Notes under the pieces: model-generated
The model's database searches: none
What the model was told of the DNA's origin: nothing
Seen by the model: only the letters and a program-made list of their open reading frames with translations
Shown here: piece after piece, positions 1 to 64,000 of the stretch
How the letters are laid out: the number at the start of each line of letters is the position of its first letter
Position numbering within the stretch: position 1 is the first letter of the stretch
From: Chitinophagaceae bacterium PMP191F
GTDB taxonomy: Bacteria > Bacteroidota > Bacteroidia > Chitinophagales > Chitinophagaceae
NCBI GenBank assembly: GCA_001302245.1
Contig: LGYU01000008.1
Location: 124,001 to 188,000, forward strand
Reading direction: 5' to 3'
Length of the DNA stretch: 64,000 nucleotides
Translations under genes and position numbers: made by a program

Positions 1-1305
1 AAAGACGAGTTTGACAGTGAGGGCGAAGAAGAGTATGAAATGGATGGTAGTGAGGATGAATATGAGAACATTGATATCAGTGAATATGTAGGTGACGAAG
101 ACGGGGAGATTGCGGATTATAAAATGCGCGATGACAACTATCCGGAAATGGACGATAATAAAGTAGTGCCATACCGGGTGGAAACCTCTTTTCATGAACA
201 TTTGCTGGATCAGCTGGGCATGCTGAAGCTGGATGATAAGCAACGGAAAATTGCTGAGCAGGTAGTGGGTAGTATTGATGATGATGGTTACCTGCGTCGT
301 GATACATCGGCAATTGTAGATGATCTGGCTTTCCGGCAGAATGTTGAAACCTCTGAAAAAGAAGTGGAAAGTGTTATCAGGCTGGTACAACAGTTTGACC
401 CGCCGGGTGTAGGCGCACGCGATCTGCAGGAATGCCTGCTGTTACAATTGCACCGTCAGAAACTGGATGGCAAAACAGTAGACAAAGCCATTGAAGTACT
501 TACCTACTATTTTGATGAGTTTACCAAAAAGCACTACGACAAAATACAGCGTGGATTAAACCTGGATGATGACGGGTTGAGGGACGTTATTGGTCACATC
601 ATCCGTCTTACACCCAAACCGGGAGGTAACCATGGCGATATCAATAAAGCTGAAAGCTATGTAGTGCCGGACTTTTTTATCTTCAACAACGGCGGCAAAC
701 TGGAGCTGACACTCAACTCAAAAAATGCTCCTGACCTGCGCATCAGCGAAGGTTATCGGGATATGCTGCGCGAATACGACAAAGGCAGTAAAAAAGATAA
801 ACGCCAGAAAGAAGCGGTACTGTTCATCAAACAAAAGATAGATGCGGCCAAATGGTTCATCGATGCCATTAAACAGCGGCAACATACACTGACAAGTGTA
901 ATGGAAACCATCATGAATTACCAGCACGATTTCTTTCTTACTGGTGATGAGACTACATTGCGTCCCATGATACTGAAAGATATTGCAGAACGTACGGGGC
1001 TGGATATTTCTACGGTAAGCCGTGTGGCCAACAGCAAATTTGTACAAACAGAATTTGGTACTTACCGTCTTAAATTTTTCTTTAGCGAATCGCTGAGCAC
1101 CGACAGTGGTGAGGAAGTATCCACCCGCGAGGTGAAAAAGATCCTGAGTGACCTGATAGAAGGAGAAAGCAAGAAAAAACCGCTGAGCGACGAAAAACTA
1201 ACCGAGCTGTTGCAGGAAAAAGGCTATAATATTGCACGGCGAACGGTGGCTAAGTACCGCGAACAACTCAATATTCCCGTGGCTAGGCTGCGCAAGGAAC
1301 TGTAA
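1..1305 (+). CDS. rpoN: RNA polymerase sigma-54 factor, 5' end outside window
   Basis: This is the C-terminal part (434 residues) of the alternative sigma factor that needs AAA+ enhancer-binding proteins to open promoters. The reading frame is open to the window edge, so the first ATG at 40 is internal and the N-terminal activator-interacting region is missing here. A very acidic linker comes first. The core-binding domain follows, including a PPGVGARDLQECL segment, then the helix-turn-helix region (DISTVSRVANSKFVQTEFGTY). The RpoN box ARRTVAKYRE sits about 20 residues before the stop. The box and its position are specific for sigma-54. The gene lies 14 bp before a membrane protein gene on the same strand. 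Confidence 0.96.
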   Translation, partial: KDEFDSEGEEEYEMDGSEDEYENIDISEYVGDEDGEIADYKMRDDNYPEMDDNKVVPYRVETSFHEHLLDQLGMLKLDDKQRKIAEQVVGSIDDDGYLRRDTSAIVDDLAFRQNVETSEKEVESVIRLVQQFDPPGVGARDLQECLLLQLHRQKLDGKTVDKAIEVLTYYFDEFTKKHYDKIQRGLNLDDDGLRDVIGHIIRLTPKPGGNHGDINKAESYVVPDFFIFNNGGKLELTLNSKNAPDLRISEGYRDMLREYDKGSKKDKRQKEAVLFIKQKIDAAKWFIDAIKQRQHTLTSVMETIMNYQHDFFLTGDETTLRPMILKDIAERTGLDISTVSRVANSKFVQTEFGTYRLKFFFSESLSTDSGEEVSTREVKKILSDLIEGESKKKPLSDEKLTELLQEKGYNIARRTVAKYREQLNIPVARLRKEL

Positions 1306-1319
1306 TTTAAACGAAGACT

Positions 1320-1973
1320 ATGCAAGAGCTTTCTATAACCGGCAGACCAATACAGCCGGCTCCCGTACGCATTGGAGCGCAGATCATTTCCTGGATCTTT
1401 CATCCGCTGTTTGTACCGGTATATGTAACTGCGTTTTTCGTATATGTGCATCCGTATGCATATGCAGGGTTTGATTCCAGGCGCAAAATCTTTACCGTAT
1501 TGTCTGTTGCATTCAACATTGCATTTCTTTCAGGTTTTGCTGTGTTTCTGATGCGCCAGTTGGGGTTAATACAATCCATGTTCCTGCGTACGCAACGTGA
1601 ACGGATCATTCCCTATTCGGTAGCCATTATTTTTTATTTCTGGACCTGGTACGTTTTCCACAACCAATCTGATAATTCTCCCCTCCTGACTAAATTTTTG
1701 CTGGGTGCTTTTCTGGCAGTATGTGGTGCATGGATGTTCAATATTCGTTTTAAGATCAGTATGCATACTACAGCAATGGGTGCCATGGTTGTTTTTTTCC
1801 TGCTGTTCGCTTTTGCAGACGCTTATCCCAGCGGTGCGTATATCGCTATTCCCCTGTTGGTTGCCGGATTGGTAACTACAGCACGTTTTATCGTTTCTGA
1901 TCACCAGGATGCAGAAATATATACCGGCCTTATTATAGGCGCCATCTGCCAACTGGTAGCATGGTGGGTGTAA
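1320..1973 (+). CDS. PAP2-like integral membrane protein
   Basis: This 217-residue, very hydrophobic protein has about six membrane segments. Two stretches recall the PAP2 phosphatase/phosphotransferase fold: KISMHTTAMGA, where a PSGH motif would lie, and ARFIVSDHQDAEIYTG, where the SR-x5-H-x3-D motif would lie. The serine of PSGH and the usual spacing are not intact, so it may be a divergent or non-catalytic member. The family-level match is inference from motif order. It follows rpoN closely on the same strand and may be cotranscribed. The ATG at 1320 is the only reasonable start. Confidence 0.72.
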   Translation: MQELSITGRPIQPAPVRIGAQIISWIFHPLFVPVYVTAFFVYVHPYAYAGFDSRRKIFTVLSVAFNIAFLSGFAVFLMRQLGLIQSMFLRTQRERIIPYSVAIIFYFWTWYVFHNQSDNSPLLTKFLLGAFLAVCGAWMFNIRFKISMHTTAMGAMVVFFLLFAFADAYPSGAYIAIPLLVAGLVTTARFIVSDHQDAEIYTGLIIGAICQLVAWWV

Positions 1974-2161
1974 AGGCATGAAGCCGGAAGTATGGGCTCC
2001 GGAGTCTGAAGGTTGAGAAGATGTAATTGTTGAGTTTTTCCCGACATTTCCGGCTATATCATAGCACCTATTTTTCCAAAGATTCAAAAAAGTATATAAG
2101 ACTGCTGTTTCATGAAACGCGTCTGGTGTTACACGTTTGGGATTGGGTATAAAAAAGAAAA

Positions 2162-2193
2162 GCCCAACCATAGGGTACGAACCTATATTGAGC
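2162..2193 (-). terminator. Terminator of the L,D-transpeptidase gene
   Basis: On the minus strand, downstream of the gene ending at 2232, an inner 5-bp stem (ATAGG/CCTAT, 7-nt loop TTCGTAC) is extended by a GCTCAA/TTGGGC stem with one G-U pair. A T-rich run (2161-2151) follows. This is the form of an intrinsic terminator. The inner arm also looks like a tRNA T-arm. Confidence 0.55.
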
Positions 2194-2231
2194 CTTCTAA
2201 CCTTCAAACCATCTGAAGTTTGATGTCCAAT

Positions 2232-3005
2232 CTAGCCGTTCAATATCCTGGACTTCGTCAGATAGTATTTTGTAGGATGGTAAATGAAGAGGCATGAACC
2301 ATCCTGTATCGTTTTAATTACTTTTTGTGTTTCTGTAGCCGGTATGGCAGGACATCCGAAACTGCGCCCGTTGAATTTATTGCTGCGCAGAAATCCCTGG
2401 CCAACATATTGTGAACCATGCACTACAATATTGCGTTCGCTGGCATTGTCATTGATCCCTTTCTCAACACCATCAATTTTCAGGGCAAGACCATGCTCAC
2501 CATAATAAGTATGACGGGTAATATAAAAACCAAGACTGCTTTTGTGCGATTCGGGACTGTTGGAAAAGGATTGCGCATATTCTCCACCGGAATTACGGCC
2601 ATGCGCAACATACGTATTCAACAATACTTTTTTCTGCTCCACATCTATTACATACAATCTTTTTCTGCGCGATGACTGACTGAAATCGCAGATGGAAAGG
2701 ACTTCATCCCTGCCCAGCCTGCCTTTTTCCAGCAAAGCCTTATAGCCTTTCCAGGCGTATTCAAATGCTTTACGGGCAAGGCCCAAGCGCTTTAGTCGCA
2801 TGCTGTCGTATAGTACATCTGCTTCTGATAAAACCAGTTCCGATGATGTTTTGGGAGCATTTGCAGCCATGGTAGATGATAATGCTGCAATAGCAACTGC
2901 CGGGTTATCAACAGTCTGCTGATGTGTGCCTGAAAGGGCTGGTAATACCAGGAACAGACACAACAGGCTTACAAAGACTACGGATTTAAACGGGCTGCTG
3001 AACAT
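2232..3005 (-). CDS. Secreted murein L,D-transpeptidase (YkuD_2-type)
   Basis: This 257-residue protein has an N-terminal hydrophobic segment (residues 8-25) that is a signal peptide or anchor. The C-terminal half carries the YkuD-like catalytic signature: His196 in VVHGS and Cys218 in GRSFGCPA. In YkuD enzymes the Cys attacks a tetrapeptide stem, making 3-3 crosslinks or attaching proteins to peptidoglycan. The GRSFGCPA form, with Pro after the Cys where classic YkuD proteins have Arg, matches the YkuD_2 subfamily. The start at 3005 puts the signal sequence at the right distance. It is transcribed away from the neighbouring transporter and convergent with 1320-1973. Confidence 0.85.
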   Translation of the reverse strand: MFSSPFKSVVFVSLLCLFLVLPALSGTHQQTVDNPAVAIAALSSTMAANAPKTSSELVLSEADVLYDSMRLKRLGLARKAFEYAWKGYKALLEKGRLGRDEVLSICDFSQSSRRKRLYVIDVEQKKVLLNTYVAHGRNSGGEYAQSFSNSPESHKSSLGFYITRHTYYGEHGLALKIDGVEKGINDNASERNIVVHGSQYVGQGFLRSNKFNGRSFGCPAIPATETQKVIKTIQDGSCLFIYHPTKYYLTKSRILNG

Positions 3006-3175
3006 GGGCCTGCGTTTAAGGGTTTTTCAAATAGGGTATTGCGTTCTATCTCATTAATAACGCGATGGGAACGAAAATATTATTGAATTGCTGATTATGC
3101 AACAGAATTATGCATCTTTTTTTATTGTATATGAAGCTGAAAAAATCTGTACACTACATATTTTTCCCCGAACTG

Positions 3176-4210
3176 CTATTCAGGCATATTGGATGGTCCT
3201 TTGCGAACGCTGAACTCGTTAATATAGATCTTGATCAGCAGCAGGAACAACGAAATGAGGATGGGTCCGAAAATAAGGCCGATAAACCCAAACAGGTTCA
3301 CGCCGATAATGACCCCGAACACCGTGATCATAGGATGTACATCTCCAATCTTTTTCTGCAGCCAGAAACGGAACACATTATCAACCGTACCAATTACACC
3401 AAATCCGTAAACCAGCATAATAATGCCTTTACCCGGCGATCCGTTGGCAAATAATAATAATCCCAGCGGTACGTATGCAAAAGCAGCTCCAATAACAGGC
3501 AGCATGGCTGTAATACAAGTGATCACAAACCAGAATACCGGCTCTTTAACACCCAGTATCAGATAGCCCACAAACCCCACTACGCCCTGCAGCAATGCTA
3601 TCAACGGAATGCCGATGGCATTGGAAAACACCATCCCGTTCAGATCCTTCCGCAGCAGCAATGCATTTTCATCTTTCAGCGGCACCCATTCATAAAAGAA
3701 GGATTCCATTTTACGTCCATCCACCAGCATGAAGTATAATATAAAATACATCACCACTACGGTAGTGAGCGTATTAAAGGTAGCGCCGAGTATTTTTGGC
3801 AGTGTCTGCGCACCCCAGGCAGAGATCTTATTAATATTTTCAGGCGTAAGGATTTCCATTTTATATTTCTGCTCGTACTGGTGTACATACCCCTGTATGG
3901 TTTCCAGCACTTCCGACGAATGCTTGATGGCAAATGCAATACGCGACGACATCATGTTTACCAGTAAAATAATGGGCAGCAGTATGATCAGGAAAGAAAG
4001 CAGCATCAGCAGGGCTGCACAGAGATTCCGGTTCCATTTGTACTTGCTCTGCAGAACGAACATCCATTTGCGCAATAAAGCATACAATGTATAAGCACCC
4101 AGAAACGCGGGCAGGAAACTTTGCAGTTCCAGGAAAAGAACGGTGCCAAGCAATAAAACGATCAGTAAAATGAGTATCTGGCGGATAACATTATTAGATA
4201 TCTGTTGCAT
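3176..4210 (-). CDS. AI-2E family transporter (YdiK/TqsA-like permease)
   Basis: This 344-residue membrane protein has the family layout: two pairs of membrane helices, a polar middle region (about 90-150) and a C-terminal helix block with the conserved glycine-rich GFIGLIFGPILISL stretch. Members of PF01594 include TqsA (autoinducer-2 export), Na+/H+ antiporters and many uncharacterised permeases, so the substrate cannot be read from the sequence. The gene stands alone; a 38-bp palindrome separates it from the upstream MATE gene on the same strand. Confidence 0.88.
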   Translation of the reverse strand: MQQISNNVIRQILILLIVLLLGTVLFLELQSFLPAFLGAYTLYALLRKWMFVLQSKYKWNRNLCAALLMLLSFLIILLPIILLVNMMSSRIAFAIKHSSEVLETIQGYVHQYEQKYKMEILTPENINKISAWGAQTLPKILGATFNTLTTVVVMYFILYFMLVDGRKMESFFYEWVPLKDENALLLRKDLNGMVFSNAIGIPLIALLQGVVGFVGYLILGVKEPVFWFVITCITAMLPVIGAAFAYVPLGLLLFANGSPGKGIIMLVYGFGVIGTVDNVFRFWLQKKIGDVHPMITVFGVIIGVNLFGFIGLIFGPILISLFLLLIKIYINEFSVRKGPSNMPE

Positions 4211-4282
4211 ACAGTGCAGTTATGGAAAATACTTATTTAAAAATACTCAATAAAAGCACATGCCACAGATAGCATCCTGAAA

Positions 4283-4320
4283 ACAAAAGTGGTGACATGG
4301 TACCATGTCACCACTTTTGT
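4283..4320. terminator. 38-bp perfect palindrome, likely terminator of the MATE gene
   Basis: Two 19-nt arms, each reading ACAAAAGTGGTGACATGGT from its own 5' end, meet at a central GGTACC with no unpaired loop. The element lies 15 bp past the stop of the minus-strand MATE gene. Minus-strand transcripts leave the hairpin into a short T run, so termination is the simplest role. Its symmetry also allows a bidirectional role. Confidence 0.6.
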
Positions 4321-4335
4321 GCAAACAGATCAGCA

Positions 4336-5739
4336 CTATATTTTTACTTTTTTCCACCTGCCACGTCTGAAAAGAATAACACCGGCAATAGCAATCAGCG
4401 TTTCGGCGGTCACAATGGAAATAAAGCAACCGGTATAACCAAAGTTAAAAGTAATGGCCATCAGGTAGGCAAACGGTATCTGGAAAACCCAGAAGCCAAA
4501 CAGGTTGATGATGGTGGGTGTTTTGGTATCGCCGGCGCCATTAAAGGCGTTGGTCACTACCATGCCTACGCCATAGAAAATATACCCCAGGCTTACAATA
4601 CGCAATGCCTGTGTGGCAATTTCAACTACATCGGCGTCTTTGTTCATAAAATGAACGATCTGTTCAGAACCCACCAGGAAGATCAGCGACACAATACCCA
4701 TAAAAATAGCATTGTATTTTGCTGTACGCCACACTGATTTTTCAGCCCTGTCCGGCTGTTGTGCACCCAGGTTCTGCCCCACCAGCGTAGCGGCAGCATT
4801 GCTCATGCCCCATGCTGGTAAAATAAAGAACATCAGGATGCGGATGGCCACACCATAGCCTGCAACAGCAGCATCGCCAAAATGTGTCATCAGGTTGGCC
4901 AGGAACATCCAACTGGCAGAACCGATCAGGAATTGCAGGAATACCACCCACGACAGACTAAAAAGCGTTTTGAAAATACTCCAGTCAACACGGAAGTGAT
5001 GCCATTTTATATGCAATAGACCTTTGCCCCTGGCAAGATGGTACAACTGGTAACATACCCCGATACCTCTGCCAATGGTAGTGGCAATGGCAGCTCCGGG
5101 TAAGCCAAAGAAATGAATGAGAACCGGGCACAGGATAATATTACAACCATTGGCTATCCACAACGACCACATGGCGATAGAAGCATTGCCCGCACCGCGG
5201 AAAATGCCATTGATGAGAAACAGCAGGGTGATCACTGCCGAACCGCCAAACATAATACGCGTATACGTTGTGCCCATGACGATCACTTCCGCGGATCCAC
5301 CCATTATTCGTAGTACATCCGGTGCAAAAAAAGAACCACTGATACTGATGATCACCGTGATCATCATGCCCAGGTTAATGGCCTGCGCTGCAGACTTTGC
5401 AGCAGCTTCATTGTTCTTTTCACCTACACGCCGTGCTACCACGGCAGTGGCGCCCATACTCAGCGCCATGGCAGCAGAATACAAAATGGTTAATACAGAT
5501 TCCGTGAGCACCACGGTAGATACAGCCTGACGCCCATGCTCAATACGGCCTACGAAGAACATATCTACTACAGCAAAAACGCTTTCCATCATCATTTCCA
5601 GTATCATCGGTATGGCCAGCAACAATACAGCCTTGCGGATACTGATCTGTGTAAAATCATGATTTTCGCCACGAATGGCTTCTTTAATAAACGACACGAC
5701 AGAAGAAATACGAATACGTGTTGGTTGATTCAACGGCAT
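4336..5739 (-). CDS. MATE family multidrug/metabolite exporter
   Basis: This 467-residue protein has about twelve membrane helices in two homologous halves. MATE features are visible: PMILEMMMESVFAVVDMFFVG at the start of the first half, GATAVVARRVGEKN after helix 2, and the matching ATLVGQNLGAQQPDRAE in the second half. Family members export cationic drugs or metabolites using Na+ or H+; the substrate here is unknown. The short, charged, membrane-free N-terminal extension (about 35 residues) is typical of Bacteroidota members. Nothing adjacent suggests an operon. Confidence 0.93.
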   Translation of the reverse strand: MPLNQPTRIRISSVVSFIKEAIRGENHDFTQISIRKAVLLLAIPMILEMMMESVFAVVDMFFVGRIEHGRQAVSTVVLTESVLTILYSAAMALSMGATAVVARRVGEKNNEAAAKSAAQAINLGMMITVIISISGSFFAPDVLRIMGGSAEVIVMGTTYTRIMFGGSAVITLLFLINGIFRGAGNASIAMWSLWIANGCNIILCPVLIHFFGLPGAAIATTIGRGIGVCYQLYHLARGKGLLHIKWHHFRVDWSIFKTLFSLSWVVFLQFLIGSASWMFLANLMTHFGDAAVAGYGVAIRILMFFILPAWGMSNAAATLVGQNLGAQQPDRAEKSVWRTAKYNAIFMGIVSLIFLVGSEQIVHFMNKDADVVEIATQALRIVSLGYIFYGVGMVVTNAFNGAGDTKTPTIINLFGFWVFQIPFAYLMAITFNFGYTGCFISIVTAETLIAIAGVILFRRGRWKKVKI

Positions 5740-6159
5740 ACAACGTTAATTGAACAATTACAATAAATGAATACAAAAACAGGGGCAGCAGTGTGCCCGA
5801 TGGGGAGTTTTGAAAAAGCAAGCCTGGAAGTACCGGCTTTTAGTTAGCAGCGCATATTTCAGTAAATTGAGATTGCTAAGCTATAGAAACTTTTTTGAAT
5901 CCATTACAAAATGCGGTTTAATATCATACAAACGTGTCTTGAGCACGAATAAGTCGTTTCGATGGTTAACCATGTATCTGCTAAGCGCTTACAGAGTTGT
6001 CTGGGGTAAACAATGCGCTATTTCCTGAAATATAATGGACAGTACCGGTTATGGATCAATGAAAATTTATCTTATCCTGACACTTTTTTAGACTAAATAT
6101 ATTGCCTGAACGAAGAAATTGTATTTTAGTGTGAATACATAAAAATCAGTTTCAGCTAT
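5740..6159. other. Intergenic region with divergent promoters expected
   Basis: This 420-bp spacer lies between the divergent MATE and beta-glucosidase genes. A 72-codon plus-strand frame at 5810-6028 has no recognisable features and I do not accept it as a gene. Apart from a weak promoter candidate at the right end I see nothing in it. Confidence 0.5.
6102..6129 (+). promoter_or_regulatory. Possible promoter of the GH3 gene
   Basis: TTG at 6102-6104 and TATTTTAG at 6122-6129 are 17 nt apart. This is one mismatch from the Bacteroidota TAnnTTTG -7 element. It lies 31 bp before the ATG. Confidence 0.3.
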
Positions 6160-8409
6160 ATGAAATACAGCTTGTTTGCGGTTTGCCTGTTATTCGCTTT
6201 GCCGGCAGCCGCACAACCCGTTTCTTTTCGTCAGAAAGCAACTGCGTTGATACAGAAAATGACCCTGGAAGAAAAAGTAGGACAAATGACGCAGGTTACC
6301 CTGGCTGTAATAGCAAAAGACGGGTGGGCCAATGAAGATGGCGCCCTGGATGCTGCAGCCCTTAAAAAAGCAGTACGCGATTACCAGGTTGGTTCTGTAT
6401 TGAACACCACTGCTCATGCACTACAGGCTGCTACCTGGCGGCAGATACAAAAAGAGATTCAGGACGAAGCGAAACAAACACGTCTTAAAATACCGGTATT
6501 GTATGGGCTGGATGCCATACACGGACAAACCTATACGCTGGATGCCACGTTGTTTCCGCAGAATATAGCCATGGCTGCTACACGCAATACCGAACTGGTA
6601 AAACAGGTCAGTAAAATAACAGCAAAAGAACTGCGTGCTTCCGGTGTGCGGTGGAATTTTGCGCCCGTGCTGGATCTTGGCCGTCAGCCGTTGTGGTCAC
6701 GTTTTCCTGAAACGTATGGGGAAGATGTGTACATTGGCAAAACAATGGGCGCGGCAGCCATTGCCGCTTACCAGGAAAGCGGGTTGGATAAACCAACAGC
6801 AGTAGCGGCCTGTATGAAACACTTCCTGGGATATTCGGCTGCCCGTACGGGTAAAGACAGAACACCGGCCTATATTCCTGATATTGAGCTGCGCGAATAT
6901 TATCTGCCGCAATTCAGGGAAGCAGTAAAAGCCGGGGCTGCCACGGTGATGATCAATTCCGGTGAGATCAACGGGGTACCTGTACATGCCAATAAATATC
7001 TGCTTACCGATGTGTTGCAGAAAGAACTGGGTTTTGAAGGAGTGATCGTAACAGATTGGGAAGATATTATACGTCTGCATACACGCCATCGCGTGGCTGC
7101 TTCACCGCGGGAGGCTGTTGGCATGGCTGTCAATGCCGGTATTGATATGAGTATGGTGCCAGGCGATTTTTCATTTGCCGATCTGCTGAAAGAAGCTGTG
7201 CAAAAAGGGGAGGTGCCTGTTGCACGTATCAATGAAGCCGTGCAGAAAATACTGGTATTGAAAATGAAACTGGGTTTGTTTGACAATCCATATCCGGAAC
7301 AGGCTGCAGAAAATAATTTCGGCCAGCTCGCATACCAGGCGGTGGCATTGGAAGCAGCCCGTGAAGCACTTACGTTGTTAAAAAATGACAACAATATTCT
7401 GCCATTGGCAAAAGACAAAAAAGTACTGGTAGCAGGCCCCGGTGCACAAAGTATCAGCGCATTGAATGGCTGCTGGTCATACACCTGGCAGGGGAAGGAT
7501 GAACGCTGGTATCCTGCCGACAGCAAAACCATTGCACAGGCTATTACAGATAAAGCCGGTGCTGCACAGGTTATTGTTACCGGTGCGCGTGGATTTGACA
7601 ACGCTGCAAACTATGATACCGTAGCACTGAAAACAGCTGCTGCCGGTGCAGATGTAATTGTATTGTGTTTGGGTGAAGATGCATACGCCGAAAGTCCGGG
7701 TAATATCCGCGACCTGGCATTGCCTGCCAACCAGCAGGCGCTGGCCCAGGCTGCCATCGCAACCGGCAAACCGGTAATACTGTTGCTGACAGAAGGGCGG
7801 CCACGTTTTATTTCCACTATGGTACCGGCTATGAAGGGTGTGCTGATGGCATACTGGAGTGGTCGTAAAACAGCCGAAGCCATTGCCGATGTACTGTTTG
7901 GTGATTACAATCCCTGCGGGCGTTTGCCGTACAGCTATCCAAAAACAATGGGCGAAATGGTGATGTATGACAGAAAATATACAGAAGATATCCGCGAAAT
8001 ATTCAATGAGAATGTAACATGGGATGGCTATGATCCATTGTTTGCATTCGGAACAGGATTGAGCTATACCTCTTTTGAATATAGTGCCCTGCAACTGAGC
8101 GCAGCCACCTTGAATGCAAACGGCAGACTCACGGTCACTCTAACGGTAAAAAATACCGGCAGTCGCGATGGAAAACATACGGTAGAATTGTATACGCATC
8201 AGCACTATGCCAGCATTACACCGTCTGCCAAACGATTGCGTGCTTTTTCCAAAATATTCCTGAAAGCAGGTGAAAGCAAAACGGTGAGCTTTGCGCTTAC
8301 AAAAAACGATCTGGCCTTTGTAAATGCACAATTGAAGACTGTAACAGAGCCCGGTACTTTTGATATTATGATCGGTGATCAGCAAGCATCGTTTACTTAC
8401 AAACAGTAA
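6160..8409 (+). CDS. bglX: Secreted glycoside hydrolase family 3 beta-glucosidase (BglX-like)
   Basis: This 749-residue enzyme releases terminal beta-linked sugars from oligosaccharides in the periplasm. Residues 1-18 form a signal peptide ending at a probable AAA-QP cleavage site. The GH3 N-terminal barrel follows, with the nucleophile Asp299 in VIVTDWEDI and the conserved KHFLGYS substrate-binding segment. The alpha/beta sandwich domain comes next, with AESPGNIRDLALP, where the acid/base glutamate is expected. A fibronectin III-like C-terminal domain (from about residue 650) ends the protein. This order and length match BglX (about 765 residues). Exact sugar specificity cannot be told. No SusCD pair is adjacent, so it is not part of a visible polysaccharide locus. 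Confidence 0.93.
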   Translation: MKYSLFAVCLLFALPAAAQPVSFRQKATALIQKMTLEEKVGQMTQVTLAVIAKDGWANEDGALDAAALKKAVRDYQVGSVLNTTAHALQAATWRQIQKEIQDEAKQTRLKIPVLYGLDAIHGQTYTLDATLFPQNIAMAATRNTELVKQVSKITAKELRASGVRWNFAPVLDLGRQPLWSRFPETYGEDVYIGKTMGAAAIAAYQESGLDKPTAVAACMKHFLGYSAARTGKDRTPAYIPDIELREYYLPQFREAVKAGAATVMINSGEINGVPVHANKYLLTDVLQKELGFEGVIVTDWEDIIRLHTRHRVAASPREAVGMAVNAGIDMSMVPGDFSFADLLKEAVQKGEVPVARINEAVQKILVLKMKLGLFDNPYPEQAAENNFGQLAYQAVALEAAREALTLLKNDNNILPLAKDKKVLVAGPGAQSISALNGCWSYTWQGKDERWYPADSKTIAQAITDKAGAAQVIVTGARGFDNAANYDTVALKTAAAGADVIVLCLGEDAYAESPGNIRDLALPANQQALAQAAIATGKPVILLLTEGRPRFISTMVPAMKGVLMAYWSGRKTAEAIADVLFGDYNPCGRLPYSYPKTMGEMVMYDRKYTEDIREIFNENVTWDGYDPLFAFGTGLSYTSFEYSALQLSAATLNANGRLTVTLTVKNTGSRDGKHTVELYTHQHYASITPSAKRLRAFSKIFLKAGESKTVSFALTKNDLAFVNAQLKTVTEPGTFDIMIGDQQASFTYKQ

Positions 8410-8490
8410 TACCTGTATTGTATCGAAACCGTACAGAAAACGGCTAAAACCGTACAATACGCTGACGCTACGTATTTTATAAGTAGATGA

Positions 8491-8520
8491 TTTGCAATAG
8501 CATGCGAACTGGTATTTTTG
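8491..8520 (+). promoter_or_regulatory. Promoter of the first FtsX-like permease gene
   Basis: TTTG (8491-8494) and TATTTTTG (8513-8520) with 18 nt between match the Bacteroidota -33/-7 consensus. The -7 element covers an in-frame TTG at 8518, which argues for translation from the ATG at 8551. Confidence 0.55.
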
Positions 8521-8550
8521 TTGTCTTATTTCTGGCACAACTATCCAGCT

Positions 8551-10944
8551 ATGTTCAGGAACTATTTTAAAGCAGCCTGGCGCAATATTAAAAAATATCG
8601 CACCTATTCTTTTATCAATATCGTTGGTCTTTCTGTCGGAATTGCCGCCTGTTTACTTATTCTGTTATTTGTATCAGATGAACTGAGTTATGATCACTTT
8701 CATAAAAACTCACAGCGTATTTACCGCGTAGTTCATTTTGCACAATGGCCCGGCAATAGTCTGAAACTGGCGCCCACACCGGCGCCTTTTGCACAGGCAT
8801 TGAAACAGGATTATCCCGAAATAGAAGAGGCTGTACGTTTTCTTCCTGAAGGCGGAGGCGTTATAACCTATGAGGAAAAACAATTGCGCTCAGATGAAAT
8901 TCTGTTTGCTGACAGCAACGTTTTCAGGGTATTTACTTTCCCCTTCCTGTATGGAGATTCTGCTACTGCGTTACAACATCCCAACAGCATTGTGCTGACT
9001 AAGCAAATGGCGGACAGGTTATTTGGAGCAGCCGGCAATGCTATTGGCAAAGTGATCACGATTGATCATAAGGAAAGTAATACTGTAACCGGCGTGGTGA
9101 AAAATGTACCAGCTAATTCGCATATACAATTTGCAGCCCTGCGCTCTTTGCCTACCGGTTGGACCGATGGCTGGCAGAACTCGCAACTGTACACCTATGT
9201 AATGCTGGGCAAAGATGCAGATGCCGGTAAACTGCAAAGCAAACTGCCGGGATTTTATGAGAAATATATCCGCAAGGAGATGGGCAACGTAGATTACCGG
9301 CTGGAGCTGCAACCGCTCACTTCCATTCACCTGCATTCAAACCTGGATTATGAACTGAGTGCCAACGGCAACATTCGGTATGTCTATATTTTCTCCGTAA
9401 TCGCCATTATTATTCTTGTTATAGCCTGCATTAATTATATGAACCTGGCCACTGCGCGTTCTACGTTGCGTGTACGTGAGATCGGTGTGCGTAAAACCAT
9501 TGGTTCTGGCAAAAAACAGATCGCAGCATTGTTTTTGTCAGAGTCTTTACTGCTGACCATTGTGGCTACCTGCATTGGCGTATATATCACTATGCTATTT
9601 TTGCCTTATTTCAATTCTTTTACAGGAAAACACCTGACGCTGTTTCATTTCGGGGCTGCTATCAGTGCAGGTATATTATTGTTGTTTGTGGCATTAACGG
9701 GTTTACTGGCCGGATCATACCCCGCGTTTTTTATGTCCCGGTTCAATGTGATTGATTCGCTGAAAGGAAAGCTGGGTAAGATGAACAATACGGTCTTTTT
9801 CAGAAAAGGGCTGGTAACCTTCCAGTTTGTAATGGCCATTGTACTCATTTCTGTTTCTATTGTTGCATACTACCAGTTGCGTTATACCATGCAGAAAAAC
9901 CTGGGTTTTAACAAAGAACAGGTACTGACCTTTCATATACAGAACCGCGAGTTGCGCAAAAACATCCCTGCTATTAAAGCAAGGTTATTACAAAGCCCGC
10001 TTATTGAAAGTGTAGCTGTTGCCAGCAATCCGATTGGTAATAACAATATCGGTTCTAACGGCTACTTTTTTGAAAAGGATGGAAAGATCTCTGAGACCTC
10101 ACAGATAGCCCAGAACTTCATGATAGATGTGGACTTTTTAGCAGCCCTGCAGATCAAACTGGCAGAAGGACGCAACTTTTCTAATGATATGCCGGGTGAT
10201 AGATACAACTCTGTAATGGTCAACGAAGCATTGGTGAAAGAGCTGGGATGGAAAAATCCTATTGGTAAAAAAGTGCGCTTCTTTATTGATAATAAACGTA
10301 CCACCAGTGAGTGTACGGTGATAGGTGTAGTGAAAGATTTTCATATCTATTCCTTACAACATAAAATAGAACCACTGGTATTGCACATGCCACCGGTAGA
10401 TAATGAACAGGACAATTTGTATGTACGTATTCAGAAAGGTCATACGGCGCAGGCTGTCCTGTATTTATCTGCAGCATTCCGTGAGTTTGACAAAACCAAT
10501 TCTATAGAGATCAATTTCCTGGATCAGAATTTTGCACGCCAATACCAGGCAGAACAAAAACAGGGGCAGCTTTTCCTGGTATTTACCATCCTGGCAGTGT
10601 GTATTGCCTGCCTGGGTTTATTTGGACTGGCGGCCTTTATGGCCGACCAGCGTACGAAAGAGATCGGTATCCGCAAGGTATTGGGTGCATCAGTATACAG
10701 TCTTGTACAGATGCTGTCCGGCGATTTTCTGAAACTGGTGATCCTGGCAGCCTGTATTGCTTTTCCGCTGGCGTGGTGGGCCATGCACCAGTGGCTGCAG
10801 GAGTTCGCATACCGGGTACCTGTCAGCTGGTGGATATTCGGAGTAGCCGGCATACTGGCGTTTGTAATAGCACTGATCACTGTAAGCTCGCAGGCATTAC
10901 GTGCAGCAAGATCCAATCCTGTAAAATCTTTACGCAGCGAATAG
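8551..10944 (+). CDS. ABC-transporter permease with two MacB/FtsX modules
   Basis: This 797-residue protein starts with the signature MFRNYFKAAWRNIKKYRTYS and a first membrane helix (about 20-42). A MacB-like periplasmic domain follows, then an FtsX block of three helices (about 280-400). A fourth helix, a second periplasmic domain and a second FtsX block with the motif TKEIGIRKVLGAS end the protein. In Bacteroidota such double-module permeases are usually MacB-like exporters of peptides or lipoprotein-related cargo that work with an ATPase encoded elsewhere. No ATPase gene is adjacent. I prefer the ATG at 8551 because the upstream in-frame TTG lies inside the promoter. The protein at 21733 is a paralogue with the same layout. 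Confidence 0.88.
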   Translation: MFRNYFKAAWRNIKKYRTYSFINIVGLSVGIAACLLILLFVSDELSYDHFHKNSQRIYRVVHFAQWPGNSLKLAPTPAPFAQALKQDYPEIEEAVRFLPEGGGVITYEEKQLRSDEILFADSNVFRVFTFPFLYGDSATALQHPNSIVLTKQMADRLFGAAGNAIGKVITIDHKESNTVTGVVKNVPANSHIQFAALRSLPTGWTDGWQNSQLYTYVMLGKDADAGKLQSKLPGFYEKYIRKEMGNVDYRLELQPLTSIHLHSNLDYELSANGNIRYVYIFSVIAIIILVIACINYMNLATARSTLRVREIGVRKTIGSGKKQIAALFLSESLLLTIVATCIGVYITMLFLPYFNSFTGKHLTLFHFGAAISAGILLLFVALTGLLAGSYPAFFMSRFNVIDSLKGKLGKMNNTVFFRKGLVTFQFVMAIVLISVSIVAYYQLRYTMQKNLGFNKEQVLTFHIQNRELRKNIPAIKARLLQSPLIESVAVASNPIGNNNIGSNGYFFEKDGKISETSQIAQNFMIDVDFLAALQIKLAEGRNFSNDMPGDRYNSVMVNEALVKELGWKNPIGKKVRFFIDNKRTTSECTVIGVVKDFHIYSLQHKIEPLVLHMPPVDNEQDNLYVRIQKGHTAQAVLYLSAAFREFDKTNSIEINFLDQNFARQYQAEQKQGQLFLVFTILAVCIACLGLFGLAAFMADQRTKEIGIRKVLGASVYSLVQMLSGDFLKLVILAACIAFPLAWWAMHQWLQEFAYRVPVSWWIFGVAGILAFVIALITVSSQALRAARSNPVKSLRSE

Positions 10945-10970
10945 TGTAGCCATTGATTGTAACAAACCGG

Positions 10971-11005
10971 GCGGGTTACAGACACACTGTAACCCGCTTT
11001 TTATT
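10971..11005 (+). terminator. Intrinsic terminator of the permease gene
   Basis: An 11-bp GC-rich stem (GCGGGTTACAG/CTGTAACCCGC) with a 5-nt loop ACACA is followed by a T-rich tract. It begins 26 bp after the stop codon. Confidence 0.9.
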
Positions 11006-11139
11006 TTGACCGTTAATGAGGCTGTAGATTGTGTTAAAATGGGGAAAAAAATCCACGGCTGCTGAATTTCTCGTTTCTTCGTGCTACGGCAACATTATTT
11101 AGGGAATAGCTACGATACATTTATTGTTTTAATTATTGT

Positions 11140-11922
11140 ATGAGGTCAAAGCCCCGTTCATATATTGTTTCCGGTAAACTGGATAAGTTTTTTCTGGAAG
11201 TGTACGGCATCTTTAGTTTTGCCGGGCGCTTTTTTAAGGAACTACGCCCCCCCTATGAGTGGAAAGAGATTATTCGTCAATGTTACATGGTGGGCTATAA
11301 GTCGCTTGCCCTTATTTCTGTAACCAGTTTTGTAACCGGTATTGTATTTACCAAGCAATCACGTCCTTCCCTGTCAGAATTTGGTGCTACTTCCTGGCTG
11401 CCATCGCTGGTAGCTATTGCCATTCTGCGCGCGCTTGCGCCGTTGGTAACTGCGTTGATCACTGCAGGAAAAGTAGGCTCCAACATGGGCGCTGAACTGG
11501 GTTCTATGCGGGTAACCGAACAGATAGATGCCATGGAAGTATCTGCCACCAACCCGTATAAATTCCTGGTGGTAAGCAGGGTGCTGGCAACTACCCTGAT
11601 GATCCCCATCCTGATGTTCTATATGGCATTTATTGCTATGCTGGGAGCTTATCTCAACATTCACCAGAATGAACACACCAGTTTCACGGCCTTTTTTATT
11701 AAAGCACTTGAAAAGATTTCATTCCTTGATTTCTTTTCATCATTAATAAAATCGATCGTATTTGGATTCAGCATCGGCATTATCGGGTGTTACAAAGGCT
11801 ATACAGCCACACAGGGAACACAGGGAGTGGGAAAGGCAGCTAACTCTGCGGTAGTGCTTGCCATGTTTATTGTGTTTGTAGAAGAAATACTGATTGTACA
11901 GATCACCAGTTGGTTCAGATAA
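11140..11922 (+). CDS. mlaE: MlaE-type phospholipid ABC permease
   Basis: This 260-residue inner-membrane permease belongs to the retrograde or anterograde phospholipid transport system that keeps the outer membrane asymmetric. MlaE features are visible: five to six membrane segments, the strongly conserved GxELGSMRVTEQIDAMEV segment around residues 118-140, and a late GIIGCYKGYTATQGTQGVGKA loop. It begins a three-gene set in which the ATPase starts 1 bp after its stop, so translational coupling is likely. No mlaB or mlaC gene follows, which fits the reduced form often seen outside Proteobacteria. Confidence 0.95.
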   Translation: MRSKPRSYIVSGKLDKFFLEVYGIFSFAGRFFKELRPPYEWKEIIRQCYMVGYKSLALISVTSFVTGIVFTKQSRPSLSEFGATSWLPSLVAIAILRALAPLVTALITAGKVGSNMGAELGSMRVTEQIDAMEVSATNPYKFLVVSRVLATTLMIPILMFYMAFIAMLGAYLNIHQNEHTSFTAFFIKALEKISFLDFFSSLIKSIVFGFSIGIIGCYKGYTATQGTQGVGKAANSAVVLAMFIVFVEEILIVQITSWFR

Positions 11923-11923
11923 T

Positions 11924-12697
11924 ATGCGTAAAGAAATAAAACATATTGATACCAGTAAGCTTGCGGTGTCTATCCGCAAGCTGGAAAAGTCGTTTGGCGA
12001 TAACCATGTGTTGCGTAAAATTGACCTGGACGTATACCAGGGCGAAAATCTGGTGGTACTGGGGCGTTCGGGAACCGGTAAGTCTGTGCTGATAAAGATC
12101 ATTGCCGGCCTGCTGAAGCCTGACGCCGGACAGGTAACTGTGCTGGGTGAAGATGTGGCTGCGCTGGATCTGAAACAACTCAGGGCATTGCGGCTCAAAA
12201 TTGGTTTTTCATTCCAGAACAGTGCGCTGTATGATAGTATGACGGTGCGTGAAAATCTTGAATTTCCGTTGTTGCGTAATTCAAAGAATCTTACTCGTGC
12301 ACAGGTAAATAAGGCAGTAGAGCAGGCGCTGGATGCTGTAGGATTGAGACAGACCATTGCACAATTGCCTTCTGAACTCTCAGGCGGACAACGCAAACGT
12401 ATCGGTATTGCGCGTACGCTGATCATGCAACCATTGCTGATGTTGTACGATGAGCCTACCGCTGGTCTGGATCCTATTACCAGTGTAGAGATCAACAACC
12501 TGATCAATGAAGTGCAGCGGCTTTACAATACCACGGCCATCATCATTACACACGATCTTACCTGTGCCAAAGAAACAGGCGATCGGATTGCTGTGCTGCT
12601 GGATGGCGGATTTGCACGCATGGGTAGTTTTGAAGAAGTGTTTGCAACGGAAGATGAACGGGTAAAAAGTTTTTATGACTATAACTTTATTAACTAA
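11924..12697 (+). CDS. mlaF: MlaF-type ABC ATPase
   Basis: This 257-residue ATPase drives the Mla lipid transporter from the cytoplasmic side. It has Walker A GRSGTGKS, signature LSGGQRKR, Walker B LMLYDEPTAGLD and the switch histidine in IIITHD. I chose the ATG at 11924. An in-frame TTG at 11894 would overlap mlaE, whereas the ATG lies directly after the mlaE stop codon. Its own stop overlaps the next ATG (TAATG), so all three genes form one transcript. Confidence 0.95.
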   Translation: MRKEIKHIDTSKLAVSIRKLEKSFGDNHVLRKIDLDVYQGENLVVLGRSGTGKSVLIKIIAGLLKPDAGQVTVLGEDVAALDLKQLRALRLKIGFSFQNSALYDSMTVRENLEFPLLRNSKNLTRAQVNKAVEQALDAVGLRQTIAQLPSELSGGQRKRIGIARTLIMQPLLMLYDEPTAGLDPITSVEINNLINEVQRLYNTTAIIITHDLTCAKETGDRIAVLLDGGFARMGSFEEVFATEDERVKSFYDYNFIN

Positions 12698-13704
12698 TGG
12701 AAGCAGAAAAAAGTAAACGGGCTGTGGTAGTAGGCATTTTTGTGGCCATAGGCATTGTCATATTTATGATAGGAGTTTTTACACTGGGTGGCCAGCAGAA
12801 AGCTTTTGTAAAAGCCATAGAGCTGAATGCCATGTTTGATGATGTAAGTGGTCTGCAACAGGGAAATAATATCTGGTTCTCCGGTGTAAAAGTGGGCACG
12901 GTCCGCAAGATTGAATTTTCCAGTGGCGCCATGGTAAAAGTGACATTGCATATTGAAAAAAAAGCACAGGAGTTCATCCGGAAAGATGCCAAAGCCCGCA
13001 TCAGCACCGACGGACTGATCGGTAATAAGATCATTATCATTTATGGAGGTACGCCCGCCGCGGGATCAATAGAAGGTGGTGAAACACTGGCAGTGGAAAA
13101 AGCATTGAGTACAGATGATATGATGGCCACATTGCAGGAAAACAACCTGAACCTGATCGAGATCACCCGCGATTTCAAAACCATCAGCAGAAAGCTGGTA
13201 GCAGGCGAAGGTACATTGGGAGCGTTGCTGAAAGATGCATCCTTATATAAAGAACTGCAAGGCACCATTGCTACTTTGCAGCAGGCAGCCAGTAACAGCA
13301 GTCGTTTAACAGCGGGTATTGCAGATTATACCAGCCGCTTAAAAACACCGGGTACACTGGCCAACGACCTGGTGAGCGATACCGTGATTATCCCCAACCT
13401 GAAGCAGGCAACAGAGCAACTGAACCTTGCCAGTGCCAATGCAATGGCGTTGGCCGATAACCTGAAGGACGCTACCAGTAACCTGGACAATACCAACAAC
13501 CCGGCGGGATTGATTTTGCATGATGAAAAAGTAGCCAACGATCTGCGTACCATTATTCACAATCTGAACAGCAGCAGTCAAAAACTGGATGAAGACCTGG
13601 AAGCGCTGCAGCACAATTTTTTGTTGCGTGGTTTTTTCAGGAAAAAAGAAAAGGCTGCTGCCAAAGCTGCAAAGGATAGCATAGCCGCAGCGCAAAAACA
13701 ATAG
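12697..13704 (+). CDS. mlaD: MlaD-type MCE-domain lipid-binding protein
   Basis: This 335-residue substrate-binding subunit of the Mla system has an N-terminal membrane anchor (about 8-29), one MCE domain (about 36-115, including GLQQGNNIWFSGVKVGTV) and a long helical C-terminal region (about 150-310). It ends in a basic tail rich in Lys and Ala. MCE proteins form hexameric rings that pass phospholipids across the periplasm. The long C-terminal helix, much longer than in E. coli MlaD (183 residues), may build a needle like that of PqiB; this is inference. It overlaps mlaF by one base. Confidence 0.93.
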   Translation: MEAEKSKRAVVVGIFVAIGIVIFMIGVFTLGGQQKAFVKAIELNAMFDDVSGLQQGNNIWFSGVKVGTVRKIEFSSGAMVKVTLHIEKKAQEFIRKDAKARISTDGLIGNKIIIIYGGTPAAGSIEGGETLAVEKALSTDDMMATLQENNLNLIEITRDFKTISRKLVAGEGTLGALLKDASLYKELQGTIATLQQAASNSSRLTAGIADYTSRLKTPGTLANDLVSDTVIIPNLKQATEQLNLASANAMALADNLKDATSNLDNTNNPAGLILHDEKVANDLRTIIHNLNSSSQKLDEDLEALQHNFLLRGFFRKKEKAAAKAAKDSIAAAQKQ

Positions 13705-13739
13705 CCTAACAACAAGGTTACACAAACGGATAAACAACT

Positions 13740-13770
13740 AAAAAGTCCACGATATACTCGTGGACTTTTT
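13740..13770. terminator. Bidirectional terminator between mlaD and M1 peptidase
   Basis: Arms AAAAAGTCCACGA and TCGTGGACTTTTT enclose a short loop. Both strands end in T runs, and the flanking genes are convergent, so one element can serve both. Confidence 0.9.
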
Positions 13771-13791
13771 GTATAATGTTTAGAACCAATG

Positions 13792-15741
13792 CTACTGAGC
13801 AGCAGGCCATGTATTATTCGCTCTGTTGATATCGGGCAACTGACCATCGGGATCCAGTACTACTTTGGTAAGCTTACTGTCTGAAACATAGGCAAATTTC
13901 CAAGTGCTGCCGTGTTGCCATATTTCGACCGGCAACTGGATGCGGGCTGTTTTGCCATTACTGTCTGTTACTTCTATAGTAACCGGCATGGGCAGTTTTT
14001 CCAGGTTCACAATAGTAATGATGCTGCCTTTTCCTTCTGTAAAGGCTACATCTGTAACAGCCTGGTCAAGTTTCCATACATTAAAGAACCAGCCACGCCA
14101 GAACCAATCGAGTGATTCACCGGCATAGTTTTCAATACAATGGAAAAAGTCGTATGGAGTGGGATGTTTATACACCCATTTGTGTACATAATAGCTGAAA
14201 GCACTGTCAAAACGCTCAGGTCCCAGAATGCTTTCGCGCAGCAGGGTTAAGCCTATTCCGGGTTTATTATAGGCCAGTGTACCCAGGTTTCGGGCAGACT
14301 GTACATCCGGAATGTTCATGATGCTTTCTGTGGTATCGTAGAAAATTCCACGGCCAGAACCGCCAATGTTCTGTTTGCGGTAAAATTCGCCGTTGTTAAA
14401 ACTTTTATCGGCCATGGTGTTAATAAAGGTATTGAAGCCTTCATCCATCCAGGGAAACCTGCGTTCGTCACTGCCTACCAGCATGGGGAACCAGTTGTGG
14501 CCAAATTCGTGCGAGGTTACACCCCACAGACCACCACCGGAAGAGCGGTAAGAACAGAACACAATGCCGGGATACTCCATACCACCTACAATTCCGGCCA
14601 CATTGGTAGCTACTGGGTATGTAAAGGGATACAGGTATTGAGAGTAGAACTCGATAGCACCTTTTACAAACTCGGTAGAACGTTTCCAGCCTTTTTCAGT
14701 GGCACTTTCTATAGGGTATACAGACATTGCCAGGGCCTTTTTGTTGCCTGGCAGGTTCATACGTGCAGCATCCCATACAAAAGCAGTAGAGCTGGCCCAG
14801 GCTACATCGCGTGTATTGAGACATTTGAATTTCCAGGTAAGCCTTTTTTTAGCCGGACGTGAACTGGGGTTGGTCACCTCTTCTTCAGTGCGCAGCATTA
14901 CGGTTTTATCGCTTTCTTTAGCCTGAGCATAGCGTTTCAGTTGCTCGGGTGTTAATACTTCTGAAGGATTCAATAACTCACCGGAACCTACCACAATGTG
15001 CGCTGCAGGAGCGTTTACACTATATTCAATATTGCCGTATTCAAGGTAAAACTCACCCTGACCAAGATAAGGCAGGGTGTTCCAGCCGTTCACATTGTCA
15101 TACACACACATGCGTGGATACCATTGTGCAATTTCATATACCCAGCCGTTTTTGGTGTTTAAACGACCCATACGGTCAGTGCCGTACTCCGGAATGCTGA
15201 AATGATATTTGATCTTGAACCGGGCAATACCACCCTGTGATTTGATAGAAGCGGGCAGTTTGATCTGCATACGGGTATCGGTAATATTGTAAGCGGCTTT
15301 TACTTCTTTGCCGTCTACAGTAACAATACTTACAGATTCAATACCATAGCCGCCGTCAAAATCACTGCGGTTGGCCCAGCGTCCGCCACTGATGGCAGTA
15401 GCTGCCACAGCGCGGGAATCCTGGCGGTAAATATTCTGGTCCAGTTGAAGCCATACAAAATCCAGTGTCTGCGGACTATTGTTGGTATATGTGATCAAAA
15501 CATTACCACTGATGGATTGCAAAGAATCGTCAAGTGATGCTTCAATTTTATAATCGGCCCTGTTTTGCCAGTATTTGGGACCGGGGGTGCCGTCTGCCGC
15601 GCGTACCTCATCTCCGAAAGCCGGGTAAAATAACGGGGCAAAAGCCTGGTGCTGATCGTACCTGCTGGTTGTTTGGGCAACGGCTGCTGTACCGGCACAA
15701 ATCAATCCTCCTAACAGGAACAAACGGGTTACAATACTCAT
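13792..15741 (-). CDS. Secreted M1 family zinc metallopeptidase
   Basis: This 649-residue aminopeptidase-like protein has a signal peptide (about 1-22), an M1 N-terminal saddle domain and a catalytic domain with GGMEYP (386-391). The zinc-binding HEFGHNW begins at His411, and the third ligand is Glu434 in MDEGFN. All catalytic residues expected of the family are present. M1 enzymes remove N-terminal residues from peptides; this one is probably periplasmic or surface-exposed. The C-terminal section ends in a beta-rich domain without a clear sorting signal. It is convergent with mlaD and shares its terminator. Confidence 0.92.
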
Positions 15742-16367
15742 GCGCTGAATTTAAAAATTTGGAATGCCTTAAAGATAGCTGTTACAAAACTATTTTTTTG
15801 AAAGCAACTCGTTAACAGGTCCTGTTTTTTTATAAAAGTAGCGGTTTAGCAGATGGCTGGTACCCGGTTACGGTACCTGTGCAATCAATATGTACACTGT
15901 TTATATGTTTTACAATCATATTCTTTTGTCTTTTTAATTATTTTAATATTTTTATATTGTCATTCAATCCTATGTTGCCCGCTATCCTTTGTCTTGTAAG
16001 AACCGACCAGTTTGTTTAATATCTGAACCCCCTTTTACCTGTTGCGGTTGTCACATCATGCCCTGACCTATTAAATGCTTTAGTCTGTACGCGCATGGCA
16101 CACTTTTTTTGGGTTGTCAACAATGCTCCGATGTTTTGCCGGTGATAATGGATTGCCCTGTTATGTATTTATACATGCGGTAAGTAATTCCTGTTATCAG
16201 CGGCTAAATAATAGTTCAGTTGATGATTGGTATTCACCGGTTATAAAACTGGTATACACAATAAATCGTTAGTTAGCAGGAAACTCTGGATTAGATCCTT
16301 CTGATGTATTACCGGCTCTGATAAGTCTTTATGTAAACACATCAGGTGGAAGAGAAATTTTTGAAAG
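15742..16367. other. Gene-free spacer of 626 bp
   Basis: The spacer is AT-rich in the middle (15900-15965) and carries two GGTACC copies 7 nt apart at 15859-15877. No credible reading frame, tRNA or repeat array is visible. It separates the divergent M1 peptidase and the orphan gene at 16368. Confidence 0.5.
15785..15792 (-). promoter_or_regulatory. -7 element of the M1 peptidase gene
   Basis: On the minus strand TAGTTTTG matches TAnnTTTG exactly and lies 44 bp before the start codon. No clear -33 element is seen. Confidence 0.4.
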
Positions 16368-17444
16368 ATGAGTATTGAATCAGGAAAATCAGCCAACTGG
16401 TTTAACCAGTGGGAACAAAAAGGGCGGGGCTCATTGCTGTTTGATGAACCGGTCGATATTGAACCGGCTTTCGAACCGTTTTTCTTTTCCGGTGTACAGA
16501 GTTCCCAACCCGTTATACAGGAAAAACAGGTTTCTGTTATCGGCAGGTTGTTTCAGTCTGTAAAAAAAACAATTTCCACGCAGCGTACTTTTGAACAGGA
16601 TTTTTTACCGGTTAAAAAAGATCCTGTAGCATTTGCATCACAGGCAGCAGGTAAACCTGTGTGTATGCACATAGTGTGGCCTTCAAAAGATCGTACTGTA
16701 TCATTACCCGATATACTTTCTGCATGTCGTTACCAGCTATCGTTTGAGATAGTTGTGATAAATAATACAGTTACATTGCAGTTGATCTGTGATGAAAAAG
16801 ATGCAGCTTGTCTGCAAACACAGCTATCATCTAGTGGATTTCGTTACACCGTTGCAGAAGATCTGTTGCCGGCTCTGTTGGAACAAACTCCGCAGATCAC
16901 CGGTTATGGTTTCGGCGATGCGTTTATAAAACCCATCAATACCACGTTTAGTAAGGAAGAAAATCTTCTGTCACTTGTAACTGGTGTAAAAGATGCTACA
17001 CTCGCTTTGCAGGTGGTATTTAAGCCGGTAGCCAATAACTGGTCCGAAAGCATATTGCGCTGGGCTATGATCAGGAAGGAAGAGCAGCTATTTGAACGTG
17101 AGCCAGGCCTGGCAGAACTGGTAAAACAAAAAACAGCTGCTCCATTATATGCTGCTATTATCCGTACCATTGTTTGCTCTCCTGATGCATCTACACGAAA
17201 CAATTACGCACGAAAAGCAGAACAGGCTGTAGTGCATTTGTCACGTTCTGCAGTAAATGCACTGACGCCGTTGTCCGATAAAAATTATCATATTGTAAAC
17301 CACAGTGAAGATGTTTTGCTGCGCCGGTCGCACCGTACCGGTATACTGGTAAACAGCAAGGAGCTGGCTGGTTTTGTACGTATACCTGCAAAAGAGCAGC
17401 CTGCTGCCGGTTTGTATGTAAAAACAGACAGGCAGAACAGTTAG
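16368..17444 (+). CDS. Orphan protein resembling the N-terminal region of TraG/HerA-like conjugative ATPases
   Basis: This 358-residue soluble protein has no signal peptide or membrane helix. Several segments in order recall the region that precedes the P-loop in type IV secretion/DUF87-type ATPases: LSFEIVVINNTVTLQLIC (about 124-141), the FIKPINTTF segment (187-195), LQVVFKPVANNW (214-225), the block at about 250-270 including APLYAAIIRTI, and LVNSKELAGFVRIP (327-340). In full-length relatives a Walker A motif follows soon after the ELAxLxHxP-like segment. Here the protein stops 18 residues later and no ATPase follows. It may be a truncated remnant or a stand-alone regulatory domain. The relationship is my recollection of family patterns, not a search result. 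Long gene-free DNA flanks it on both sides. Confidence 0.55.
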   Translation: MSIESGKSANWFNQWEQKGRGSLLFDEPVDIEPAFEPFFFSGVQSSQPVIQEKQVSVIGRLFQSVKKTISTQRTFEQDFLPVKKDPVAFASQAAGKPVCMHIVWPSKDRTVSLPDILSACRYQLSFEIVVINNTVTLQLICDEKDAACLQTQLSSSGFRYTVAEDLLPALLEQTPQITGYGFGDAFIKPINTTFSKEENLLSLVTGVKDATLALQVVFKPVANNWSESILRWAMIRKEEQLFEREPGLAELVKQKTAAPLYAAIIRTIVCSPDASTRNNYARKAEQAVVHLSRSAVNALTPLSDKNYHIVNHSEDVLLRRSHRTGILVNSKELAGFVRIPAKEQPAAGLYVKTDRQNS

Positions 17445-17990
17445 TTATTACTATAGCGTTAGTCGTTGTAATGAATTTCAATATAAATACTGTTTTTTTT
17501 ACTGGTTTTCTCCTTACGGTAAATAAAAACCAGAAGTGCCCATCTTTTGGTTTTTGATGCAGGGGCAGGGAACTAATAGCTACATACCTTCCGTGTTAAC
17601 GGATAGATGTATTGCTTTCTTTCTGTTTGCTGTAGCAACAGCACAGAAAAATACGCTGGCACAATGCACCAGGCCAATAACTTTTTAACAGGGATAAGGT
17701 CTAACGATAATGGTACCTGATCAGCGCAGTCTTCACCCCCCTTCCTGCTCAGAAGGAGAATTTGCAACACAGTTTGCGAAAACAAGTGTAAGCCTGGGGA
17801 ACGCCTGGGAAAGAATCTGTAGCCGGATTAATACCGGTAATGATTGTGCCTGGCGGCACGCGCTGCTGCATAAAGTTATTTATTCCCGGTTTTTTGAAAA
17901 ATATTTTGCCTGAAGTATTGAGGTGATGTAAAAGACATCGCCTGGCACTAATAAGACCGGGTGAGCTATCAGGTATGGTTATTGACCGAT
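17445..17990. other. Gene-poor spacer of 546 bp after the orphan gene
   Basis: It holds a loose inverted repeat (CTGGTTTT at 17502 and AAAACCAG at 17526). I looked for a continuation of the ATPase and found no Walker A or long frame. A 67-codon plus-strand frame at 17710-17913 has an odd composition and is not accepted. Confidence 0.5.
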
Positions 17991-18536
17991 CTAATCTTCC
18001 TTAGCACCTTTTTCGCCTACGAACCAGTGTTCTTTATTTTTGAACAACACGTTGAAGGTGGTCAGTGATCCGTAAATGCGGGTAATGTATTGCTGCAGGT
18101 TCACTTTGTCCTCATCGCTTAATGTTTTATGTGCATTGATCTGTTGTTCCAAAACACGCAGACGATCACGCAGCATCACGATTTTATGGAAGAAAACATC
18201 AATCGGTACATCTTTGGGTTTTTGTGTTTTATCGGCTGGTTGCAGCAGCATGATACCGCCTTTCCAGCGATCGCCCAACGGAACCTCTTCTGTAAAACCG
18301 CCCCACAAACGGAGGATCTTTAACAGTGATCTTTCTACATCCGAATGCGTTTCAATTTCTTCAGTTACATTTTCAGGAATGATCTCATCCAGGTTCGTAT
18401 CGTTCTTATCAATTTCCTTAACGCCATGATTGATGAAAGAAATAAGATAGGTAGCATATCTTATGCCCACAATAACACCGGGTCCGTAATGCGTGTGTTG
18501 TAACCTGGTGCCTATGCCTAAGTTCAGTTGATCCAT
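17991..18536 (-). CDS. Conserved hypothetical protein with SH3-like N-terminus
   Basis: This 181-residue cytoplasmic protein starts with a small beta-rich module (about 5-45), LGIGTRLQHTHYGPGVIVGI. It resembles the CarD/UvrD-C-terminal type of nucleic-acid or polymerase-binding SH3/Tudor fold. A predicted helical region with many charged residues (about 105-165) follows. I do not recognise a named family; similar proteins seem restricted to Bacteroidota (inference). It lies 64 bp upstream of a serine hydrolase gene on the same strand but has no obvious functional link to it. Confidence 0.7.
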   Translation of the reverse strand: MDQLNLGIGTRLQHTHYGPGVIVGIRYATYLISFINHGVKEIDKNDTNLDEIIPENVTEEIETHSDVERSLLKILRLWGGFTEEVPLGDRWKGGIMLLQPADKTQKPKDVPIDVFFHKIVMLRDRLRVLEQQINAHKTLSDEDKVNLQQYITRIYGSLTTFNVLFKNKEHWFVGEKGAKED

Positions 18537-18600
18537 AGAAAAGCTTTATACAAATGCTCAATGAGGTTTGATGATGAAATTTTATATGTGACTACTTTGA

Positions 18601-20151
18601 CTATTTATCCTGTTTGTAAAACTCATATGGAGTAAATTCCACAAAATCGGCTACAGTGACTGTTACCGACTTCACCTTGCCTTTTTCTACCGTGAATGGC
18701 AGAATTTTATTACCATATAAAGACTCGCTGTAGGTACACAGAAAACGATTGTCACCCAGTGGTTCCAGCGTACCATACATGCGTGAATGGTGTTGAAAAC
18801 GCATGATGAGTTTGCCATTTTCCTGTTTAATATTCATATTGCCGTACACATGGTGTTTGTAATTACCAGTGTAAGCTGATAATGGTAGTGCAGGAGCAAC
18901 ATGCATGGCCACTGTATCTTTTTCTTTTTTCAGCCAGGCTTCTTCTTCTTTTTGTTCTGCCTTAGATTCAGTTAATGCCAAACCGCTGTAATTGCGGTAA
19001 GGCAATGCCAGGTAAGCATCCATGATCTCATTGCGCAATGCTTCAAAAAAGTTATTGGCATCTGTATTGGTCAGTACAATAATACCCAGTTTTTCTTCAG
19101 GCAGCAATGCCACACTGGTTACAAAACCATTTACACCACCGGTGTGTGCGATAACCTTACGGCCTGCGTATTCCTGTAAAAACCACCCCAGTCCATATAG
19201 CGCAAAATGTGAGCGGTTAAACCGATGCCCGCCGTTGCCAAGAATGGAATGAGGTAAGCGCGTTTGCCCGATGGCAGCAATTGCCACAACCTGTTTGTTA
19301 TTGTATTTACCGTTGTTCAGTTGCATCAGTACCCAATGGCTCATATCGTTTACGCTGGAAGAAATACTGCCGGCAGGCGCTAGGTTGTCAAGGTTGCCAT
19401 AAGCGATCTTTTTCAATACACCGTGATCTACAGTGTGTGCCGCTGCTTTATTGGTGGCATTGGTAATTTCTGTTGACATAGCGAGTGACCGGCTCATATC
19501 CAGCGGTGTAAATATGCTGTCCCTTATAAACTGGGCCCAGGTTCTGCCACTCGCTTTCGGAATGATCTCTCCGGCAGTTAAAAAGGCTGAATTAGTATAT
19601 CCCCACTGGCTGCGGAAGCTATACCCTGGTTTTACTTTTGCCATTTTTTCGCGTACTTCTGCCACACTGAGGTCGGAATCGAAATACATAAAATCGCCCT
19701 GGAAAGTTTCAAATCCCAGGCGGTGACAAAGCAGGTCGCGGATATTGGCTTCTTTTGCAACCCACGGATCATATAATTTAAAATCGGGCAGCCATTTCTG
19801 TACATGATCATCCAGCGAAAGCTTTTTGCCGGCATGCAACATGGCTACCGCAGTTGCGGTAAAGGCCTTGGTATTGGAGCCGATCATAAAAAGCGTGTTC
19901 TCGTCTACCTTATCTGTGCCTCCGGCTTCACATACACCGTAACCTTTCAGCAGTACTACCTTACCATCTTTTACAATACCCACGGCAACACCGGGTATCT
20001 GCCATTCTTTCAATGCGCGTTCCACATATATATCAAGACTGTCTTTGACAAACGGGGGTGTGACATCGGTTTGCGCACACAGTAATACAACTGTAAGTTG
20101 CAACAACACTGCAATGCCTGTCTTTTTTATAAGGGAGGTGTACATATTCAA
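18601..20151 (-). CDS. Secreted serine hydrolase, beta-lactamase class C/PBP4* type
   Basis: This 516-residue protein has an N-terminal signal sequence (about 10-26) and a class C beta-lactamase/DD-peptidase fold. The nucleophile motif is S92-N-T-K95 in MIGSNTKAF. The second motif is Tyr-x-Asn in WGYTNSAF, and HTGG near residue 334 serves as the third (KTG-like). A C-terminal lipocalin-like DUF3471-type domain follows (about 400-510). Members include esterases, D-aminopeptidases and peptidoglycan-modifying enzymes, and very few are true beta-lactamases, so the substrate is open. It lies directly before (3' of) a second class C hydrolase on the same strand, with 24 bp between them. Confidence 0.87.
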   Translation of the reverse strand: MNMYTSLIKKTGIAVLLQLTVVLLCAQTDVTPPFVKDSLDIYVERALKEWQIPGVAVGIVKDGKVVLLKGYGVCEAGGTDKVDENTLFMIGSNTKAFTATAVAMLHAGKKLSLDDHVQKWLPDFKLYDPWVAKEANIRDLLCHRLGFETFQGDFMYFDSDLSVAEVREKMAKVKPGYSFRSQWGYTNSAFLTAGEIIPKASGRTWAQFIRDSIFTPLDMSRSLAMSTEITNATNKAAAHTVDHGVLKKIAYGNLDNLAPAGSISSSVNDMSHWVLMQLNNGKYNNKQVVAIAAIGQTRLPHSILGNGGHRFNRSHFALYGLGWFLQEYAGRKVIAHTGGVNGFVTSVALLPEEKLGIIVLTNTDANNFFEALRNEIMDAYLALPYRNYSGLALTESKAEQKEEEAWLKKEKDTVAMHVAPALPLSAYTGNYKHHVYGNMNIKQENGKLIMRFQHHSRMYGTLEPLGDNRFLCTYSESLYGNKILPFTVEKGKVKSVTVTVADFVEFTPYEFYKQDK

Positions 20152-20175
20152 ATGAATTAAGAAACCGGACTGTTT

Positions 20176-21459
20176 TTAATTGGCAATGGCCTGGTATACC
20201 AGCACCTTGTAAATATTGGCAAGATTGCCATACCGCGTAGGAAAGATATTGCGGTAAATCAGTGCTACCAGTTTTTCTCTGGGGTCAACCCAGTAGGTTG
20301 TGGCAAACATACCACCCCATTCAAAGGTTCCTTCCTGTGTGGGAAGCTGCGCACTTCCTTTTTCGGTAGTGATGCCAAAGCCAAGACCAAATTTGTTCAC
20401 TCCGCGATCAATATCACCGATCTGGTTCATGGTCATCATGCGTACTGTATTACGCGCCAGCAGGCGTTTGCCATTGTATTCGCCATCGTTCAGCAGCATT
20501 TGCAGAAAAATAGCATAGTCATAAATGGTAGAAGACAATCCGCCACCTCCTGAAAAGTAAGTACCGTCTGTATTGGGATAGTCACGATTAAACTCGCCAT
20601 TGAGTACATATTTTTCAGCCATCTTTACGGCTTTGCCAACAGAGTCTTCTGTATACAACATCGCCAGGCGATTTTGTTTTTCTTTGGGCAGGTAGAAATA
20701 GGTGTCTTTCATGCCCAGCGGTTCAAAAATACGTTTGCGAAAAAATTCATCCAGGTTCATACCGGAAACCACTTCTACCAGGTAGCCCAGCACATCGGTG
20801 TTAAGACCATAGGTAAATTTTTCTCCTGGCTGGTGGAACAGCGGTTGTGCACCGAGTATCTTCATTTTATCGGCCAGCACAATTCTGTCTACTCCTATGC
20901 CGCCTACAACGCCTGCTTTGGCATAGATGGCATTGGCTTCACGTGAGCCTATCTGCGCATACCCAATACCGGAAGTGTGTGTCAGCAGGTCACGGATGGT
21001 GATCTCCCGTTTGGCTGGTATGGTAGTGAAAGTGGTATCTTTGGCATTGAACTGTTCCAGTACACGGGGTTTTTTAAAAGCCGGTATATACTGTGAAATG
21101 GGATCGTCCAGCATAAACTTACCTTCTTCATACAGCATCATTACAGCCACACTGGTGATCGCTTTGGTTTGAGAAGCGATACGGAATATGGCATCTTTCT
21201 TTAAAGGGACCCCCGCCTCCACATCATTGTAACCAAAGCTTTTATAGTAAGCAATTTTACCATTGTGAATGACCAGTGCCACTGCTCCGTTCATTTTACC
21301 TTTATCCACGTACTCATTCATCACTTTATCAATACGGGTTAAGCGTTCTGTGGAAAACCCGGCAGCTTCAGCAGTAACAGCGGGAGTTATAACCGGGTGT
21401 TGTGCAAGCACAACAGATACGTATGCCAGTAAAAGACCAATACAATATATTTTTTTCAT
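20176..21459 (-). CDS. Secreted serine hydrolase, beta-lactamase class C family
   Basis: This 427-residue protein starts at the ATG at 21459, giving a clean signal peptide (MKKIYCIGLLLAYVSVVLAQ). The longer frame from 21510 would add a hydrophobic lead without clear support. The catalytic motifs are S96-Q-T-K99 (FRIASQTKA) and Tyr-x-Asn in TYGLNTDVLGYL. No C-terminal extra domain is present, unlike the neighbour at 18601. The pair is probably cotranscribed. Similar proteins act as esterases or peptidases in the periplasm; no resistance role can be assigned from sequence. Confidence 0.87.
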   Translation of the reverse strand: MKKIYCIGLLLAYVSVVLAQHPVITPAVTAEAAGFSTERLTRIDKVMNEYVDKGKMNGAVALVIHNGKIAYYKSFGYNDVEAGVPLKKDAIFRIASQTKAITSVAVMMLYEEGKFMLDDPISQYIPAFKKPRVLEQFNAKDTTFTTIPAKREITIRDLLTHTSGIGYAQIGSREANAIYAKAGVVGGIGVDRIVLADKMKILGAQPLFHQPGEKFTYGLNTDVLGYLVEVVSGMNLDEFFRKRIFEPLGMKDTYFYLPKEKQNRLAMLYTEDSVGKAVKMAEKYVLNGEFNRDYPNTDGTYFSGGGGLSSTIYDYAIFLQMLLNDGEYNGKRLLARNTVRMMTMNQIGDIDRGVNKFGLGFGITTEKGSAQLPTQEGTFEWGGMFATTYWVDPREKLVALIYRNIFPTRYGNLANIYKVLVYQAIAN

Positions 21460-21732
21460 GAACAGGTAATTGATATGAAAGATAGTAAAAACTGTATTGC
21501 TAAATAGCAACAGTGACAGAACAATGTGATATTAAAATACAGTATGCAGCCGGACAGTAAATGTACCAAAAGCGAACAGTAACATCTATCGAGAAAGATG
21601 TAATTTATTGATTGTCAGCATACTGCATAAGTGGCATTTTTCTGGTACTTTTTCAACGCTGTTATTATTACATGCAATTGTTTAAAAGGGATACAGGGTA
21701 GCGCATAAATTTATCAAGTATAACTGAAATAT

Positions 21733-24117
21733 ATGTTGCAGAATTTTCTAAAAACAACATTCCGCAGTTTCCTGAAGAACAGAACCTATAGCATACTCAA
21801 TATTGCTGGTCTTGCTATTGGCATTGCCTGTGCCGCGTTGATCTTTTTGTGGGTAGAGGATGAGTTAAATTACGATAAAGTACACGAGAATAAGAATAAC
21901 CTGTACGCAGTACGTGTGCATGAAAATTATTCCTCCGGTATTATTACACACTGGTCCACACCAGGCGTACTGGGGCCGGCCATTCAGCAGGAGATTCCAG
22001 GTATCCAGAATACCTGCCGCAAATCGGAGGGAAGCATCAATCAGCTTTTTACTATTGATAACAAACCTATATATGCCAGTGGCTGCTATGCAGAACCATC
22101 TGTATTCAGCATGTTTACATTGCCCTTTGTACAGGGCAATGCGGCTACAGCATTTACACAGCCGCATTCGCTGGTGATCACGGAAAAGACCGCCATTAAG
22201 TTCTTTGGTGATACCAAAAATGTAATGGGCAGAACCATACGTGTAGACAATCAGCAGGATTATATCATTACCGGTGTAGTAAAAAATATCCCGCAAAACT
22301 CAAGTCTGCGGTTTGAATGGATAGCGCCTTTTGAAACGTTCTTTCAGGCAAATGACTATCTGCGTTCCTGGAAAAACTATGGCATTACCACGTATGTACA
22401 GCTTGCCCCCGGAGCATCCGTATATGCAGTGGACGGTCAGTTGTACAACTACATGAAAAAGCATGATGCCGCAGCCATTACACACCTGTTTTTATTTGGC
22501 ATGAAGAACTGGCGCCTGTACAACGAGTTTGAGAATGGTCAGCTGACTGGCGGAGGCAGGATCACTTATATCAAAATGTTCTCTGTAATAGCCTGGATCA
22601 TTCTGTGCATAGCCTGTATCAACTTTATGAACCTGGCTACTGCCCGCAGCGAAAAACGGGCAAGAGAAGTGGGCATGCACAAAGTATTGGGCGCCCGCAA
22701 GCAGAACCTGGTGTTCAGGTTTATTGGAGAATCGCTTATCATGTCTATGCTGGCAACCCTGGTAGCATTGTTTATTGTAGCAATATTGTTGCCTGCGTTC
22801 AACCAGCTGGTGCAGAAAAATCTCTCGTTACAATTAACGTCTTTCCCGCACCTGGTTTTTCTGTTGTCAATAACCCTGGTATGCGGGCTGGTAGCAGGCA
22901 GCTATCCCTCTTTTTATCTTTCTTCATTCAACCCGATCACCGTTTTAAAAGGACTAAAAATAAAACCCGGCAGCGCGGCTTTTGTACGGAAAGGATTGGT
23001 AGTGCTGCAGTTTACCATTTCTGTTACCCTTATTATTTCAACCATTGTTATTTACAGGCAGATACAACATGTAAAAAACCGTCAGCTGGGTTTCAATAAA
23101 AACAACCTGGTAGAGGTTTCGGTACATGGCGATATGAAAAAAAATTTTCAGGTGATCAGGCAGGACCTGCTGAATACCGGAGTTGTAGAGAATGCGGCTT
23201 TGTCTGACCACGAAACGATTTACGAGGGAAACAATACCGGTGACCTCCGCTGGGAAGGCAGGGGGCCTAAGGATCAGACGTTGATCTCGTTTCGTTCAGT
23301 AACACCGGAGTTTATGGCTACCAGCGGTATTAAAGTAATAGATGGTCGTGATTTTGTAGAAACCGACTCTATACCCAAAAATGGTAAGATCAATGTGATC
23401 ATTACAGAGTCGTTTGCCCGGCTAATGGGTAAAAGAAGTGCAGTGGGAAAATATGTGTGGCAGGATAGTGATACAACCCGGCAAACTGTAGTAGGCGTGG
23501 TAAATGATTATATGTATGGAGATATGTATACCAGGCCGGCACCGGTGATCTTTATCTGTATGCAACCGCAGTATACTGCCACGGCGATGTATGTACGATT
23601 AAAGTCACAGGCCAATACAGAACAGGCGCTGGCCAAACTGGGCGCTGTGATGCAAAAAGATAATCCCGCTTACCCGTTCGACTACAGGTTTGTAGATGAT
23701 CAGTTCAATGCGCTGTTTAACACAGAAATGCTTATCAGCAGACTGTCGCAGGTATTTGCCATACTGGCCATCCTGATCTCCTGTCTTGGACTGTTTGGCC
23801 TGGCGGCATATATGGCCGAAGTACGCACCAAAGAGATCGGTATCCGCAAGGTACTGGGAGCAAGTGTATCGGGCATTACCGCGTTGCTGTCCAAAGATTT
23901 TTTGCAACTGGTGTCTATTGCCTGTTGCATTGCGTTTCCGCTGGCGGGTCTCATTATGTACAACTGGTTGCAGGGCTACGCATACCATACCAATATCGGC
24001 TGGACAGTTTTTGTCATAGCAGGCGCTGTTGCTATCGTAATTGCATTGATAACAGTAAGTTTCCAGGCTGTTAAAGCAGCCATGACCAATCCGTCAAAAA
24101 GTTTGCGGAGCGAATAA
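21733..24117 (+). CDS. ABC-transporter permease with two MacB/FtsX modules (second copy)
   Basis: This 794-residue protein has the same architecture as 8551-10944. The N-terminal LKTTFRSFLKNRTYSILNI segment precedes the first helix. Periplasmic MacB-like and FtsX modules follow twice, with RTKEIGIRKVLGAS in the last block. The C-terminal ends of the two proteins (NPSKSLRSE here, NPVKSLRSE there) are almost the same. No ATP-binding subunit lies nearby. The cargo is unknown; two-component or peptide-export roles described for relatives cannot be assigned. It is convergent with the CarboxypepD_reg-like gene, with only 19 bp between the stops. Confidence 0.88.
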   Translation: MLQNFLKTTFRSFLKNRTYSILNIAGLAIGIACAALIFLWVEDELNYDKVHENKNNLYAVRVHENYSSGIITHWSTPGVLGPAIQQEIPGIQNTCRKSEGSINQLFTIDNKPIYASGCYAEPSVFSMFTLPFVQGNAATAFTQPHSLVITEKTAIKFFGDTKNVMGRTIRVDNQQDYIITGVVKNIPQNSSLRFEWIAPFETFFQANDYLRSWKNYGITTYVQLAPGASVYAVDGQLYNYMKKHDAAAITHLFLFGMKNWRLYNEFENGQLTGGGRITYIKMFSVIAWIILCIACINFMNLATARSEKRAREVGMHKVLGARKQNLVFRFIGESLIMSMLATLVALFIVAILLPAFNQLVQKNLSLQLTSFPHLVFLLSITLVCGLVAGSYPSFYLSSFNPITVLKGLKIKPGSAAFVRKGLVVLQFTISVTLIISTIVIYRQIQHVKNRQLGFNKNNLVEVSVHGDMKKNFQVIRQDLLNTGVVENAALSDHETIYEGNNTGDLRWEGRGPKDQTLISFRSVTPEFMATSGIKVIDGRDFVETDSIPKNGKINVIITESFARLMGKRSAVGKYVWQDSDTTRQTVVGVVNDYMYGDMYTRPAPVIFICMQPQYTATAMYVRLKSQANTEQALAKLGAVMQKDNPAYPFDYRFVDDQFNALFNTEMLISRLSQVFAILAILISCLGLFGLAAYMAEVRTKEIGIRKVLGASVSGITALLSKDFLQLVSIACCIAFPLAGLIMYNWLQGYAYHTNIGWTVFVIAGAVAIVIALITVSFQAVKAAMTNPSKSLRSE

Positions 24118-24136
24118 TGAAGTAGCAGCAGAGGAT

Positions 24137-24889
24137 TTATTGTTTTTCTTCTTCCGGCTTAACAGCTGCAGGTCTGGTAGCTATATAATGATCATAGCTT
24201 TTTTTAATGTAGTACTGTAATTCGTAATCGGTAGCGTTCTGTATAAAAGTAATGTCAGGACGATAACGAACTACAAAACTGTCCAGTTCGGCGCCGTGCA
24301 ATTTGGTAAGACGGATAATAAGTGCACGGTTGAACCGGTGATCAATATAACTATCTTCCTCTTCACGTTCCAGTCTTTCGCGCAACGCTGTCATGCGGCG
24401 GTTCTTTTTAAACTGGAACATTTGTATAAACTGGTCCAGGTCCATGCCAACACCACCTGTGGGCGTGGTGGATACTCCAAATCCGGGTTTTTTAAAATTA
24501 AATGCCTTGGCGTAGTCTTCGCGATTCTGTATAGAGTCCAGGTGATAATCGCGCGGCTTTACCATTACCTGTTTCAGTTCGGTAACATTTACGTGGAGTG
24601 AAATTTCAAAGTTGTGAATATTGGGAATATTCTTTACTGCATACTTGGGTGTGGGTTTGCCCAGGTAAGAAAACCAGATAGAATCGGTTTCGGAAACAAC
24701 CAGTGTATAACGTCCCAGTGAATCAGTAAAAGCGCCCATACCCGAATTACTCATTACGCTTACAGAGGGCAGCGGTGTTTGCTGGGTCATGTCAAACACT
24801 TTTCCGCTTACACGCACCTGGGCGGTAATAGTGGCCGGCCAGAAGGCCAGTAAGCAAGCCGTTATTATTGATAGACGCAGTAAAAGCAA
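24137..24889 (-). CDS. Exported protein with CarboxypepD_reg-like domain
   Basis: This 250-residue protein has a signal peptide (about 1-23) and a single carboxypeptidase-regulatory-like beta sandwich (about 25-105). The domain includes VSGKVFDMTQQTPLPSVSV, as seen at the front of TonB-dependent receptors. A charged helical tail follows with an ExxLEREEEDS-like region and the motif HRFNRALIIRLTKL. Proteins of this layout are common in Bacteroidota and have no known function. It may be cotranscribed with the purN fusion gene upstream (62 bp gap). Confidence 0.8.
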   Translation of the reverse strand: MLLLRLSIITACLLAFWPATITAQVRVSGKVFDMTQQTPLPSVSVMSNSGMGAFTDSLGRYTLVVSETDSIWFSYLGKPTPKYAVKNIPNIHNFEISLHVNVTELKQVMVKPRDYHLDSIQNREDYAKAFNFKKPGFGVSTTPTGGVGMDLDQFIQMFQFKKNRRMTALRERLEREEEDSYIDHRFNRALIIRLTKLHGAELDSFVVRYRPDITFIQNATDYELQYYIKKSYDHYIATRPAAVKPEEEKQ

Positions 24890-24951
24890 AAAAGTAAAAT
24901 TTGGTTGTGTCGTGGTGCAATATCGCGAAATAGGAGAATGATTAGAATGTT

Positions 24952-25923
24952 TTAACGTCGATTTTGCAGTTCACGGCAAATTTTTTCAATTACAAGCGGG
25001 TAATGTGCATGCTCCAATGCATGAATCTTTGCAGCCAGCGTGGCAGGTGTATCATCGGGATCTATAGTACAACGCTCCTGTAATATCACTTTGCCGTGGT
25101 CATAATGTTCGTCTACATAATGAATACTGATGCCGCTTTCTTTTTCTCCGGCAGCAATAACCGCTTTGTGCACATGTTCGCCGTACATACCCTTACCGCC
25201 ATAGGCAGGTAACAAAGCCGGGTGAATATTAACAATGGAACCTGAATAGGCGGCTACCAGTTGTAAAGGCACCTTCCACAAAAAACCGGCGAGCACTACC
25301 AGGTCAATATTATAATTACGTAATTCATCCACGTACGCATTACCACGGAAGAACTGCTCTTTCTCAATAATAATATATGGTACGTTTTGTTGGGTGGCAA
25401 TACCCAAAACGCCTGCGCCGGGTTTGTTGCACACAATCAAAGCTACGCGAATGCTGGTGCTGTTACGGAAATAATCAATGATCTTTTGTGCATTGGAACC
25501 TGCACCGGATGCAAAAATGGCGATGTTGATAGTTTGGGGTTTTTCCGCTGAATCTGTGGCTATTTGCTTTTGCATCATTATTGCATTACCTCTTTGTGCT
25601 GTATTATCAGTAGCAGATGCATCAGTATCTGCAGTTACTTTTCTTATTAATCCCACTCGCGCCAATATCTTCTTTTCATATTTCCAGAAAAAGGAAAATT
25701 GTCCAAAAGGAATGGCAATCAACAGGATGAGGAGCTGGTATCCGAATAACAGTACGGCTATTTTCAGCAGCCAATAGGCTATTGAATAATGTTCAACCTG
25801 CATCCAGGTAGTTATTTGCCGGGTAATATAAGCAGTAGTAGTGCCAGTAATGGCAAAAACACATAAAATAAGTAACAACTGTGTACCGGATACTTTCCAT
25901 TTCTGTTGAAGGCGCTGGAACAT
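24952..25923 (-). CDS. purN: PurN glycinamide formyltransferase fused to an N-terminal membrane domain
   Basis: Residues from about 131 to 323 form glycinamide ribonucleotide transformylase: ASGAGSNAQKII near the start, the catalytic NIHPALLPAYGGKG, and Asp in HYDHGKVILQ. It transfers formyl from 10-formyl-THF to GAR in purine synthesis. Residues 1-95 are a separate two-helix membrane domain of DUF6787 type (WKVSGTQLLLILCVFAI..., IPFGQFSFFWKYEKK). A low-complexity linker joins the two. Usual PurN length is about 190-210. The frame is open throughout with no stop, so a real fusion is the plain reading. An internal ATG around residues 114-115 could also give a soluble PurN. Confidence 0.88.
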   Translation of the reverse strand: MFQRLQQKWKVSGTQLLLILCVFAITGTTTAYITRQITTWMQVEHYSIAYWLLKIAVLLFGYQLLILLIAIPFGQFSFFWKYEKKILARVGLIRKVTADTDASATDNTAQRGNAIMMQKQIATDSAEKPQTINIAIFASGAGSNAQKIIDYFRNSTSIRVALIVCNKPGAGVLGIATQQNVPYIIIEKEQFFRGNAYVDELRNYNIDLVVLAGFLWKVPLQLVAAYSGSIVNIHPALLPAYGGKGMYGEHVHKAVIAAGEKESGISIHYVDEHYDHGKVILQERCTIDPDDTPATLAAKIHALEHAHYPLVIEKICRELQNRR

Positions 25924-26239
25924 GGCGCAAAAATGCAGGAAAATTTTGAGTTGCCGACGGGTATTAAATAATGATCGGGATCAATATATTGTAAAAAAGA
26001 CAAATATAATGGCCGATCATAGTAAGAATAAAAGCACAGGCCATAACTAAAAAAGAAGGTGACAAAAACATGACACAGATTTCTTTTTTAGCGCATCTGT
26101 TGATCAAAAATCCGCTGAAACCCGCGCCCAGACTGGCTCAAAAAAATTTTAAATATGTTGATATTTTGTTGAAATCCTGACTTATTTTTGCAGCCAATTC
26201 GGGAGATTTTTCCACATAATCGCGTCATATTCAACTGAT
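25924..26239. other. Divergent promoter region of purN and the act operon
   Basis: The 316-bp AT-rich spacer between the divergent purN fusion and actA genes carries no credible frame. It holds the act promoter given separately. Confidence 0.6.
26158..26190 (+). promoter_or_regulatory. Promoter of the act/cox respiratory cluster
   Basis: TATTTTTG (26183-26190) matches TAnnTTTG exactly. TTG at 26158-26160 lies 22 nt upstream, within the spacing used by Flavobacterium promoters. The predicted leader before actA is about 43 nt. Confidence 0.5.
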
Positions 26240-27499
26240 ATGATTGAAAACAGACCAATTACCCAGAAAGCCCTTCTCACAGTATTGTTATTAGCTTTAT
26301 TGTCGTTTGGAAGCAGGTTAGCGGCGCAAGATGGGGCCTCATTATTCCAGAACAACTGTGCTACGTGTCACAATCCGGTAAAAGATATGACCGGTCCGGC
26401 ACTGAAAGGCATTGAAGAGCGTGTGAAGGACAAGGCATTGCTGCATGCATGGATTCGTAACAACGGAGCGGTATTGAAATCGGGTAATAAGTATTTCAAC
26501 GACCTCTACGCTAAATGGAACAAGACTCCCATGAACTTGTTCCCCAACCTGGAAGACAAAGAGATCGACGCGATCCTTAAGTATGTAGCAGACTACAAAG
26601 CTCCTACTCCAGGTGGTAACGGTGCTCCCGGCGGGGTAACTACCTACGACGAAAAAGACAACTCCATTTTATATGGTGTACTGACGCTGATCCTGGCTGT
26701 AGTAGCATTGGTAATGCTGCAGGTAAACAGCAATCTGCGTAAACTGGCCGATGATAAAGAAGGCAATCCTTCTCACGAGCCGATTCCTTTCTACCGTAAT
26801 AAAACCTACATCACTGTATTGACACTGATCCTGTTTGTAATAGGCGGTTTCTATGTAGTGAAAGGTGCTATCGGGTTAGGACGTTCTAAAAAATACCAAC
26901 CGGTTCAACCGATCTTCTTCTCACATAAGGTACACCCTGGTACCAACCAGATCAACTGTCTGTACTGTCACGGTGGTGCATGGGAAAGCAAACAGGCCAG
27001 CATTCCTTCGCTGAACGTTTGTATGAACTGTCACCTTACCATTAATGAGTACACCGGCGAAAAGCTGTACCGTGAAGACGGTTCAGAAGTAGATGGTACT
27101 GCAGAGATCCACAAGATCTACGAAGCAGTGGGCTATGATCCTGCCAAAAAACAATACACTGGTCAGGCTAAAGGCATTGAATGGGTGAAGATCCACAACC
27201 TGCCAGACCACGTATTCTTCAGCCACGCACAACACGTACGTGCAGGTAAAGTACAATGTCAAACCTGCCACGGTGAGATCACTTCTATGAACGAAGTATA
27301 CCAGTTTGCTGAACTAAGCATGGGCTGGTGTATCAATTGTCACCGCGAAACCAAAGTTGATTTCAACGACGAAAAAGGAAATGGCAATAAGTTCTACAGT
27401 ATTTACGCTAAATACCACGACGAGATCAAAGCCGGAAAAAGAGACAGCGTAACTGTAAAAGATATTGGTGGCCTGGATTGTCAGAAATGTCACTATTAA
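26240..27499 (+). CDS. actA: Alternative complex III subunit ActA, six-haem cytochrome c
   Basis: This 419-residue multihaem subunit passes electrons from the menaquinol site to cytochrome oxidase. Six CXXCH motifs are visible at residues 40-44, 240-244, 261-265, 340-344, 364-368 and 414-418. The first lies in a separate N-terminal class I cytochrome c domain (about 30-120) behind a signal sequence. Two membrane helices (about 142-161 and 190-210) join it to the pentahaem domain that defines ActA. It opens the actABCDEF operon. The family is usually described as pentahaem, so the extra monohaem domain is noteworthy. Confidence 0.95.
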   Translation: MIENRPITQKALLTVLLLALLSFGSRLAAQDGASLFQNNCATCHNPVKDMTGPALKGIEERVKDKALLHAWIRNNGAVLKSGNKYFNDLYAKWNKTPMNLFPNLEDKEIDAILKYVADYKAPTPGGNGAPGGVTTYDEKDNSILYGVLTLILAVVALVMLQVNSNLRKLADDKEGNPSHEPIPFYRNKTYITVLTLILFVIGGFYVVKGAIGLGRSKKYQPVQPIFFSHKVHPGTNQINCLYCHGGAWESKQASIPSLNVCMNCHLTINEYTGEKLYREDGSEVDGTAEIHKIYEAVGYDPAKKQYTGQAKGIEWVKIHNLPDHVFFSHAQHVRAGKVQCQTCHGEITSMNEVYQFAELSMGWCINCHRETKVDFNDEKGNGNKFYSIYAKYHDEIKAGKRDSVTVKDIGGLDCQKCHY

Positions 27500-27655
27500 T
27501 TTGCTAATGTGCGAATTTGAAAATTTGAGAATGTTCTTCAGGTTTTTGAATCGCGCCAAAAGAGATAGTCGGTTTTATTTGAAGATGCTATTGTAACAGA
27601 TTGTTTGCTTCATTTTCAAATTGGTCAATTTTCAAATTCTCAAATCAAAAGATAA
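27500..27655. repeat. Short AT-rich repeat spacer between actA and actB
   Basis: Variants of AATTTGAAAATTTGAG occur at about 27513 and, inverted (TTTTCAAATT), at about 27613 and 27629. A similar motif family lies at 38143-38233. The copies are irregular, unlike CRISPR or tandem satellites. Confidence 0.5.
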
Positions 27656-30600
27656 ATGGCTAAAAAAAAGTACTGGCAGAGTTTTTCAGAGCTCAATAAC
27701 AGTGAAGCCCATCAACAACTGTCAAAAGATGAATTCCGTGAGGAGTTGCCGTTTGAAACTGTTGATAAGAAAGGATTAGCCAATGCCCCTGCATCCCGCA
27801 GAGACTTTCTGAAATACCTAGGTTTCAGCACTGCTGCAGCAATGGCTGCCGCCAGTTGCGAAACTCCCGTAAGAAAAGCTATCCCCTATGTAAATAAGCC
27901 ACAGAACCTGATTCCCGGAGTGGCCGATTATTACGCTACAACCTACGTAAGTGGTGGAGAAGCTATTTCCATCGTAGCCAAAGTAAGAGACGGACGTCCC
28001 ATCAAAATAGAAGGAAATACCCTGTCATCCATCTCCAAAGGTGGTACACTGGCAAGGGTACAGGCATCAGTACTGGATCTGTATGATACAGGTCGTCTGA
28101 AACACCCGCTGGCCAACAGCACTGCTGTTTCTTACGAAAGCCTGGACAAACAGGTTGCTGAAAGCCTGGCTGCTGCAGGCGGTTCTGTTGTAATACTTAC
28201 CAGTACCATTACTTCACCTACCACCAAACAGGTAATTGCTGAATTTTTAGCAAAATATCCCGGAAGCCGTCACGTACAGTTCGACGCTACTTCATACAGC
28301 GGTATGCTGCTGGCCAATGAAGTGAGTTACGGCAAAAAAGCCATTCCTTCCTATCACTTTGAAAATGCAAAAGTGATCGTAAGCCTTGGCGCCGATTTCC
28401 TGGGAACCTGGTTGAATCCCGTTGAATTTCAACATGGCTACACTGCCGGCAGAAAGATCAATGAGAAGAACCCCAGCATGAGCAAACACTACCAGTTTGA
28501 AAGCACGATGAGCATGACTGGTGCCAATGCTGATGAGCGCTTTGTACACCGCCCCTCTGAAGCCGGTGTAGTTGCTGCAGCCCTGCTGGCAGCAGTAAGC
28601 GGACAGGGTGTGAGTGGTGTAAGTGAAAAACTGGCCAAAGGAATTAAAAAAGCTGCTGAAGACCTGCTGGCCAACAAAGGCAAAGCAGTGGTAGTAAGCA
28701 ACAGCAATAATAAAGATGTACAGGTTATCGTAAATGCCATCAACGAAGCTGTTGGCGCTAACGGAACCACTATCAACTGGGCTGCTCCTGTGCTGTCTTA
28801 CCAGGGTATCGACAGCGATATGAACACACTGGTAGCTGATATGGAAGCCGGTAAGGTAGGGGCATTACTGGTATACGGTGTAAACCCTGTATACGAATAT
28901 GCCGAAGGCGACAAATTTGCCAAAGCACTGAAAGGTATCAAGCTTTCTGTTTCCTTTAACGACCGTGAAGATGAAACAACTGAGCTGTGCAAATTTGTAG
29001 CACCTGCACCGCACTTCCTTGAAAGCTGGGGTGATGCTGAACCCAAAGCTGGTTACTTCAGCATGATACAGCCTACTATCAACCCGCTGTTCCAGACAAG
29101 ACATTTCCAGGATTCCCTGCTGAAATGGGCTGGTAGCGCCACTACGTACGACGCTTATTTCAAAAACTACTGGACTGCTAAACTGGGCAGTGCCGATAAC
29201 TACAATAAAGCATTACAGGATGGAGTGGTAGAAGTAACTACCGGCATCAGCGGTGCTGCTTACAGCGGTGCCAGCGCAGTAGCAGCAGCTATCACAGCTG
29301 CCTCTGCCCTGAAGAAAAATGCAGAAACAGAACTGGTTGTATACCAGAAAGTTGGTTTGGGTGACGGTAAACAGGGTAACAACCCCTGGCTGCTGGAAAT
29401 GCCCGATCCTATCACAAGAGCTACCTGGGACAACTACGCGATCATTTCGCCCCAGCTGGCTAAAAAACTCTTCAACATCGACCTGGCCGACAGACAGAGT
29501 TCTGACCAGTACGAAGTATTCCCCAAAAAGCCGGTAATTGTACTGGAAAAAGGAAACCTTAAACTGGAACTGCCTGTACTGGTAGTGCCTGGTGTACAGG
29601 AAAACACTGTAGCGGTAGCCGTAGGTTACGGAAGAAGCAACAAGATTGGTCGTGCTGTAGTTGCCATTGACGGTAGCTCAGTAGGTAAAAACGCATATCC
29701 GTTGCTGTCATACAACGGCACAACTATCGACTGGGCAGGTGCTGCTGTAACTGTTACCCAAACAGATAAAAAGTACGAAATAGCGCAGACTCAAACGCAC
29801 GCCAAATACGAAGGTCGTCATGAGGTGGTGAAAGAACTGACGCTGGAAGAATATATCAAACATCCTGAAACAGTTCTGGAAGAACGTAAGAAAGAACTGG
29901 AGCCATGGGGTGGTTTGGACAATTACGAAAAAGATGGTACACTGTATCCTACTTACGACCGTCCCGGTATTAAATGGGGTATGAGCATTGACCTGAACAG
30001 TTGCTATGGTTGCGGAGCCTGTGTGGTAGCGTGTCATGCAGAGAACAATGTACCGGTAGTAGGTAAACGCGAAGTGCTGCGTTATCACGATATGCACTGG
30101 TTGCGTATTGACCGTTACTTCAGTGGCGATCCCAACGATCCGGAATCTATCCAGACCGTATTCCAACCGATGCTGTGTCAGCATTGCGACAATGCTCCCT
30201 GTGAGAACGTTTGTCCGGTGGCTGCAACCAACCACAGCAGCGAAGGTTTGAACCAGATGACCTATAACCGTTGTATCGGTACAAGATATTGTGCTAACAA
30301 CTGTCCGTTCAAAGTACGTCGCTTTAACTGGGCCGACTACACTGGTGCAGACAGCTTCCCGAACAACCAGCAACCACTGGTAGACGAGAAGGCGATGGAT
30401 GATGTAGTGCTGATGATGAACGACGACCTGACCAGGATGGTACTGAACCCCGATGTTACTGTACGTAGCCGTGGTGTAATTGAAAAATGTTCATTCTGCG
30501 TTCAGCGTTTACAGGAAGGCAAACTGAAAGCGAAGAAAGAAAACCGTGTACTGGAAGACAGCGATGCAAAAACTGCTTGTCAGCAGGCTTGCGCAGCAGA

Positions 30601-30823
30601 TGCTATCGTATTCGGTAATGCCAACAATCCTGAGAGCCTGATTAGCAAAACAAGAAAAGAGAACAAAAACCGTGTATTCTATGCCCTGGAGCAGATACAC
30701 GTAATGCCCAACATCAACTACCTGGCTAAAGTGCGTAACACCAGCATGATCAGCGAAGACGCCGGTAAAGAGAAAGAGGAAGGCCACAAAGTTGAAGCAG
30801 CGCACGCAGAAAAGCATGCGTAA
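27656..30823 (+). CDS. actB: Alternative complex III subunit ActB, molybdopterin-like/Fe-S protein
   Basis: This 1055-residue periplasmic subunit carries the iron-sulfur wire of the complex. The N-terminal RRDFLK motif (48-53) and following Ala-rich stretch form a Tat-type signal, ending in a lipobox-like Cys68. The large first domain resembles molybdopterin oxidoreductases but, as in the family, no cofactor site is expected. The C-terminal ferredoxin-like domain shows four Cys clusters: CYGCGACVVAC, CQHCDNAPCENVC, CIGTRYCANNC and CSFCVQRL with CQQAC. Its position after actA and before actC matches known ACIII operons. Confidence 0.95.
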   Translation: MAKKKYWQSFSELNNSEAHQQLSKDEFREELPFETVDKKGLANAPASRRDFLKYLGFSTAAAMAAASCETPVRKAIPYVNKPQNLIPGVADYYATTYVSGGEAISIVAKVRDGRPIKIEGNTLSSISKGGTLARVQASVLDLYDTGRLKHPLANSTAVSYESLDKQVAESLAAAGGSVVILTSTITSPTTKQVIAEFLAKYPGSRHVQFDATSYSGMLLANEVSYGKKAIPSYHFENAKVIVSLGADFLGTWLNPVEFQHGYTAGRKINEKNPSMSKHYQFESTMSMTGANADERFVHRPSEAGVVAAALLAAVSGQGVSGVSEKLAKGIKKAAEDLLANKGKAVVVSNSNNKDVQVIVNAINEAVGANGTTINWAAPVLSYQGIDSDMNTLVADMEAGKVGALLVYGVNPVYEYAEGDKFAKALKGIKLSVSFNDREDETTELCKFVAPAPHFLESWGDAEPKAGYFSMIQPTINPLFQTRHFQDSLLKWAGSATTYDAYFKNYWTAKLGSADNYNKALQDGVVEVTTGISGAAYSGASAVAAAITAASALKKNAETELVVYQKVGLGDGKQGNNPWLLEMPDPITRATWDNYAIISPQLAKKLFNIDLADRQSSDQYEVFPKKPVIVLEKGNLKLELPVLVVPGVQENTVAVAVGYGRSNKIGRAVVAIDGSSVGKNAYPLLSYNGTTIDWAGAAVTVTQTDKKYEIAQTQTHAKYEGRHEVVKELTLEEYIKHPETVLEERKKELEPWGGLDNYEKDGTLYPTYDRPGIKWGMSIDLNSCYGCGACVVACHAENNVPVVGKREVLRYHDMHWLRIDRYFSGDPNDPESIQTVFQPMLCQHCDNAPCENVCPVAATNHSSEGLNQMTYNRCIGTRYCANNCPFKVRRFNWADYTGADSFPNNQQPLVDEKAMDDVVLMMNDDLTRMVLNPDVTVRSRGVIEKCSFCVQRLQEGKLKAKKENRVLEDSDAKTACQQACAADAIVFGNANNPESLISKTRKENKNRVFYALEQIHVMPNINYLAKVRNTSMISEDAGKEKEEGHKVEAAHAEKHA

Positions 30824-30942
30824 GCAAATGGTGCAGATGATAGCATGTAGTGAAAGAATAAGCTGATTCACTACCCGATTGATAAGGATTGAAAATATTT
30901 TCAGCGAAAAGCCGAGGAGCTAATAGCTAAAAAGAGAAAAAC

Positions 30943-32394
30943 ATGTCATTATTAAAGTACGAATCGCAAGCAAGAGGTCCGCTGGTAGATGGTAGCAAGG
31001 ATTATCACCAGGTAACGGAAGATATCATCAGGCCTATTGAAGCCAAGCCAACAAGGTCCTGGTGGGTAGGATTCATCATATCTGTACTGTTACTCTTGTT
31101 TGGTGTTTACTCAATCTACAGGGACGTAACTTACGGTATCGGTCAGTGGAACCTTAATAAAACCATCGGATGGGGTTGGGATATTACCAACTTCGTATGG
31201 TGGGTAGGTATCGGTCACGCCGGAACCCTGATCTCTGCGATCCTGTTGCTGTTCCGCCAGGGATGGAGAACAGGTGTAAACCGTGCGGCAGAAGCGATGA
31301 CCATCTTTGCGGTAATGTGCGCAGGTCAGTTCCCGATCTGGCACATGGGTCGTGTGTGGATGGCATTCTTTGTACTGCCTTATCCCAATACCCGCGGTCC
31401 GCTGTGGGCAAACTTTAACTCACCACTGTTGTGGGACGTATTTGCGATCTCTACTTACTTCACCGTTTCTCTGTTGTTCTGGTACTCTGGTCTGTTACCT
31501 GACCTGGCGTCTGTACGCGACCGCGCTAAACTGAAATGGCGCAAACTGATGTATGGTCTGCTGTCTTTCGGCTGGACCGGTTCTACCAAACACTGGCAAC
31601 GTCATGAAAGTTTATCACTGGTACTGGCTGGTTTAAGTACGCCGCTGGTATTGTCCGTACACACTATCGTATCATTCGACTTCGCCACTTCAGTAATTCC
31701 GGGCTGGCATACCACCATCTTCCCTCCTTATTTCGTAGCGGGTGCCATCTTCTCAGGTTTTGCCATGGTGCAAACACTGTTGCTGATTACCCGTAAAGTA
31801 CTGAAGCTGGAAGATTATATTACACTGGAGCACATTGAGGTAATGAACAAGGTAATTGTACTGACCGGTTCTATAGTAGGTATTGCCTACATTACCGAAC
31901 TATTCATTTCCTGGTATGGTCAGAACCCTTATGAGGCGGCAGCCTTCAAAAACCGTTGGGATCTTACCACGCCGTATGCATGGAGCTACTGGCTGATGAT
32001 GAGCTGTAACGTAATTGCTCCCCAGTTCTTCTGGTTCAGCAAACTACGCAGAAATATCGTGTTCACTTTCTTTATGTCAGTTATTGTGAACGTGGGTATG
32101 TGGTTCGAACGTTTCGTGATCATCGTTACTTCACTGTACAGGGATTATATCCCCAGTAGCTGGAGTACTTATTATGCACCGTCTATCTGGGAGATCGGTT
32201 TCTATATGGGTACGTTCGGGTTGTTCTTCACCTGCTACTTCCTGTTCTCGAAATTCTTCCCGGTAATAGCACTGGCAGAGATCAAGCACATCCTGAAAAA
32301 ATCAGGGGAAAGCTATAAAGCAGATATGGGCAAGATCGAAGAAGAATCAGTGGAAGAGTTTTACCACGAAACCCATCACGACGATCATCATTAA
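30943..32394 (+). CDS. actC: Alternative complex III subunit ActC, NrfD/PsrC-like membrane protein
   Basis: This 483-residue integral membrane subunit has about ten helices and belongs to the NrfD/PsrC family. In the complex it holds the menaquinol-binding site next to the Fe-S clusters of ActB. Conserved features include GWGWDITNFVWWVGIGHAGTL in the second helix region and the late MWFERFVIIVTSL segment. Length and position agree with ActC of Flavobacterium. Confidence 0.95.
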   Translation: MSLLKYESQARGPLVDGSKDYHQVTEDIIRPIEAKPTRSWWVGFIISVLLLLFGVYSIYRDVTYGIGQWNLNKTIGWGWDITNFVWWVGIGHAGTLISAILLLFRQGWRTGVNRAAEAMTIFAVMCAGQFPIWHMGRVWMAFFVLPYPNTRGPLWANFNSPLLWDVFAISTYFTVSLLFWYSGLLPDLASVRDRAKLKWRKLMYGLLSFGWTGSTKHWQRHESLSLVLAGLSTPLVLSVHTIVSFDFATSVIPGWHTTIFPPYFVAGAIFSGFAMVQTLLLITRKVLKLEDYITLEHIEVMNKVIVLTGSIVGIAYITELFISWYGQNPYEAAAFKNRWDLTTPYAWSYWLMMSCNVIAPQFFWFSKLRRNIVFTFFMSVIVNVGMWFERFVIIVTSLYRDYIPSSWSTYYAPSIWEIGFYMGTFGLFFTCYFLFSKFFPVIALAEIKHILKKSGESYKADMGKIEEESVEEFYHETHHDDHH

Positions 32395-32452
32395 TCGTTA
32401 CAGGGTAATGTAATGACCAGTAATTGAAATCTGAAATTTTGAAAATCAGTAT

Positions 32453-33043
32453 ATGGCTGTAAAAAAATTTGTAGTAGGTTGTTTTGATAACGAGGAGCCC
32501 CTGTTCAGCGCAGTAAAAAAAGTGCGTAAAGCAGGCTACAAGATTCACGATATATACACCCCTTTCCCGGTGCATGGCCTCGACAAAGCAATGGGTCTGC
32601 GTGATACCAGCATCCACACTGCGGGATTCATTTACGGTATCACCGGTACTACCATCGCATTAAGTTCTATTACATGGATATTTACCAGCGACTGGCCTTT
32701 GAACATTGGCGGTAAACCGCACTTTGCATTGCCGGCCTGGATACCTATTACATTTGAGTTTACGGTATTGTGTGCCTGCGTAGGTATGGTATTAACATTC
32801 TGCTACCTGTGTCAATTAGCACCCTTTGTAAAAAAGCATCATTTCCACGCCCGTGCTACAGATGATTTGTTTGTAATGGTGATTGAGTGCACAGACAAAA
32901 CAAACGATGCCGAAGTGCAATCATTCCTGAAAAATGCCGGTGCCGTAGAAACCAACGTTCAGCATGCAGAAACCGGCTGGTGGCTGGGTCGTTATGACAA
33001 AGAAGACAAATTGTATTCAACAAACGAACCGGTTACAGCATAA
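32453..33043 (+). CDS. actD: Alternative complex III subunit ActD (DUF3341)
   Basis: This 196-residue subunit has an N-terminal cytoplasmic ferredoxin-like part and two membrane helices (about 60-80 and 95-122). A C-terminal cytoplasmic tail follows. The opening, KKFVVGCFDNEEPLFSAV, and the IYTPFPVHGLDKAMG segment are typical of DUF3341. It anchors against ActC and ActF; no cofactor is bound. Confidence 0.93.
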   Translation: MAVKKFVVGCFDNEEPLFSAVKKVRKAGYKIHDIYTPFPVHGLDKAMGLRDTSIHTAGFIYGITGTTIALSSITWIFTSDWPLNIGGKPHFALPAWIPITFEFTVLCACVGMVLTFCYLCQLAPFVKKHHFHARATDDLFVMVIECTDKTNDAEVQSFLKNAGAVETNVQHAETGWWLGRYDKEDKLYSTNEPVTA

Positions 33044-33112
33044 ATCGAATAGTTCATTCCAGTAAATGGCCGGAACTACCGGCGCCATTTAAACGACGAA
33101 TTTTTAATACAG

Positions 33113-33745
33113 ATGAAAAAAGTATCAATCATAACTGTTTTAGTGCTGGCAGTAGCAGTATGGAGTTGCAGTGATGTGAGAAGAAGTCCCGGACATGTTT
33201 ATATGCCCGATATGGCCTATAGCCGCGCTTATGAGTCCTATGCCCCGTATGATACACTGGACAAACAGGGTATCCATTACAACAGGCTGCCTGTTGCAGG
33301 AACTGTAAAAAGAGGCGAACTGCTGCCTTTTCCGCTGGCACAGGACAAACAGGGTGATACAACCAATTATGCTCTTTCCAGAACAATAAAAAATCCACTG
33401 CCTGCGCTGGATTCAGTGCAACGCGTGGAAGCCGAGCGCTTATACCTTGTTAACTGTGGTATTTGCCACGGTACTGCACTGGATGGCAATGGTCCGCTGA
33501 AGAAAAGACCCGATGGTTCCGAAGGCCCTTACGGAGCGCAACCAGCTAACCTGATAGGTAACCCTACCTATCTTAACATGCCAGAAGGACAAATGTTCTA
33601 TTCAGTAGCATATGGTAAAGGACAGATGGGAAGTTATGCTTCTCAGCTGAGCACCACCCAACGCTGGGAGATCATCCATTACATCAAAGCCAAACAGGCT
33701 GAAGCAAAAGGTGGAAGCAGCACCGATTCAACTGCTAAAAAATAA
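33113..33745 (+). CDS. actE: Alternative complex III subunit ActE, lipoprotein cytochrome c
   Basis: This 210-residue protein has a lipoprotein signal with Cys19 (VAVWSC). One c-haem motif, CGICH, occurs at residues 115-119 in a class I cytochrome c domain. A Met in the NMPEGQMFYSV segment is the likely sixth ligand. The protein is exposed on the periplasmic face and is the probable exit site for electrons to the oxidase. It fits the place of ActE in the operon. Confidence 0.94.
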   Translation: MKKVSIITVLVLAVAVWSCSDVRRSPGHVYMPDMAYSRAYESYAPYDTLDKQGIHYNRLPVAGTVKRGELLPFPLAQDKQGDTTNYALSRTIKNPLPALDSVQRVEAERLYLVNCGICHGTALDGNGPLKKRPDGSEGPYGAQPANLIGNPTYLNMPEGQMFYSVAYGKGQMGSYASQLSTTQRWEIIHYIKAKQAEAKGGSSTDSTAKK

Positions 33746-33781
33746 TCAAGACCCGATAACAGAACGAATAAATTGTTGATA

Positions 33782-35008
33782 ATGGCTATTAAAGAATTTT
33801 TTGACATCCCGAAGCGATACAAAACATGGTCCATAGCCCTGATGGCTGTGGGTGTATTATCAATAGTGATCGGGTTCGTAATGTATGGAACTGATGAGCA
33901 TCACAAAACAAGATTCTGGGCTACCATGCTGCACAACAGCATATTTTTTCTGCTTATCAGCAACGCCTCCATGTTCTTTATCTGTGCCACAACACTGGCA
34001 TTCGGTAGCTGGCAGCTTACTTTCAGAAGGGTAGCTGAGGCTATTTCAATAGCTGTTATTCCCCTCGGTATTATTGCGCTGGCAATAATGATCTATTGCG
34101 TGGTAGCCGATCCGCATATTTACCACTGGCTGCATCCTGATGGCGATAAGATCCTGGAAGGCAAATCTGGCTTCCTGAATGCTAAATTTTACATTATCTG
34201 GACCACTCTTACCATTGGTCTTTGGATTGTACTGGGTCGCAAAATGCGCCAACTGTCACGTGAGCTGGACAACAACCCGCTGCCCAGTGTAGAAGCACGT
34301 AAAAAATATATTTTCAAGAATACTGTATGGGCCGCTGTGTTCATTGTATGGTTTGCTTTAACCACCATGTCTACTATTCCCTGGTTCTGGTTAATGAGCA
34401 TTGACCCGCACTGGTATTCTACCATGTATAGCTGGTATACATTCGCCAGCAGCTGGGTATCCGGTATCTCCCTGATCGTACTGTTCACCGTATACCTGAA
34501 AAATAAAGGTTACCTGGAATATACCAACCAGGAACATCTGCATGACCTTGGTAAATTCATGTTCGCATTCTCTGTGTTCTGGACTTACCTGTGGTTCTCA
34601 CAGTACATGCTGATCTGGTATGCAAACATTCCTGAGGAAACCGTTTATTTCAATTCACGTATTACAACTGACCACCATGCTGGTGCTTATACCGGAATTT
34701 ACTGGTTTGCGTTTATCATTAACTTCCTGGCACCACTGTTAATACTGATGCGCCGTGGTTCAAAAAGAAATTATACCACCATTGCATTAATGGCAATTGT
34801 GATCATCTTTGGCCACTGGCTGGATTTTTACCAGATGATTTTCGCCAGCTTGTTTAAAGAGCATGTAGAACTGAACCTGTTTGACTTTGGTGTGGCTGCA
34901 GGATTTATCGGTGTGATTATGTGGACTGCCGGACAGGCGTTTGCGAAATATCCGTTACTGGCTAAAAACCATCCGTTTATTAAAGAAAGCGTTATCCACC
35001 ATACCTAA
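33782..35008 (+). CDS. actF: Alternative complex III subunit ActF, NrfD-like membrane protein
   Basis: This 408-residue, roughly ten-helix protein is the second NrfD-like subunit of the complex and a paralogue of ActC. I set the start at the ATG at 33782. The frame also has a TTG at 33773 but the ATG gives the conserved MAIKEFFDIP beginning. The segment EHLHDLGKFMFAFSVFWTYLWFSQ is conserved in ActF proteins. A 176-bp gap with a possible promoter follows before coxB. Confidence 0.94.
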   Translation: MAIKEFFDIPKRYKTWSIALMAVGVLSIVIGFVMYGTDEHHKTRFWATMLHNSIFFLLISNASMFFICATTLAFGSWQLTFRRVAEAISIAVIPLGIIALAIMIYCVVADPHIYHWLHPDGDKILEGKSGFLNAKFYIIWTTLTIGLWIVLGRKMRQLSRELDNNPLPSVEARKKYIFKNTVWAAVFIVWFALTTMSTIPWFWLMSIDPHWYSTMYSWYTFASSWVSGISLIVLFTVYLKNKGYLEYTNQEHLHDLGKFMFAFSVFWTYLWFSQYMLIWYANIPEETVYFNSRITTDHHAGAYTGIYWFAFIINFLAPLLILMRRGSKRNYTTIALMAIVIIFGHWLDFYQMIFASLFKEHVELNLFDFGVAAGFIGVIMWTAGQAFAKYPLLAKNHPFIKESVIHHT

Positions 35009-35106
35009 CAGCAGGTTTATAGTGGATTGAACAATAAATCTTTGAATTTATATAACTAATTGTTTTTAAGGCAGAAAAAAACAATATGTACAATTTTCAG
35101 TGTTAT

Positions 35107-35122
35107 GCAGGAACTTTGTTCC
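35107..35122 (+). promoter_or_regulatory. Possible promoter/operator before coxB
   Basis: GAACTTTG (35111-35118) is one mismatch from TAnnTTTG. It lies inside the small palindrome GGAAC-TTT-GTTCC (35110-35122). It could give the oxidase genes their own control within the cluster. Confidence 0.25.
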
Positions 35123-35184
35123 CGTTATAAACAAAACAGGTTGTACAGATCCAGTTTCGCCGGAATAAAATTTATTGATTAATC

Positions 35185-36267
35185 ATGACAACAACCGGAT
35201 TATTTCTCTTGGCCATTCTTGCGCTCGGGTTTCTGATTACTTTTCAGATTGCCAAAGCGAGCGAGTATGTATCTGTGCTGAAGGGAGAAAAGAAAGCCTT
35301 TGAGCAAAACAATAAGGTGAATGCCTTTTTGATGGTAGTGTTCCTGGTGCTTGGCTTAATAGGTGTGTGGTGGTGTAACAGCCTGCTGGTAGGTAAAACC
35401 CTGCTGGTGCAGCCTTCAGCCTCCGAGCATGGTAAAAACATTGATACCATGTTGTACATTACGGTAATCATAACAGGCATTGTGTTCGTGATTACACAGA
35501 TCCTGTTGTTTGTATTTGCCTATAAATACCAGCATAGCGAGAAACGCACTGCCTATTTCTATCCCCACAATAACAAACTGGAAATGTTATGGACCACAGT
35601 TCCTGCCATCACCCTGTGTATCCTGGTAGGTTTTGGTTTGTACTACTGGTTTAAAATTACCGGTGAAGCTCCGGAAAACGCTATGCAGGTAGAAATAACC
35701 GGCAAACAGTTTGGCTGGATCTATCGCTATCCCGGTGGTGACAATGTTTTTGGAAAAAAATACTATAAAAATATCAACGAAGACGAAGGTAATCAGCTGG
35801 GTCTTATTTTCGACGACAAAGCTTCACACGATGATATCGTAACCAACGAAGCACTTTACATTGTAAAAGGTGTTCCTGTAAAATTGATCATCAATTCCCG
35901 TGACGTAATTCACGACGTAGGCCTGGTTCATTTCCGTCTGAAAACAGATGCTGTACCCGGTACACCCACTACCATGTGGTTCACTCCCCAGTACACTACT
36001 GAGGAAATGAAAAAGATCACCGGCAATCCCAAATTTGAATATGAGATCTCCTGCGACCAGATGTGTGGCAACGGTCACTATTCAATGAAAGGCCTGTTGA
36101 AGGTAGTAACACAGGAAGAGTTCCTGATGTGGAAAGCAAAGCAGAAATCAAACTATGTACAGGTATTTCCTGACAAAGACCCTGCAAACCAGAAGGCTGA
36201 CAGCACCAAAGCTGGTACCACTGCTGCAGCAACTGCCCACACCACACTGGCCAGTGTAAAACCTTAA
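35185..36267 (+). CDS. coxB: Cytochrome c oxidase subunit II
   Basis: This 360-residue subunit receives electrons at the CuA centre. Four hydrophobic helices precede the cupredoxin domain: about 4-24, 46-66, 88-112 and 134-157. The first two are an extension typical of Bacteroidota and absent from model subunit II. CuA ligands are all present: His243 in VIHDV, Cys290 and Cys294 in CDQMC, His298 and Met301. There is no fused cytochrome c domain, so electrons must come from ActE, ActA or a soluble carrier. The Lys/Ala/Thr-rich tail is low in complexity. Confidence 0.96.
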   Translation: MTTTGLFLLAILALGFLITFQIAKASEYVSVLKGEKKAFEQNNKVNAFLMVVFLVLGLIGVWWCNSLLVGKTLLVQPSASEHGKNIDTMLYITVIITGIVFVITQILLFVFAYKYQHSEKRTAYFYPHNNKLEMLWTTVPAITLCILVGFGLYYWFKITGEAPENAMQVEITGKQFGWIYRYPGGDNVFGKKYYKNINEDEGNQLGLIFDDKASHDDIVTNEALYIVKGVPVKLIINSRDVIHDVGLVHFRLKTDAVPGTPTTMWFTPQYTTEEMKKITGNPKFEYEISCDQMCGNGHYSMKGLLKVVTQEEFLMWKAKQKSNYVQVFPDKDPANQKADSTKAGTTAAATAHTTLASVKP

Positions 36268-36318
36268 TCCGAAAGCAGAAAACTGAATATAATTTCGACC
36301 ATCTCAAATAACTAGATC

Positions 36319-38142
36319 ATGAGCCACGACGCAGCTTTGCACGGACACCCGGAAGTAGTAACCACTCATGAAGTGCACCATGACGAACATCATGTGCATC
36401 ATCATAAAGAAACCTTTATTACTAAATACGTATTCAGCCAGGATCACAAAACGATCGCCAAGCAGTTCCTGATCACAGGGATGGTGTGGGCTATCCTGGG
36501 TGGCCTGATGTCTGTATTGTTCCGTTTGCAACTTGGCTATCCGGACCAGTCATTCCCCTGGCTGGAACAAATCCTGGGACGCTGGGCAAAAGGTGGAAAA
36601 ATCAATGCTGAGCATTATTATGCCCTGGTTACCATGCACGGCACCGTACTGGTGTTCTTCGTATTGACCGGCGGTTTGAGTGGAACCTTTGCGAACCTGC
36701 TTATTCCTCTGCAGGTAGGTGCACGCGATATGGCTTCTCCGCTGATGAACATGCTGAGCTACTGGTTCTTCTTCGGTGGCAGCATCGTAATGATCTCTTC
36801 TTTCTTTCTGCAAACAGGTCCTTTCAGTGGTGGCTGGACTGCTTATCCTCCGTTGAGTGCCCTGGGTGATGCATCACCTGGTTCTAAAACCGGTATGGAT
36901 CTGTGGATGACCTCTATGGCAATGTTCGTAGTATCACAGCTGCTTGCTGGTCTTAACTATATTTCTACTGTACTGAACATGCGTACCAAAGGTATGAGCA
37001 TGACAAAACTGCCGCTTACTATCTGGGCCTTGTTCTTTACAGCTGTACTGGGCGTATTGTCTTTCCCTGTACTGTTCTCTGGCTTCATCCTGCTGTTCTT
37101 CGACCGTCATGCAGGTACCAGCTTCTATCTGTCAGACATTTACCTGGCTACAACCAAACAGGCGCTTCCCAATGAAGGTGGTAATGCCATCCTGTACCAG
37201 CACTTGTTCTGGTTCCTGGGTCACCCTGAGGTGTATATCATCTTATTGCCAGCCATGGGTATGTCATCTGAGATACTTTCTGTAAACGCACGTAAACCAA
37301 TCTTTGGTTACATGGCGATGGTGGCATCTATGTTTGCTATTACTATCCTGGCCTTCCTGGTATGGGCGCACCACATGTTCGTAACTGGTCTTAACCCCTT
37401 CCTGGGTTCAGTATTTGTGTTGCTGACGCTACTGATCGCTGTACCGTCTGCCATCAAGGTATTCAACTGGTTAACAACTCTGTGGAAAGGTAATATCCGT
37501 TTCACACCCGGTATGATGTTCGCAATTGGTTTTGTAAGCCTGTTCATCTCCGGTGGTTTAACAGGTATCTTCCTGGGTAACTCAACCCTTGACCTGCACC
37601 TACATGACTCATACTTTGTAATTGCGCACTTTCATATAGTAATGGGTGTGGCATCATTCTTCGGAATGTTTGCCGGAATCTACCACTGGTTCCCCAAAAT
37701 GTATGGCCGTTATATGAACAACACCATGGCGTATATCCACTTCTGGGTTACCCTGATCGGTGCATACCTCATTTTCTGGCCCATGCACTACGAAGGATTG
37801 GCTGGTATGCCCCGCCGTTATATGGACTACAGCAACTGGGAGTCATTCAAACAGTTTGCTGAGTTGAACAAATTCATCTCTACAGTGGCTATGATCGTAT
37901 TTGCTGTACAGCTGATGTTCATCTTCAATTTCTTCTACTCTATCTTCAAAGGAAGAAAAGTAAGAACACAGAATCCATGGGGCGCTACAACACTGGAGTG
38001 GACCACGCCAATCAATCCCGGACACGGTAACTGGCCTGGTGAAATTCCTGAAGTTCACCGCTGGGCTTATGACTACAGTAAAGACGGACGTGATTTCATT
38101 CCGCAAACTGAGCCTATCAGTGCAAATGAAAGCAAGCATTAA
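36319..38142 (+). CDS. coxA: Cytochrome c oxidase subunit I
   Basis: This 607-residue catalytic subunit reduces oxygen to water and pumps protons. Twelve or more helices are visible. GHPEVY holds the proton-channel Glu and CuB-linked His/Tyr of A1-type oxidases, WAHHMF holds two CuB histidines, and HDSYFVIAHFHIV holds the haem a and a3 ligands. A His-rich N-terminus (residues 9-31, many HH pairs) is unusual. It may bind metal, or simply be a soluble extension. It follows coxB by 51 bp. Confidence 0.97.
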   Translation: MSHDAALHGHPEVVTTHEVHHDEHHVHHHKETFITKYVFSQDHKTIAKQFLITGMVWAILGGLMSVLFRLQLGYPDQSFPWLEQILGRWAKGGKINAEHYYALVTMHGTVLVFFVLTGGLSGTFANLLIPLQVGARDMASPLMNMLSYWFFFGGSIVMISSFFLQTGPFSGGWTAYPPLSALGDASPGSKTGMDLWMTSMAMFVVSQLLAGLNYISTVLNMRTKGMSMTKLPLTIWALFFTAVLGVLSFPVLFSGFILLFFDRHAGTSFYLSDIYLATTKQALPNEGGNAILYQHLFWFLGHPEVYIILLPAMGMSSEILSVNARKPIFGYMAMVASMFAITILAFLVWAHHMFVTGLNPFLGSVFVLLTLLIAVPSAIKVFNWLTTLWKGNIRFTPGMMFAIGFVSLFISGGLTGIFLGNSTLDLHLHDSYFVIAHFHIVMGVASFFGMFAGIYHWFPKMYGRYMNNTMAYIHFWVTLIGAYLIFWPMHYEGLAGMPRRYMDYSNWESFKQFAELNKFISTVAMIVFAVQLMFIFNFFYSIFKGRKVRTQNPWGATTLEWTTPINPGHGNWPGEIPEVHRWAYDYSKDGRDFIPQTEPISANESKH

Positions 38143-38233
38143 TGCGCTATAATGTGTGATTTTGAAGATGTGAAATGTGCAAATGGTCTAATGTGTCAGG
38201 AATCACCATTCACTATTCACCCAAAATTCAAAT
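38143..38233. repeat. Short AT-rich repeat spacer between coxA and ctaB
   Basis: It contains the irregular units AATGTGTGATTTTG, GATGTGAAATGTGC and AAATGGTCTAATGTG. They share the TAATGTG/AATTTGAAAA character of the spacer at 27500-27655. Confidence 0.4.
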
Positions 38234-39139
38234 ATGAAACAGGTGGAAACAGTGAAGCAAAATAGTTCTTTAACAATAGGTGGTAAGGTAAAAGATTACA
38301 TGCTGCTGATTAAATTCAGCCTCAGCTTTATGGTTGTGTTTTCGGCTGTGATCAGTTACCTGCTGGCTCCCAAAGTAGTGACTTACGACTGGGGTATGAT
38401 CATTCTGCTGTTCATTGGCGGCATGCTGGTAACCGGCAGTGCCAATGCTGTGAACCAGATAGTGGAAAGAAATACCGATGCCCTGATGAAGCGGACTGCC
38501 AAACGGCCTGTAGCATCAGGAAGAATGAGTACTACCGAGGGTTGGACATTTGCCGTTGTTGCATTGGTAGCAGGGCTGTTCATCCTGGGATATTTTTTCA
38601 ACCTGCTTTCTGCAGGAGTGGCGCTGGTAAGCTGGTTCATTTATGCTTACATGTACACGCCACTGAAAAAGGTCAGCTCAGTTTCAGTACTGGTAGGTGC
38701 TGTTCCCGGAGGGTTGCCCTGTTTAATAGGCTGGGCAGCGGGCCAGGATGATCTTAGTGCCGGCGGATGGGTATTATTTGCCATCCAGTTTTTCTGGCAG
38801 TTCCCGCATTTCTGGGCCATAGCCTGGATTGCGCACAAGGACTACAGCAATGCCGGTTTCAAATTGATGCCATCTACCGATGGACCGGGTAAATACTCCG
38901 CTATCCAGTCAGTGATCTATTCACTGATACTGATCCCCGTAGGCATATTGCCGTACCTGGTAGGTATTAGTGGTATGGTAAGCTGTATTATAGTGGGAGT
39001 GGCCAACCTGTTCATGATCTGGCAAAGCGTAAGGCTTTACCGTGAAATGGAAACAAAGGCAGCAAGACGGGTAATGTTCAGCAGCTATATTTACCTGCCG
39101 ATAGTATTACTTGCTTTGCTGGCCGATAAGATACATTAA
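38234..39139 (+). CDS. ctaB: Protohaem IX farnesyltransferase (haem O synthase)
   Basis: This 301-residue UbiA-family membrane enzyme adds a farnesyl chain to haem b, giving haem O, the precursor of haem A for the oxidase. The first Asp-rich site, NQIVERNTDALMKRTAKRP, and the second, HFWAIAWIAHKDYSNAGFK, are intact. About eight helices are predicted. Its place between coxA and subunit III is common in Bacteroidota. Confidence 0.95.
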   Translation: MKQVETVKQNSSLTIGGKVKDYMLLIKFSLSFMVVFSAVISYLLAPKVVTYDWGMIILLFIGGMLVTGSANAVNQIVERNTDALMKRTAKRPVASGRMSTTEGWTFAVVALVAGLFILGYFFNLLSAGVALVSWFIYAYMYTPLKKVSSVSVLVGAVPGGLPCLIGWAAGQDDLSAGGWVLFAIQFFWQFPHFWAIAWIAHKDYSNAGFKLMPSTDGPGKYSAIQSVIYSLILIPVGILPYLVGISGMVSCIIVGVANLFMIWQSVRLYREMETKAARRVMFSSYIYLPIVLLALLADKIH

Positions 39140-39179
39140 TGTGAAGAACAGATTTTAAGAAGGGAAAACATTTATATAC

Positions 39180-39743
39180 ATGGATGTTGTGAGTACGCAG
39201 AATAAAAAAATACATCCCCACAAGTTTACGCTGTGGGTGGGCATTGGCAGCATCATTATGATGTTTGCAGCATTGACCAGTGCCTATATTGTAAAAGGCA
39301 GTTTGCCCGGATGGACAACCGTTAAAATACCAACGCTCTTTTATTATTCCACTGCTGTTATTCTAATCAGCAGTGTTACCATGCAGGCGGCGCTGAAAGC
39401 TTTCAAAGAAAGAAATATGCAGCTGTACCGCAGACTGATGACCGTAACAGCTATACTGGGAGTTGTTTTTATAGTACTGCAGTTTGTTGGTTTTAAACAA
39501 CTGTGGGCTACAGGCATACGATTCACTGGTTCTGGAGCAGGCCAGTTCCTGTATATCATTTTCGGTTTGCATGCCCTGCACGTACTGGGTGGTATAGTAG
39601 CATTGCTGGTGATCTTTTTCAGAGCATACAGCGCAAAGATCAGGAACTACAATCCCGTGCCGGTAGAAGTAATGAGCACTTACTGGCACTTTGTGGATGT
39701 ATTGTGGATCTACCTGTTCATTTTCTTTTTGATAAAAATATAA
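39180..39743 (+). CDS. Cytochrome c oxidase subunit III, first copy
   Basis: This 187-residue, five-helix protein belongs to the haem-copper oxidase subunit III family. A conserved C-terminal segment, YWHFVDVLWIYLF, is present, as is GLHALHVLGG. It is shorter than the next gene product and lacks the two N-terminal helices of the seven-helix form. Bacteroidota usually have two tandem subunit III genes. Confidence 0.9.
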   Translation: MDVVSTQNKKIHPHKFTLWVGIGSIIMMFAALTSAYIVKGSLPGWTTVKIPTLFYYSTAVILISSVTMQAALKAFKERNMQLYRRLMTVTAILGVVFIVLQFVGFKQLWATGIRFTGSGAGQFLYIIFGLHALHVLGGIVALLVIFFRAYSAKIRNYNPVPVEVMSTYWHFVDVLWIYLFIFFLIKI

Positions 39744-39787
39744 ATACTCAATAGTCAGTTATTTAAAGAACTTTTTAAAACAGTAAC

Positions 39788-40480
39788 ATGGCACAAGCGA
39801 TACCGGCGAATCAAAAATGGTGGTCTGGGGGTAAAAGTCCCTATAACGTGGAGTACGGTAAACTGATGATGTGGTTTTTCCTGATGAGTGATGCTTTCAC
39901 TTTCGGAGCATTCCTTATTTCATATGGTACTGCCCGTTTTTCAAGTAATTCATGGCCCGACCCCAACCATGTGTTCTCTTCTTTCCCTTTTATGGGACAC
40001 ATGCACCTGCCGCTGGTGTTTGTGAGCTTGATGACCTTCATCCTGATCATGAGTTCTGTAACCATGGTACTGGCTGTAGGCGCCGGTCATGCAAATGATC
40101 GCAAAGCTGTTTTAAAATGGCTGGCATGGACCATCCTGGGTGGTCTTGCGTTCCTGGGTTGCCAGGCATGGGAGTGGACACACCTGCATGCTGAAGGCGC
40201 CTGGTGGGGAAAAATTCCAACTGAATTCGGAAGTCCTTTCCTGAATGCAGACGGAACTCTGCCTTCTACCAACTTCTGTAATTTCTTTTTCACTATTACA
40301 GGATTCCACGGATTCCACGTATTTTCTGGTGTAATTATCAATATCATCATGTTCATCATGACCTACAAAGGCGTATTTGATCGCAGAGGTCATTACCTGA
40401 TGATTGAGAAAGCAGGTTTGTACTGGCACTTTGTAGATCTGGTTTGGGTATTCGTATTCACCTGTTTCTACCTGTTCTAA
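39788..40480 (+). CDS. coxC: Cytochrome c oxidase subunit III, second copy
   Basis: This 230-residue subunit III protein has segments GFHGFHVFSGV and LYWHFVDLVWVFVF and about six helices. Conserved features include the Glu in CQAWEWTHL. It stabilises subunit I and the proton entry path. It is the longer partner of the gene at 39180; the pair probably arose by ancient duplication (inference). Confidence 0.93.
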   Translation: MAQAIPANQKWWSGGKSPYNVEYGKLMMWFFLMSDAFTFGAFLISYGTARFSSNSWPDPNHVFSSFPFMGHMHLPLVFVSLMTFILIMSSVTMVLAVGAGHANDRKAVLKWLAWTILGGLAFLGCQAWEWTHLHAEGAWWGKIPTEFGSPFLNADGTLPSTNFCNFFFTITGFHGFHVFSGVIINIIMFIMTYKGVFDRRGHYLMIEKAGLYWHFVDLVWVFVFTCFYLF

Positions 40481-40517
40481 ACCCGATTGATCACAATATT
40501 CTTTCAACAATAGTAGT

Positions 40518-40961
40518 ATGGAAAATTTTGAAGCAACACACACCGCACACGACGGGTCGAACTTTGATACAAAGATTATCTGGAGAACCTTCTGGATATT
40601 GCTGGTCATCACCTGTGTTGAGTTGATCATCGGTATGTTCATTGCACCGCATTTTCATCCTTTAAAACATTGGTTCAACATCCTGTATATCATCTTTACA
40701 TGCGCTAAAGCATTTTATATCATTGCCGAATTCATGCACCTTGGTCATGAGATCAAGAATATGGTAATGACCATTGCTTTACCCTGCCTGCTGTTTGTAT
40801 GGTTTATCACTGCCTTTTTGTGGGATGGTAACTCTTACCGCGACCTGCGCAACAGGTACGACCGTTATTATAAAGAAAGCAGCACAGAGAAAGTACAGCC
40901 CTCTAACGAAGCAAAACCAGAACATCACGGCGAAGGTGAAAAACCTAGTCATCTGGAATAG
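40518..40961 (+). CDS. Cytochrome c oxidase subunit IV (caa3/CyoD-type)
   Basis: This 147-residue protein with three helices closes the structural oxidase genes. The HLGHEIKNMVMTI segment and size match the prokaryotic COX IV/Caa3_CtaF family. The polar C-terminal tail (last 30 residues) is Glu/Lys/His-rich. A terminator follows directly. Confidence 0.88.
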   Translation: MENFEATHTAHDGSNFDTKIIWRTFWILLVITCVELIIGMFIAPHFHPLKHWFNILYIIFTCAKAFYIIAEFMHLGHEIKNMVMTIALPCLLFVWFITAFLWDGNSYRDLRNRYDRYYKESSTEKVQPSNEAKPEHHGEGEKPSHLE

Positions 40962-40989
40962 CACAGAACGCTTAGTTTCAGCATATTAT

Positions 40990-41030
40990 AAAAGCCGCCA
41001 CATGTTATCATGTGTCGGCTTTTATTTTTT
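40990..41030 (+). terminator. Intrinsic terminator after the subunit IV gene
   Basis: Stem AAAAGCCG/CGGCTTTT with an inner ACATG/CATGT part is followed by T-rich sequence to 41030. It ends the main act/cox transcript and excludes the upstream GTG (41012) as a start for the SCO gene. Confidence 0.85.
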
Positions 41031-41061
41031 GTTCGCAGCGGTATTGCATCACTTCGTGTGG

Positions 41062-41069
41062 TAACTTTG
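41062..41069 (+). promoter_or_regulatory. -7 element of the SCO gene
   Basis: TAACTTTG is an exact TAnnTTTG match, placed between the terminator and the GTG start at 41090. Confidence 0.5.
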
Positions 41070-41089
41070 CGCAGCAAAATGAACCTACC

Positions 41090-41896
41090 GTGAGTCAGAA
41101 AGCTGTATTAGCCCTATGCCTGGCAATTCTGTTACCCCTGGTCTGCTACTTCATTGTAAAAGGAGTAAGCCAGGATGCTGCGCATATGCCGCGTCATCTG
41201 TATGTAGATACCGTGGTCAATAAGGTAGTGCGTGGTAAAGAAGTAAGTGACACGGTATGGCACCGTTTGCCCGATATTCAACTCACCAACCAGTTGGGCA
41301 AACAGGTTTCTATGGACGATCTGAAAGGCCGTATTATTGTAGCCGATTTTTTCTTTACCCGTTGCCCTTCCATCTGCCCTGCACTTACGCGCAATATGAA
41401 GGCTTTGCAGGATGCCTTGAAAATGCGTGATGTTACCAAACGTATTGATACCAGCTTTGTACACTTCTTGTCGTTCAGCATAGATCCTGAGCGTGATTCA
41501 GTTCCTGTATTGAAAAAGTATGCAGACCGCTACGGCATCAACCACGATGTATGGTGGTTGCTTACCGGTCCCAAGAAAGAGGTCTATGATTACGCCATCA
41601 ATGAAATGAAGCTTGGTGTTACAGACGGCGGACAGGTAGATTCAAATTTTATACACTCGCCTTACTTTGTGTTACTGGATAAAGACAGGGTAGTAAGAGG
41701 TTATTACAATGGCCTTGACTCTGCTTCTTTGTCAAGACTGGCTGAAGATATTCCACGGCTGATGCTGGAACGCGATAAAAGTAAACCCTCTGCTATTATG
41801 CAGGAGCTGGCCGGTTTGTGGCCTATTTTCATTGTGGTCATTATTGCTGTAATAGCCCTGGTGATCATTGCTAATAAAAAACCGAAAACAATATAA
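41090..41896 (+). CDS. SCO1/SenC family copper chaperone for cytochrome oxidase
   Basis: This 268-residue membrane-anchored thioredoxin-fold protein delivers copper to CuA of subunit II. The N-terminal helix (about 4-25) anchors it. The copper site CPSIC (Cys92, Cys96 in RCPSICP) and the later His in FIHSPYFVL are present. A second helix lies at the C-terminus (about 240-262), not seen in simple SCO proteins. I chose the GTG at 41090; the longer frame from 41012 starts inside a terminator hairpin. It begins a second transcript with the next two genes. Confidence 0.88.
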   Translation: MSQKAVLALCLAILLPLVCYFIVKGVSQDAAHMPRHLYVDTVVNKVVRGKEVSDTVWHRLPDIQLTNQLGKQVSMDDLKGRIIVADFFFTRCPSICPALTRNMKALQDALKMRDVTKRIDTSFVHFLSFSIDPERDSVPVLKKYADRYGINHDVWWLLTGPKKEVYDYAINEMKLGVTDGGQVDSNFIHSPYFVLLDKDRVVRGYYNGLDSASLSRLAEDIPRLMLERDKSKPSAIMQELAGLWPIFIVVIIAVIALVIIANKKPKTI

Positions 41897-41906
41897 ACAC
41901 ACAGCT

Positions 41907-42449
41907 ATGTTATCTCCCGTACTGAATAAGAATGATAAACAGGCCAGGTGGCTTATCGGCATATTTTCTTTTGTAGTATTCGCTGCTGTAGTGATACTGG
42001 GCCGTGTAAAGTTCAATATCACACTGGGATTTGACGGACATATTTTTGCCAAACTGAATGCCATTGTCAATTCAGTAGTAACGGTATTACTGATAGCTGG
42101 CCTGGTAACGGTAAAACAACGGAAGTACCTGCTGCATAAAAAGATCATGTTTGCGGCAATGATCCTTTCTATTATTTTCCTGGTATCCTATATCTGTCAT
42201 CACCTGTTTGCCGGTGAAACAAAATTTGGCGGTACCGGTGCTATCCGGCTGGTGTATTTTATTATTCTTTCCACTCATATATTCCTGGCAGCGGTAATTC
42301 TGCCATTTATTCTCTTTACTGCTTACCGTGCACTGATAGCTGAATTTCCCAAACATGCAAAACTGGCGCGTATTACCTGGCCTATCTGGTTCTATGTATC
42401 AGCAACCGGTGTAATCGTATATTTCATGATCAGTCCTTACTATACATAA
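41907..42449 (+). CDS. DUF420 family membrane protein, oxidase-associated
   Basis: This 180-residue, five-helix protein has His-containing helices (YICHHLFAGETKFGG, STHIFLAAVILPF) typical of DUF420, a relative of the CtaM/YozB oxidase assembly protein. It is needed for haem-copper oxidase maturation in Gram-positives; the role here is inferred from position. I use the ATG at 41907; the frame extends upstream into the SCO gene. It is 2 bp from the next gene. Confidence 0.85.
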   Translation: MLSPVLNKNDKQARWLIGIFSFVVFAAVVILGRVKFNITLGFDGHIFAKLNAIVNSVVTVLLIAGLVTVKQRKYLLHKKIMFAAMILSIIFLVSYICHHLFAGETKFGGTGAIRLVYFIILSTHIFLAAVILPFILFTAYRALIAEFPKHAKLARITWPIWFYVSATGVIVYFMISPYYT

Positions 42450-42451
42450 TC

Positions 42452-42925
42452 ATGGAAAAAAGACCGGATGCATTCAGACAGCTGAAAGGTGTTCACCTTG
42501 CGTTGCTGGGTATTATCACTGCCATTACCATTGCTGCTATTATATTACTGCAAATGGGTTTTGCGGTGAATAAGAATGAAACGCTGGACAGAACTTTGCA
42601 GACTGTATTGGTACTGCTGGCATTGATCTCTATCGTAACCGGGTTCAACCTGTTCCGTAAAAAGATCTTACAGGCAAGAGCATTGAATGCGCCCGGTGAA
42701 CTCAGGATGCTGCAGTATCGTAAAGCTTGTACTGTATGGTGGCTGATGATCGTATTGCCCGGTATATTTGCGGCCAGTGGTTTCCTGATCACCGGTAATT
42801 ATGCATTCCTGGCATTGACAGTTTTCCTGATATCTGTACTGGCCATTTTTATGCCGCGTAAACAGAATATCATCCTGCTTTTAAATCTTACAGACGCAGA
42901 AGTTGCAAGGCTGGAGGGAAAGTAA
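42452..42925 (+). CDS. Small membrane protein at the end of the respiratory cluster
   Basis: This 157-residue protein has four predicted helices (about 12-35, 48-66, 90-112, 118-136). I recognise no motif. Its start lies 2 bp after the DUF420 stop, so it is almost certainly cotranscribed and may help the oxidase. It is convergent with the alkyltransferase-like gene. Confidence 0.75.
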   Translation: MEKRPDAFRQLKGVHLALLGIITAITIAAIILLQMGFAVNKNETLDRTLQTVLVLLALISIVTGFNLFRKKILQARALNAPGELRMLQYRKACTVWWLMIVLPGIFAASGFLITGNYAFLALTVFLISVLAIFMPRKQNIILLLNLTDAEVARLEGK

Positions 42926-42952
42926 TACACGCTACTATTCAGAGGAATTGTA

Positions 42953-43345
42953 TTATAAAAGATCCAACTCTTTGGCCGGATCCCAGAAGCGTTTTTTAAA
43001 ATCTACCACAGTATCATTTTTCACTTTGATCCCTTCTTTTTCCAACAGTTGCTGCATGCGGGAAGGCGGTTTAAAATGGTGCTTGCCAGATAGCATGCCA
43101 TTGCGGTTTACTACACGGTGTGCCGGAACCTTAGGTTTAACCTTATCCACGGCATTCATAGCCCAGCCCACCATGCGTGCAGATTTTTTAGCACCCAGGC
43201 AAGCTGCAATAGCACCGTAAGACGTAACGCGGCCACGCGGTATCTGGCACGCCACATCAAACACCAGTTCAAAAAAGGTTTCATCGGTTTTGCCCGAAGG
43301 TCTTACTGATCTGGGAGCTTCTTTTTTACTTTTTGATGTTGCCAT
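42953..43345 (-). CDS. Alkyltransferase-like protein (MGMT family, no active Cys)
   Basis: This 130-residue DNA-binding protein belongs to the O6-alkylguanine transferase family. The helix-turn-helix part (RGRVTSYGAIAACLG) and RMVGWAM arginine-finger region are intact, but the active-site PCHR is replaced by PAHR at residues 74-77. Ala75 cannot accept an alkyl group. Cys-less relatives (Trp in E. coli YbaZ) bind O6-alkylguanine and hand it to nucleotide excision repair. That role here is inference. The gene overlaps the DUF5522 gene by 20 bp. Confidence 0.88.
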   Translation of the reverse strand: MATSKSKKEAPRSVRPSGKTDETFFELVFDVACQIPRGRVTSYGAIAACLGAKKSARMVGWAMNAVDKVKPKVPAHRVVNRNGMLSGKHHFKPPSRMQQLLEKEGIKVKNDTVVDFKKRFWDPAKELDLL

Positions 43346-43529
43346 CCTGTTGTCTTTTTAACAATAGTTCAGTACGGCGGGGTTCCGGAACATTCATGTA
43401 TTCATAAGGACAATATAAACATCCGTTGCCACAGCATATACCTCTTTCCAGGTGATATTTAGCCGTCAATACCACGTACCCGTCACTGTTATAATAGAAA
43501 TCAACTCCTTCTGTCAGTTTCTTCTTCAC
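43326..43529 (-). CDS. Small cysteine-rich DUF5522 protein
   Basis: This 67-residue protein has the conserved core YHLERGICCGNGCLYCPY, with four Cys that may bind metal. It overlaps the upstream trmB stop by 29 bp and the downstream alkyltransferase-like start by 20 bp, forming a tightly coupled triple. The family has no known function. Confidence 0.85.
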   Translation of the reverse strand: MKKKLTEGVDFYYNSDGYVVLTAKYHLERGICCGNGCLYCPYEYMNVPEPRRTELLLKRQQDGNIKK

Positions 43530-44214
43530 GCAACAATTCTTTTAGAGCTTCTTCTTTATTGGCCAAAGGTGTTTCTGGCAATGTAAACTGCAGGTAATGC
43601 ACGCGACTGCTCTGCGCAATATCCAGTCCTTCATAATGGGTTTTGATAGACAATATATCGCTCACAGTTGGCTGTGCATACACATCGTCAATATCCTGCA
43701 GCAGTGGCAGATGATGTAATTCAATTACCCATTTGGTAAAACGATACAGGCTGGGTGAGTCTGTTTTAAGATGGATAATGCCGCCAGGCGCCAGAAAACG
43801 CTGGTACAACTGGAGGAATTTGGGATGCGTAAGTCTTTTTTTAGCCCTGGAAGTACGCAGCTGCGGGTCAGGGAACGTAAGCCATATTTCGTCCACCTCA
43901 CCCGGCTGAAAATAGGTGTCTATCCGATCAATTTGGGTGCGCAGGAAACCTACATTGGTAAGATTGTGCTCTAAGGCTTTTTTAGCACCGGACCATAAAC
44001 GGTTACCTTTCAGATCTACGCCCAGGAAGTTACGTTCGGGAAACAGTCTGCCCAGTCCCAGGGCGTATTCGCCTTTACCACAGGCCAGTTCCAGCGTTAT
44101 AGGATGATCATTATGGAAAAAAGCCTTCCAGTTGCCGGCCATGTTTTCGGGGTATTGCAGTACATTGGGAAACGTAGCTACTTCTGCAAACCGTTTTAAT
44201 TTCTTCTGACCCAT
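43501..44214 (-). CDS. trmB: tRNA (guanine-N7-)-methyltransferase
   Basis: This 237-residue SAM-dependent enzyme makes m7G46 in the tRNA variable loop. The SAM site LELACGKGEYALGLGRLFP and the following GVDLKGNRLWSGAKKA are clear, as is TFPDPQLRTSRAKKRLTHP, the family's DP-W-KKRH-like motif (here with Gln-Leu in place of Trp-Pro). It starts a three-gene overlapping set and lies next to an unusual tRNA-like RNA gene on the same strand. Confidence 0.94.
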   Translation of the reverse strand: MGQKKLKRFAEVATFPNVLQYPENMAGNWKAFFHNDHPITLELACGKGEYALGLGRLFPERNFLGVDLKGNRLWSGAKKALEHNLTNVGFLRTQIDRIDTYFQPGEVDEIWLTFPDPQLRTSRAKKRLTHPKFLQLYQRFLAPGGIIHLKTDSPSLYRFTKWVIELHHLPLLQDIDDVYAQPTVSDILSIKTHYEGLDIAQSSRVHYLQFTLPETPLANKEEALKELLREEETDRRS

Positions 44215-44219
44215 GCACG

Positions 44220-44227
44220 CAAAAGTA
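44220..44227 (-). promoter_or_regulatory. -7 element of trmB
   Basis: On the minus strand TACTTTTG matches TAnnTTTG exactly and ends 6 bp before the ATG, so the mRNA should be leaderless or nearly so. Confidence 0.45.
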
Positions 44228-44384
44228 GAGAAATGACAGCAACATTATGCTCGTTTTGAACACGGTGGTTTGATCAAGTTTCTTCTAATATTTCCTGATT
44301 TCTTCAAAATTTGGAGATATTAGGAGGTAAGTTGCATGTTGGGAATAGAAGAAAATGATTTGCAGTACCTGGTAATAACAAAAA

Positions 44385-44410
44385 AGCCTCCCGGTAAATA
44401 CCGGAAGGCT
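44385..44410 (-). terminator. Terminator of the tRNA-like RNA
   Basis: On the minus strand, a stem of GCCT/AGGC plus CCGGT/ACCGG with one mismatch and a 4-nt loop is followed by six T (to 44380). It begins 5 bp after the acceptor-like 3' end. Confidence 0.9.
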
Positions 44411-44415
44411 GTTGC

Positions 44416-44581
44416 TGTAGAGGGAGGACTCGAACCTCCACGAGGCAGTTAGCTATAGCGCAATCTGTGGTGGTCAACCCCAGTCATTCCGGTTGCCCGG
44501 AACGGCATTACACTACGTTTATCCTGTGATCCCCACCCCCGAGACAAGGGGGCATGTCTGCCAAGATTCCATCACTCCACA
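44416..44581 (-). ncRNA. tRNA(Leu)-like RNA interrupted by a 96-nt insert
   Basis: Read on the minus strand, 5' TGTGGAG (44581-44575) pairs over seven positions with 3' CTCTACA (44422-44416), with one G-U pair. A Leu-type D-arm follows (ATG/CAT stem, GGAATCTTGGCAGA loop). The place of the anticodon arm is taken by CCCCC/GGGGG with loop TTGTCTC, which lacks a purine at position 37 and so is not a normal anticodon loop. About 96 nt (44535-44440) follow, holding a TTCCGG/CCGGAA hairpin with a GCAA tetraloop. A perfect T-arm (GGAGG/CCTCC, loop TTCGAGT) then joins the acceptor. GGCAG in the D region could also pair with CTGCC before the T-arm. The length is 166 nt; normal tRNA(Leu) is about 85. 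Not tmRNA: no tag frame and too short. Confidence 0.7.
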
Positions 44582-44737
44582 GTGTGTAAAACCAAACGTG
44601 TTTAAGAGCTATTGACAGCACAATATTAAAGAATATTGACAATTTATTGGAAATAATTCAATGAAAATTTTGAAAAATTCGATATTATTCAAATATTTGC
44701 TTTTTCTATTTGATGTTTACAAAAAACAGCAGTCAAA

Positions 44738-45208
44738 ATGGGAGTCAGATTGAATCTTGATAAACTGGACCTGCAGATCATTCATGAGATGATAGACAAT
44801 GCAGAGATTTCGTATGCTGATCTTGGAAAAAAGCTATTCGTTTCCGGGGGCACCATTCATGTACGCATTAAAAAAATGCAGGAAGCAGGTATAGTTAAAG
44901 GTACTAAATTAAACGTGGATATGAAGGCGCTGGGCTATGATGTGATAGCGTTTATTGGTATATTTCTTGAAAAAAGTTCCATGTATGATTCTGTGGCCAG
45001 AGAATTGCAAAAGATTCCCGAAATTGTAAGGCTGAATTATACTACCGGCAATTACAGCATGTTTGCAGAAGTGGTTTGCCGGGACATTAACCAGTTACGA
45101 TTTGTTTTGCACGATGAGCTGCAGAAAATAAAGGGAATTGAACGTACAGATACCATTATTTCGCTGGAAGAGAGCTTCAGCCGGAATGTGCAGGTATATG
45201 AGCCCTGA
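44738..45208 (+). CDS. Lrp/AsnC family transcriptional regulator
   Basis: This 156-residue regulator has an N-terminal winged helix (LDLQIIHEMIDNAEISYADLGKKL... and the recognition segment GGTIHVRIKKM) and a C-terminal RAM/AsnC effector domain (about 70-150). Family members sense amino acids and act as feast/famine regulators. Its spacer with the RNA gene contains the palindrome CAAATATTTG at 44689. It is divergent from the tRNA-like RNA, which it could regulate; this is inference. Confidence 0.93.
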   Translation: MGVRLNLDKLDLQIIHEMIDNAEISYADLGKKLFVSGGTIHVRIKKMQEAGIVKGTKLNVDMKALGYDVIAFIGIFLEKSSMYDSVARELQKIPEIVRLNYTTGNYSMFAEVVCRDINQLRFVLHDELQKIKGIERTDTIISLEESFSRNVQVYEP

Positions 45209-45298
45209 TTTCTGTATCGTATGCCCGATTTTGTGCCATTGCTGTGAAATATTCCGGCAAAAAGAGAGTTTATATATTAACTGAAGAACCTATTTATT

Positions 45299-45706
45299 AT
45301 GAGAAAAATAACACTGTTTTGCTTTGCTGTACTGCTTGTAGCGGGGTTATCCCAATGTGGTAAAAGTGGTGGCGGCAGCTCCTCTTGTAGTGAAACTGCC
45401 ATGACGGTAACTACCACACCTGCTCTTAACAGCGTTGATCCGCCTGCACCCGGCCCTGATTTTCCCATGCAGGTAAATATTACCGCCAATCTGCCTGCGG
45501 CAGGTGCAACGGTAACAGTAACAGCCAAACCCGAATCTTCCGGTACTGCATTTTTTACAGAAACACGCACGGTAACATCTGCCAACAATACTTTTAATAT
45601 TACCAATACACCGGTTTCCACTTCTTGTGTTGTAACTGTTACAGTTACTTCCAAAAGCTGTTCAAGCAATACGTTTACCGGCAGCTACCGTTATTCAAGA
45701 AAGTAA
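45299..45706 (+). CDS. Small lipoprotein, Ser/Thr-rich
   Basis: This 135-residue protein has a lipoprotein signal with the lipobox Cys20 (AGLSQC) followed by a Gly/Ser run, which in Bacteroidota marks possible surface export. The rest is Thr/Val-rich beta-like sequence with four further Cys. No homologous family is recognised. A terminator follows it. Confidence 0.78.
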   Translation: MRKITLFCFAVLLVAGLSQCGKSGGGSSSCSETAMTVTTTPALNSVDPPAPGPDFPMQVNITANLPAAGATVTVTAKPESSGTAFFTETRTVTSANNTFNITNTPVSTSCVVTVTVTSKSCSSNTFTGSYRYSRK

Positions 45707-45730
45707 AAAAAGATAATATACAATATTCAG

Positions 45731-45755
45731 TTCCGCCTGGTTGCGGAATTTTTTT
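45731..45755 (+). terminator. Terminator of the lipoprotein gene
   Basis: Stem TTCCGC/GCGGAA with loop CTGGTT is followed by seven T. The minus-strand permease gene ends at its right side. Confidence 0.88.
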
Positions 45756-46848
45756 ATGCCTTTACCTGTAAGGCATCGCGCAGGCCATTACCCAGCATAT
45801 TGAATGCCAGTACCAGCAGCATAATAGCAATACCGGGTGCCAGTGCCAGCATAGGATTGTGTGTAATAATGAAGTTGTAGTTCTCTTTGATCATCAGTCC
45901 CCAACTGGGTTGCGGCGGTTGTACACCAATGCCCAGAAAACTAAGACCGGCTTCTATAACAATGGCCGATGCAAAGTTGGAGGCTGCCACCACCATTACA
46001 GGTCCCATTACATTGGGCAATACATGCCTGGCAATGATGCGTATGGAAGAATATCCCAATGCCCTGGCTGCCTCAATGTATTCCATTTCACGCACCGTCA
46101 TTACCTGCCCGCGGATAATGCGTGCCACATTCACCCACATGGTTAAACCAATGGCAATGAAGATCTGCCAGAATCCTTTTCCCAGCATAAGTGTAATGGC
46201 AAATACCAGCAACAGGGTGGGGATGCTCCAGATCACATTGATAAACCACATGATAATATCATCTGTTCGTCCACGGAAATAGCCTGCCAGGGCACCCAGC
46301 AGTACGCCCAACAGCAATGAAATGATCACCGTGATCAACCCAACGCTAAGACTTACGCGAACACCTACCAGCAAACGGCTTAAAATATCACGACCGTACT
46401 TATCTGTGCCCAGGTAGAACTTTTGGGTAATTACTTTATACTGTCCGCTGCGGTTTTGCTCCTGCCATCGGGTAGTGGTATAGGGAAAGCTTATGCGCTC
46501 ACTGATACCTTCATCAATGTATTTGCTGACAATGATACTGTCTGCAGTAGTTTGATACCCTTTAACAGGAATATACTGGTAACGGTCTGTCTGGCCATTC
46601 AGTAAACGATCGAAAAAAGAGGCAGATGCAGGAGGTATGGTATACGGCAGTAATAAAAATTGTTGAGTAAAACCCGGTTTTTGTCCACCGATCTCGATTA
46701 CCATCCTGTTGGCATTGGATGAATTGTCTGGTGCAATACAATAGGCAAAAACCGCAGTGACCACAGCCAGCAAAATGATAACGATACCTGCTACGGCTCC
46801 TTTGTTCCGTTTCAGTCTTCGCCATGTAGATCGTGTTGGTGCGGCCAT
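45754..46848 (-). CDS. DppC/OppC-type ABC permease with periplasmic insert
   Basis: This 364-residue inner-membrane permease is of the peptide/nickel transporter family. The first helix (about 15-35) is followed by a periplasmic insert of about 100 residues, and then the five-helix permease block with the EAA-like loop EYIEAARALGYSSIRIIARHVLPNVMGP. Such inserts are seen in Bacteroidota members. No DppB, ATPase or binding protein is adjacent, so the partner genes must be elsewhere. It is the last gene of a minus-strand group of four. Confidence 0.9.
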   Translation of the reverse strand: MAAPTRSTWRRLKRNKGAVAGIVIILLAVVTAVFAYCIAPDNSSNANRMVIEIGGQKPGFTQQFLLLPYTIPPASASFFDRLLNGQTDRYQYIPVKGYQTTADSIIVSKYIDEGISERISFPYTTTRWQEQNRSGQYKVITQKFYLGTDKYGRDILSRLLVGVRVSLSVGLITVIISLLLGVLLGALAGYFRGRTDDIIMWFINVIWSIPTLLLVFAITLMLGKGFWQIFIAIGLTMWVNVARIIRGQVMTVREMEYIEAARALGYSSIRIIARHVLPNVMGPVMVVAASNFASAIVIEAGLSFLGIGVQPPQPSWGLMIKENYNFIITHNPMLALAPGIAIMLLVLAFNMLGNGLRDALQVKA

Positions 46849-46892
46849 TGATTATTGCTGCTGAAAGAATTTAATGATGTTAAGAATGGTAT

Positions 46893-48041
46893 TTACCGTT
46901 TTATCTGCCTTCCTTTCCATTCATACTTACCAAATTTACCGAACCAGCCGGCTATAATGGTGTATGCAATGTGTAAGGGCTGCAGAAAAGGAAAATACTT
47001 CATTAGTGTACGCTGACCAAAAAAAGTAGCAACGGCCTGTACAAACGGAAACTCAATCAGTATTTTGGCTATCAGCAACAATATGCCAAAGAACAGCCAG
47101 ATATTTTTCCAGAAGGAAGCGATGACGGTTGCCAGGAAACAGCAGTTGATAAGATATACCAGCAGCAGTACCCAAAAGATGCGTTTGTCATCATACCGAT
47201 CGGCCTTGCTGGCCCACCGTATGCGTTGGTGAAAAAACTCTTTCCAGGTAGCAGCCGGTGTAGTGGTAACAGTCGCAGCCTCATTTTTAAGATAAAATAC
47301 CTTGTCCGGATACCGCCGGTATATTTTATGCATCAGCAGCATATCATCACCCGAAGCAATATTGTCAATGCCTGCAAACCCGTTCACTTCATAAAAAGCA
47401 TCTTTTTCATATGCCAGGTTGGCGCCATTGCACATGGAATGAAAACGTTTAAATACTGAAGCTGCAGTGATACCCTGCAGGGTAATAAAATCCAGCGATT
47501 GAAAAACGGAGAGCAGGCTGCGGTTGGTAGTGATCTTAACAGGAGCGGCAATAAACTTTGCCTGTTGTTTTTCGTAAAACGAAGCGATGGTGTACAGCCA
47601 GCTGGGATCAAAACGGCAATCTGCATCGGAAGTAACGATCAGTATGCCCTGCGCCAGCCGGATGCCGGTTTCAATAGCCTTTTTTTTATGCGCAGTTACC
47701 TGTTGCTGAGAATCGGTATGATCGGCCAGGTTAACACATTGCAGCCACATATCGGGCGTTCTGTATTGTTGTAGCAACTCCCAGGTATTATCTGTGCTGT
47801 GATCATTTACAATAATTACCTGGTACTGGCTTTTGGGATATTGCTGTCTGCACAGTGAATCCAGCAACTGCGCAATATTAGCGGCTTCATTGCGAACAGG
47901 AATGATGACGGATATTACAGTATGAGGAATGTGCCCTGCCGCATCAAAAGATGGCACCTGTTTCCATGCCTTATGGTAGTATTCGATCAGGATGGCATAG
48001 ATCACCATCAGCAGAAAGAAAAAGAGTAAAAAAAATGGCAT
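46893..48041 (-). CDS. Membrane glycosyltransferase family 2
   Basis: This 382-residue GT2 enzyme has an N-terminal helix, a GT-A domain with VISVIIPVRNEAANIAQLLD, a DAD metal site (VTSDADCRF), a GDD (SGDDMLLMHK) and an RIRWASK acceptor motif (QxxRW-like). Three C-terminal helices follow. Such enzymes make polysaccharides or glycolipids at the cytoplasmic membrane; the sugar cannot be assigned. It starts 9 bp after the alpha/beta hydrolase stop, so the two are probably cotranscribed. Confidence 0.88.
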   Translation of the reverse strand: MPFFLLFFFLLMVIYAILIEYYHKAWKQVPSFDAAGHIPHTVISVIIPVRNEAANIAQLLDSLCRQQYPKSQYQVIIVNDHSTDNTWELLQQYRTPDMWLQCVNLADHTDSQQQVTAHKKKAIETGIRLAQGILIVTSDADCRFDPSWLYTIASFYEKQQAKFIAAPVKITTNRSLLSVFQSLDFITLQGITAASVFKRFHSMCNGANLAYEKDAFYEVNGFAGIDNIASGDDMLLMHKIYRRYPDKVFYLKNEAATVTTTPAATWKEFFHQRIRWASKADRYDDKRIFWVLLLVYLINCCFLATVIASFWKNIWLFFGILLLIAKILIEFPFVQAVATFFGQRTLMKYFPFLQPLHIAYTIIAGWFGKFGKYEWKGRQIKR

Positions 48042-48050
48042 GATAATTTT

Positions 48051-48863
48051 TTAATGTAATGCGTTGGCGATAGCAGCGACATTTTTTTCATGCAATACCT
48101 GGTGACCGCTGGCAATAACCTGTAAAGTACAGAAAGGCTCAATGCCGTACCTGAATTTTTCACCATGCTCATACCGGATGATCTTGTCGTATTCGCCGTA
48201 AATAAGCGTTACAGGAATATGGTAGCGGACGATCATGGTTTTTATAATGGTCAGTTCAGGTTTGAATTTCCGCATACAGGTCCAGCGCGCATACAGGTCA
48301 CTACGTACCTGTTTGTCGTCAATATAATGTTTGGTGAACTTGTATACACTGGGGTTGACTATTTTCAAAGTGTTTCCAATATTCAGCAGCATTTTAAACC
48401 AGCCCGCATGTAGCATGGTAAGCCGGAATAAACGATTGCCAATAAGGGTTTGGGTAGACAGCCAGTACCAGAAATTTACAGACAGGCCATCCGGAGCCAG
48501 TAACACTACCTTTTCAATGGAATCTGGTGTTTCCTGCAGAAGACTTAACGCCAGCCTGCCACCCATACTAAAACCGATCAGTGTATAGGATGATGCGGTA
48601 ATGGAACGCTCAATGCGAATGGTATTGATGATGGTGATAAGATCTGACACAGTACATTGAAGACCTTCTTTCCATTTGGTTTTTCCGTGAAATGGCAGAT
48701 CTATCGCTATCAACTGGTAATCTTTTTCCAGGTACAGATCCAGGAAATGAAAGTTTTCTTCAGATTCACCATAGCCGTGCAAACATAAAAGCATTTTGGG
48801 GCCATGACCGGCATAGCTATAGTGAATACGCGACGAATTGAACGTAATGAACGCAGATTGCAT
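48051..48863 (-). CDS. Alpha/beta hydrolase
   Basis: This 270-residue enzyme has the nucleophile elbow GFSMGG, an oxyanion HGYGE and a final catalytic His in ASGHQVLHE. A later Asp in YGEYDKI completes the triad. Substrate is unknown. It lies directly upstream of the glycosyltransferase gene, which may hint at lipid or surface-polymer metabolism (inference only). Confidence 0.85.
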   Translation of the reverse strand: MQSAFITFNSSRIHYSYAGHGPKMLLCLHGYGESEENFHFLDLYLEKDYQLIAIDLPFHGKTKWKEGLQCTVSDLITIINTIRIERSITASSYTLIGFSMGGRLALSLLQETPDSIEKVVLLAPDGLSVNFWYWLSTQTLIGNRLFRLTMLHAGWFKMLLNIGNTLKIVNPSVYKFTKHYIDDKQVRSDLYARWTCMRKFKPELTIIKTMIVRYHIPVTLIYGEYDKIIRYEHGEKFRYGIEPFCTLQVIASGHQVLHEKNVAAIANALH

Positions 48864-48907
48864 ATTGAATTTTAAACAAACAGCGCTAAAGCTACAAATG
48901 GTTTACC

Positions 48908-50143
48908 TTATTTCATAAAAGATTGCGTAAACGTTTCGCTTTTTGTGATGATGCGTGCAAAATAGCTGCCCGCAGCAAGACTGGCTACCGGGAGGCTGAG
49001 TTTATTCTGTTTACTGTGTAAAGCGCGGGTATATCTGGCTGAAAGAATGCCGGACGCATTGATAATTTCGATAGTAATATTCTGCGGACCTGCGGCAAAT
49101 ATTTCCAGGGTAATGTTGGTGTTGGCGGGTACGGGATATATTTTTTTGATCAGCAACGCCGGGGTTGATCGTTTGATTACGGCAATACCGGAAAAAGAAG
49201 TTTTAATACCATCATAGATCTGTAAACGGTAGTAGCTGTTGCCGGGCAGCGGGTCTTTATCAATATACTGGAACTGCTGTTTGCCGGTTGAACTGCCTGC
49301 CGTTATTTCATTAATGACTTCAAACTGGTTATTGTCCTCACTGCGCTGCAGACTAAAACGAGTATTGCTGTTATCGCAGGTTGCTTCCCAGTTGATCAAT
49401 ACGTTTTCCTCTTTTTGTACAGCATGGAATTGTGCCAGTACCACGGGCAGCGGTATACTGAATACATTGGCTGCTACCACCCGTTCAAACAATACACGAT
49501 GACCTGCATCATTAAAGTGAATATTGTCGCCGGCAGAATAGATCGCCTTTATGGTAGTATCTGCAGGATTGAACATGCCATCCCAGAAGTTGAGTGTATG
49601 TAACGGACCAAAACGATTGATGATGGAGTCTTTAATGTCGGCCATTTTTTTCTTGATGGCAGATGTATTGAACCCTCCGTCTGTACGCGGTTGTGTGGTA
49701 GTGATAAAACATTTGTTGCCGAAAGCTGTGGCGGAATCATAGATCAACTGTAATCCGTTCATGATCTCGGCAATGCTGTATATATTATAGTTGTTACTGG
49801 GATAGTTTACAATAATGACACCATCAGCCGGGTTAGACAGTGTTTTTAACAGGTTAACGGCGCGGGTTACATTGCGCTGTGGGTCGGGTGTGGTAGGTCC
49901 GGTAGTATAGCTGGAAGGCATACCACTGTAAAACGTATACCCGTTAACACCCATGTTGTAAATGGTATCTAATACACCCAATTGTTTTTTGTAATAAGCG
50001 CTGAAACGTCGTACCCAGGAACTGTCCGAAACAGAAGCGCCCTGCCCGGCGGTGGTGGAAGAACCCATGGCGGCTACTTTTTTAGTTTGGGCAAACCCGG
50101 CAACACTACACAATGCCAGCAAAAGCATGTACACTTTTTTCAT
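48908..50143 (-). CDS. Secreted SGNH/GDSL hydrolase with type IX sorting domain
   Basis: This 411-residue esterase-like protein has a signal peptide (about 1-18). An SGNH domain follows with Ser in MGSSTTAG (block I), Asn in MGVNGYTF and the Asp-x-x-His pair in DNIHFNDAGH. A linker of FN-like beta sequence (about 238-330) and a C-terminal type A T9SS signal end it (about 335-411, IYPVPANTNITLEI... FMK). It should be exported to the outside through the type IX system. Target acyl groups are unknown. Confidence 0.9.
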   Translation of the reverse strand: MKKVYMLLLALCSVAGFAQTKKVAAMGSSTTAGQGASVSDSSWVRRFSAYYKKQLGVLDTIYNMGVNGYTFYSGMPSSYTTGPTTPDPQRNVTRAVNLLKTLSNPADGVIIVNYPSNNYNIYSIAEIMNGLQLIYDSATAFGNKCFITTTQPRTDGGFNTSAIKKKMADIKDSIINRFGPLHTLNFWDGMFNPADTTIKAIYSAGDNIHFNDAGHRVLFERVVAANVFSIPLPVVLAQFHAVQKEENVLINWEATCDNSNTRFSLQRSEDNNQFEVINEITAGSSTGKQQFQYIDKDPLPGNSYYRLQIYDGIKTSFSGIAVIKRSTPALLIKKIYPVPANTNITLEIFAAGPQNITIEIINASGILSARYTRALHSKQNKLSLPVASLAAGSYFARIITKSETFTQSFMK

Positions 50144-50310
50144 AACACAGTTAGTTCAATGAATTAAAAACAGATCGGTACAGGTAAGGAAGTGGCTTGT
50201 GCAGAGAGGATTGGATTGAAGAAGGGTTAGTGTACATTGAAGCTACGACTTTTTATGAATGACCCCGCCATCTGTTCATGTGACCTTTAACAAAAATTCC
50301 CCGGCGGTAA

Positions 50311-50342
50311 TTTGCAGATATGGTGGAGAAATACTAGATTTG
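50311..50342 (+). promoter_or_regulatory. Promoter of the MarR-family gene
   Basis: TTTG at 50311-50314 and TAGATTTG at 50335-50342, 20 nt apart, are a full match to the Bacteroidota -33/-7 consensus. The expected start is near 50348. Confidence 0.75.
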
Positions 50343-50344
50343 AT

Positions 50345-50362
50345 TAGTTGTATAAACAACTA
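50345..50362 (+). promoter_or_regulatory. Likely MarR operator
   Basis: The inverted repeat TAGTTGT/ACAACTA with 4-nt spacer ATAA covers the predicted transcription start and ends 1 bp before the ATG. This is the size and position of a MarR-dimer autoregulatory site. Confidence 0.6.
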
Positions 50363-50363
50363 T

Positions 50364-50804
50364 ATGCCAAACAACCAATTCAAAAGGGGAGAATTATATA
50401 GTTTCATCACGGGGAAAGCATCCACTGCTATTGCGCGCCGTTTGCAGAAAAAATTCAATGCAGCCGGTCTTAACTTAACAATTGAACAGTGGAGTGTGTT
50501 ATATCACCTGTGGAAACAGGACGGTATCAGTCAGCAGGAGCTTTGTAATGCTACTTTTCGTGATAAACCCAGTATTACACGGCTGGTTGATAACCTGGAA
50601 AAGCTGCAACTGGTAAAAAGAGTGGCTTCGGAATCTGATCGCAGAATGAACATGGTTTTTTTGACCAAACAGGCGCAGAAGTTACAGGAACAAGCCATGT
50701 ACCTGGCCGAAGAAACACTTAATGAAGCGTTAACAGGCGTGCCCCCGGAGCGGATAGATATTTGTAAAGAGGTACTGCAGATCGTGTATGATAATCTGAA
50801 ATGA
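50364..50804 (+). CDS. MarR family transcriptional regulator
   Basis: This 146-residue winged-helix protein has helices flanking a wHTH (ISQQELCNATFRDKPSITRLVDNLEKL) and the wing segment RVASESDRRMNMVFLT with the family's DxRxxxxxLT pattern. I set the start at 50364. The frame continues upstream to 50259 but that part is covered by a strong promoter and an operator. It may regulate itself and possibly the acyl-CoA dehydrogenase gene 70 bp downstream. Confidence 0.9.
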   Translation: MPNNQFKRGELYSFITGKASTAIARRLQKKFNAAGLNLTIEQWSVLYHLWKQDGISQQELCNATFRDKPSITRLVDNLEKLQLVKRVASESDRRMNMVFLTKQAQKLQEQAMYLAEETLNEALTGVPPERIDICKEVLQIVYDNLK

Positions 50805-50874
50805 TTGTTTGGTGACACCAAGGATATTGCCGGTTACTACTCACCATATTTGTTCAACATAAAATGTTTGTTAT

Positions 50875-52668
50875 ATGAGTTCCACAGCACAGCAACAAGC
50901 CACTTTTAAAGGCGGGGAATGGCTGATCCGCGAATCCTCACCTTTTGATACTTTTACACCCGAAGATTACAGTGAAGAGCAGCAGATGGTAAAAGACATG
51001 TGCGCTTCTTTCCTGGAAACAGAGGTGCTGCCGGTAATTGACAGAATTGATAAACTGGAGCCGGGCCTGATGCCATCGCTGGTACAAAAAGCGGGTGAGC
51101 AGGGTTTGCTGGGAGCTTCCATTCCCGAAGAGTATGGCGGGCTGGGAAAAGATTTTGTTACCTCTACCCTGGTCAGTGAAGCACTGGGGGGTGGTTATTC
51201 ATTTTCTGTAGCAGTATCGGCACATACCGGTATTGGGACATTACCCATTCTGTATTTTGGAACAGACGCACAGAAAAAACAATACATACCCAAACTGGCT
51301 ACCGGCGAATGGAAAGGTGCTTACGGTCTTACAGAACCGAACAGCGGTAGTGATGCACTGGGTGCTAAAACCACTGCCACACTAAGTGCAGATGGTAAAC
51401 ATTACCTGCTGAACGGGCAGAAATGCTGGATCACCAATGGTGGTTTTGCTGATGTATATACAGTATTTGCCAAAATAGACGGCGATAAGTTTACCGGCTT
51501 TATTGTAGAAAGAGGTTTTGAAGGATTTACACAGGGTCCCGAAGAACATAAAATGGGTATCAAAGGATCTTCTACCGTGCAGTTGTATTTCCAGGATTGT
51601 AAGGTACCGGTAGAAAACGTGCTGGGTGAAATTGGCAAGGGACATATCATTGCCTTCAACATTCTTAATATCGGTCGTTTGAAACTGTGTGCTGCAGCTT
51701 TGGGTGGTGCTAAAAGAGCTACTACGCTCACCATTCAATACGCCAATACACGCGAACAGTTTAAAACACCCATTGCCAGTTTTGGGGCCATTAAGAACAA
51801 ACTGGCTGAAATGGCTATTAAAATGTGGGTGGCAGAAAGCGCTTTGTATCGTACTTCCAAAGCAATTGATGATAAAGAGCATGAACTGATAGCGGCCGGC
51901 AAACCCTTTAATGAGGCATTGCTGGGCGGTGCGGAAGAATATGCCATTGAGTGCGCCATACTGAAAGTATTCGGTAGCGAAACCCTGAGCTTTGTAGTAG
52001 ATGAAGGAGTGCAGATCCACGGCGGTAATGGCTTCAGTGATGAATACATTATTTCACGTGCTTACCGCGACAGTCGTATCAACCGCATTTACGAAGGTAC
52101 CAACGAGATTAACCGTTTGCTGACTGTAGATATGGTACTGAAAAGAGCCATGAAAGGACGTCTTGACCTGATGGGCCCGGCGATGAACGTGCAGAAAGAA
52201 CTGATGAGCATTCCTGACTTTGGCAGTGGCGATGAAGAAGCTTTTGCAAAAGAAAAGAAAGCGATCGCTGGTTTCAAAAAAGCCATCCTGATGACAGCCG
52301 GTGCTGCTGTACAGAAACTGATGATGAAAATAGAATCAGAACAGGAAGTACTGATGCACATAGCAGATATGGCTATTGAAACATATCATGCAGAAAGCGC
52401 CCTGTTGCGTGCCATGAAACTAGTGGATAAAAGAGGCGTAGCAGCCTGCCAGTTTGAGCTGGATGTTATGCGCACCTACCTGTATGATGCGGCAGACCAC
52501 ATCAATAAATTTGGTAAGGATGCCATCAATGCTTTTGCTGATGGTGATGAACAGAGAATGATGCTGCTGGGTCTGAAACGTTTTACCAAAGTAGAACCCT
52601 TCAACAGCAAAGAAGCAAAACGCCGTATTGCAGCAAAATTGATTGGCGAAAATAAATACCCGTTATAA
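50875..52668 (+). CDS. Acyl-CoA dehydrogenase, long form
   Basis: This 597-residue FAD enzyme oxidises acyl-CoA in beta-oxidation. The family signatures AYGLTEPNSGSDALG (about 143-157) and RIYEGTNEINRL (with the catalytic base region) are clear. A C-terminal region of about 160 residues goes beyond the usual 380-residue core, as in ACADVL-like and other Bacteroidota long members. No electron-transfer flavoprotein gene is adjacent. The preceding MarR gene may control it. Confidence 0.94.
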   Translation: MSSTAQQQATFKGGEWLIRESSPFDTFTPEDYSEEQQMVKDMCASFLETEVLPVIDRIDKLEPGLMPSLVQKAGEQGLLGASIPEEYGGLGKDFVTSTLVSEALGGGYSFSVAVSAHTGIGTLPILYFGTDAQKKQYIPKLATGEWKGAYGLTEPNSGSDALGAKTTATLSADGKHYLLNGQKCWITNGGFADVYTVFAKIDGDKFTGFIVERGFEGFTQGPEEHKMGIKGSSTVQLYFQDCKVPVENVLGEIGKGHIIAFNILNIGRLKLCAAALGGAKRATTLTIQYANTREQFKTPIASFGAIKNKLAEMAIKMWVAESALYRTSKAIDDKEHELIAAGKPFNEALLGGAEEYAIECAILKVFGSETLSFVVDEGVQIHGGNGFSDEYIISRAYRDSRINRIYEGTNEINRLLTVDMVLKRAMKGRLDLMGPAMNVQKELMSIPDFGSGDEEAFAKEKKAIAGFKKAILMTAGAAVQKLMMKIESEQEVLMHIADMAIETYHAESALLRAMKLVDKRGVAACQFELDVMRTYLYDAADHINKFGKDAINAFADGDEQRMMLLGLKRFTKVEPFNSKEAKRRIAAKLIGENKYPL

Positions 52669-52697
52669 AGACACTGTGTTTTGTGTTGCTTATAAGT

Positions 52698-52729
52698 ATC
52701 CCGGATGTGTAAAAGCTCCGGGATTTTTT
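52698..52729 (+). terminator. Terminator of the acyl-CoA dehydrogenase gene
   Basis: Arms ATCCCGGA and TCCGGGAT with an 11-nt loop precede a run of T. The next gene starts 25 bp later. Confidence 0.85.
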
Positions 52730-52753
52730 ATGCCTGTGTTGTATCTTCCCGTA

Positions 52754-53929
52754 ATGAAGCACCACTTTTTAGTAGCCAAACTGTTCTTGTTGCCGCTCAC
52801 TTTTTTTGCACAGGATACAGTGAAACCTTACCTGCTTGTAAAAACAACCGGACAACTGCCATTTCTGGAATATGGCCTGGGCGATGACAGGCTGGGCGGC
52901 GCCAAACTCACTTACCTTGATACCAGCGTATTGCTGAAAGTAACAGACTCTTCCGGTGGTGATTACAAAGTACAGTTGTCAAAATACCATAGTGCCTATG
53001 TTGCCAAAAGCAATGTATTGCAGGTAACAGATAAACAGATGCGTCCCTGGTACCTCAGCAGCAGCTGGCGTGTATACGGCAATGACCAGTATGATTTTGT
53101 AAACATCGGTATGGAAGAAAGGCTGCCTTACAGAAGTGTACAGCAGATCAACCCTGCCCGTATTGTGGTGGATATTTTTGGTGTTACATCCAATACCAAC
53201 TGGATCACACAATTGCATTCGGTAAAAGAGATCAAAAACGCCTGGTACGAACAGATTGAGGATGATGTGCTGCGCGTGTTCATTGAACTGAAGCATAAAC
53301 AGCACTGGGGTTATCTGATCGCCTACGACAGTACCGGCAAAAAACTGGTGATCCGTGTAAAGCGGCAACCGGAAAAACTGAAGCCATCACAACTGGTAGT
53401 AGCCATTGATGCAGGACACGGCGGTTCCAATGCAGGTGCAGATGGCCTTACTTCCAAAGCACTGGAAAAAGATTATACACTGAAGTTTGCCAAAGAGCTT
53501 CAGCAGTACCTGCACCGCAAAGGAGTAAGAACCATTATGACCAGAGAAACAGATGTTGATATGAGCATGCCCGATCGTACCTTGTTTCTAAGGGCAGCAG
53601 ATCCTTCCATCCTGATCAGTCTGCATCTTAACTCGGCCGGCAATCCGAATGTAAAAGGCACAAGTACTTATTATCGTTATATCGGCTTCAGACCTCTTAC
53701 TCAGGCTGTGCTGGAGAGAATGTTGCAACTGGGGCTGAATGAATATGGGAATGTGGGCAATTTTAATTTTTCACTGAGCGGGCCTACAGAATACCCGAAC
53801 TGCCTGGTGGAAATTGCTTTCCTGAGCAACGCAGAAGATGAACAACGTATTCTTGATCCAAAGTTTCACAGATCGGTAGCAAAACAGATCTATCGTGGTA
53901 TCAGGGACTGGCTGAAGAATATTAAGTGA
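52754..53929 (+). CDS. N-acetylmuramoyl-L-alanine amidase (AmiC-like)
   Basis: This 391-residue murein hydrolase splits the amide bond between MurNAc and L-Ala. The start at 52754 gives a signal peptide (MKHHFLVAKLFLLPLTFFAQ); longer frames would run through the terminator just upstream. A linker/AMIN-like beta domain (about 20-210) precedes the Amidase_3 zinc domain: IDAGHGGSNAGADG (first His), the Glu near EKDYTLKFA, SLHLNS (His) and the catalytic Glu in VEIAFLSN. The enzyme probably acts in cell separation. Confidence 0.9.
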   Translation: MKHHFLVAKLFLLPLTFFAQDTVKPYLLVKTTGQLPFLEYGLGDDRLGGAKLTYLDTSVLLKVTDSSGGDYKVQLSKYHSAYVAKSNVLQVTDKQMRPWYLSSSWRVYGNDQYDFVNIGMEERLPYRSVQQINPARIVVDIFGVTSNTNWITQLHSVKEIKNAWYEQIEDDVLRVFIELKHKQHWGYLIAYDSTGKKLVIRVKRQPEKLKPSQLVVAIDAGHGGSNAGADGLTSKALEKDYTLKFAKELQQYLHRKGVRTIMTRETDVDMSMPDRTLFLRAADPSILISLHLNSAGNPNVKGTSTYYRYIGFRPLTQAVLERMLQLGLNEYGNVGNFNFSLSGPTEYPNCLVEIAFLSNAEDEQRILDPKFHRSVAKQIYRGIRDWLKNIK

Positions 53930-53966
53930 TACTTTTTTAACCCACAGTACATTAAACCATTATAAT

Positions 53967-54380
53967 ATGCAAAAAAGATCGCGTCGTGCATTTATTGGTA
54001 GCACTGGTAAAGCTGCTGTTGCCGCAGGATTGGTTACCTTCGCAGACACCAATACCACACCGATGTCACTTACAGGAAAATTTATTCATCACGTATATTT
54101 CTGGTTAAAGAACAAAGACAGTAAAGAAGATCAACAGCAACTGGTAGAAGGCCTGAAAAAGCTTTCGGCTGCAAAAACGATCCGCGAATTTCATATCGGT
54201 CAGCCCGCAGATACCAACCGTGATGTTATTGACCGTTCTTACTCCATCTCTTGGTGCCTGGTATTTGACAATGCTGCAGACCAGGCCAGTTACCAGGTTG
54301 ATCCCATTCACCTGAAGTTTGTAGAAGAATGTTCTGCATTGTGGACAAAGGTGGTGGTATATGATTCCGTGAGCATTTAG
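53967..54380 (+). CDS. Dabb-family protein with Tat-like signal
   Basis: This 137-residue protein is mostly a stress-responsive A/B-barrel (Dabb) domain (about 35-135, LTGKFIHHVYFWLKN...). The N-terminus SRRAFIGSTGKAAVAAGL has an RR pair and a small-residue stretch like a Tat signal, which is unusual since Dabb proteins are usually cytoplasmic. Function is unknown; some act as dimeric enzymes or binding proteins. It lies 4 bp before the DUF2251 gene. Confidence 0.82.
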   Translation: MQKRSRRAFIGSTGKAAVAAGLVTFADTNTTPMSLTGKFIHHVYFWLKNKDSKEDQQQLVEGLKKLSAAKTIREFHIGQPADTNRDVIDRSYSISWCLVFDNAADQASYQVDPIHLKFVEECSALWTKVVVYDSVSI

Positions 54381-54383
54381 TAA

Positions 54384-54797
54384 ATGAATATGAAAGGATA
54401 CTTATTGCGAGAACAGGATATTGTGCCGGGCGAAGATACTTTTATTGAGTGTCTGGCAGATATGAACAGCAATGGTGTTGTGTTCGAAGACAATACCGAT
54501 ACCGGTTTCTTCTATGCCATAGAAAAAGACCCCACATCTGGTGAAATGCGTGTACTGGATGCATTGCATATTTATAATGCTGAAGACATTACCGATAAAC
54601 AGAAACGTGCGTTAAAGATCATCTGGTCAAAAAGCTGGCAGCAATGTGCGCTGGTCATTGATACGTATTGTTATGCGTTGTTTGATTTTGCCGGTCATGG
54701 TGGTTATAACAGAAACGAATTTCCTCCACCCAATGAATTCTGGACACGGCATGGCCGCAAACTGACAAGTGAGGTTATCAGCTCTTTTTTTGAGTAG
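54384..54797 (+). CDS. DUF2251-like small protein
   Basis: This 137-residue soluble protein has the DUF2251-type segment EDNTDTGFFYAIE and LDALHIYNAEDI. No catalytic motif is seen. It begins 3 bp after the Dabb stop, so the two are one transcript. It is convergent with pgl. Confidence 0.75.
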   Translation: MNMKGYLLREQDIVPGEDTFIECLADMNSNGVVFEDNTDTGFFYAIEKDPTSGEMRVLDALHIYNAEDITDKQKRALKIIWSKSWQQCALVIDTYCYALFDFAGHGGYNRNEFPPPNEFWTRHGRKLTSEVISSFFE

Positions 54798-54810
54798 CCT
54801 GTTTGCCGGA

Positions 54811-55533
54811 TTATTGTAACAGTTTGCCTGCGGCTTCGTCAATAAACCAATGCAACTGACCATCCCGCGGGCGGATCAGTTGTGATGGATATTTTTCTGC
54901 ATTGAAATCACCTTCCAGCACCTCTTTTAAAGCCGGGGCCTTACCAGCACCTGCCACCAGGAATGCTACACAGGCTGAGCGGTTGGTTATATGTGCAGTG
55001 AGTGTAATACGGTACATTTCCTGTTGCTTCAGGAAAAAAGCAGTAACCCATTTATCTGCTTCGTGAATAACATCGGTGTAGGGAAACAGCGATAGTGTAT
55101 GACCGTCATCACCCATACCCAGCAGTACAAGATCGAAAGAATGATTACCGTTGTGAAAATACTGGTGAAGTATTTTCTCGTATGCTGCGGCAGCATCAGT
55201 AGGTTGCAAATCTGTACGCATTATATGGATCTGGTCTTTCGGTACGGGAACATGACAAAGCAATGTATCGAAAGCCATTTTTGCATTGTTACGTTCATCT
55301 TCAAAAGGAACAAAACGCTCGTCGCCCCAGAAAATATGCAGTTTGGTCCAGTCAATACTTTCCTTATATGGGGAAGCAGCCAGTATTTCATGCAGTTTTT
55401 TGGGAGTGCTTCCGCCAGACAAGGCAATGGTAAACCTGTTCTGGTGCTGTAATGTGCTGGCAATATAACCTGCTATCCATTGTGCTGCACCGTTGCTTAA
55501 TTCGTCCGCATTTTTGTAGATGTGTAACTCCAT
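54811..55533 (-). CDS. pgl: 6-phosphogluconolactonase
   Basis: This 240-residue enzyme hydrolyses 6-phosphogluconolactone in the oxidative pentose phosphate pathway. Visible motifs are ALSGGSTPKKLHEIL, FWGDERFVPFEDERNN and LLGMGDDGHTLSLFP. I set the start at 55533; the frame continues to 55626, but the added 31 residues lie across a hairpin and have no family match. It is the third gene of gnd-zwf-pgl. Confidence 0.93.
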   Translation of the reverse strand: MELHIYKNADELSNGAAQWIAGYIASTLQHQNRFTIALSGGSTPKKLHEILAASPYKESIDWTKLHIFWGDERFVPFEDERNNAKMAFDTLLCHVPVPKDQIHIMRTDLQPTDAAAAYEKILHQYFHNGNHSFDLVLLGMGDDGHTLSLFPYTDVIHEADKWVTAFFLKQQEMYRITLTAHITNRSACVAFLVAGAGKAPALKEVLEGDFNAEKYPSQLIRPRDGQLHWFIDEAAGKLLQ

Positions 55534-55603
55534 GGTAAGTAAATGGTCAATCCGCGCGGGGCGGAGATCTGTAATATGGTTTTTGATCAGGCCCTGTAAA
55601 CAA

Positions 55604-55634
55604 CATAGTGAACAGCTTGCAGCCATTCACTATG
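55604..55634 (-). terminator. Hairpin between zwf and pgl
   Basis: Arms CATAGTGAA and TTCACTATG with a 13-nt loop lead into TTGTTT on the minus strand. It is a weak terminator or attenuator between zwf and pgl. Confidence 0.4.
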
Positions 55635-55651
55635 CTACGAATAATTTGTCA

Positions 55652-57169
55652 TTAATCTTTATGTGCTACGGGTGGTAATGTAACCCAGTTGTGTCCGTCT
55701 CTTGCAATCAGAGCTTCTGCGTCTTCAGGACCCCAGCTATCGGGTGCATAATTGGGGAAATCAACCGGAGGACGTGCATCCCATGCTTCCTGTATAGGCT
55801 GTATCACTTTCCATGCAGCTTCTACCTGGTCAGAACGCATGAACAGGGTTGCATTTCCTTCCATTACATCCAGCAGTAATGTTTCGTATGCTTCAGGCTC
55901 CTGCTCGTTGTAAGTGTCTTTATAACTAAAGATCATATCAACCGGGTTCAGCGTCATAGACTGACCCAGGCGTTTGGCCTGGAACCGGAGGCGGATATCC
56001 ATTTCAGGCTGAATGCTGATGGTAAGCCTGTTGGGGCGCCATGTTTCAGCAGCTTCTACCGGGAATGCATAATTGGGTGCCGGTTTGAACTCGATGGTAA
56101 TGATGGTTGATTTTTCGTGCAGGTGTTTGCCGGTACGTACATAGAAAGGAACATTCTGCCAGCGCCAGTTGTCAATGTAAAACTTAACAGCAGCAAAAGT
56201 ATCTATCGGTGAATCCGGAGCTACATTTTTTTCCTGGCGGTAGCCTGGAACTTTTTCACCTTTCATCCAGCCTTCAGAGTACTGGCCACGTACGGCATAG
56301 GCATGTACTTCATCTTTACCAATTTTACGGATGGCATTCAGTACATCCACCTTTTTATTACGGATCTCGTCTGCTTCGAATGATACAGGTGCTTCCATAG
56401 CAATCATACACATCAGTTGCAGAATATGGTTCTGCACCATATCACGCAGGGCACCGGCTTTTTCATAGTAATCACCCCGACCTTCCACGCCTACGGTTTC
56501 TGCGGCAGTGATCTGTACATGGTCAATATAGTTCCTGTTCCAGATGGGTTCAAACAGTGCATTGGCAAAACGCAGCGCCAGGATGTTCTGTACTGTTTCT
56601 TTACCCAGGTAATGGTCTATGCGGTAGATCTGTTTTTCGTCGAACATAGAAGCCAGCAACCTGTTCAGTTCATGTGCACTTTCCAGGTCGTGACCAAACG
56701 GCTTTTCCACCACAATGCGTGTGCATTTGGTATCGGCACAAATGTTCAGTGGTCCCAGTTTGCTGGCAATTTCAGGTACTAGTTGGGGTGCCACGGCCAT
56801 GTAAAAGATCACATTGGGGTGTTCGCCAAACTCCTGTTCTTTCTGTTTAACGATCTCTGCTATTTTCTGGTACTCTTCGTCCTGGCTGGCATCCATCTGC
56901 AGGTACGATACGTTTTTGGAGAACTCTGCCCACTGGCCATTCGGCTCTTCTTTACGGCGGGAGAACTTCAGGATACCGTTCAGCAGGTGTGTGCGGTAAT
57001 CTTCATCTGTATAGGGACGTCTGCCGATACCTACAATGCTGAATTTTTCAGGCATCCATGCATCAATAAACAGGTTGTATAATGCGGGAGATAATTTCCT
57101 GTGATTAAGGTCGCCGCTGCCACCGAAAATGAACAGGAGCGATGCCGGCGGACGTTTATGGTTTTGCAT
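55652..57169 (-). CDS. zwf: Glucose-6-phosphate 1-dehydrogenase
   Basis: This 505-residue enzyme feeds glucose-6-phosphate into the oxidative pentose phosphate pathway, making NADPH. The cofactor motif FGGSGDLNHRKLSPALYNL and the catalytic RIDHYLGKE are intact. I use the ATG at 57169; a longer frame to 57229 would overlap gnd and adds a basic segment without family support. It lies 38 bp after the gnd stop. Confidence 0.96.
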   Translation of the reverse strand: MQNHKRPPASLLFIFGGSGDLNHRKLSPALYNLFIDAWMPEKFSIVGIGRRPYTDEDYRTHLLNGILKFSRRKEEPNGQWAEFSKNVSYLQMDASQDEEYQKIAEIVKQKEQEFGEHPNVIFYMAVAPQLVPEIASKLGPLNICADTKCTRIVVEKPFGHDLESAHELNRLLASMFDEKQIYRIDHYLGKETVQNILALRFANALFEPIWNRNYIDHVQITAAETVGVEGRGDYYEKAGALRDMVQNHILQLMCMIAMEAPVSFEADEIRNKKVDVLNAIRKIGKDEVHAYAVRGQYSEGWMKGEKVPGYRQEKNVAPDSPIDTFAAVKFYIDNWRWQNVPFYVRTGKHLHEKSTIITIEFKPAPNYAFPVEAAETWRPNRLTISIQPEMDIRLRFQAKRLGQSMTLNPVDMIFSYKDTYNEQEPEAYETLLLDVMEGNATLFMRSDQVEAAWKVIQPIQEAWDARPPVDFPNYAPDSWGPEDAEALIARDGHNWVTLPPVAHKD

Positions 57170-57207
57170 ACTATTAATTGTTCGGTTGATAATTGTTGCT
57201 ACGGGTT

Positions 57208-58632
57208 TTAACCGTTGCTTTTTTGCCATTCTGTATGGAAACTACCGGTGGTATCAATACGCTGATAGGTATGTGCACCAAAATAATCGCGTTGTGCCTG
57301 CAGCAGGTTAATGGGCAACTGGCCGGTGGTATACGCATCAAAATAAGCCAGTGATGACATCAGGCCGCCCGCTGCAAAACCATGTTGTGCTGCGGTTGCC
57401 ACTACAGTACGGAAATTGGGCAGGTGTTTTTGCAGCAACTGTGCTACTTCTTCATTCAGCAACAGATTGGTCAGTTGTGCATCTGCCTTGAATGCTTTGC
57501 CAAACGGCTCCAGCAATACGGAGCGGATGATACAGCCGCCGCGCCATACGCGCACAACCTCCGGTAAAGGAATATCCATTTTCAGATCGCCGGAAGCCTT
57601 GTGCAGCAGGGCAAGACCCTGTGCATAGCTAAGAACCACAGATGCAAAAAGGGCATCGTGTACCTGTTGTATAAATTGTTCTTTAGGAATATCAATAGTG
57701 TGTGAGGCCTGTGGGTACAAGCGGGCAGCCTGCACTCTTTCTTCTTTAATGGCGGAAATGTTGCGCATGGTTACCGCCATGTCAATGGCCGGGATACCAA
57801 CGCCCAGGTCCATCGCATCCTGTGAGGTCCATTTACCGGTTCCTTTGGCACCGGCCTTGTCAAGGATCATATCTACCAGGCGGTAGCTGGTTTTATCATC
57901 GGGCTGTAAAAAAATGTCGGCAGTAATTTCAACCAGGAAAGATTGCAGATCGCCTTTGTTCCAGTTGCTGAATACCTGGTGCAGCTCATCATTGTTCAAA
58001 CCGGCGCCACGGTGCAGCAGGTCATAACATTCGCTGATGATCTGCATAATGGCATATTCAATACCATTGTGCACCATTTTTACATAATGTCCTGCAGCGC
58101 CATTGCCCAGGTGTGCCACGCAGGGAACACCATTTACTTTGGCAGACACAGCTTCCAGCATGGGTTGAATATGTGGGTAGGCTTCCGGATCGCCGCCGGG
58201 CATAATGCTGGGTCCGGTACGTGCGCCCTGTTCACCACCTGATACGCCCATACCCACAAAATGAAGGCCTTTGCCCTGCAGATAGTCTACACGGCGGATA
58301 GTATCAGTGTAATGAGAATTACCTCCGTCAATAATGATATCGCCTTTCTGTACCAGGGGCAGCAGACTTTCAATAACATCATCTACCGGTTTACCGGCAG
58401 GCACCAGCAACATAATACGACGGGGAACGGAAAGATTATCGATCATTTCCTGTAGGGTATTAACCCCTTTAACGGTAGTGCCAGGTGTAGCGGCTGTTTC
58501 CAGCGCCCCGGTTTTCTGACCGTCTTTATCAAAGCCAATTACTTTAAAACCGTGGTCGGCCATATTGAGCAGCAGGTTGCGTCCCATGACGCCCAGGCCG
58601 ATCATTCCGAAGTCGAATGGTTGTGCAGCCAT
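57208..58632 (-). CDS. gnd: 6-phosphogluconate dehydrogenase, decarboxylating
   Basis: This 474-residue enzyme turns 6-phosphogluconate into ribulose-5-phosphate with NADPH formation. The Rossmann motif GLGVMGRNLLLNMADHG, the catalytic MVHNGIEYAIMQ region and GAKGTGKWTSQDA are all present. Length matches the long form. It heads the gnd-zwf-pgl operon. Confidence 0.97.
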   Translation of the reverse strand: MAAQPFDFGMIGLGVMGRNLLLNMADHGFKVIGFDKDGQKTGALETAATPGTTVKGVNTLQEMIDNLSVPRRIMLLVPAGKPVDDVIESLLPLVQKGDIIIDGGNSHYTDTIRRVDYLQGKGLHFVGMGVSGGEQGARTGPSIMPGGDPEAYPHIQPMLEAVSAKVNGVPCVAHLGNGAAGHYVKMVHNGIEYAIMQIISECYDLLHRGAGLNNDELHQVFSNWNKGDLQSFLVEITADIFLQPDDKTSYRLVDMILDKAGAKGTGKWTSQDAMDLGVGIPAIDMAVTMRNISAIKEERVQAARLYPQASHTIDIPKEQFIQQVHDALFASVVLSYAQGLALLHKASGDLKMDIPLPEVVRVWRGGCIIRSVLLEPFGKAFKADAQLTNLLLNEEVAQLLQKHLPNFRTVVATAAQHGFAAGGLMSSLAYFDAYTTGQLPINLLQAQRDYFGAHTYQRIDTTGSFHTEWQKSNG

Positions 58633-58654
58633 GTAATTATTATAAGGTGAGTAA

Positions 58655-58662
58655 CAAAATTA
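58655..58662 (-). promoter_or_regulatory. -7 element of the gnd operon
   Basis: On the minus strand TAATTTTG matches TAnnTTTG exactly, 23 bp before the gnd start. Confidence 0.4.
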
Positions 58663-58776
58663 GGCAAATTGAATATTGGAGATACGTTATATTAAAAAAT
58701 GTATCAACTGCCTGTTATGCAAAAAGTATGTTTAGTGATGTATAAACAGCCGTGTATACTGTTTGTTCAAAAAGAA

Positions 58777-58796
58777 GGCAACCCGGAGGCTGCCTG
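58777..58796 (-). terminator. Terminator of the dihaem cytochrome gene
   Basis: On the minus strand an 8-bp stem (AGGCAGCC/GGTTGCCT) with tetraloop TCCG is followed by TCTTTTT. It begins 24 bp past the stop. Confidence 0.8.
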
Positions 58797-58819
58797 TAAA
58801 CCATTTTAAGGTAAATTTT

Positions 58820-59212
58820 TTATTTAGCTTCGGGAAATGCTTCGCCGTGATGACAGGTAACACAGGTGACGGGCGGTACACCGGGGTCATCTTTTTTAAA
58901 CTTGAAATACTTTTTATTGATGTCTATAGTCATCCGCATCATATTGCGCGTGATCTCTTTTTCGGGTTTATCATCGCTGGCATAGTCCATACGTTGCGGA
59001 TTGTCTTTTTGCGGAGCATGACAGAAAGCGCATTTTACACCCAGTGCGGTATTATATGTGTTCATGATACTGTCCAGTGTCTCATGGGTGATGTTTTTAG
59101 GCAATACCTTTAAGTTTTCGTGACCTCCATCGGGCGGCTGGCTGGCAGCAATGCCCAGTGTAACCAATGCTACAAGCAATACAACGATGCGATTCTTTTT
59201 ACCAGTGAACAT
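58820..59212 (-). CDS. Small dihaem c-type cytochrome
   Basis: This 130-residue exported protein has a signal sequence or anchor (about 8-25) and two haem motifs: CAFCH (in GVKCAFCHAP) and CVTCH (in VTCVTCHHG). The MDYASDDKPEKEITRNMMRM segment between them is like the reaction-centre cytochrome c (CytoC_RC) family, of which this is a short two-haem version. It may shuttle electrons in the periplasm. No partner is adjacent; the act/cox cluster is 16 kb away. Confidence 0.85.
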   Translation of the reverse strand: MFTGKKNRIVVLLVALVTLGIAASQPPDGGHENLKVLPKNITHETLDSIMNTYNTALGVKCAFCHAPQKDNPQRMDYASDDKPEKEITRNMMRMTIDINKKYFKFKKDDPGVPPVTCVTCHHGEAFPEAK

Positions 59213-59532
59213 GCAAAAAAATTTTACCGGATGAATTTAGTAAAAGCTGTTTTTATTAGTAGAAAAAAATACATGATCCGTAAAAAATAACTGTTTGCCG
59301 GTGTTATATATGTTATGAAACCGATACGCATTAATAGATGGAAACAAATATTTAATACCCATAGTTAGCAGGAAAACGATTAACTTTGCGGCGAATATTT
59401 GAGTGATATAGCTTCAGTAAGTGAACGATACCGTCTGCTAAGCAATTTTTCTGCCCTGGTAAGTCATTCTTCGTTACTCCTGCTTTTTTCTCAGATGAAT
59501 TATTTAATTTTTTTAAACTGTCTTTTGTTAGT
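59213..59532. other. Divergent spacer with long RRM leader
   Basis: The 320-bp AT-rich spacer holds a -7 element at 59381 and a probable leader of about 139 nt before the RRM gene. A 62-codon minus-strand frame at 59352-59540 is not accepted. Confidence 0.55.
59381..59388 (+). promoter_or_regulatory. -7 element of the RRM gene
   Basis: TAACTTTG is an exact TAnnTTTG match, with the same TAACTTTGCG form as the SCO promoter. No clear -33 element is seen. Confidence 0.45.
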
Positions 59533-59835
59533 ATGAACATTTATGTTTCTAATCTGAGCTTTAACGTCACAGACGATGACCTGGAAGGCTTTTTTACAGA
59601 GTATGGTGAAGTTTCATCTGCACGTGTGATCACCGATAAGTTTACAGGGAAAAGCCGTGGATTTGGATTTGTTGAAATGCCCGATGATGAGGCTGCCAAA
59701 AAAGCCATCAGTGAACTGGATGGAGGTATTGTAGAAGGAAGGGCTATCAGGATTACAGAAGCACGTCCGCGTGAAGAGCGTACTGAAAAACGTTCTTTCA
59801 CTCCGCGTCAGAATAATTACAACAACCGCTATTAA
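59533..59835 (+). CDS. RRM-domain RNA-binding protein
   Basis: This 100-residue protein is one RNA-recognition motif (about 1-78) with RNP2 IYVSNLSFNV and RNP1 KSRGFGFVEM, then a short Arg/Asn-rich tail. Such Rbp proteins are abundant in Bacteroidota, where they act as global RNA binders in place of Hfq-like proteins. A strong terminator follows. Confidence 0.94.
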   Translation: MNIYVSNLSFNVTDDDLEGFFTEYGEVSSARVITDKFTGKSRGFGFVEMPDDEAAKKAISELDGGIVEGRAIRITEARPREERTEKRSFTPRQNNYNNRY

Positions 59836-59862
59836 TCTGTCATTCTATTAAATACCAAAGTG

Positions 59863-59890
59863 AAGGGCTCCCCTGGCGGGAGCCCTTTTT
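59863..59890 (+). terminator. Terminator of the RRM gene
   Basis: A 10-bp GC-rich stem (AAGGGCTCCC/GGGAGCCCTT) with loop CTGGC runs into a T tract. Confidence 0.92.
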
Positions 59891-59971
59891 GGTTGCGATA
59901 GAGGGGAGTTGCAACCATTCTATAGGGACTCGAAAAGCTAAAAAATATACAGGAAATCTTCAGCGGCCTTT

Positions 59972-60400
59972 TTAACAGGAAGCCATAGGTGCTAATGCAA
60001 ATGATAAAGAAGCCGTGGCACCCGGTGTATCATTTTGCTGAATGCTGATGCTGCCACCCATTTGCTGTGCTATTTTTACCAATCTGTTCAACCGTTGTGC
60101 AATGGTACTGTTGCAATATCCTTTATGGTTGAGATTGATCTGGATACAATGCTGATTGAACAATGCATTTATTCGTATACAGGTATTTTCCGTATTGCTT
60201 ACCATCGTGCTCATTAAACTGCCCAGTATCAAAGCCAGTGCATCTTCATCTGCCTGTAGCGTAAAGGCCTTGTCTACATCATTTACAATGAGGGTATTTT
60301 TATTAACTGCCAGTGGTAATAACCCGGTCATTAACTGATCGATAAACGCGTGTAACGGAACGGGCGTAGCGGTGAGGGGTACTATTGAAAGACTTTTCAT
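59972..60400 (-). CDS. Stand-alone degenerate HATPase-like domain
   Basis: This 142-residue protein resembles the ATP-binding half of a sensor histidine kinase with no dimerisation domain or membrane helix. The segment NDVDKAFTLQADEDALALILGSLM aligns with the kinase region before the N box, and MGGSISIQQNDTPGATASLSF aligns with the G2 box. The N-box Asn is missing (SLMSTMV where N-LL-NA is expected) and no DxGxG box is seen, so ATP binding is doubtful. I start at the ATG at 60400; the TTG at 60427 is less likely. It may be a remnant or a regulatory protein. Confidence 0.6.
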   Translation of the reverse strand: MKSLSIVPLTATPVPLHAFIDQLMTGLLPLAVNKNTLIVNDVDKAFTLQADEDALALILGSLMSTMVSNTENTCIRINALFNQHCIQINLNHKGYCNSTIAQRLNRLVKIAQQMGGSISIQQNDTPGATASLSFALAPMASC

Positions 60401-60662
60401 ACCTGTGGTTTTCTGTGAGTGAATCAAAAGAATGAATGTGGTAGTGCAGGAGCTAAAAACAGGGTACGGATTTATAATAATAAGATCAGAACCTTAACCA
60501 ATGTTGTATTTATTATCTGTCCGCCTTTCTGTATCAAAGAAACGACAGTATAATGCCTCATTCAAAGAAACAACAACGCTTACTGTAATATTTACATTGA
60601 ATCAGTAAGAAGCACTACATGTTTCTCTGTAAGTACAACATTTCATTAACAGTCTGATATTC

Positions 60663-61052
60663 TCAGTGTTGTAGTTGAACAACTACAATTTCATTACCAT
60701 ACAGATCAAGACAATGGAAAAACTGGTATCCGGAAGTATTGATGAGCGATATCCTGATGGTAACATTATTTTTATGCAGGTGGTGATATAACGTAAGGAT
60801 ATCGTCTGTGTAAATGACCAGTGTGGGCTGGCCTCCTGTTTGTTTGCCTATTAGTGGTTCTTCTGCGCCATCTGCTTTCAGCAGCCAGATGCCTGTATTT
60901 TCATTATTGTTGAAAGCAATATGCAAATAACGACCGCCATTTTCAGTAGGTTGGTCGAACAGGATCCTGCAACCAAAATTTTCCTGGTAAAATGCCAGTG
61001 CTGCATCATAGTCATGAACCAGCAGCACCACTCTTCCGAGATAATTGCTCAT
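60663..61052 (-). CDS. VOC family (glyoxalase/bleomycin-resistance fold) protein
   Basis: This 129-residue protein has two beta-alpha-beta-beta-beta modules: VVLLVHDYDAALAFYQENFG at the start and IYTDDILTLYHHLHKN in the second half. The last module ends in FHCLDLYGNEIVVVQ. Possible metal ligands are His and Glu in these parts. VOC members include dioxygenases, isomerases and binding proteins; a function cannot be given. Confidence 0.85.
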   Translation of the reverse strand: MSNYLGRVVLLVHDYDAALAFYQENFGCRILFDQPTENGGRYLHIAFNNNENTGIWLLKADGAEEPLIGKQTGGQPTLVIYTDDILTLYHHLHKNNVTIRISLINTSGYQFFHCLDLYGNEIVVVQLQH

Positions 61053-61228
61053 GTTTCTTTAAAAATAGTAACAGGCAATCATAAAAACCAGTTACACACG
61101 CTGATTATTTTTAGTGCCCGGTAAATTGGCCGGTACCGGAGACCCGGTTTACCGAAAATTTACCTGTAACCTTTTTTTTCAATGCGCAGGCTGTAATTAT
61201 GCCTTTACTTTGCAGCAATATTTTCTGT

Positions 61229-62461
61229 ATGAAGTCTTCACGAAACGCTGCGTTGGGTTTTATTTTCGTTACACTGCTGATAGATGTAATTGGCCTGGGA
61301 ATAATATGGCCGGTAATGCCGGGTTTGATAGAAGAACTTATTCATGGTGATCTGAGTGTTGCAGCCAAATACAGCGGCTGGATGACCTTTGCGTATGCCT
61401 TTATGCAGTTTCTGTTTGCCCCTGTACTGGGTAACCTCAGTGACCGGTATGGTCGCAGACCGGTGTTATTGTTTTCATTGTTTGGATTTGGACTTGATTA
61501 CCTGTTCCTTTCCTTCGCACCTAGTATTGGCTGGCTGTTTGTTGGCCGTGTGCTGGCAGGCATCACTGGCGCCAGTTTCACTACCGCCTCTGCTTATATA
61601 GCCGATATCAGTACTCCGGAAAAAAGAGCGCAGAACTTTGGTATTGTAGGTGCTGCATTCGGACTGGGCTTTATAATAGGGCCTGTTATCGGCGGCCTAC
61701 TGGGCAGCTACGGACACCGCGTGCCTTTTATGTTTGCCGCAGGATTGACCTTGCTGAACTGGCTTTACGGATATTTTATTTTACCCGAATCGCTCGATAA
61801 AGACAAACGCAGAAAGTTTGAATGGAAACGAGCCAATCCTGTGGGATCATTCCGGCAGCTTAAGAAATATCCTGCCATTCATGGATTGGTGATCGCGTTG
61901 GTAATTGTGTACATTGCGGGGCATGCAGTACAAAGTACCTGGAATTTTTACAGCATGAAAAAATTCGACTGGCAGGTGAAAGAAGTAGGCATTTCATTGG
62001 GTGTAGTGGGCTTTATGATAGCATTGGTACAGGGCTTACTGATACGTAAAATAATACCAGCACTGGGGCAGGAGAAAAGTGTTTACACCGGCCTGTTCCT
62101 GTACAGCATAGGCATGGTGCTGTTTGGTATAGCCAGCCAGGGCTGGATGATGTATGCTTTTACTGTAGTGTATTGTATGGGCGGTATTGCCGGTCCGGCA
62201 TTACAGGGTATCATTTCCAACCATGTTCCTGGTAATGAGCAGGGCGAGCTGCAGGGCTTACTTACCAGCCTGATGAGTGCTACGTCCATTATTGGTCCGC
62301 CGGTAATGACAGGATTGTTTGCCTATTTTACCGGCAAAACTGCACCGGTCTACCTGCCGGGAGCTCCTTTTTTGCTGGGGGCTTTCCTGATGCTGATCAG
62401 TGCTTTCTTTGCATACCGGGTATTACATCATGAAAAACAAACAACCATCTTACAATCATGA
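61229..62461 (+). CDS. TetA-like MFS transporter
   Basis: This 410-residue, twelve-helix exporter of the DHA1 type has the MFS loop motif [14 protein letters not shown] and the helix 5 motif [16 protein letters not shown]. The TCR/Tet family exports tetracyclines or other small molecules; many homologues have no resistance role. I set the start at 61229, giving [11 protein letters not shown], close to the first helix. Its stop overlaps the next gene's start by 4 bp (ATGA). Confidence 0.9.
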
Positions 62462-62826
62462 ACCTGATCGGTAACCTCATCTGGCTGTTCTTCGGTGGGC
62501 TGTGGGCAGCCCTGGGCTACGTATTCGGTGGCTTTGTATTGTGTCTTACTATTGTTGGTATTCCGTGGGGATTCCAATGTTTTAAAATTGCCGGGCTGGT
62601 ATTATGGCCTTTTGGTAAAAAGGTGGTTCCTGGCAACAGTAGTATGGGTTGCCTGTCTGTTTTTTGTAATATTATCTGGCTGCTGTGTGGTGGTTTGTAT
62701 ACGGCATTTGTACACCTGGTATTTGCTGCAATATTGTTCATAACCATTATCGGTATTCCCTTTGCGCGGCAGCATTTGAAATTGATGGAACTTTCTTTCA
62801 TGCCATTTGGAAGAAGAGTGATCTGA
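62458..62826 (+). CDS. YccF-family inner-membrane protein
   Basis: This 122-residue membrane protein has two copies of the YccF repeat: [16 protein letters not shown]... [22 protein letters not shown], and [16 protein letters not shown]... [22 protein letters not shown]. Each copy has an IxGIP turn. Function unknown. It is coupled to the MFS gene by overlap. Confidence 0.9.
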
Positions 62827-63369
62827 TATCAGCGATAAACAAGATCGCTGTACTTTGTTGAGTACTGTACAAAAAACAAAGGAACCCAAAGAAAGGGTAA
62901 AGCGATTGCTTCAGCCGTCCTTTGTAATTCCCTGTCTGATGTATTATTGGTTTCGATACACGCAATAAACGCATGCTCACTGTTCATGTCTCCCCGTTTT
63001 ACGCTCTGTTAATTCATTTATCTAATTATATGCCAGCCCAGTGATACAGGGTTGTTAAAATGCGCCGGTAGTGAACTGTGGTGATATTTCTACATAGACG
63101 GAATATTGTTTAATGAAATTAACAGGATGAATCAGTATCTTGTCTGGCTTTAATAAAACCGGTTTTTAACCTGTGCTTAATTTCTTTTAGTGCATCTCGC
63201 AACCTTGCCCTTGAAAACGGCCGTTCCCGAAAACATTAAAAGCTGTTAATGGTCTGTTATAGTGTAGTCAGACAGCCGTACCCGGCCCCATTGTTGTGCG
63301 TAGCAGCCCTTTTGGTTTTTGACCGTTTGCCAATCCTAACCATTTATAATCCAGTGTAACACACACATC
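62827..63369. other. Gene-free spacer of 543 bp
   Basis: No credible frame, tRNA or repeat is seen. Short AT-rich stretches near 63330-63360 may hold the promoter of the M23 gene. Confidence 0.5.
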
Positions 63370-64000
63370 ATGATGACCAGAAAGGCCCTGATAACTCTTG
63401 CTGCCGTTATTGTAGTTCTTGCCATTGCTGCTTGGTTTATTTTCAACCATTCGGCTAAACCTTCTGCCAGTCCTGCACCGGTTGCTGTAAAAGATACTAC
63501 CGCACATATTCTGCAATATAAGTTCGGGCTACCTGTTGATTCATTTGCTGTAATAGAAAAAACTGTTGAGAAGAATGAGGTTCTGTCCGGCATATTACAA
63601 TTATACAACGTAAGTAATGTGACTATTGCTACGCTGGCGGAAAAATCAAAAAAGGTATTTGATGTGCGCAACCTGGCTGCGGGTAATCCCTACACTGTTT
63701 TTTGTACAAAGGACAGTTTGCCCCAGGCGCAGTATTTCATATACCAGCCCAATGCGATTGATTACATTGTATACGATCTGCGTGATTCTATTCATATCTA
63801 TAAAGGGAAAAGAGATGTGCATACCGTGGTTAAGACCACAGGAGGCAAAATTACCAGCTCGCTATACGAAACCTTTGCCCGTAATGGTGCCGATCCTGCA
63901 CTGGCAATAAAGCTGGCTGATCTGTATGCCTGGACAATTGATTTCTATTCCATACAGGAAGGCGACTGGTTTAAAGTAGTATATGAGCAGCAATATGTAA
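63370..64000 (+). CDS. M23-type metallopeptidase, N-terminal part, cut by window end
   Basis: The frame starts at the ATG at 63370 (ATGATG) and is open to the window edge (210 codons). A membrane anchor or signal sequence (about 5-25) is followed by an OapA/Csd3-like domain. The segments GILQLYNVSNVTIATLAEKS and FARNGADPALAIKLADLYAW are of the kind that precede the LytM/M23 domain in MepM/YebA-like murein endopeptidases. The catalytic HxxxD/HxH part is outside the window, so the family is inferred from the N-terminus. Confidence 0.8.
   Translation, partial: MMTRKALITLAAVIVVLAIAAWFIFNHSAKPSASPAPVAVKDTTAHILQYKFGLPVDSFAVIEKTVEKNEVLSGILQLYNVSNVTIATLAEKSKKVFDVRNLAAGNPYTVFCTKDSLPQAQYFIYQPNAIDYIVYDLRDSIHIYKGKRDVHTVVKTTGGKITSSLYETFARNGADPALAIKLADLYAWTIDFYSIQEGDWFKVVYEQQYV

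Follow-up and report, generated by a model that had tools for sequence, protein, structure and literature searches.

The window, that is, the whole 64,000-nucleotide stretch of DNA analysed here, encodes a tRNA-like RNA with all the structural parts of a class II tRNA and a giant variable arm. It belongs to a previously undescribed RNA family, found widely among Bacteroidia and their phages, that is absent from Rfam and overlooked by ARAGORN. We consider it probable that this RNA is a dedicated, non-decoding aminoacyl carrier for asparagine biosynthesis, which we propose as a new variant of the tRNA-dependent route to this amino acid.

Fold and conservation of the RNA

Read from 5' to 3', the RNA consists of C(-1), UGUGGAG, UG, the D arm, the anticodon arm, the variable arm, the T arm, CUCUACA, G73 and C74 (Table 1). 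Its cloverleaf is that of a decoding tRNA, with a 7-bp acceptor stem, a T arm, a D arm and a 5-bp anticodon stem. An earlier, sequence-only reading of this DNA had seen no normal anticodon in it; in fact the anticodon arm, CCCCC-UUGUCUC-GGGGG, is regular, with a 5-bp stem and a 7-nt loop that holds the aspartate anticodon GUC at positions 34-36. The insert of about 96 nt described in that reading does exist (about 94 nt), but is by nature an enlarged variable arm that starts directly after the anticodon arm, and the GGCAG/CTGCC helix thought to close it gives way to conserved helices elsewhere, at 44534-44531/44445-44442 and 44526-44524/44448-44446. Folding of the minus strand beats 200 of 200 shuffles (z -3.94); an RNA read from the plus strand was rejected on its poor fold (z -1.43, not better than every shuffle).

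Table 1. Coordinates of the RNA, its parts, its transcription signals and the divergent gene
Feature	Position	Strand	Remarks
tRNA-like RNA	44415..44581	-	167 nt; U1 at 44581, G73 at 44415, C74 at 44414; covarying homologues, covariance model score 103 bits
Acceptor stem, 5' strand UGUGGAG (positions 1-7)	44575..44581	-	U1 is a GatCAB determinant; pairs beyond 1-72 covary
Acceptor stem, 3' strand CUCUACA (positions 66-72)	44416..44422	-	followed by G73, C74
D arm, 3-bp stem AUG/CAU, class II loop with GGCAGA	44554..44572	-	covariation; like host tRNA-Leu(uag)
Anticodon arm, loop UUGUCUC	44536..44552	-	loop 44547-44541, GUC 44545-44543, C38 44541; loop consensus NNGUCUC
Giant variable arm	44440..44534	-	GGGG/CCUC, CAG/CUG, internal loop GAUAAA/CUAA, outer helix, hairpins; inner stems both covary
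Internal-loop strand GAUAAA	44518..44523	-	conserved, consensus NAYAAA
Internal-loop strand CUAA	44449..44452	-	conserved, 179/184 cores
T arm GGAGG UUCGAGU CCUCC	44423..44439	-	conserved, covarying alignment
Intrinsic terminator	44380..44410	-	hairpin 44410-44385, T run 44385-44380; strong, directly 3' of the RNA
boxA-like leader element GCUCUUAAAC	44600..44609	-	GYTCTT enriched in relatives' leaders
-7-like promoter element TAATATTG	44621..44628	-	resembles TAnnTTTG, the -7 motif of Bacteroidota
AsnC-like Lrp-family regulator, 156 aa	44738..45208	+	divergent from the RNA; nearest solved relative E. coli AsnC

A blastn search recovered homologues in 31 of 61 related genomes, and a pattern search did so in 32 of the 295 genomes examined from the class, against 0 for a reversed-pattern control; the named genomes include Chitinophaga, Niabella, Dyadobacter, Spirosoma, Cyclobacterium, Algoriphagus, Fulvivirga, Marivirga and Saprospiraceae, among others. 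Altogether, 209 copies were parsed to one common anatomy, and the 184 with distinct cores are the basis of the counts out of 184. A covariance model scores members of the class at 65-116 bits and ordinary tRNA-Leu-like sequences at no more than 62 bits, the latter being the only matches in other classes of the phylum. The model also recovered members missed by the pattern, in which GUC and C38 are kept and position 37 varies.

The pairing is strongly supported by covariation. Across 30 diverse aligned sequences, 99% of the pair cells are paired and 18 of 28 pairs are altered on both sides; none of 500 shuffles matches any of five measures, and slid partners pair at 49-59%. The D stem occurs as AUG/CAU, ACG/CGU and UUG/CAA, the 4-bp stem of the variable arm as GGGG/CCCC, GAAG/CUUC, GGAG/CUCC, GGUG/CACC and AGGG/CCCU, and the 3-bp stem as CAG/CUG, CGG/CCG, GCC/GGC, AGA/UCU and CAC/GUG. 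Both variable-arm stems surround the internal loop NAYAAA/CUAA, beyond which the length of the arm varies between a few nucleotides and about 90. All 184 bacterial cores have G73-C74. The suggestion of an undescribed tRNA-derived RNA thus held in both checks run on it: conserved pairing in relatives, and a comparison with Rfam 15 that returned neither a family at the gathering threshold nor any match with a meaningful E-value. A literature search restricted to open-licence papers found no earlier description, and ARAGORN made no call on the RNA. A tmRNA and a group I intron, both discounted already in the sequence-only reading, were rejected, as was any known Rfam family: ARAGORN and Rfam are negative and, as regards a tmRNA, a reading frame is absent and an anticodon arm present.

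Aspartate-type identity elements and a non-canonical anticodon loop

The strong aspartate determinants are G73, G34, U35, C36 and C38 (PMC9976931), and the RNA has all five together with U1-A72. Within the loop, G34 is found in 182, U35 in 184, C36 in 184, U37 in 182 and C38 in 184 of the 184 cores, counts that are partly selected for positions 34-38 since the search patterns favoured GUCUC; the conservation of the acceptor stem is free of this effect. There, U1-A72 is present in 183 of 184 bacterial cores while pairs 3-7 change with compensation, and G2-C71 is invariant. The pair U1-A72 confers GatCAB amidation of Asp-tRNA-Asn, and G1-C72 of tRNA-Asp prevents amidation (PMC9976931; PMC4206432). 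ARAGORN-detected host tRNAs with U1-A72 are limited to tRNA-Asn and two tRNA-Gln. In the D loop, where U20a of tRNA-Asp acts as a GatCAB antideterminant, the RNA has extra positions, but not U. As a candidate substrate of AspRS, the RNA has G2-C71, one of the two end pairs of bacterial tRNA-Asp; its 1-72 pair is U-A, whereas bacterial AspRS normally meets G1-C72, and this speaks against the carrier reading.

The same positions qualify the description of the RNA as tRNA(Leu)-like in the sequence-only reading, which is right for the D arm only. A tRNA-Leu would have A73 and a leucine anticodon; here G73 (184/184), GUC and the other identity elements are of aspartate type, joined by U1-A72. In this regard, the RNA resembles tRNA-Leu in class II fold and D arm and tRNA-Asp in anticodon, C38 and G73, and differs from both in U37, in U1-A72 and in the great size of its variable arm, the inner loops of which are conserved.

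A tRNA that decodes carries U at position 33 and a purine at position 37. In the RNA, U33 is found in 145 of the 184 cores and C or G in the other 39, with U37 nearly throughout, and because U33 is not kept and position 37 is U rather than a purine, it is apparently unable to read codons. The host encodes a separate, normal tRNA-Asp with A37.

The RNA is also encoded on at least 120 viral contigs (L355-L474, IMG/VR), some of them longer than 200 kb. The AsnC-like gene is absent there, and the RNA often lies within tRNA arrays that include a tmRNA; a search of INPHARED phages gave no match. The shortest phage form measures 96 nt and is labelled tRNA-Asp by ARAGORN. U1-A72 is present in 75 of 78 unique phage copies, while pairs 3-7 drift with compensation, and several of these phages also encode a separate, normal tRNA-Asp.

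Transcription signals, AsnC-like neighbour and co-occurrence with GatCAB

The RNA is predicted to be expressed from its own transcription unit. The strong terminator noted in the sequence-only reading is confirmed, and a terminator-like site lies downstream of the RNA in 100 of 117 relatives (33 in shuffles); in the leaders of the same set, the -7 motif TAnnTTTG occurs in 72 (12.3 in shuffles) and the boxA-like GYTCTT in 53 (3.1 in shuffles). The host's own tRNA genes also encode C74 after N73, and the universal G73-C74 of the family, in keeping with this N73-C74, suggests ordinary 3' processing of the RNA.

That reading had also pointed to a divergent Lrp-type gene and to trmB as neighbours. 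The former is the conserved partner: in an all-against-all comparison of flanking genes, the sole widespread partner was an Lrp-type gene, divergent and immediately upstream, in 43 loci, and in the wider set it adjoins the RNA in 117 of the 159 loci that are not truncated by the end of a contig, with a median gap of 155 bp. In contrast, trmB is a true local neighbour, but stands beside the RNA in only 9 loci, all of the host's own family, and was rejected as a functional partner. Where the Lrp-type gene is missing, recurrent neighbours are merely lineage-specific genes. The best solved relative of the regulator is E. coli AsnC (2CG4, E=2.6e-34; next 1.3e-19), and AsnC is by far its best NCBIfam model at 165.6 bits, below the equivalog cut-off of 227 bits; by sequence, it is classed here as AsnC-like rather than as certified AsnC. 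E. coli AsnC activates asnA as long as asparagine is absent (PMC4482635). The AsnC-like gene is also missing in 7 of 8 RNA-free genomes of the host's family tested.

The identity elements of the RNA predicted the presence of GatCAB and mutual exclusion with asparagine synthetase. These two predictions were then examined in 80 genomes, 56 with and 24 without the RNA, GatCAB being scored by GatB. GatB is present in all 56 genomes with the RNA and in 7 of the 24 without it. All seven of the latter lack AsnRS and/or GlnRS, which accounts for their GatB since ordinary tRNAs then need GatCAB; likewise, six RNA-bearing genomes lack AsnRS and need GatCAB for tRNA-Asn anyway, which counts against the carrier reading. 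If only genomes that encode AsnRS as well as GlnRS are counted, in which no other function of GatCAB is known, GatB occurs in 46 of 46 with the RNA versus 0 of 13 without it, and within the host's family in 26 of 26 versus 0 of 10. Fisher p values for such comparisons (2.5e-13 and others) ignore relatedness and are not independent evidence. The AsnRS tree implies 6 changes in the RNA and 5 in GatB; the supported independent contrasts number 4, all concordant (sign test p = 0.125), and repeated pairings are nearly always concordant. In three genomes (G038, G050, G059), neither an AsnRS nor a GatB match was found.

As for asparagine synthetases, TIGR01536 proved too broad, with matches in all 80 genomes, and a classical AsnB protein was used as query instead. 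Classical AsnB is found in 0 of 56 genomes with the RNA versus 5 of 24 without it, and AsnA in 4 of 80, being absent from 54 of the 56. Seven RNA-bearing genomes (G016, 17, 19, 25, 36, 37 and 61) have AsnRS, lack AsnA and show TIGR01536 matches no better than about 1e-13. Genome G029, nested in an RNA-bearing clade, has AsnB and neither the RNA nor GatB, but keeps the AsnC-like gene; G099, beside the RNA-bearing G138, is likewise without RNA and GatB and with AsnB. Some observations speak against the carrier reading: AsnA occurs together with the RNA in G055 and G244, AsnB-like TIGR01536 paralogues of about 630 aa, which might make asparagine, are present in most RNA-bearing genomes, and the independent contrasts are few. 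Eight RNA-free genomes of the host's family (G001, G006, G012, G018, G021, G027, G031, G032) have AsnRS and lack GatB, AsnA and classical AsnB; with no recognised route to asparagine, they must have another route or uptake.

A proposed asparagine carrier and its alternatives

From these features we infer the following cycle. AspRS would load aspartate on the RNA, because the aspartate anticodon and discriminator are present, and GatCAB would amidate Asp-RNA to Asn-RNA, because U1-A72, which ordinary tRNA-Asp lacks, is present as well. Asparagine would then be freed by hydrolysis for use by AsnRS, and the RNA recharged. The altered anticodon loop, in which U33 is not kept and position 37 is U, would together with the giant variable arm bar the misacylated RNA from translation, and the divergent AsnC-like regulator would tune its transcription to asparagine supply.

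The proposed cycle shares with the tRNA-dependent asparagine biosynthesis of Deinococcus, Thermus and Bdellovibrio (AspRS, tRNA-Asn and GatCAB) the loading by AspRS, the U1-A72 determinant, the presence of GatCAB beside AsnRS and GlnRS and the frequent absence of AsnA and AsnB. It differs in that tRNA-Asn and a non-discriminating AspRS serve there, whereas here a dedicated GUC-bearing RNA with a non-canonical loop and a giant variable arm is linked to an AsnC-like regulator. The arrangement also recalls E. coli asnC-asnA, with an AsnC-like regulator beside a presumed asparagine-producing gene, divergent in Bacteroidia, except that the partner is an RNA gene instead of asparagine synthetase A. 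Like tmRNA, the molecule would be a tRNA-like, non-decoding, free-standing stable RNA, but it has a complete anticodon arm, different partners and no reading frame; like allo-tRNAs and tRNA-Sec, it would be a non-canonical class II tRNA with a specialised pathway, from which it differs by its 7/5 acceptor branch, giant variable arm, Asp/GatCAB identity and lack of any sign of recoding.

If the carrier reading is true, asparagine is synthesised on an RNA of its own that takes no part in translation, and tRNA-dependent biosynthesis is separated from decoding; RNA-based asparagine synthesis becomes possible without a relaxed AspRS, by way of a GUC-bearing RNA with U1-A72. It would also account for the retention of GatCAB by many Bacteroidia that have AsnRS and GlnRS, and for the way in which those without asparagine synthetase make asparagine. 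Independently of its function, the RNA family is new to Rfam and spans many genera and large phages. More tentatively, and with somewhat more doubt than confidence, we envisage a class of free-standing RNAs that are solely metabolic aminoacyl carriers, loaded by a synthetase, changed in their bound amino acid, unloaded and reloaded under the control of an amino-acid sensor, and borne by phages as well to boost host asparagine; the conserved loop NAYAAA/CUAA of the variable arm may itself favour the release of asparagine.

Alternatively, the RNA could be a regulator or decoy that binds, or is charged by, AspRS and/or GatCAB and tunes aspartate and asparagine metabolism under AsnC control, with no carrier turnover. 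The identity elements, the AsnC-like neighbour and the co-occurrence with GatB fit this too, and promoter and terminator are those of a free small RNA. We regard it as unlikely: an AspRS decoy has no need of U1-A72, and both the mutual exclusion with classical AsnB and the RNA-bearing genomes without a recognised asparagine synthetase fit biosynthesis better.

Ordinary tRNA-Asn might also be the carrier on which a non-discriminating AspRS and GatCAB produce asparagine, a route proposed for Bdellovibrio and some Bacteroidetes genera (PMC4206432), with the RNA as an accessory, for example a transamidosome scaffold. Host tRNA-Asn does carry U1-A72, and Bacteroidetes are among the genera with AsnRS, GlnRS and GatCAB and no asparagine synthetase (PMC4206432). 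Nevertheless, we give this account little credence, as the aspartate anticodon GUC would make a relaxed AspRS unnecessary and a scaffold would not demand strict G73, GUC, C38 and U1-A72.

It seems quite improbable that a lipid, a peptide or the cell wall, as a non-ribosomal acceptor, receives the amino acid of charged Asp-RNA or Asn-RNA in place of a release of free asparagine. Charged tRNAs elsewhere do act as such donors, and the non-decoding loop agrees with it; even so, no transferase gene is among the recurrent neighbours, and the mutual exclusion with AsnB points to free asparagine.

A role in translation could be hinted at by the phage copies in tRNA arrays, a counterpoint to the carrier reading. 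A decoding tRNA for aspartate codons with an unusually long variable arm would also agree with the anticodon GUC, with G73 and C74 as in real tRNA genes and with the ARAGORN label of the 96-nt phage form. We hold it to be very improbable in view of C or G at position 33 (39/184), U at 37 (182/184) and the separate, normal tRNA-Asp of the host and several phages, mostly with A37; in addition, it leaves U1-A72 and the GatB link unexplained. Finally, a pseudogene or mobile-element remnant of tRNA-Leu, suggested by the D arm, is refuted by the class-wide covariation and is next to inconceivable with promoter, terminator and neighbour conserved.

Several variants of the RNA deserve mention. Extra hairpins lie inside the D loop in L023, L028, L061 and L062, long and short variable-arm versions stand side by side in L025, L022 and L154, and G244 (L070/L243), a genome with AsnA and without GlnRS, has C34 in place of G34; in G117 (L249), of the same genus, only a degenerate copy of 78 nt was found. 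Tandem arrays of 3-5 copies occur in L180, L224, L055, L128, L162 and L179. The terminal loops of the variable arm are often self-complementary, as in GGUUGACC and GGUCGACC, or CGAGCUCG in Cyclobacteriaceae, and could form loop-loop dimers of the RNA.
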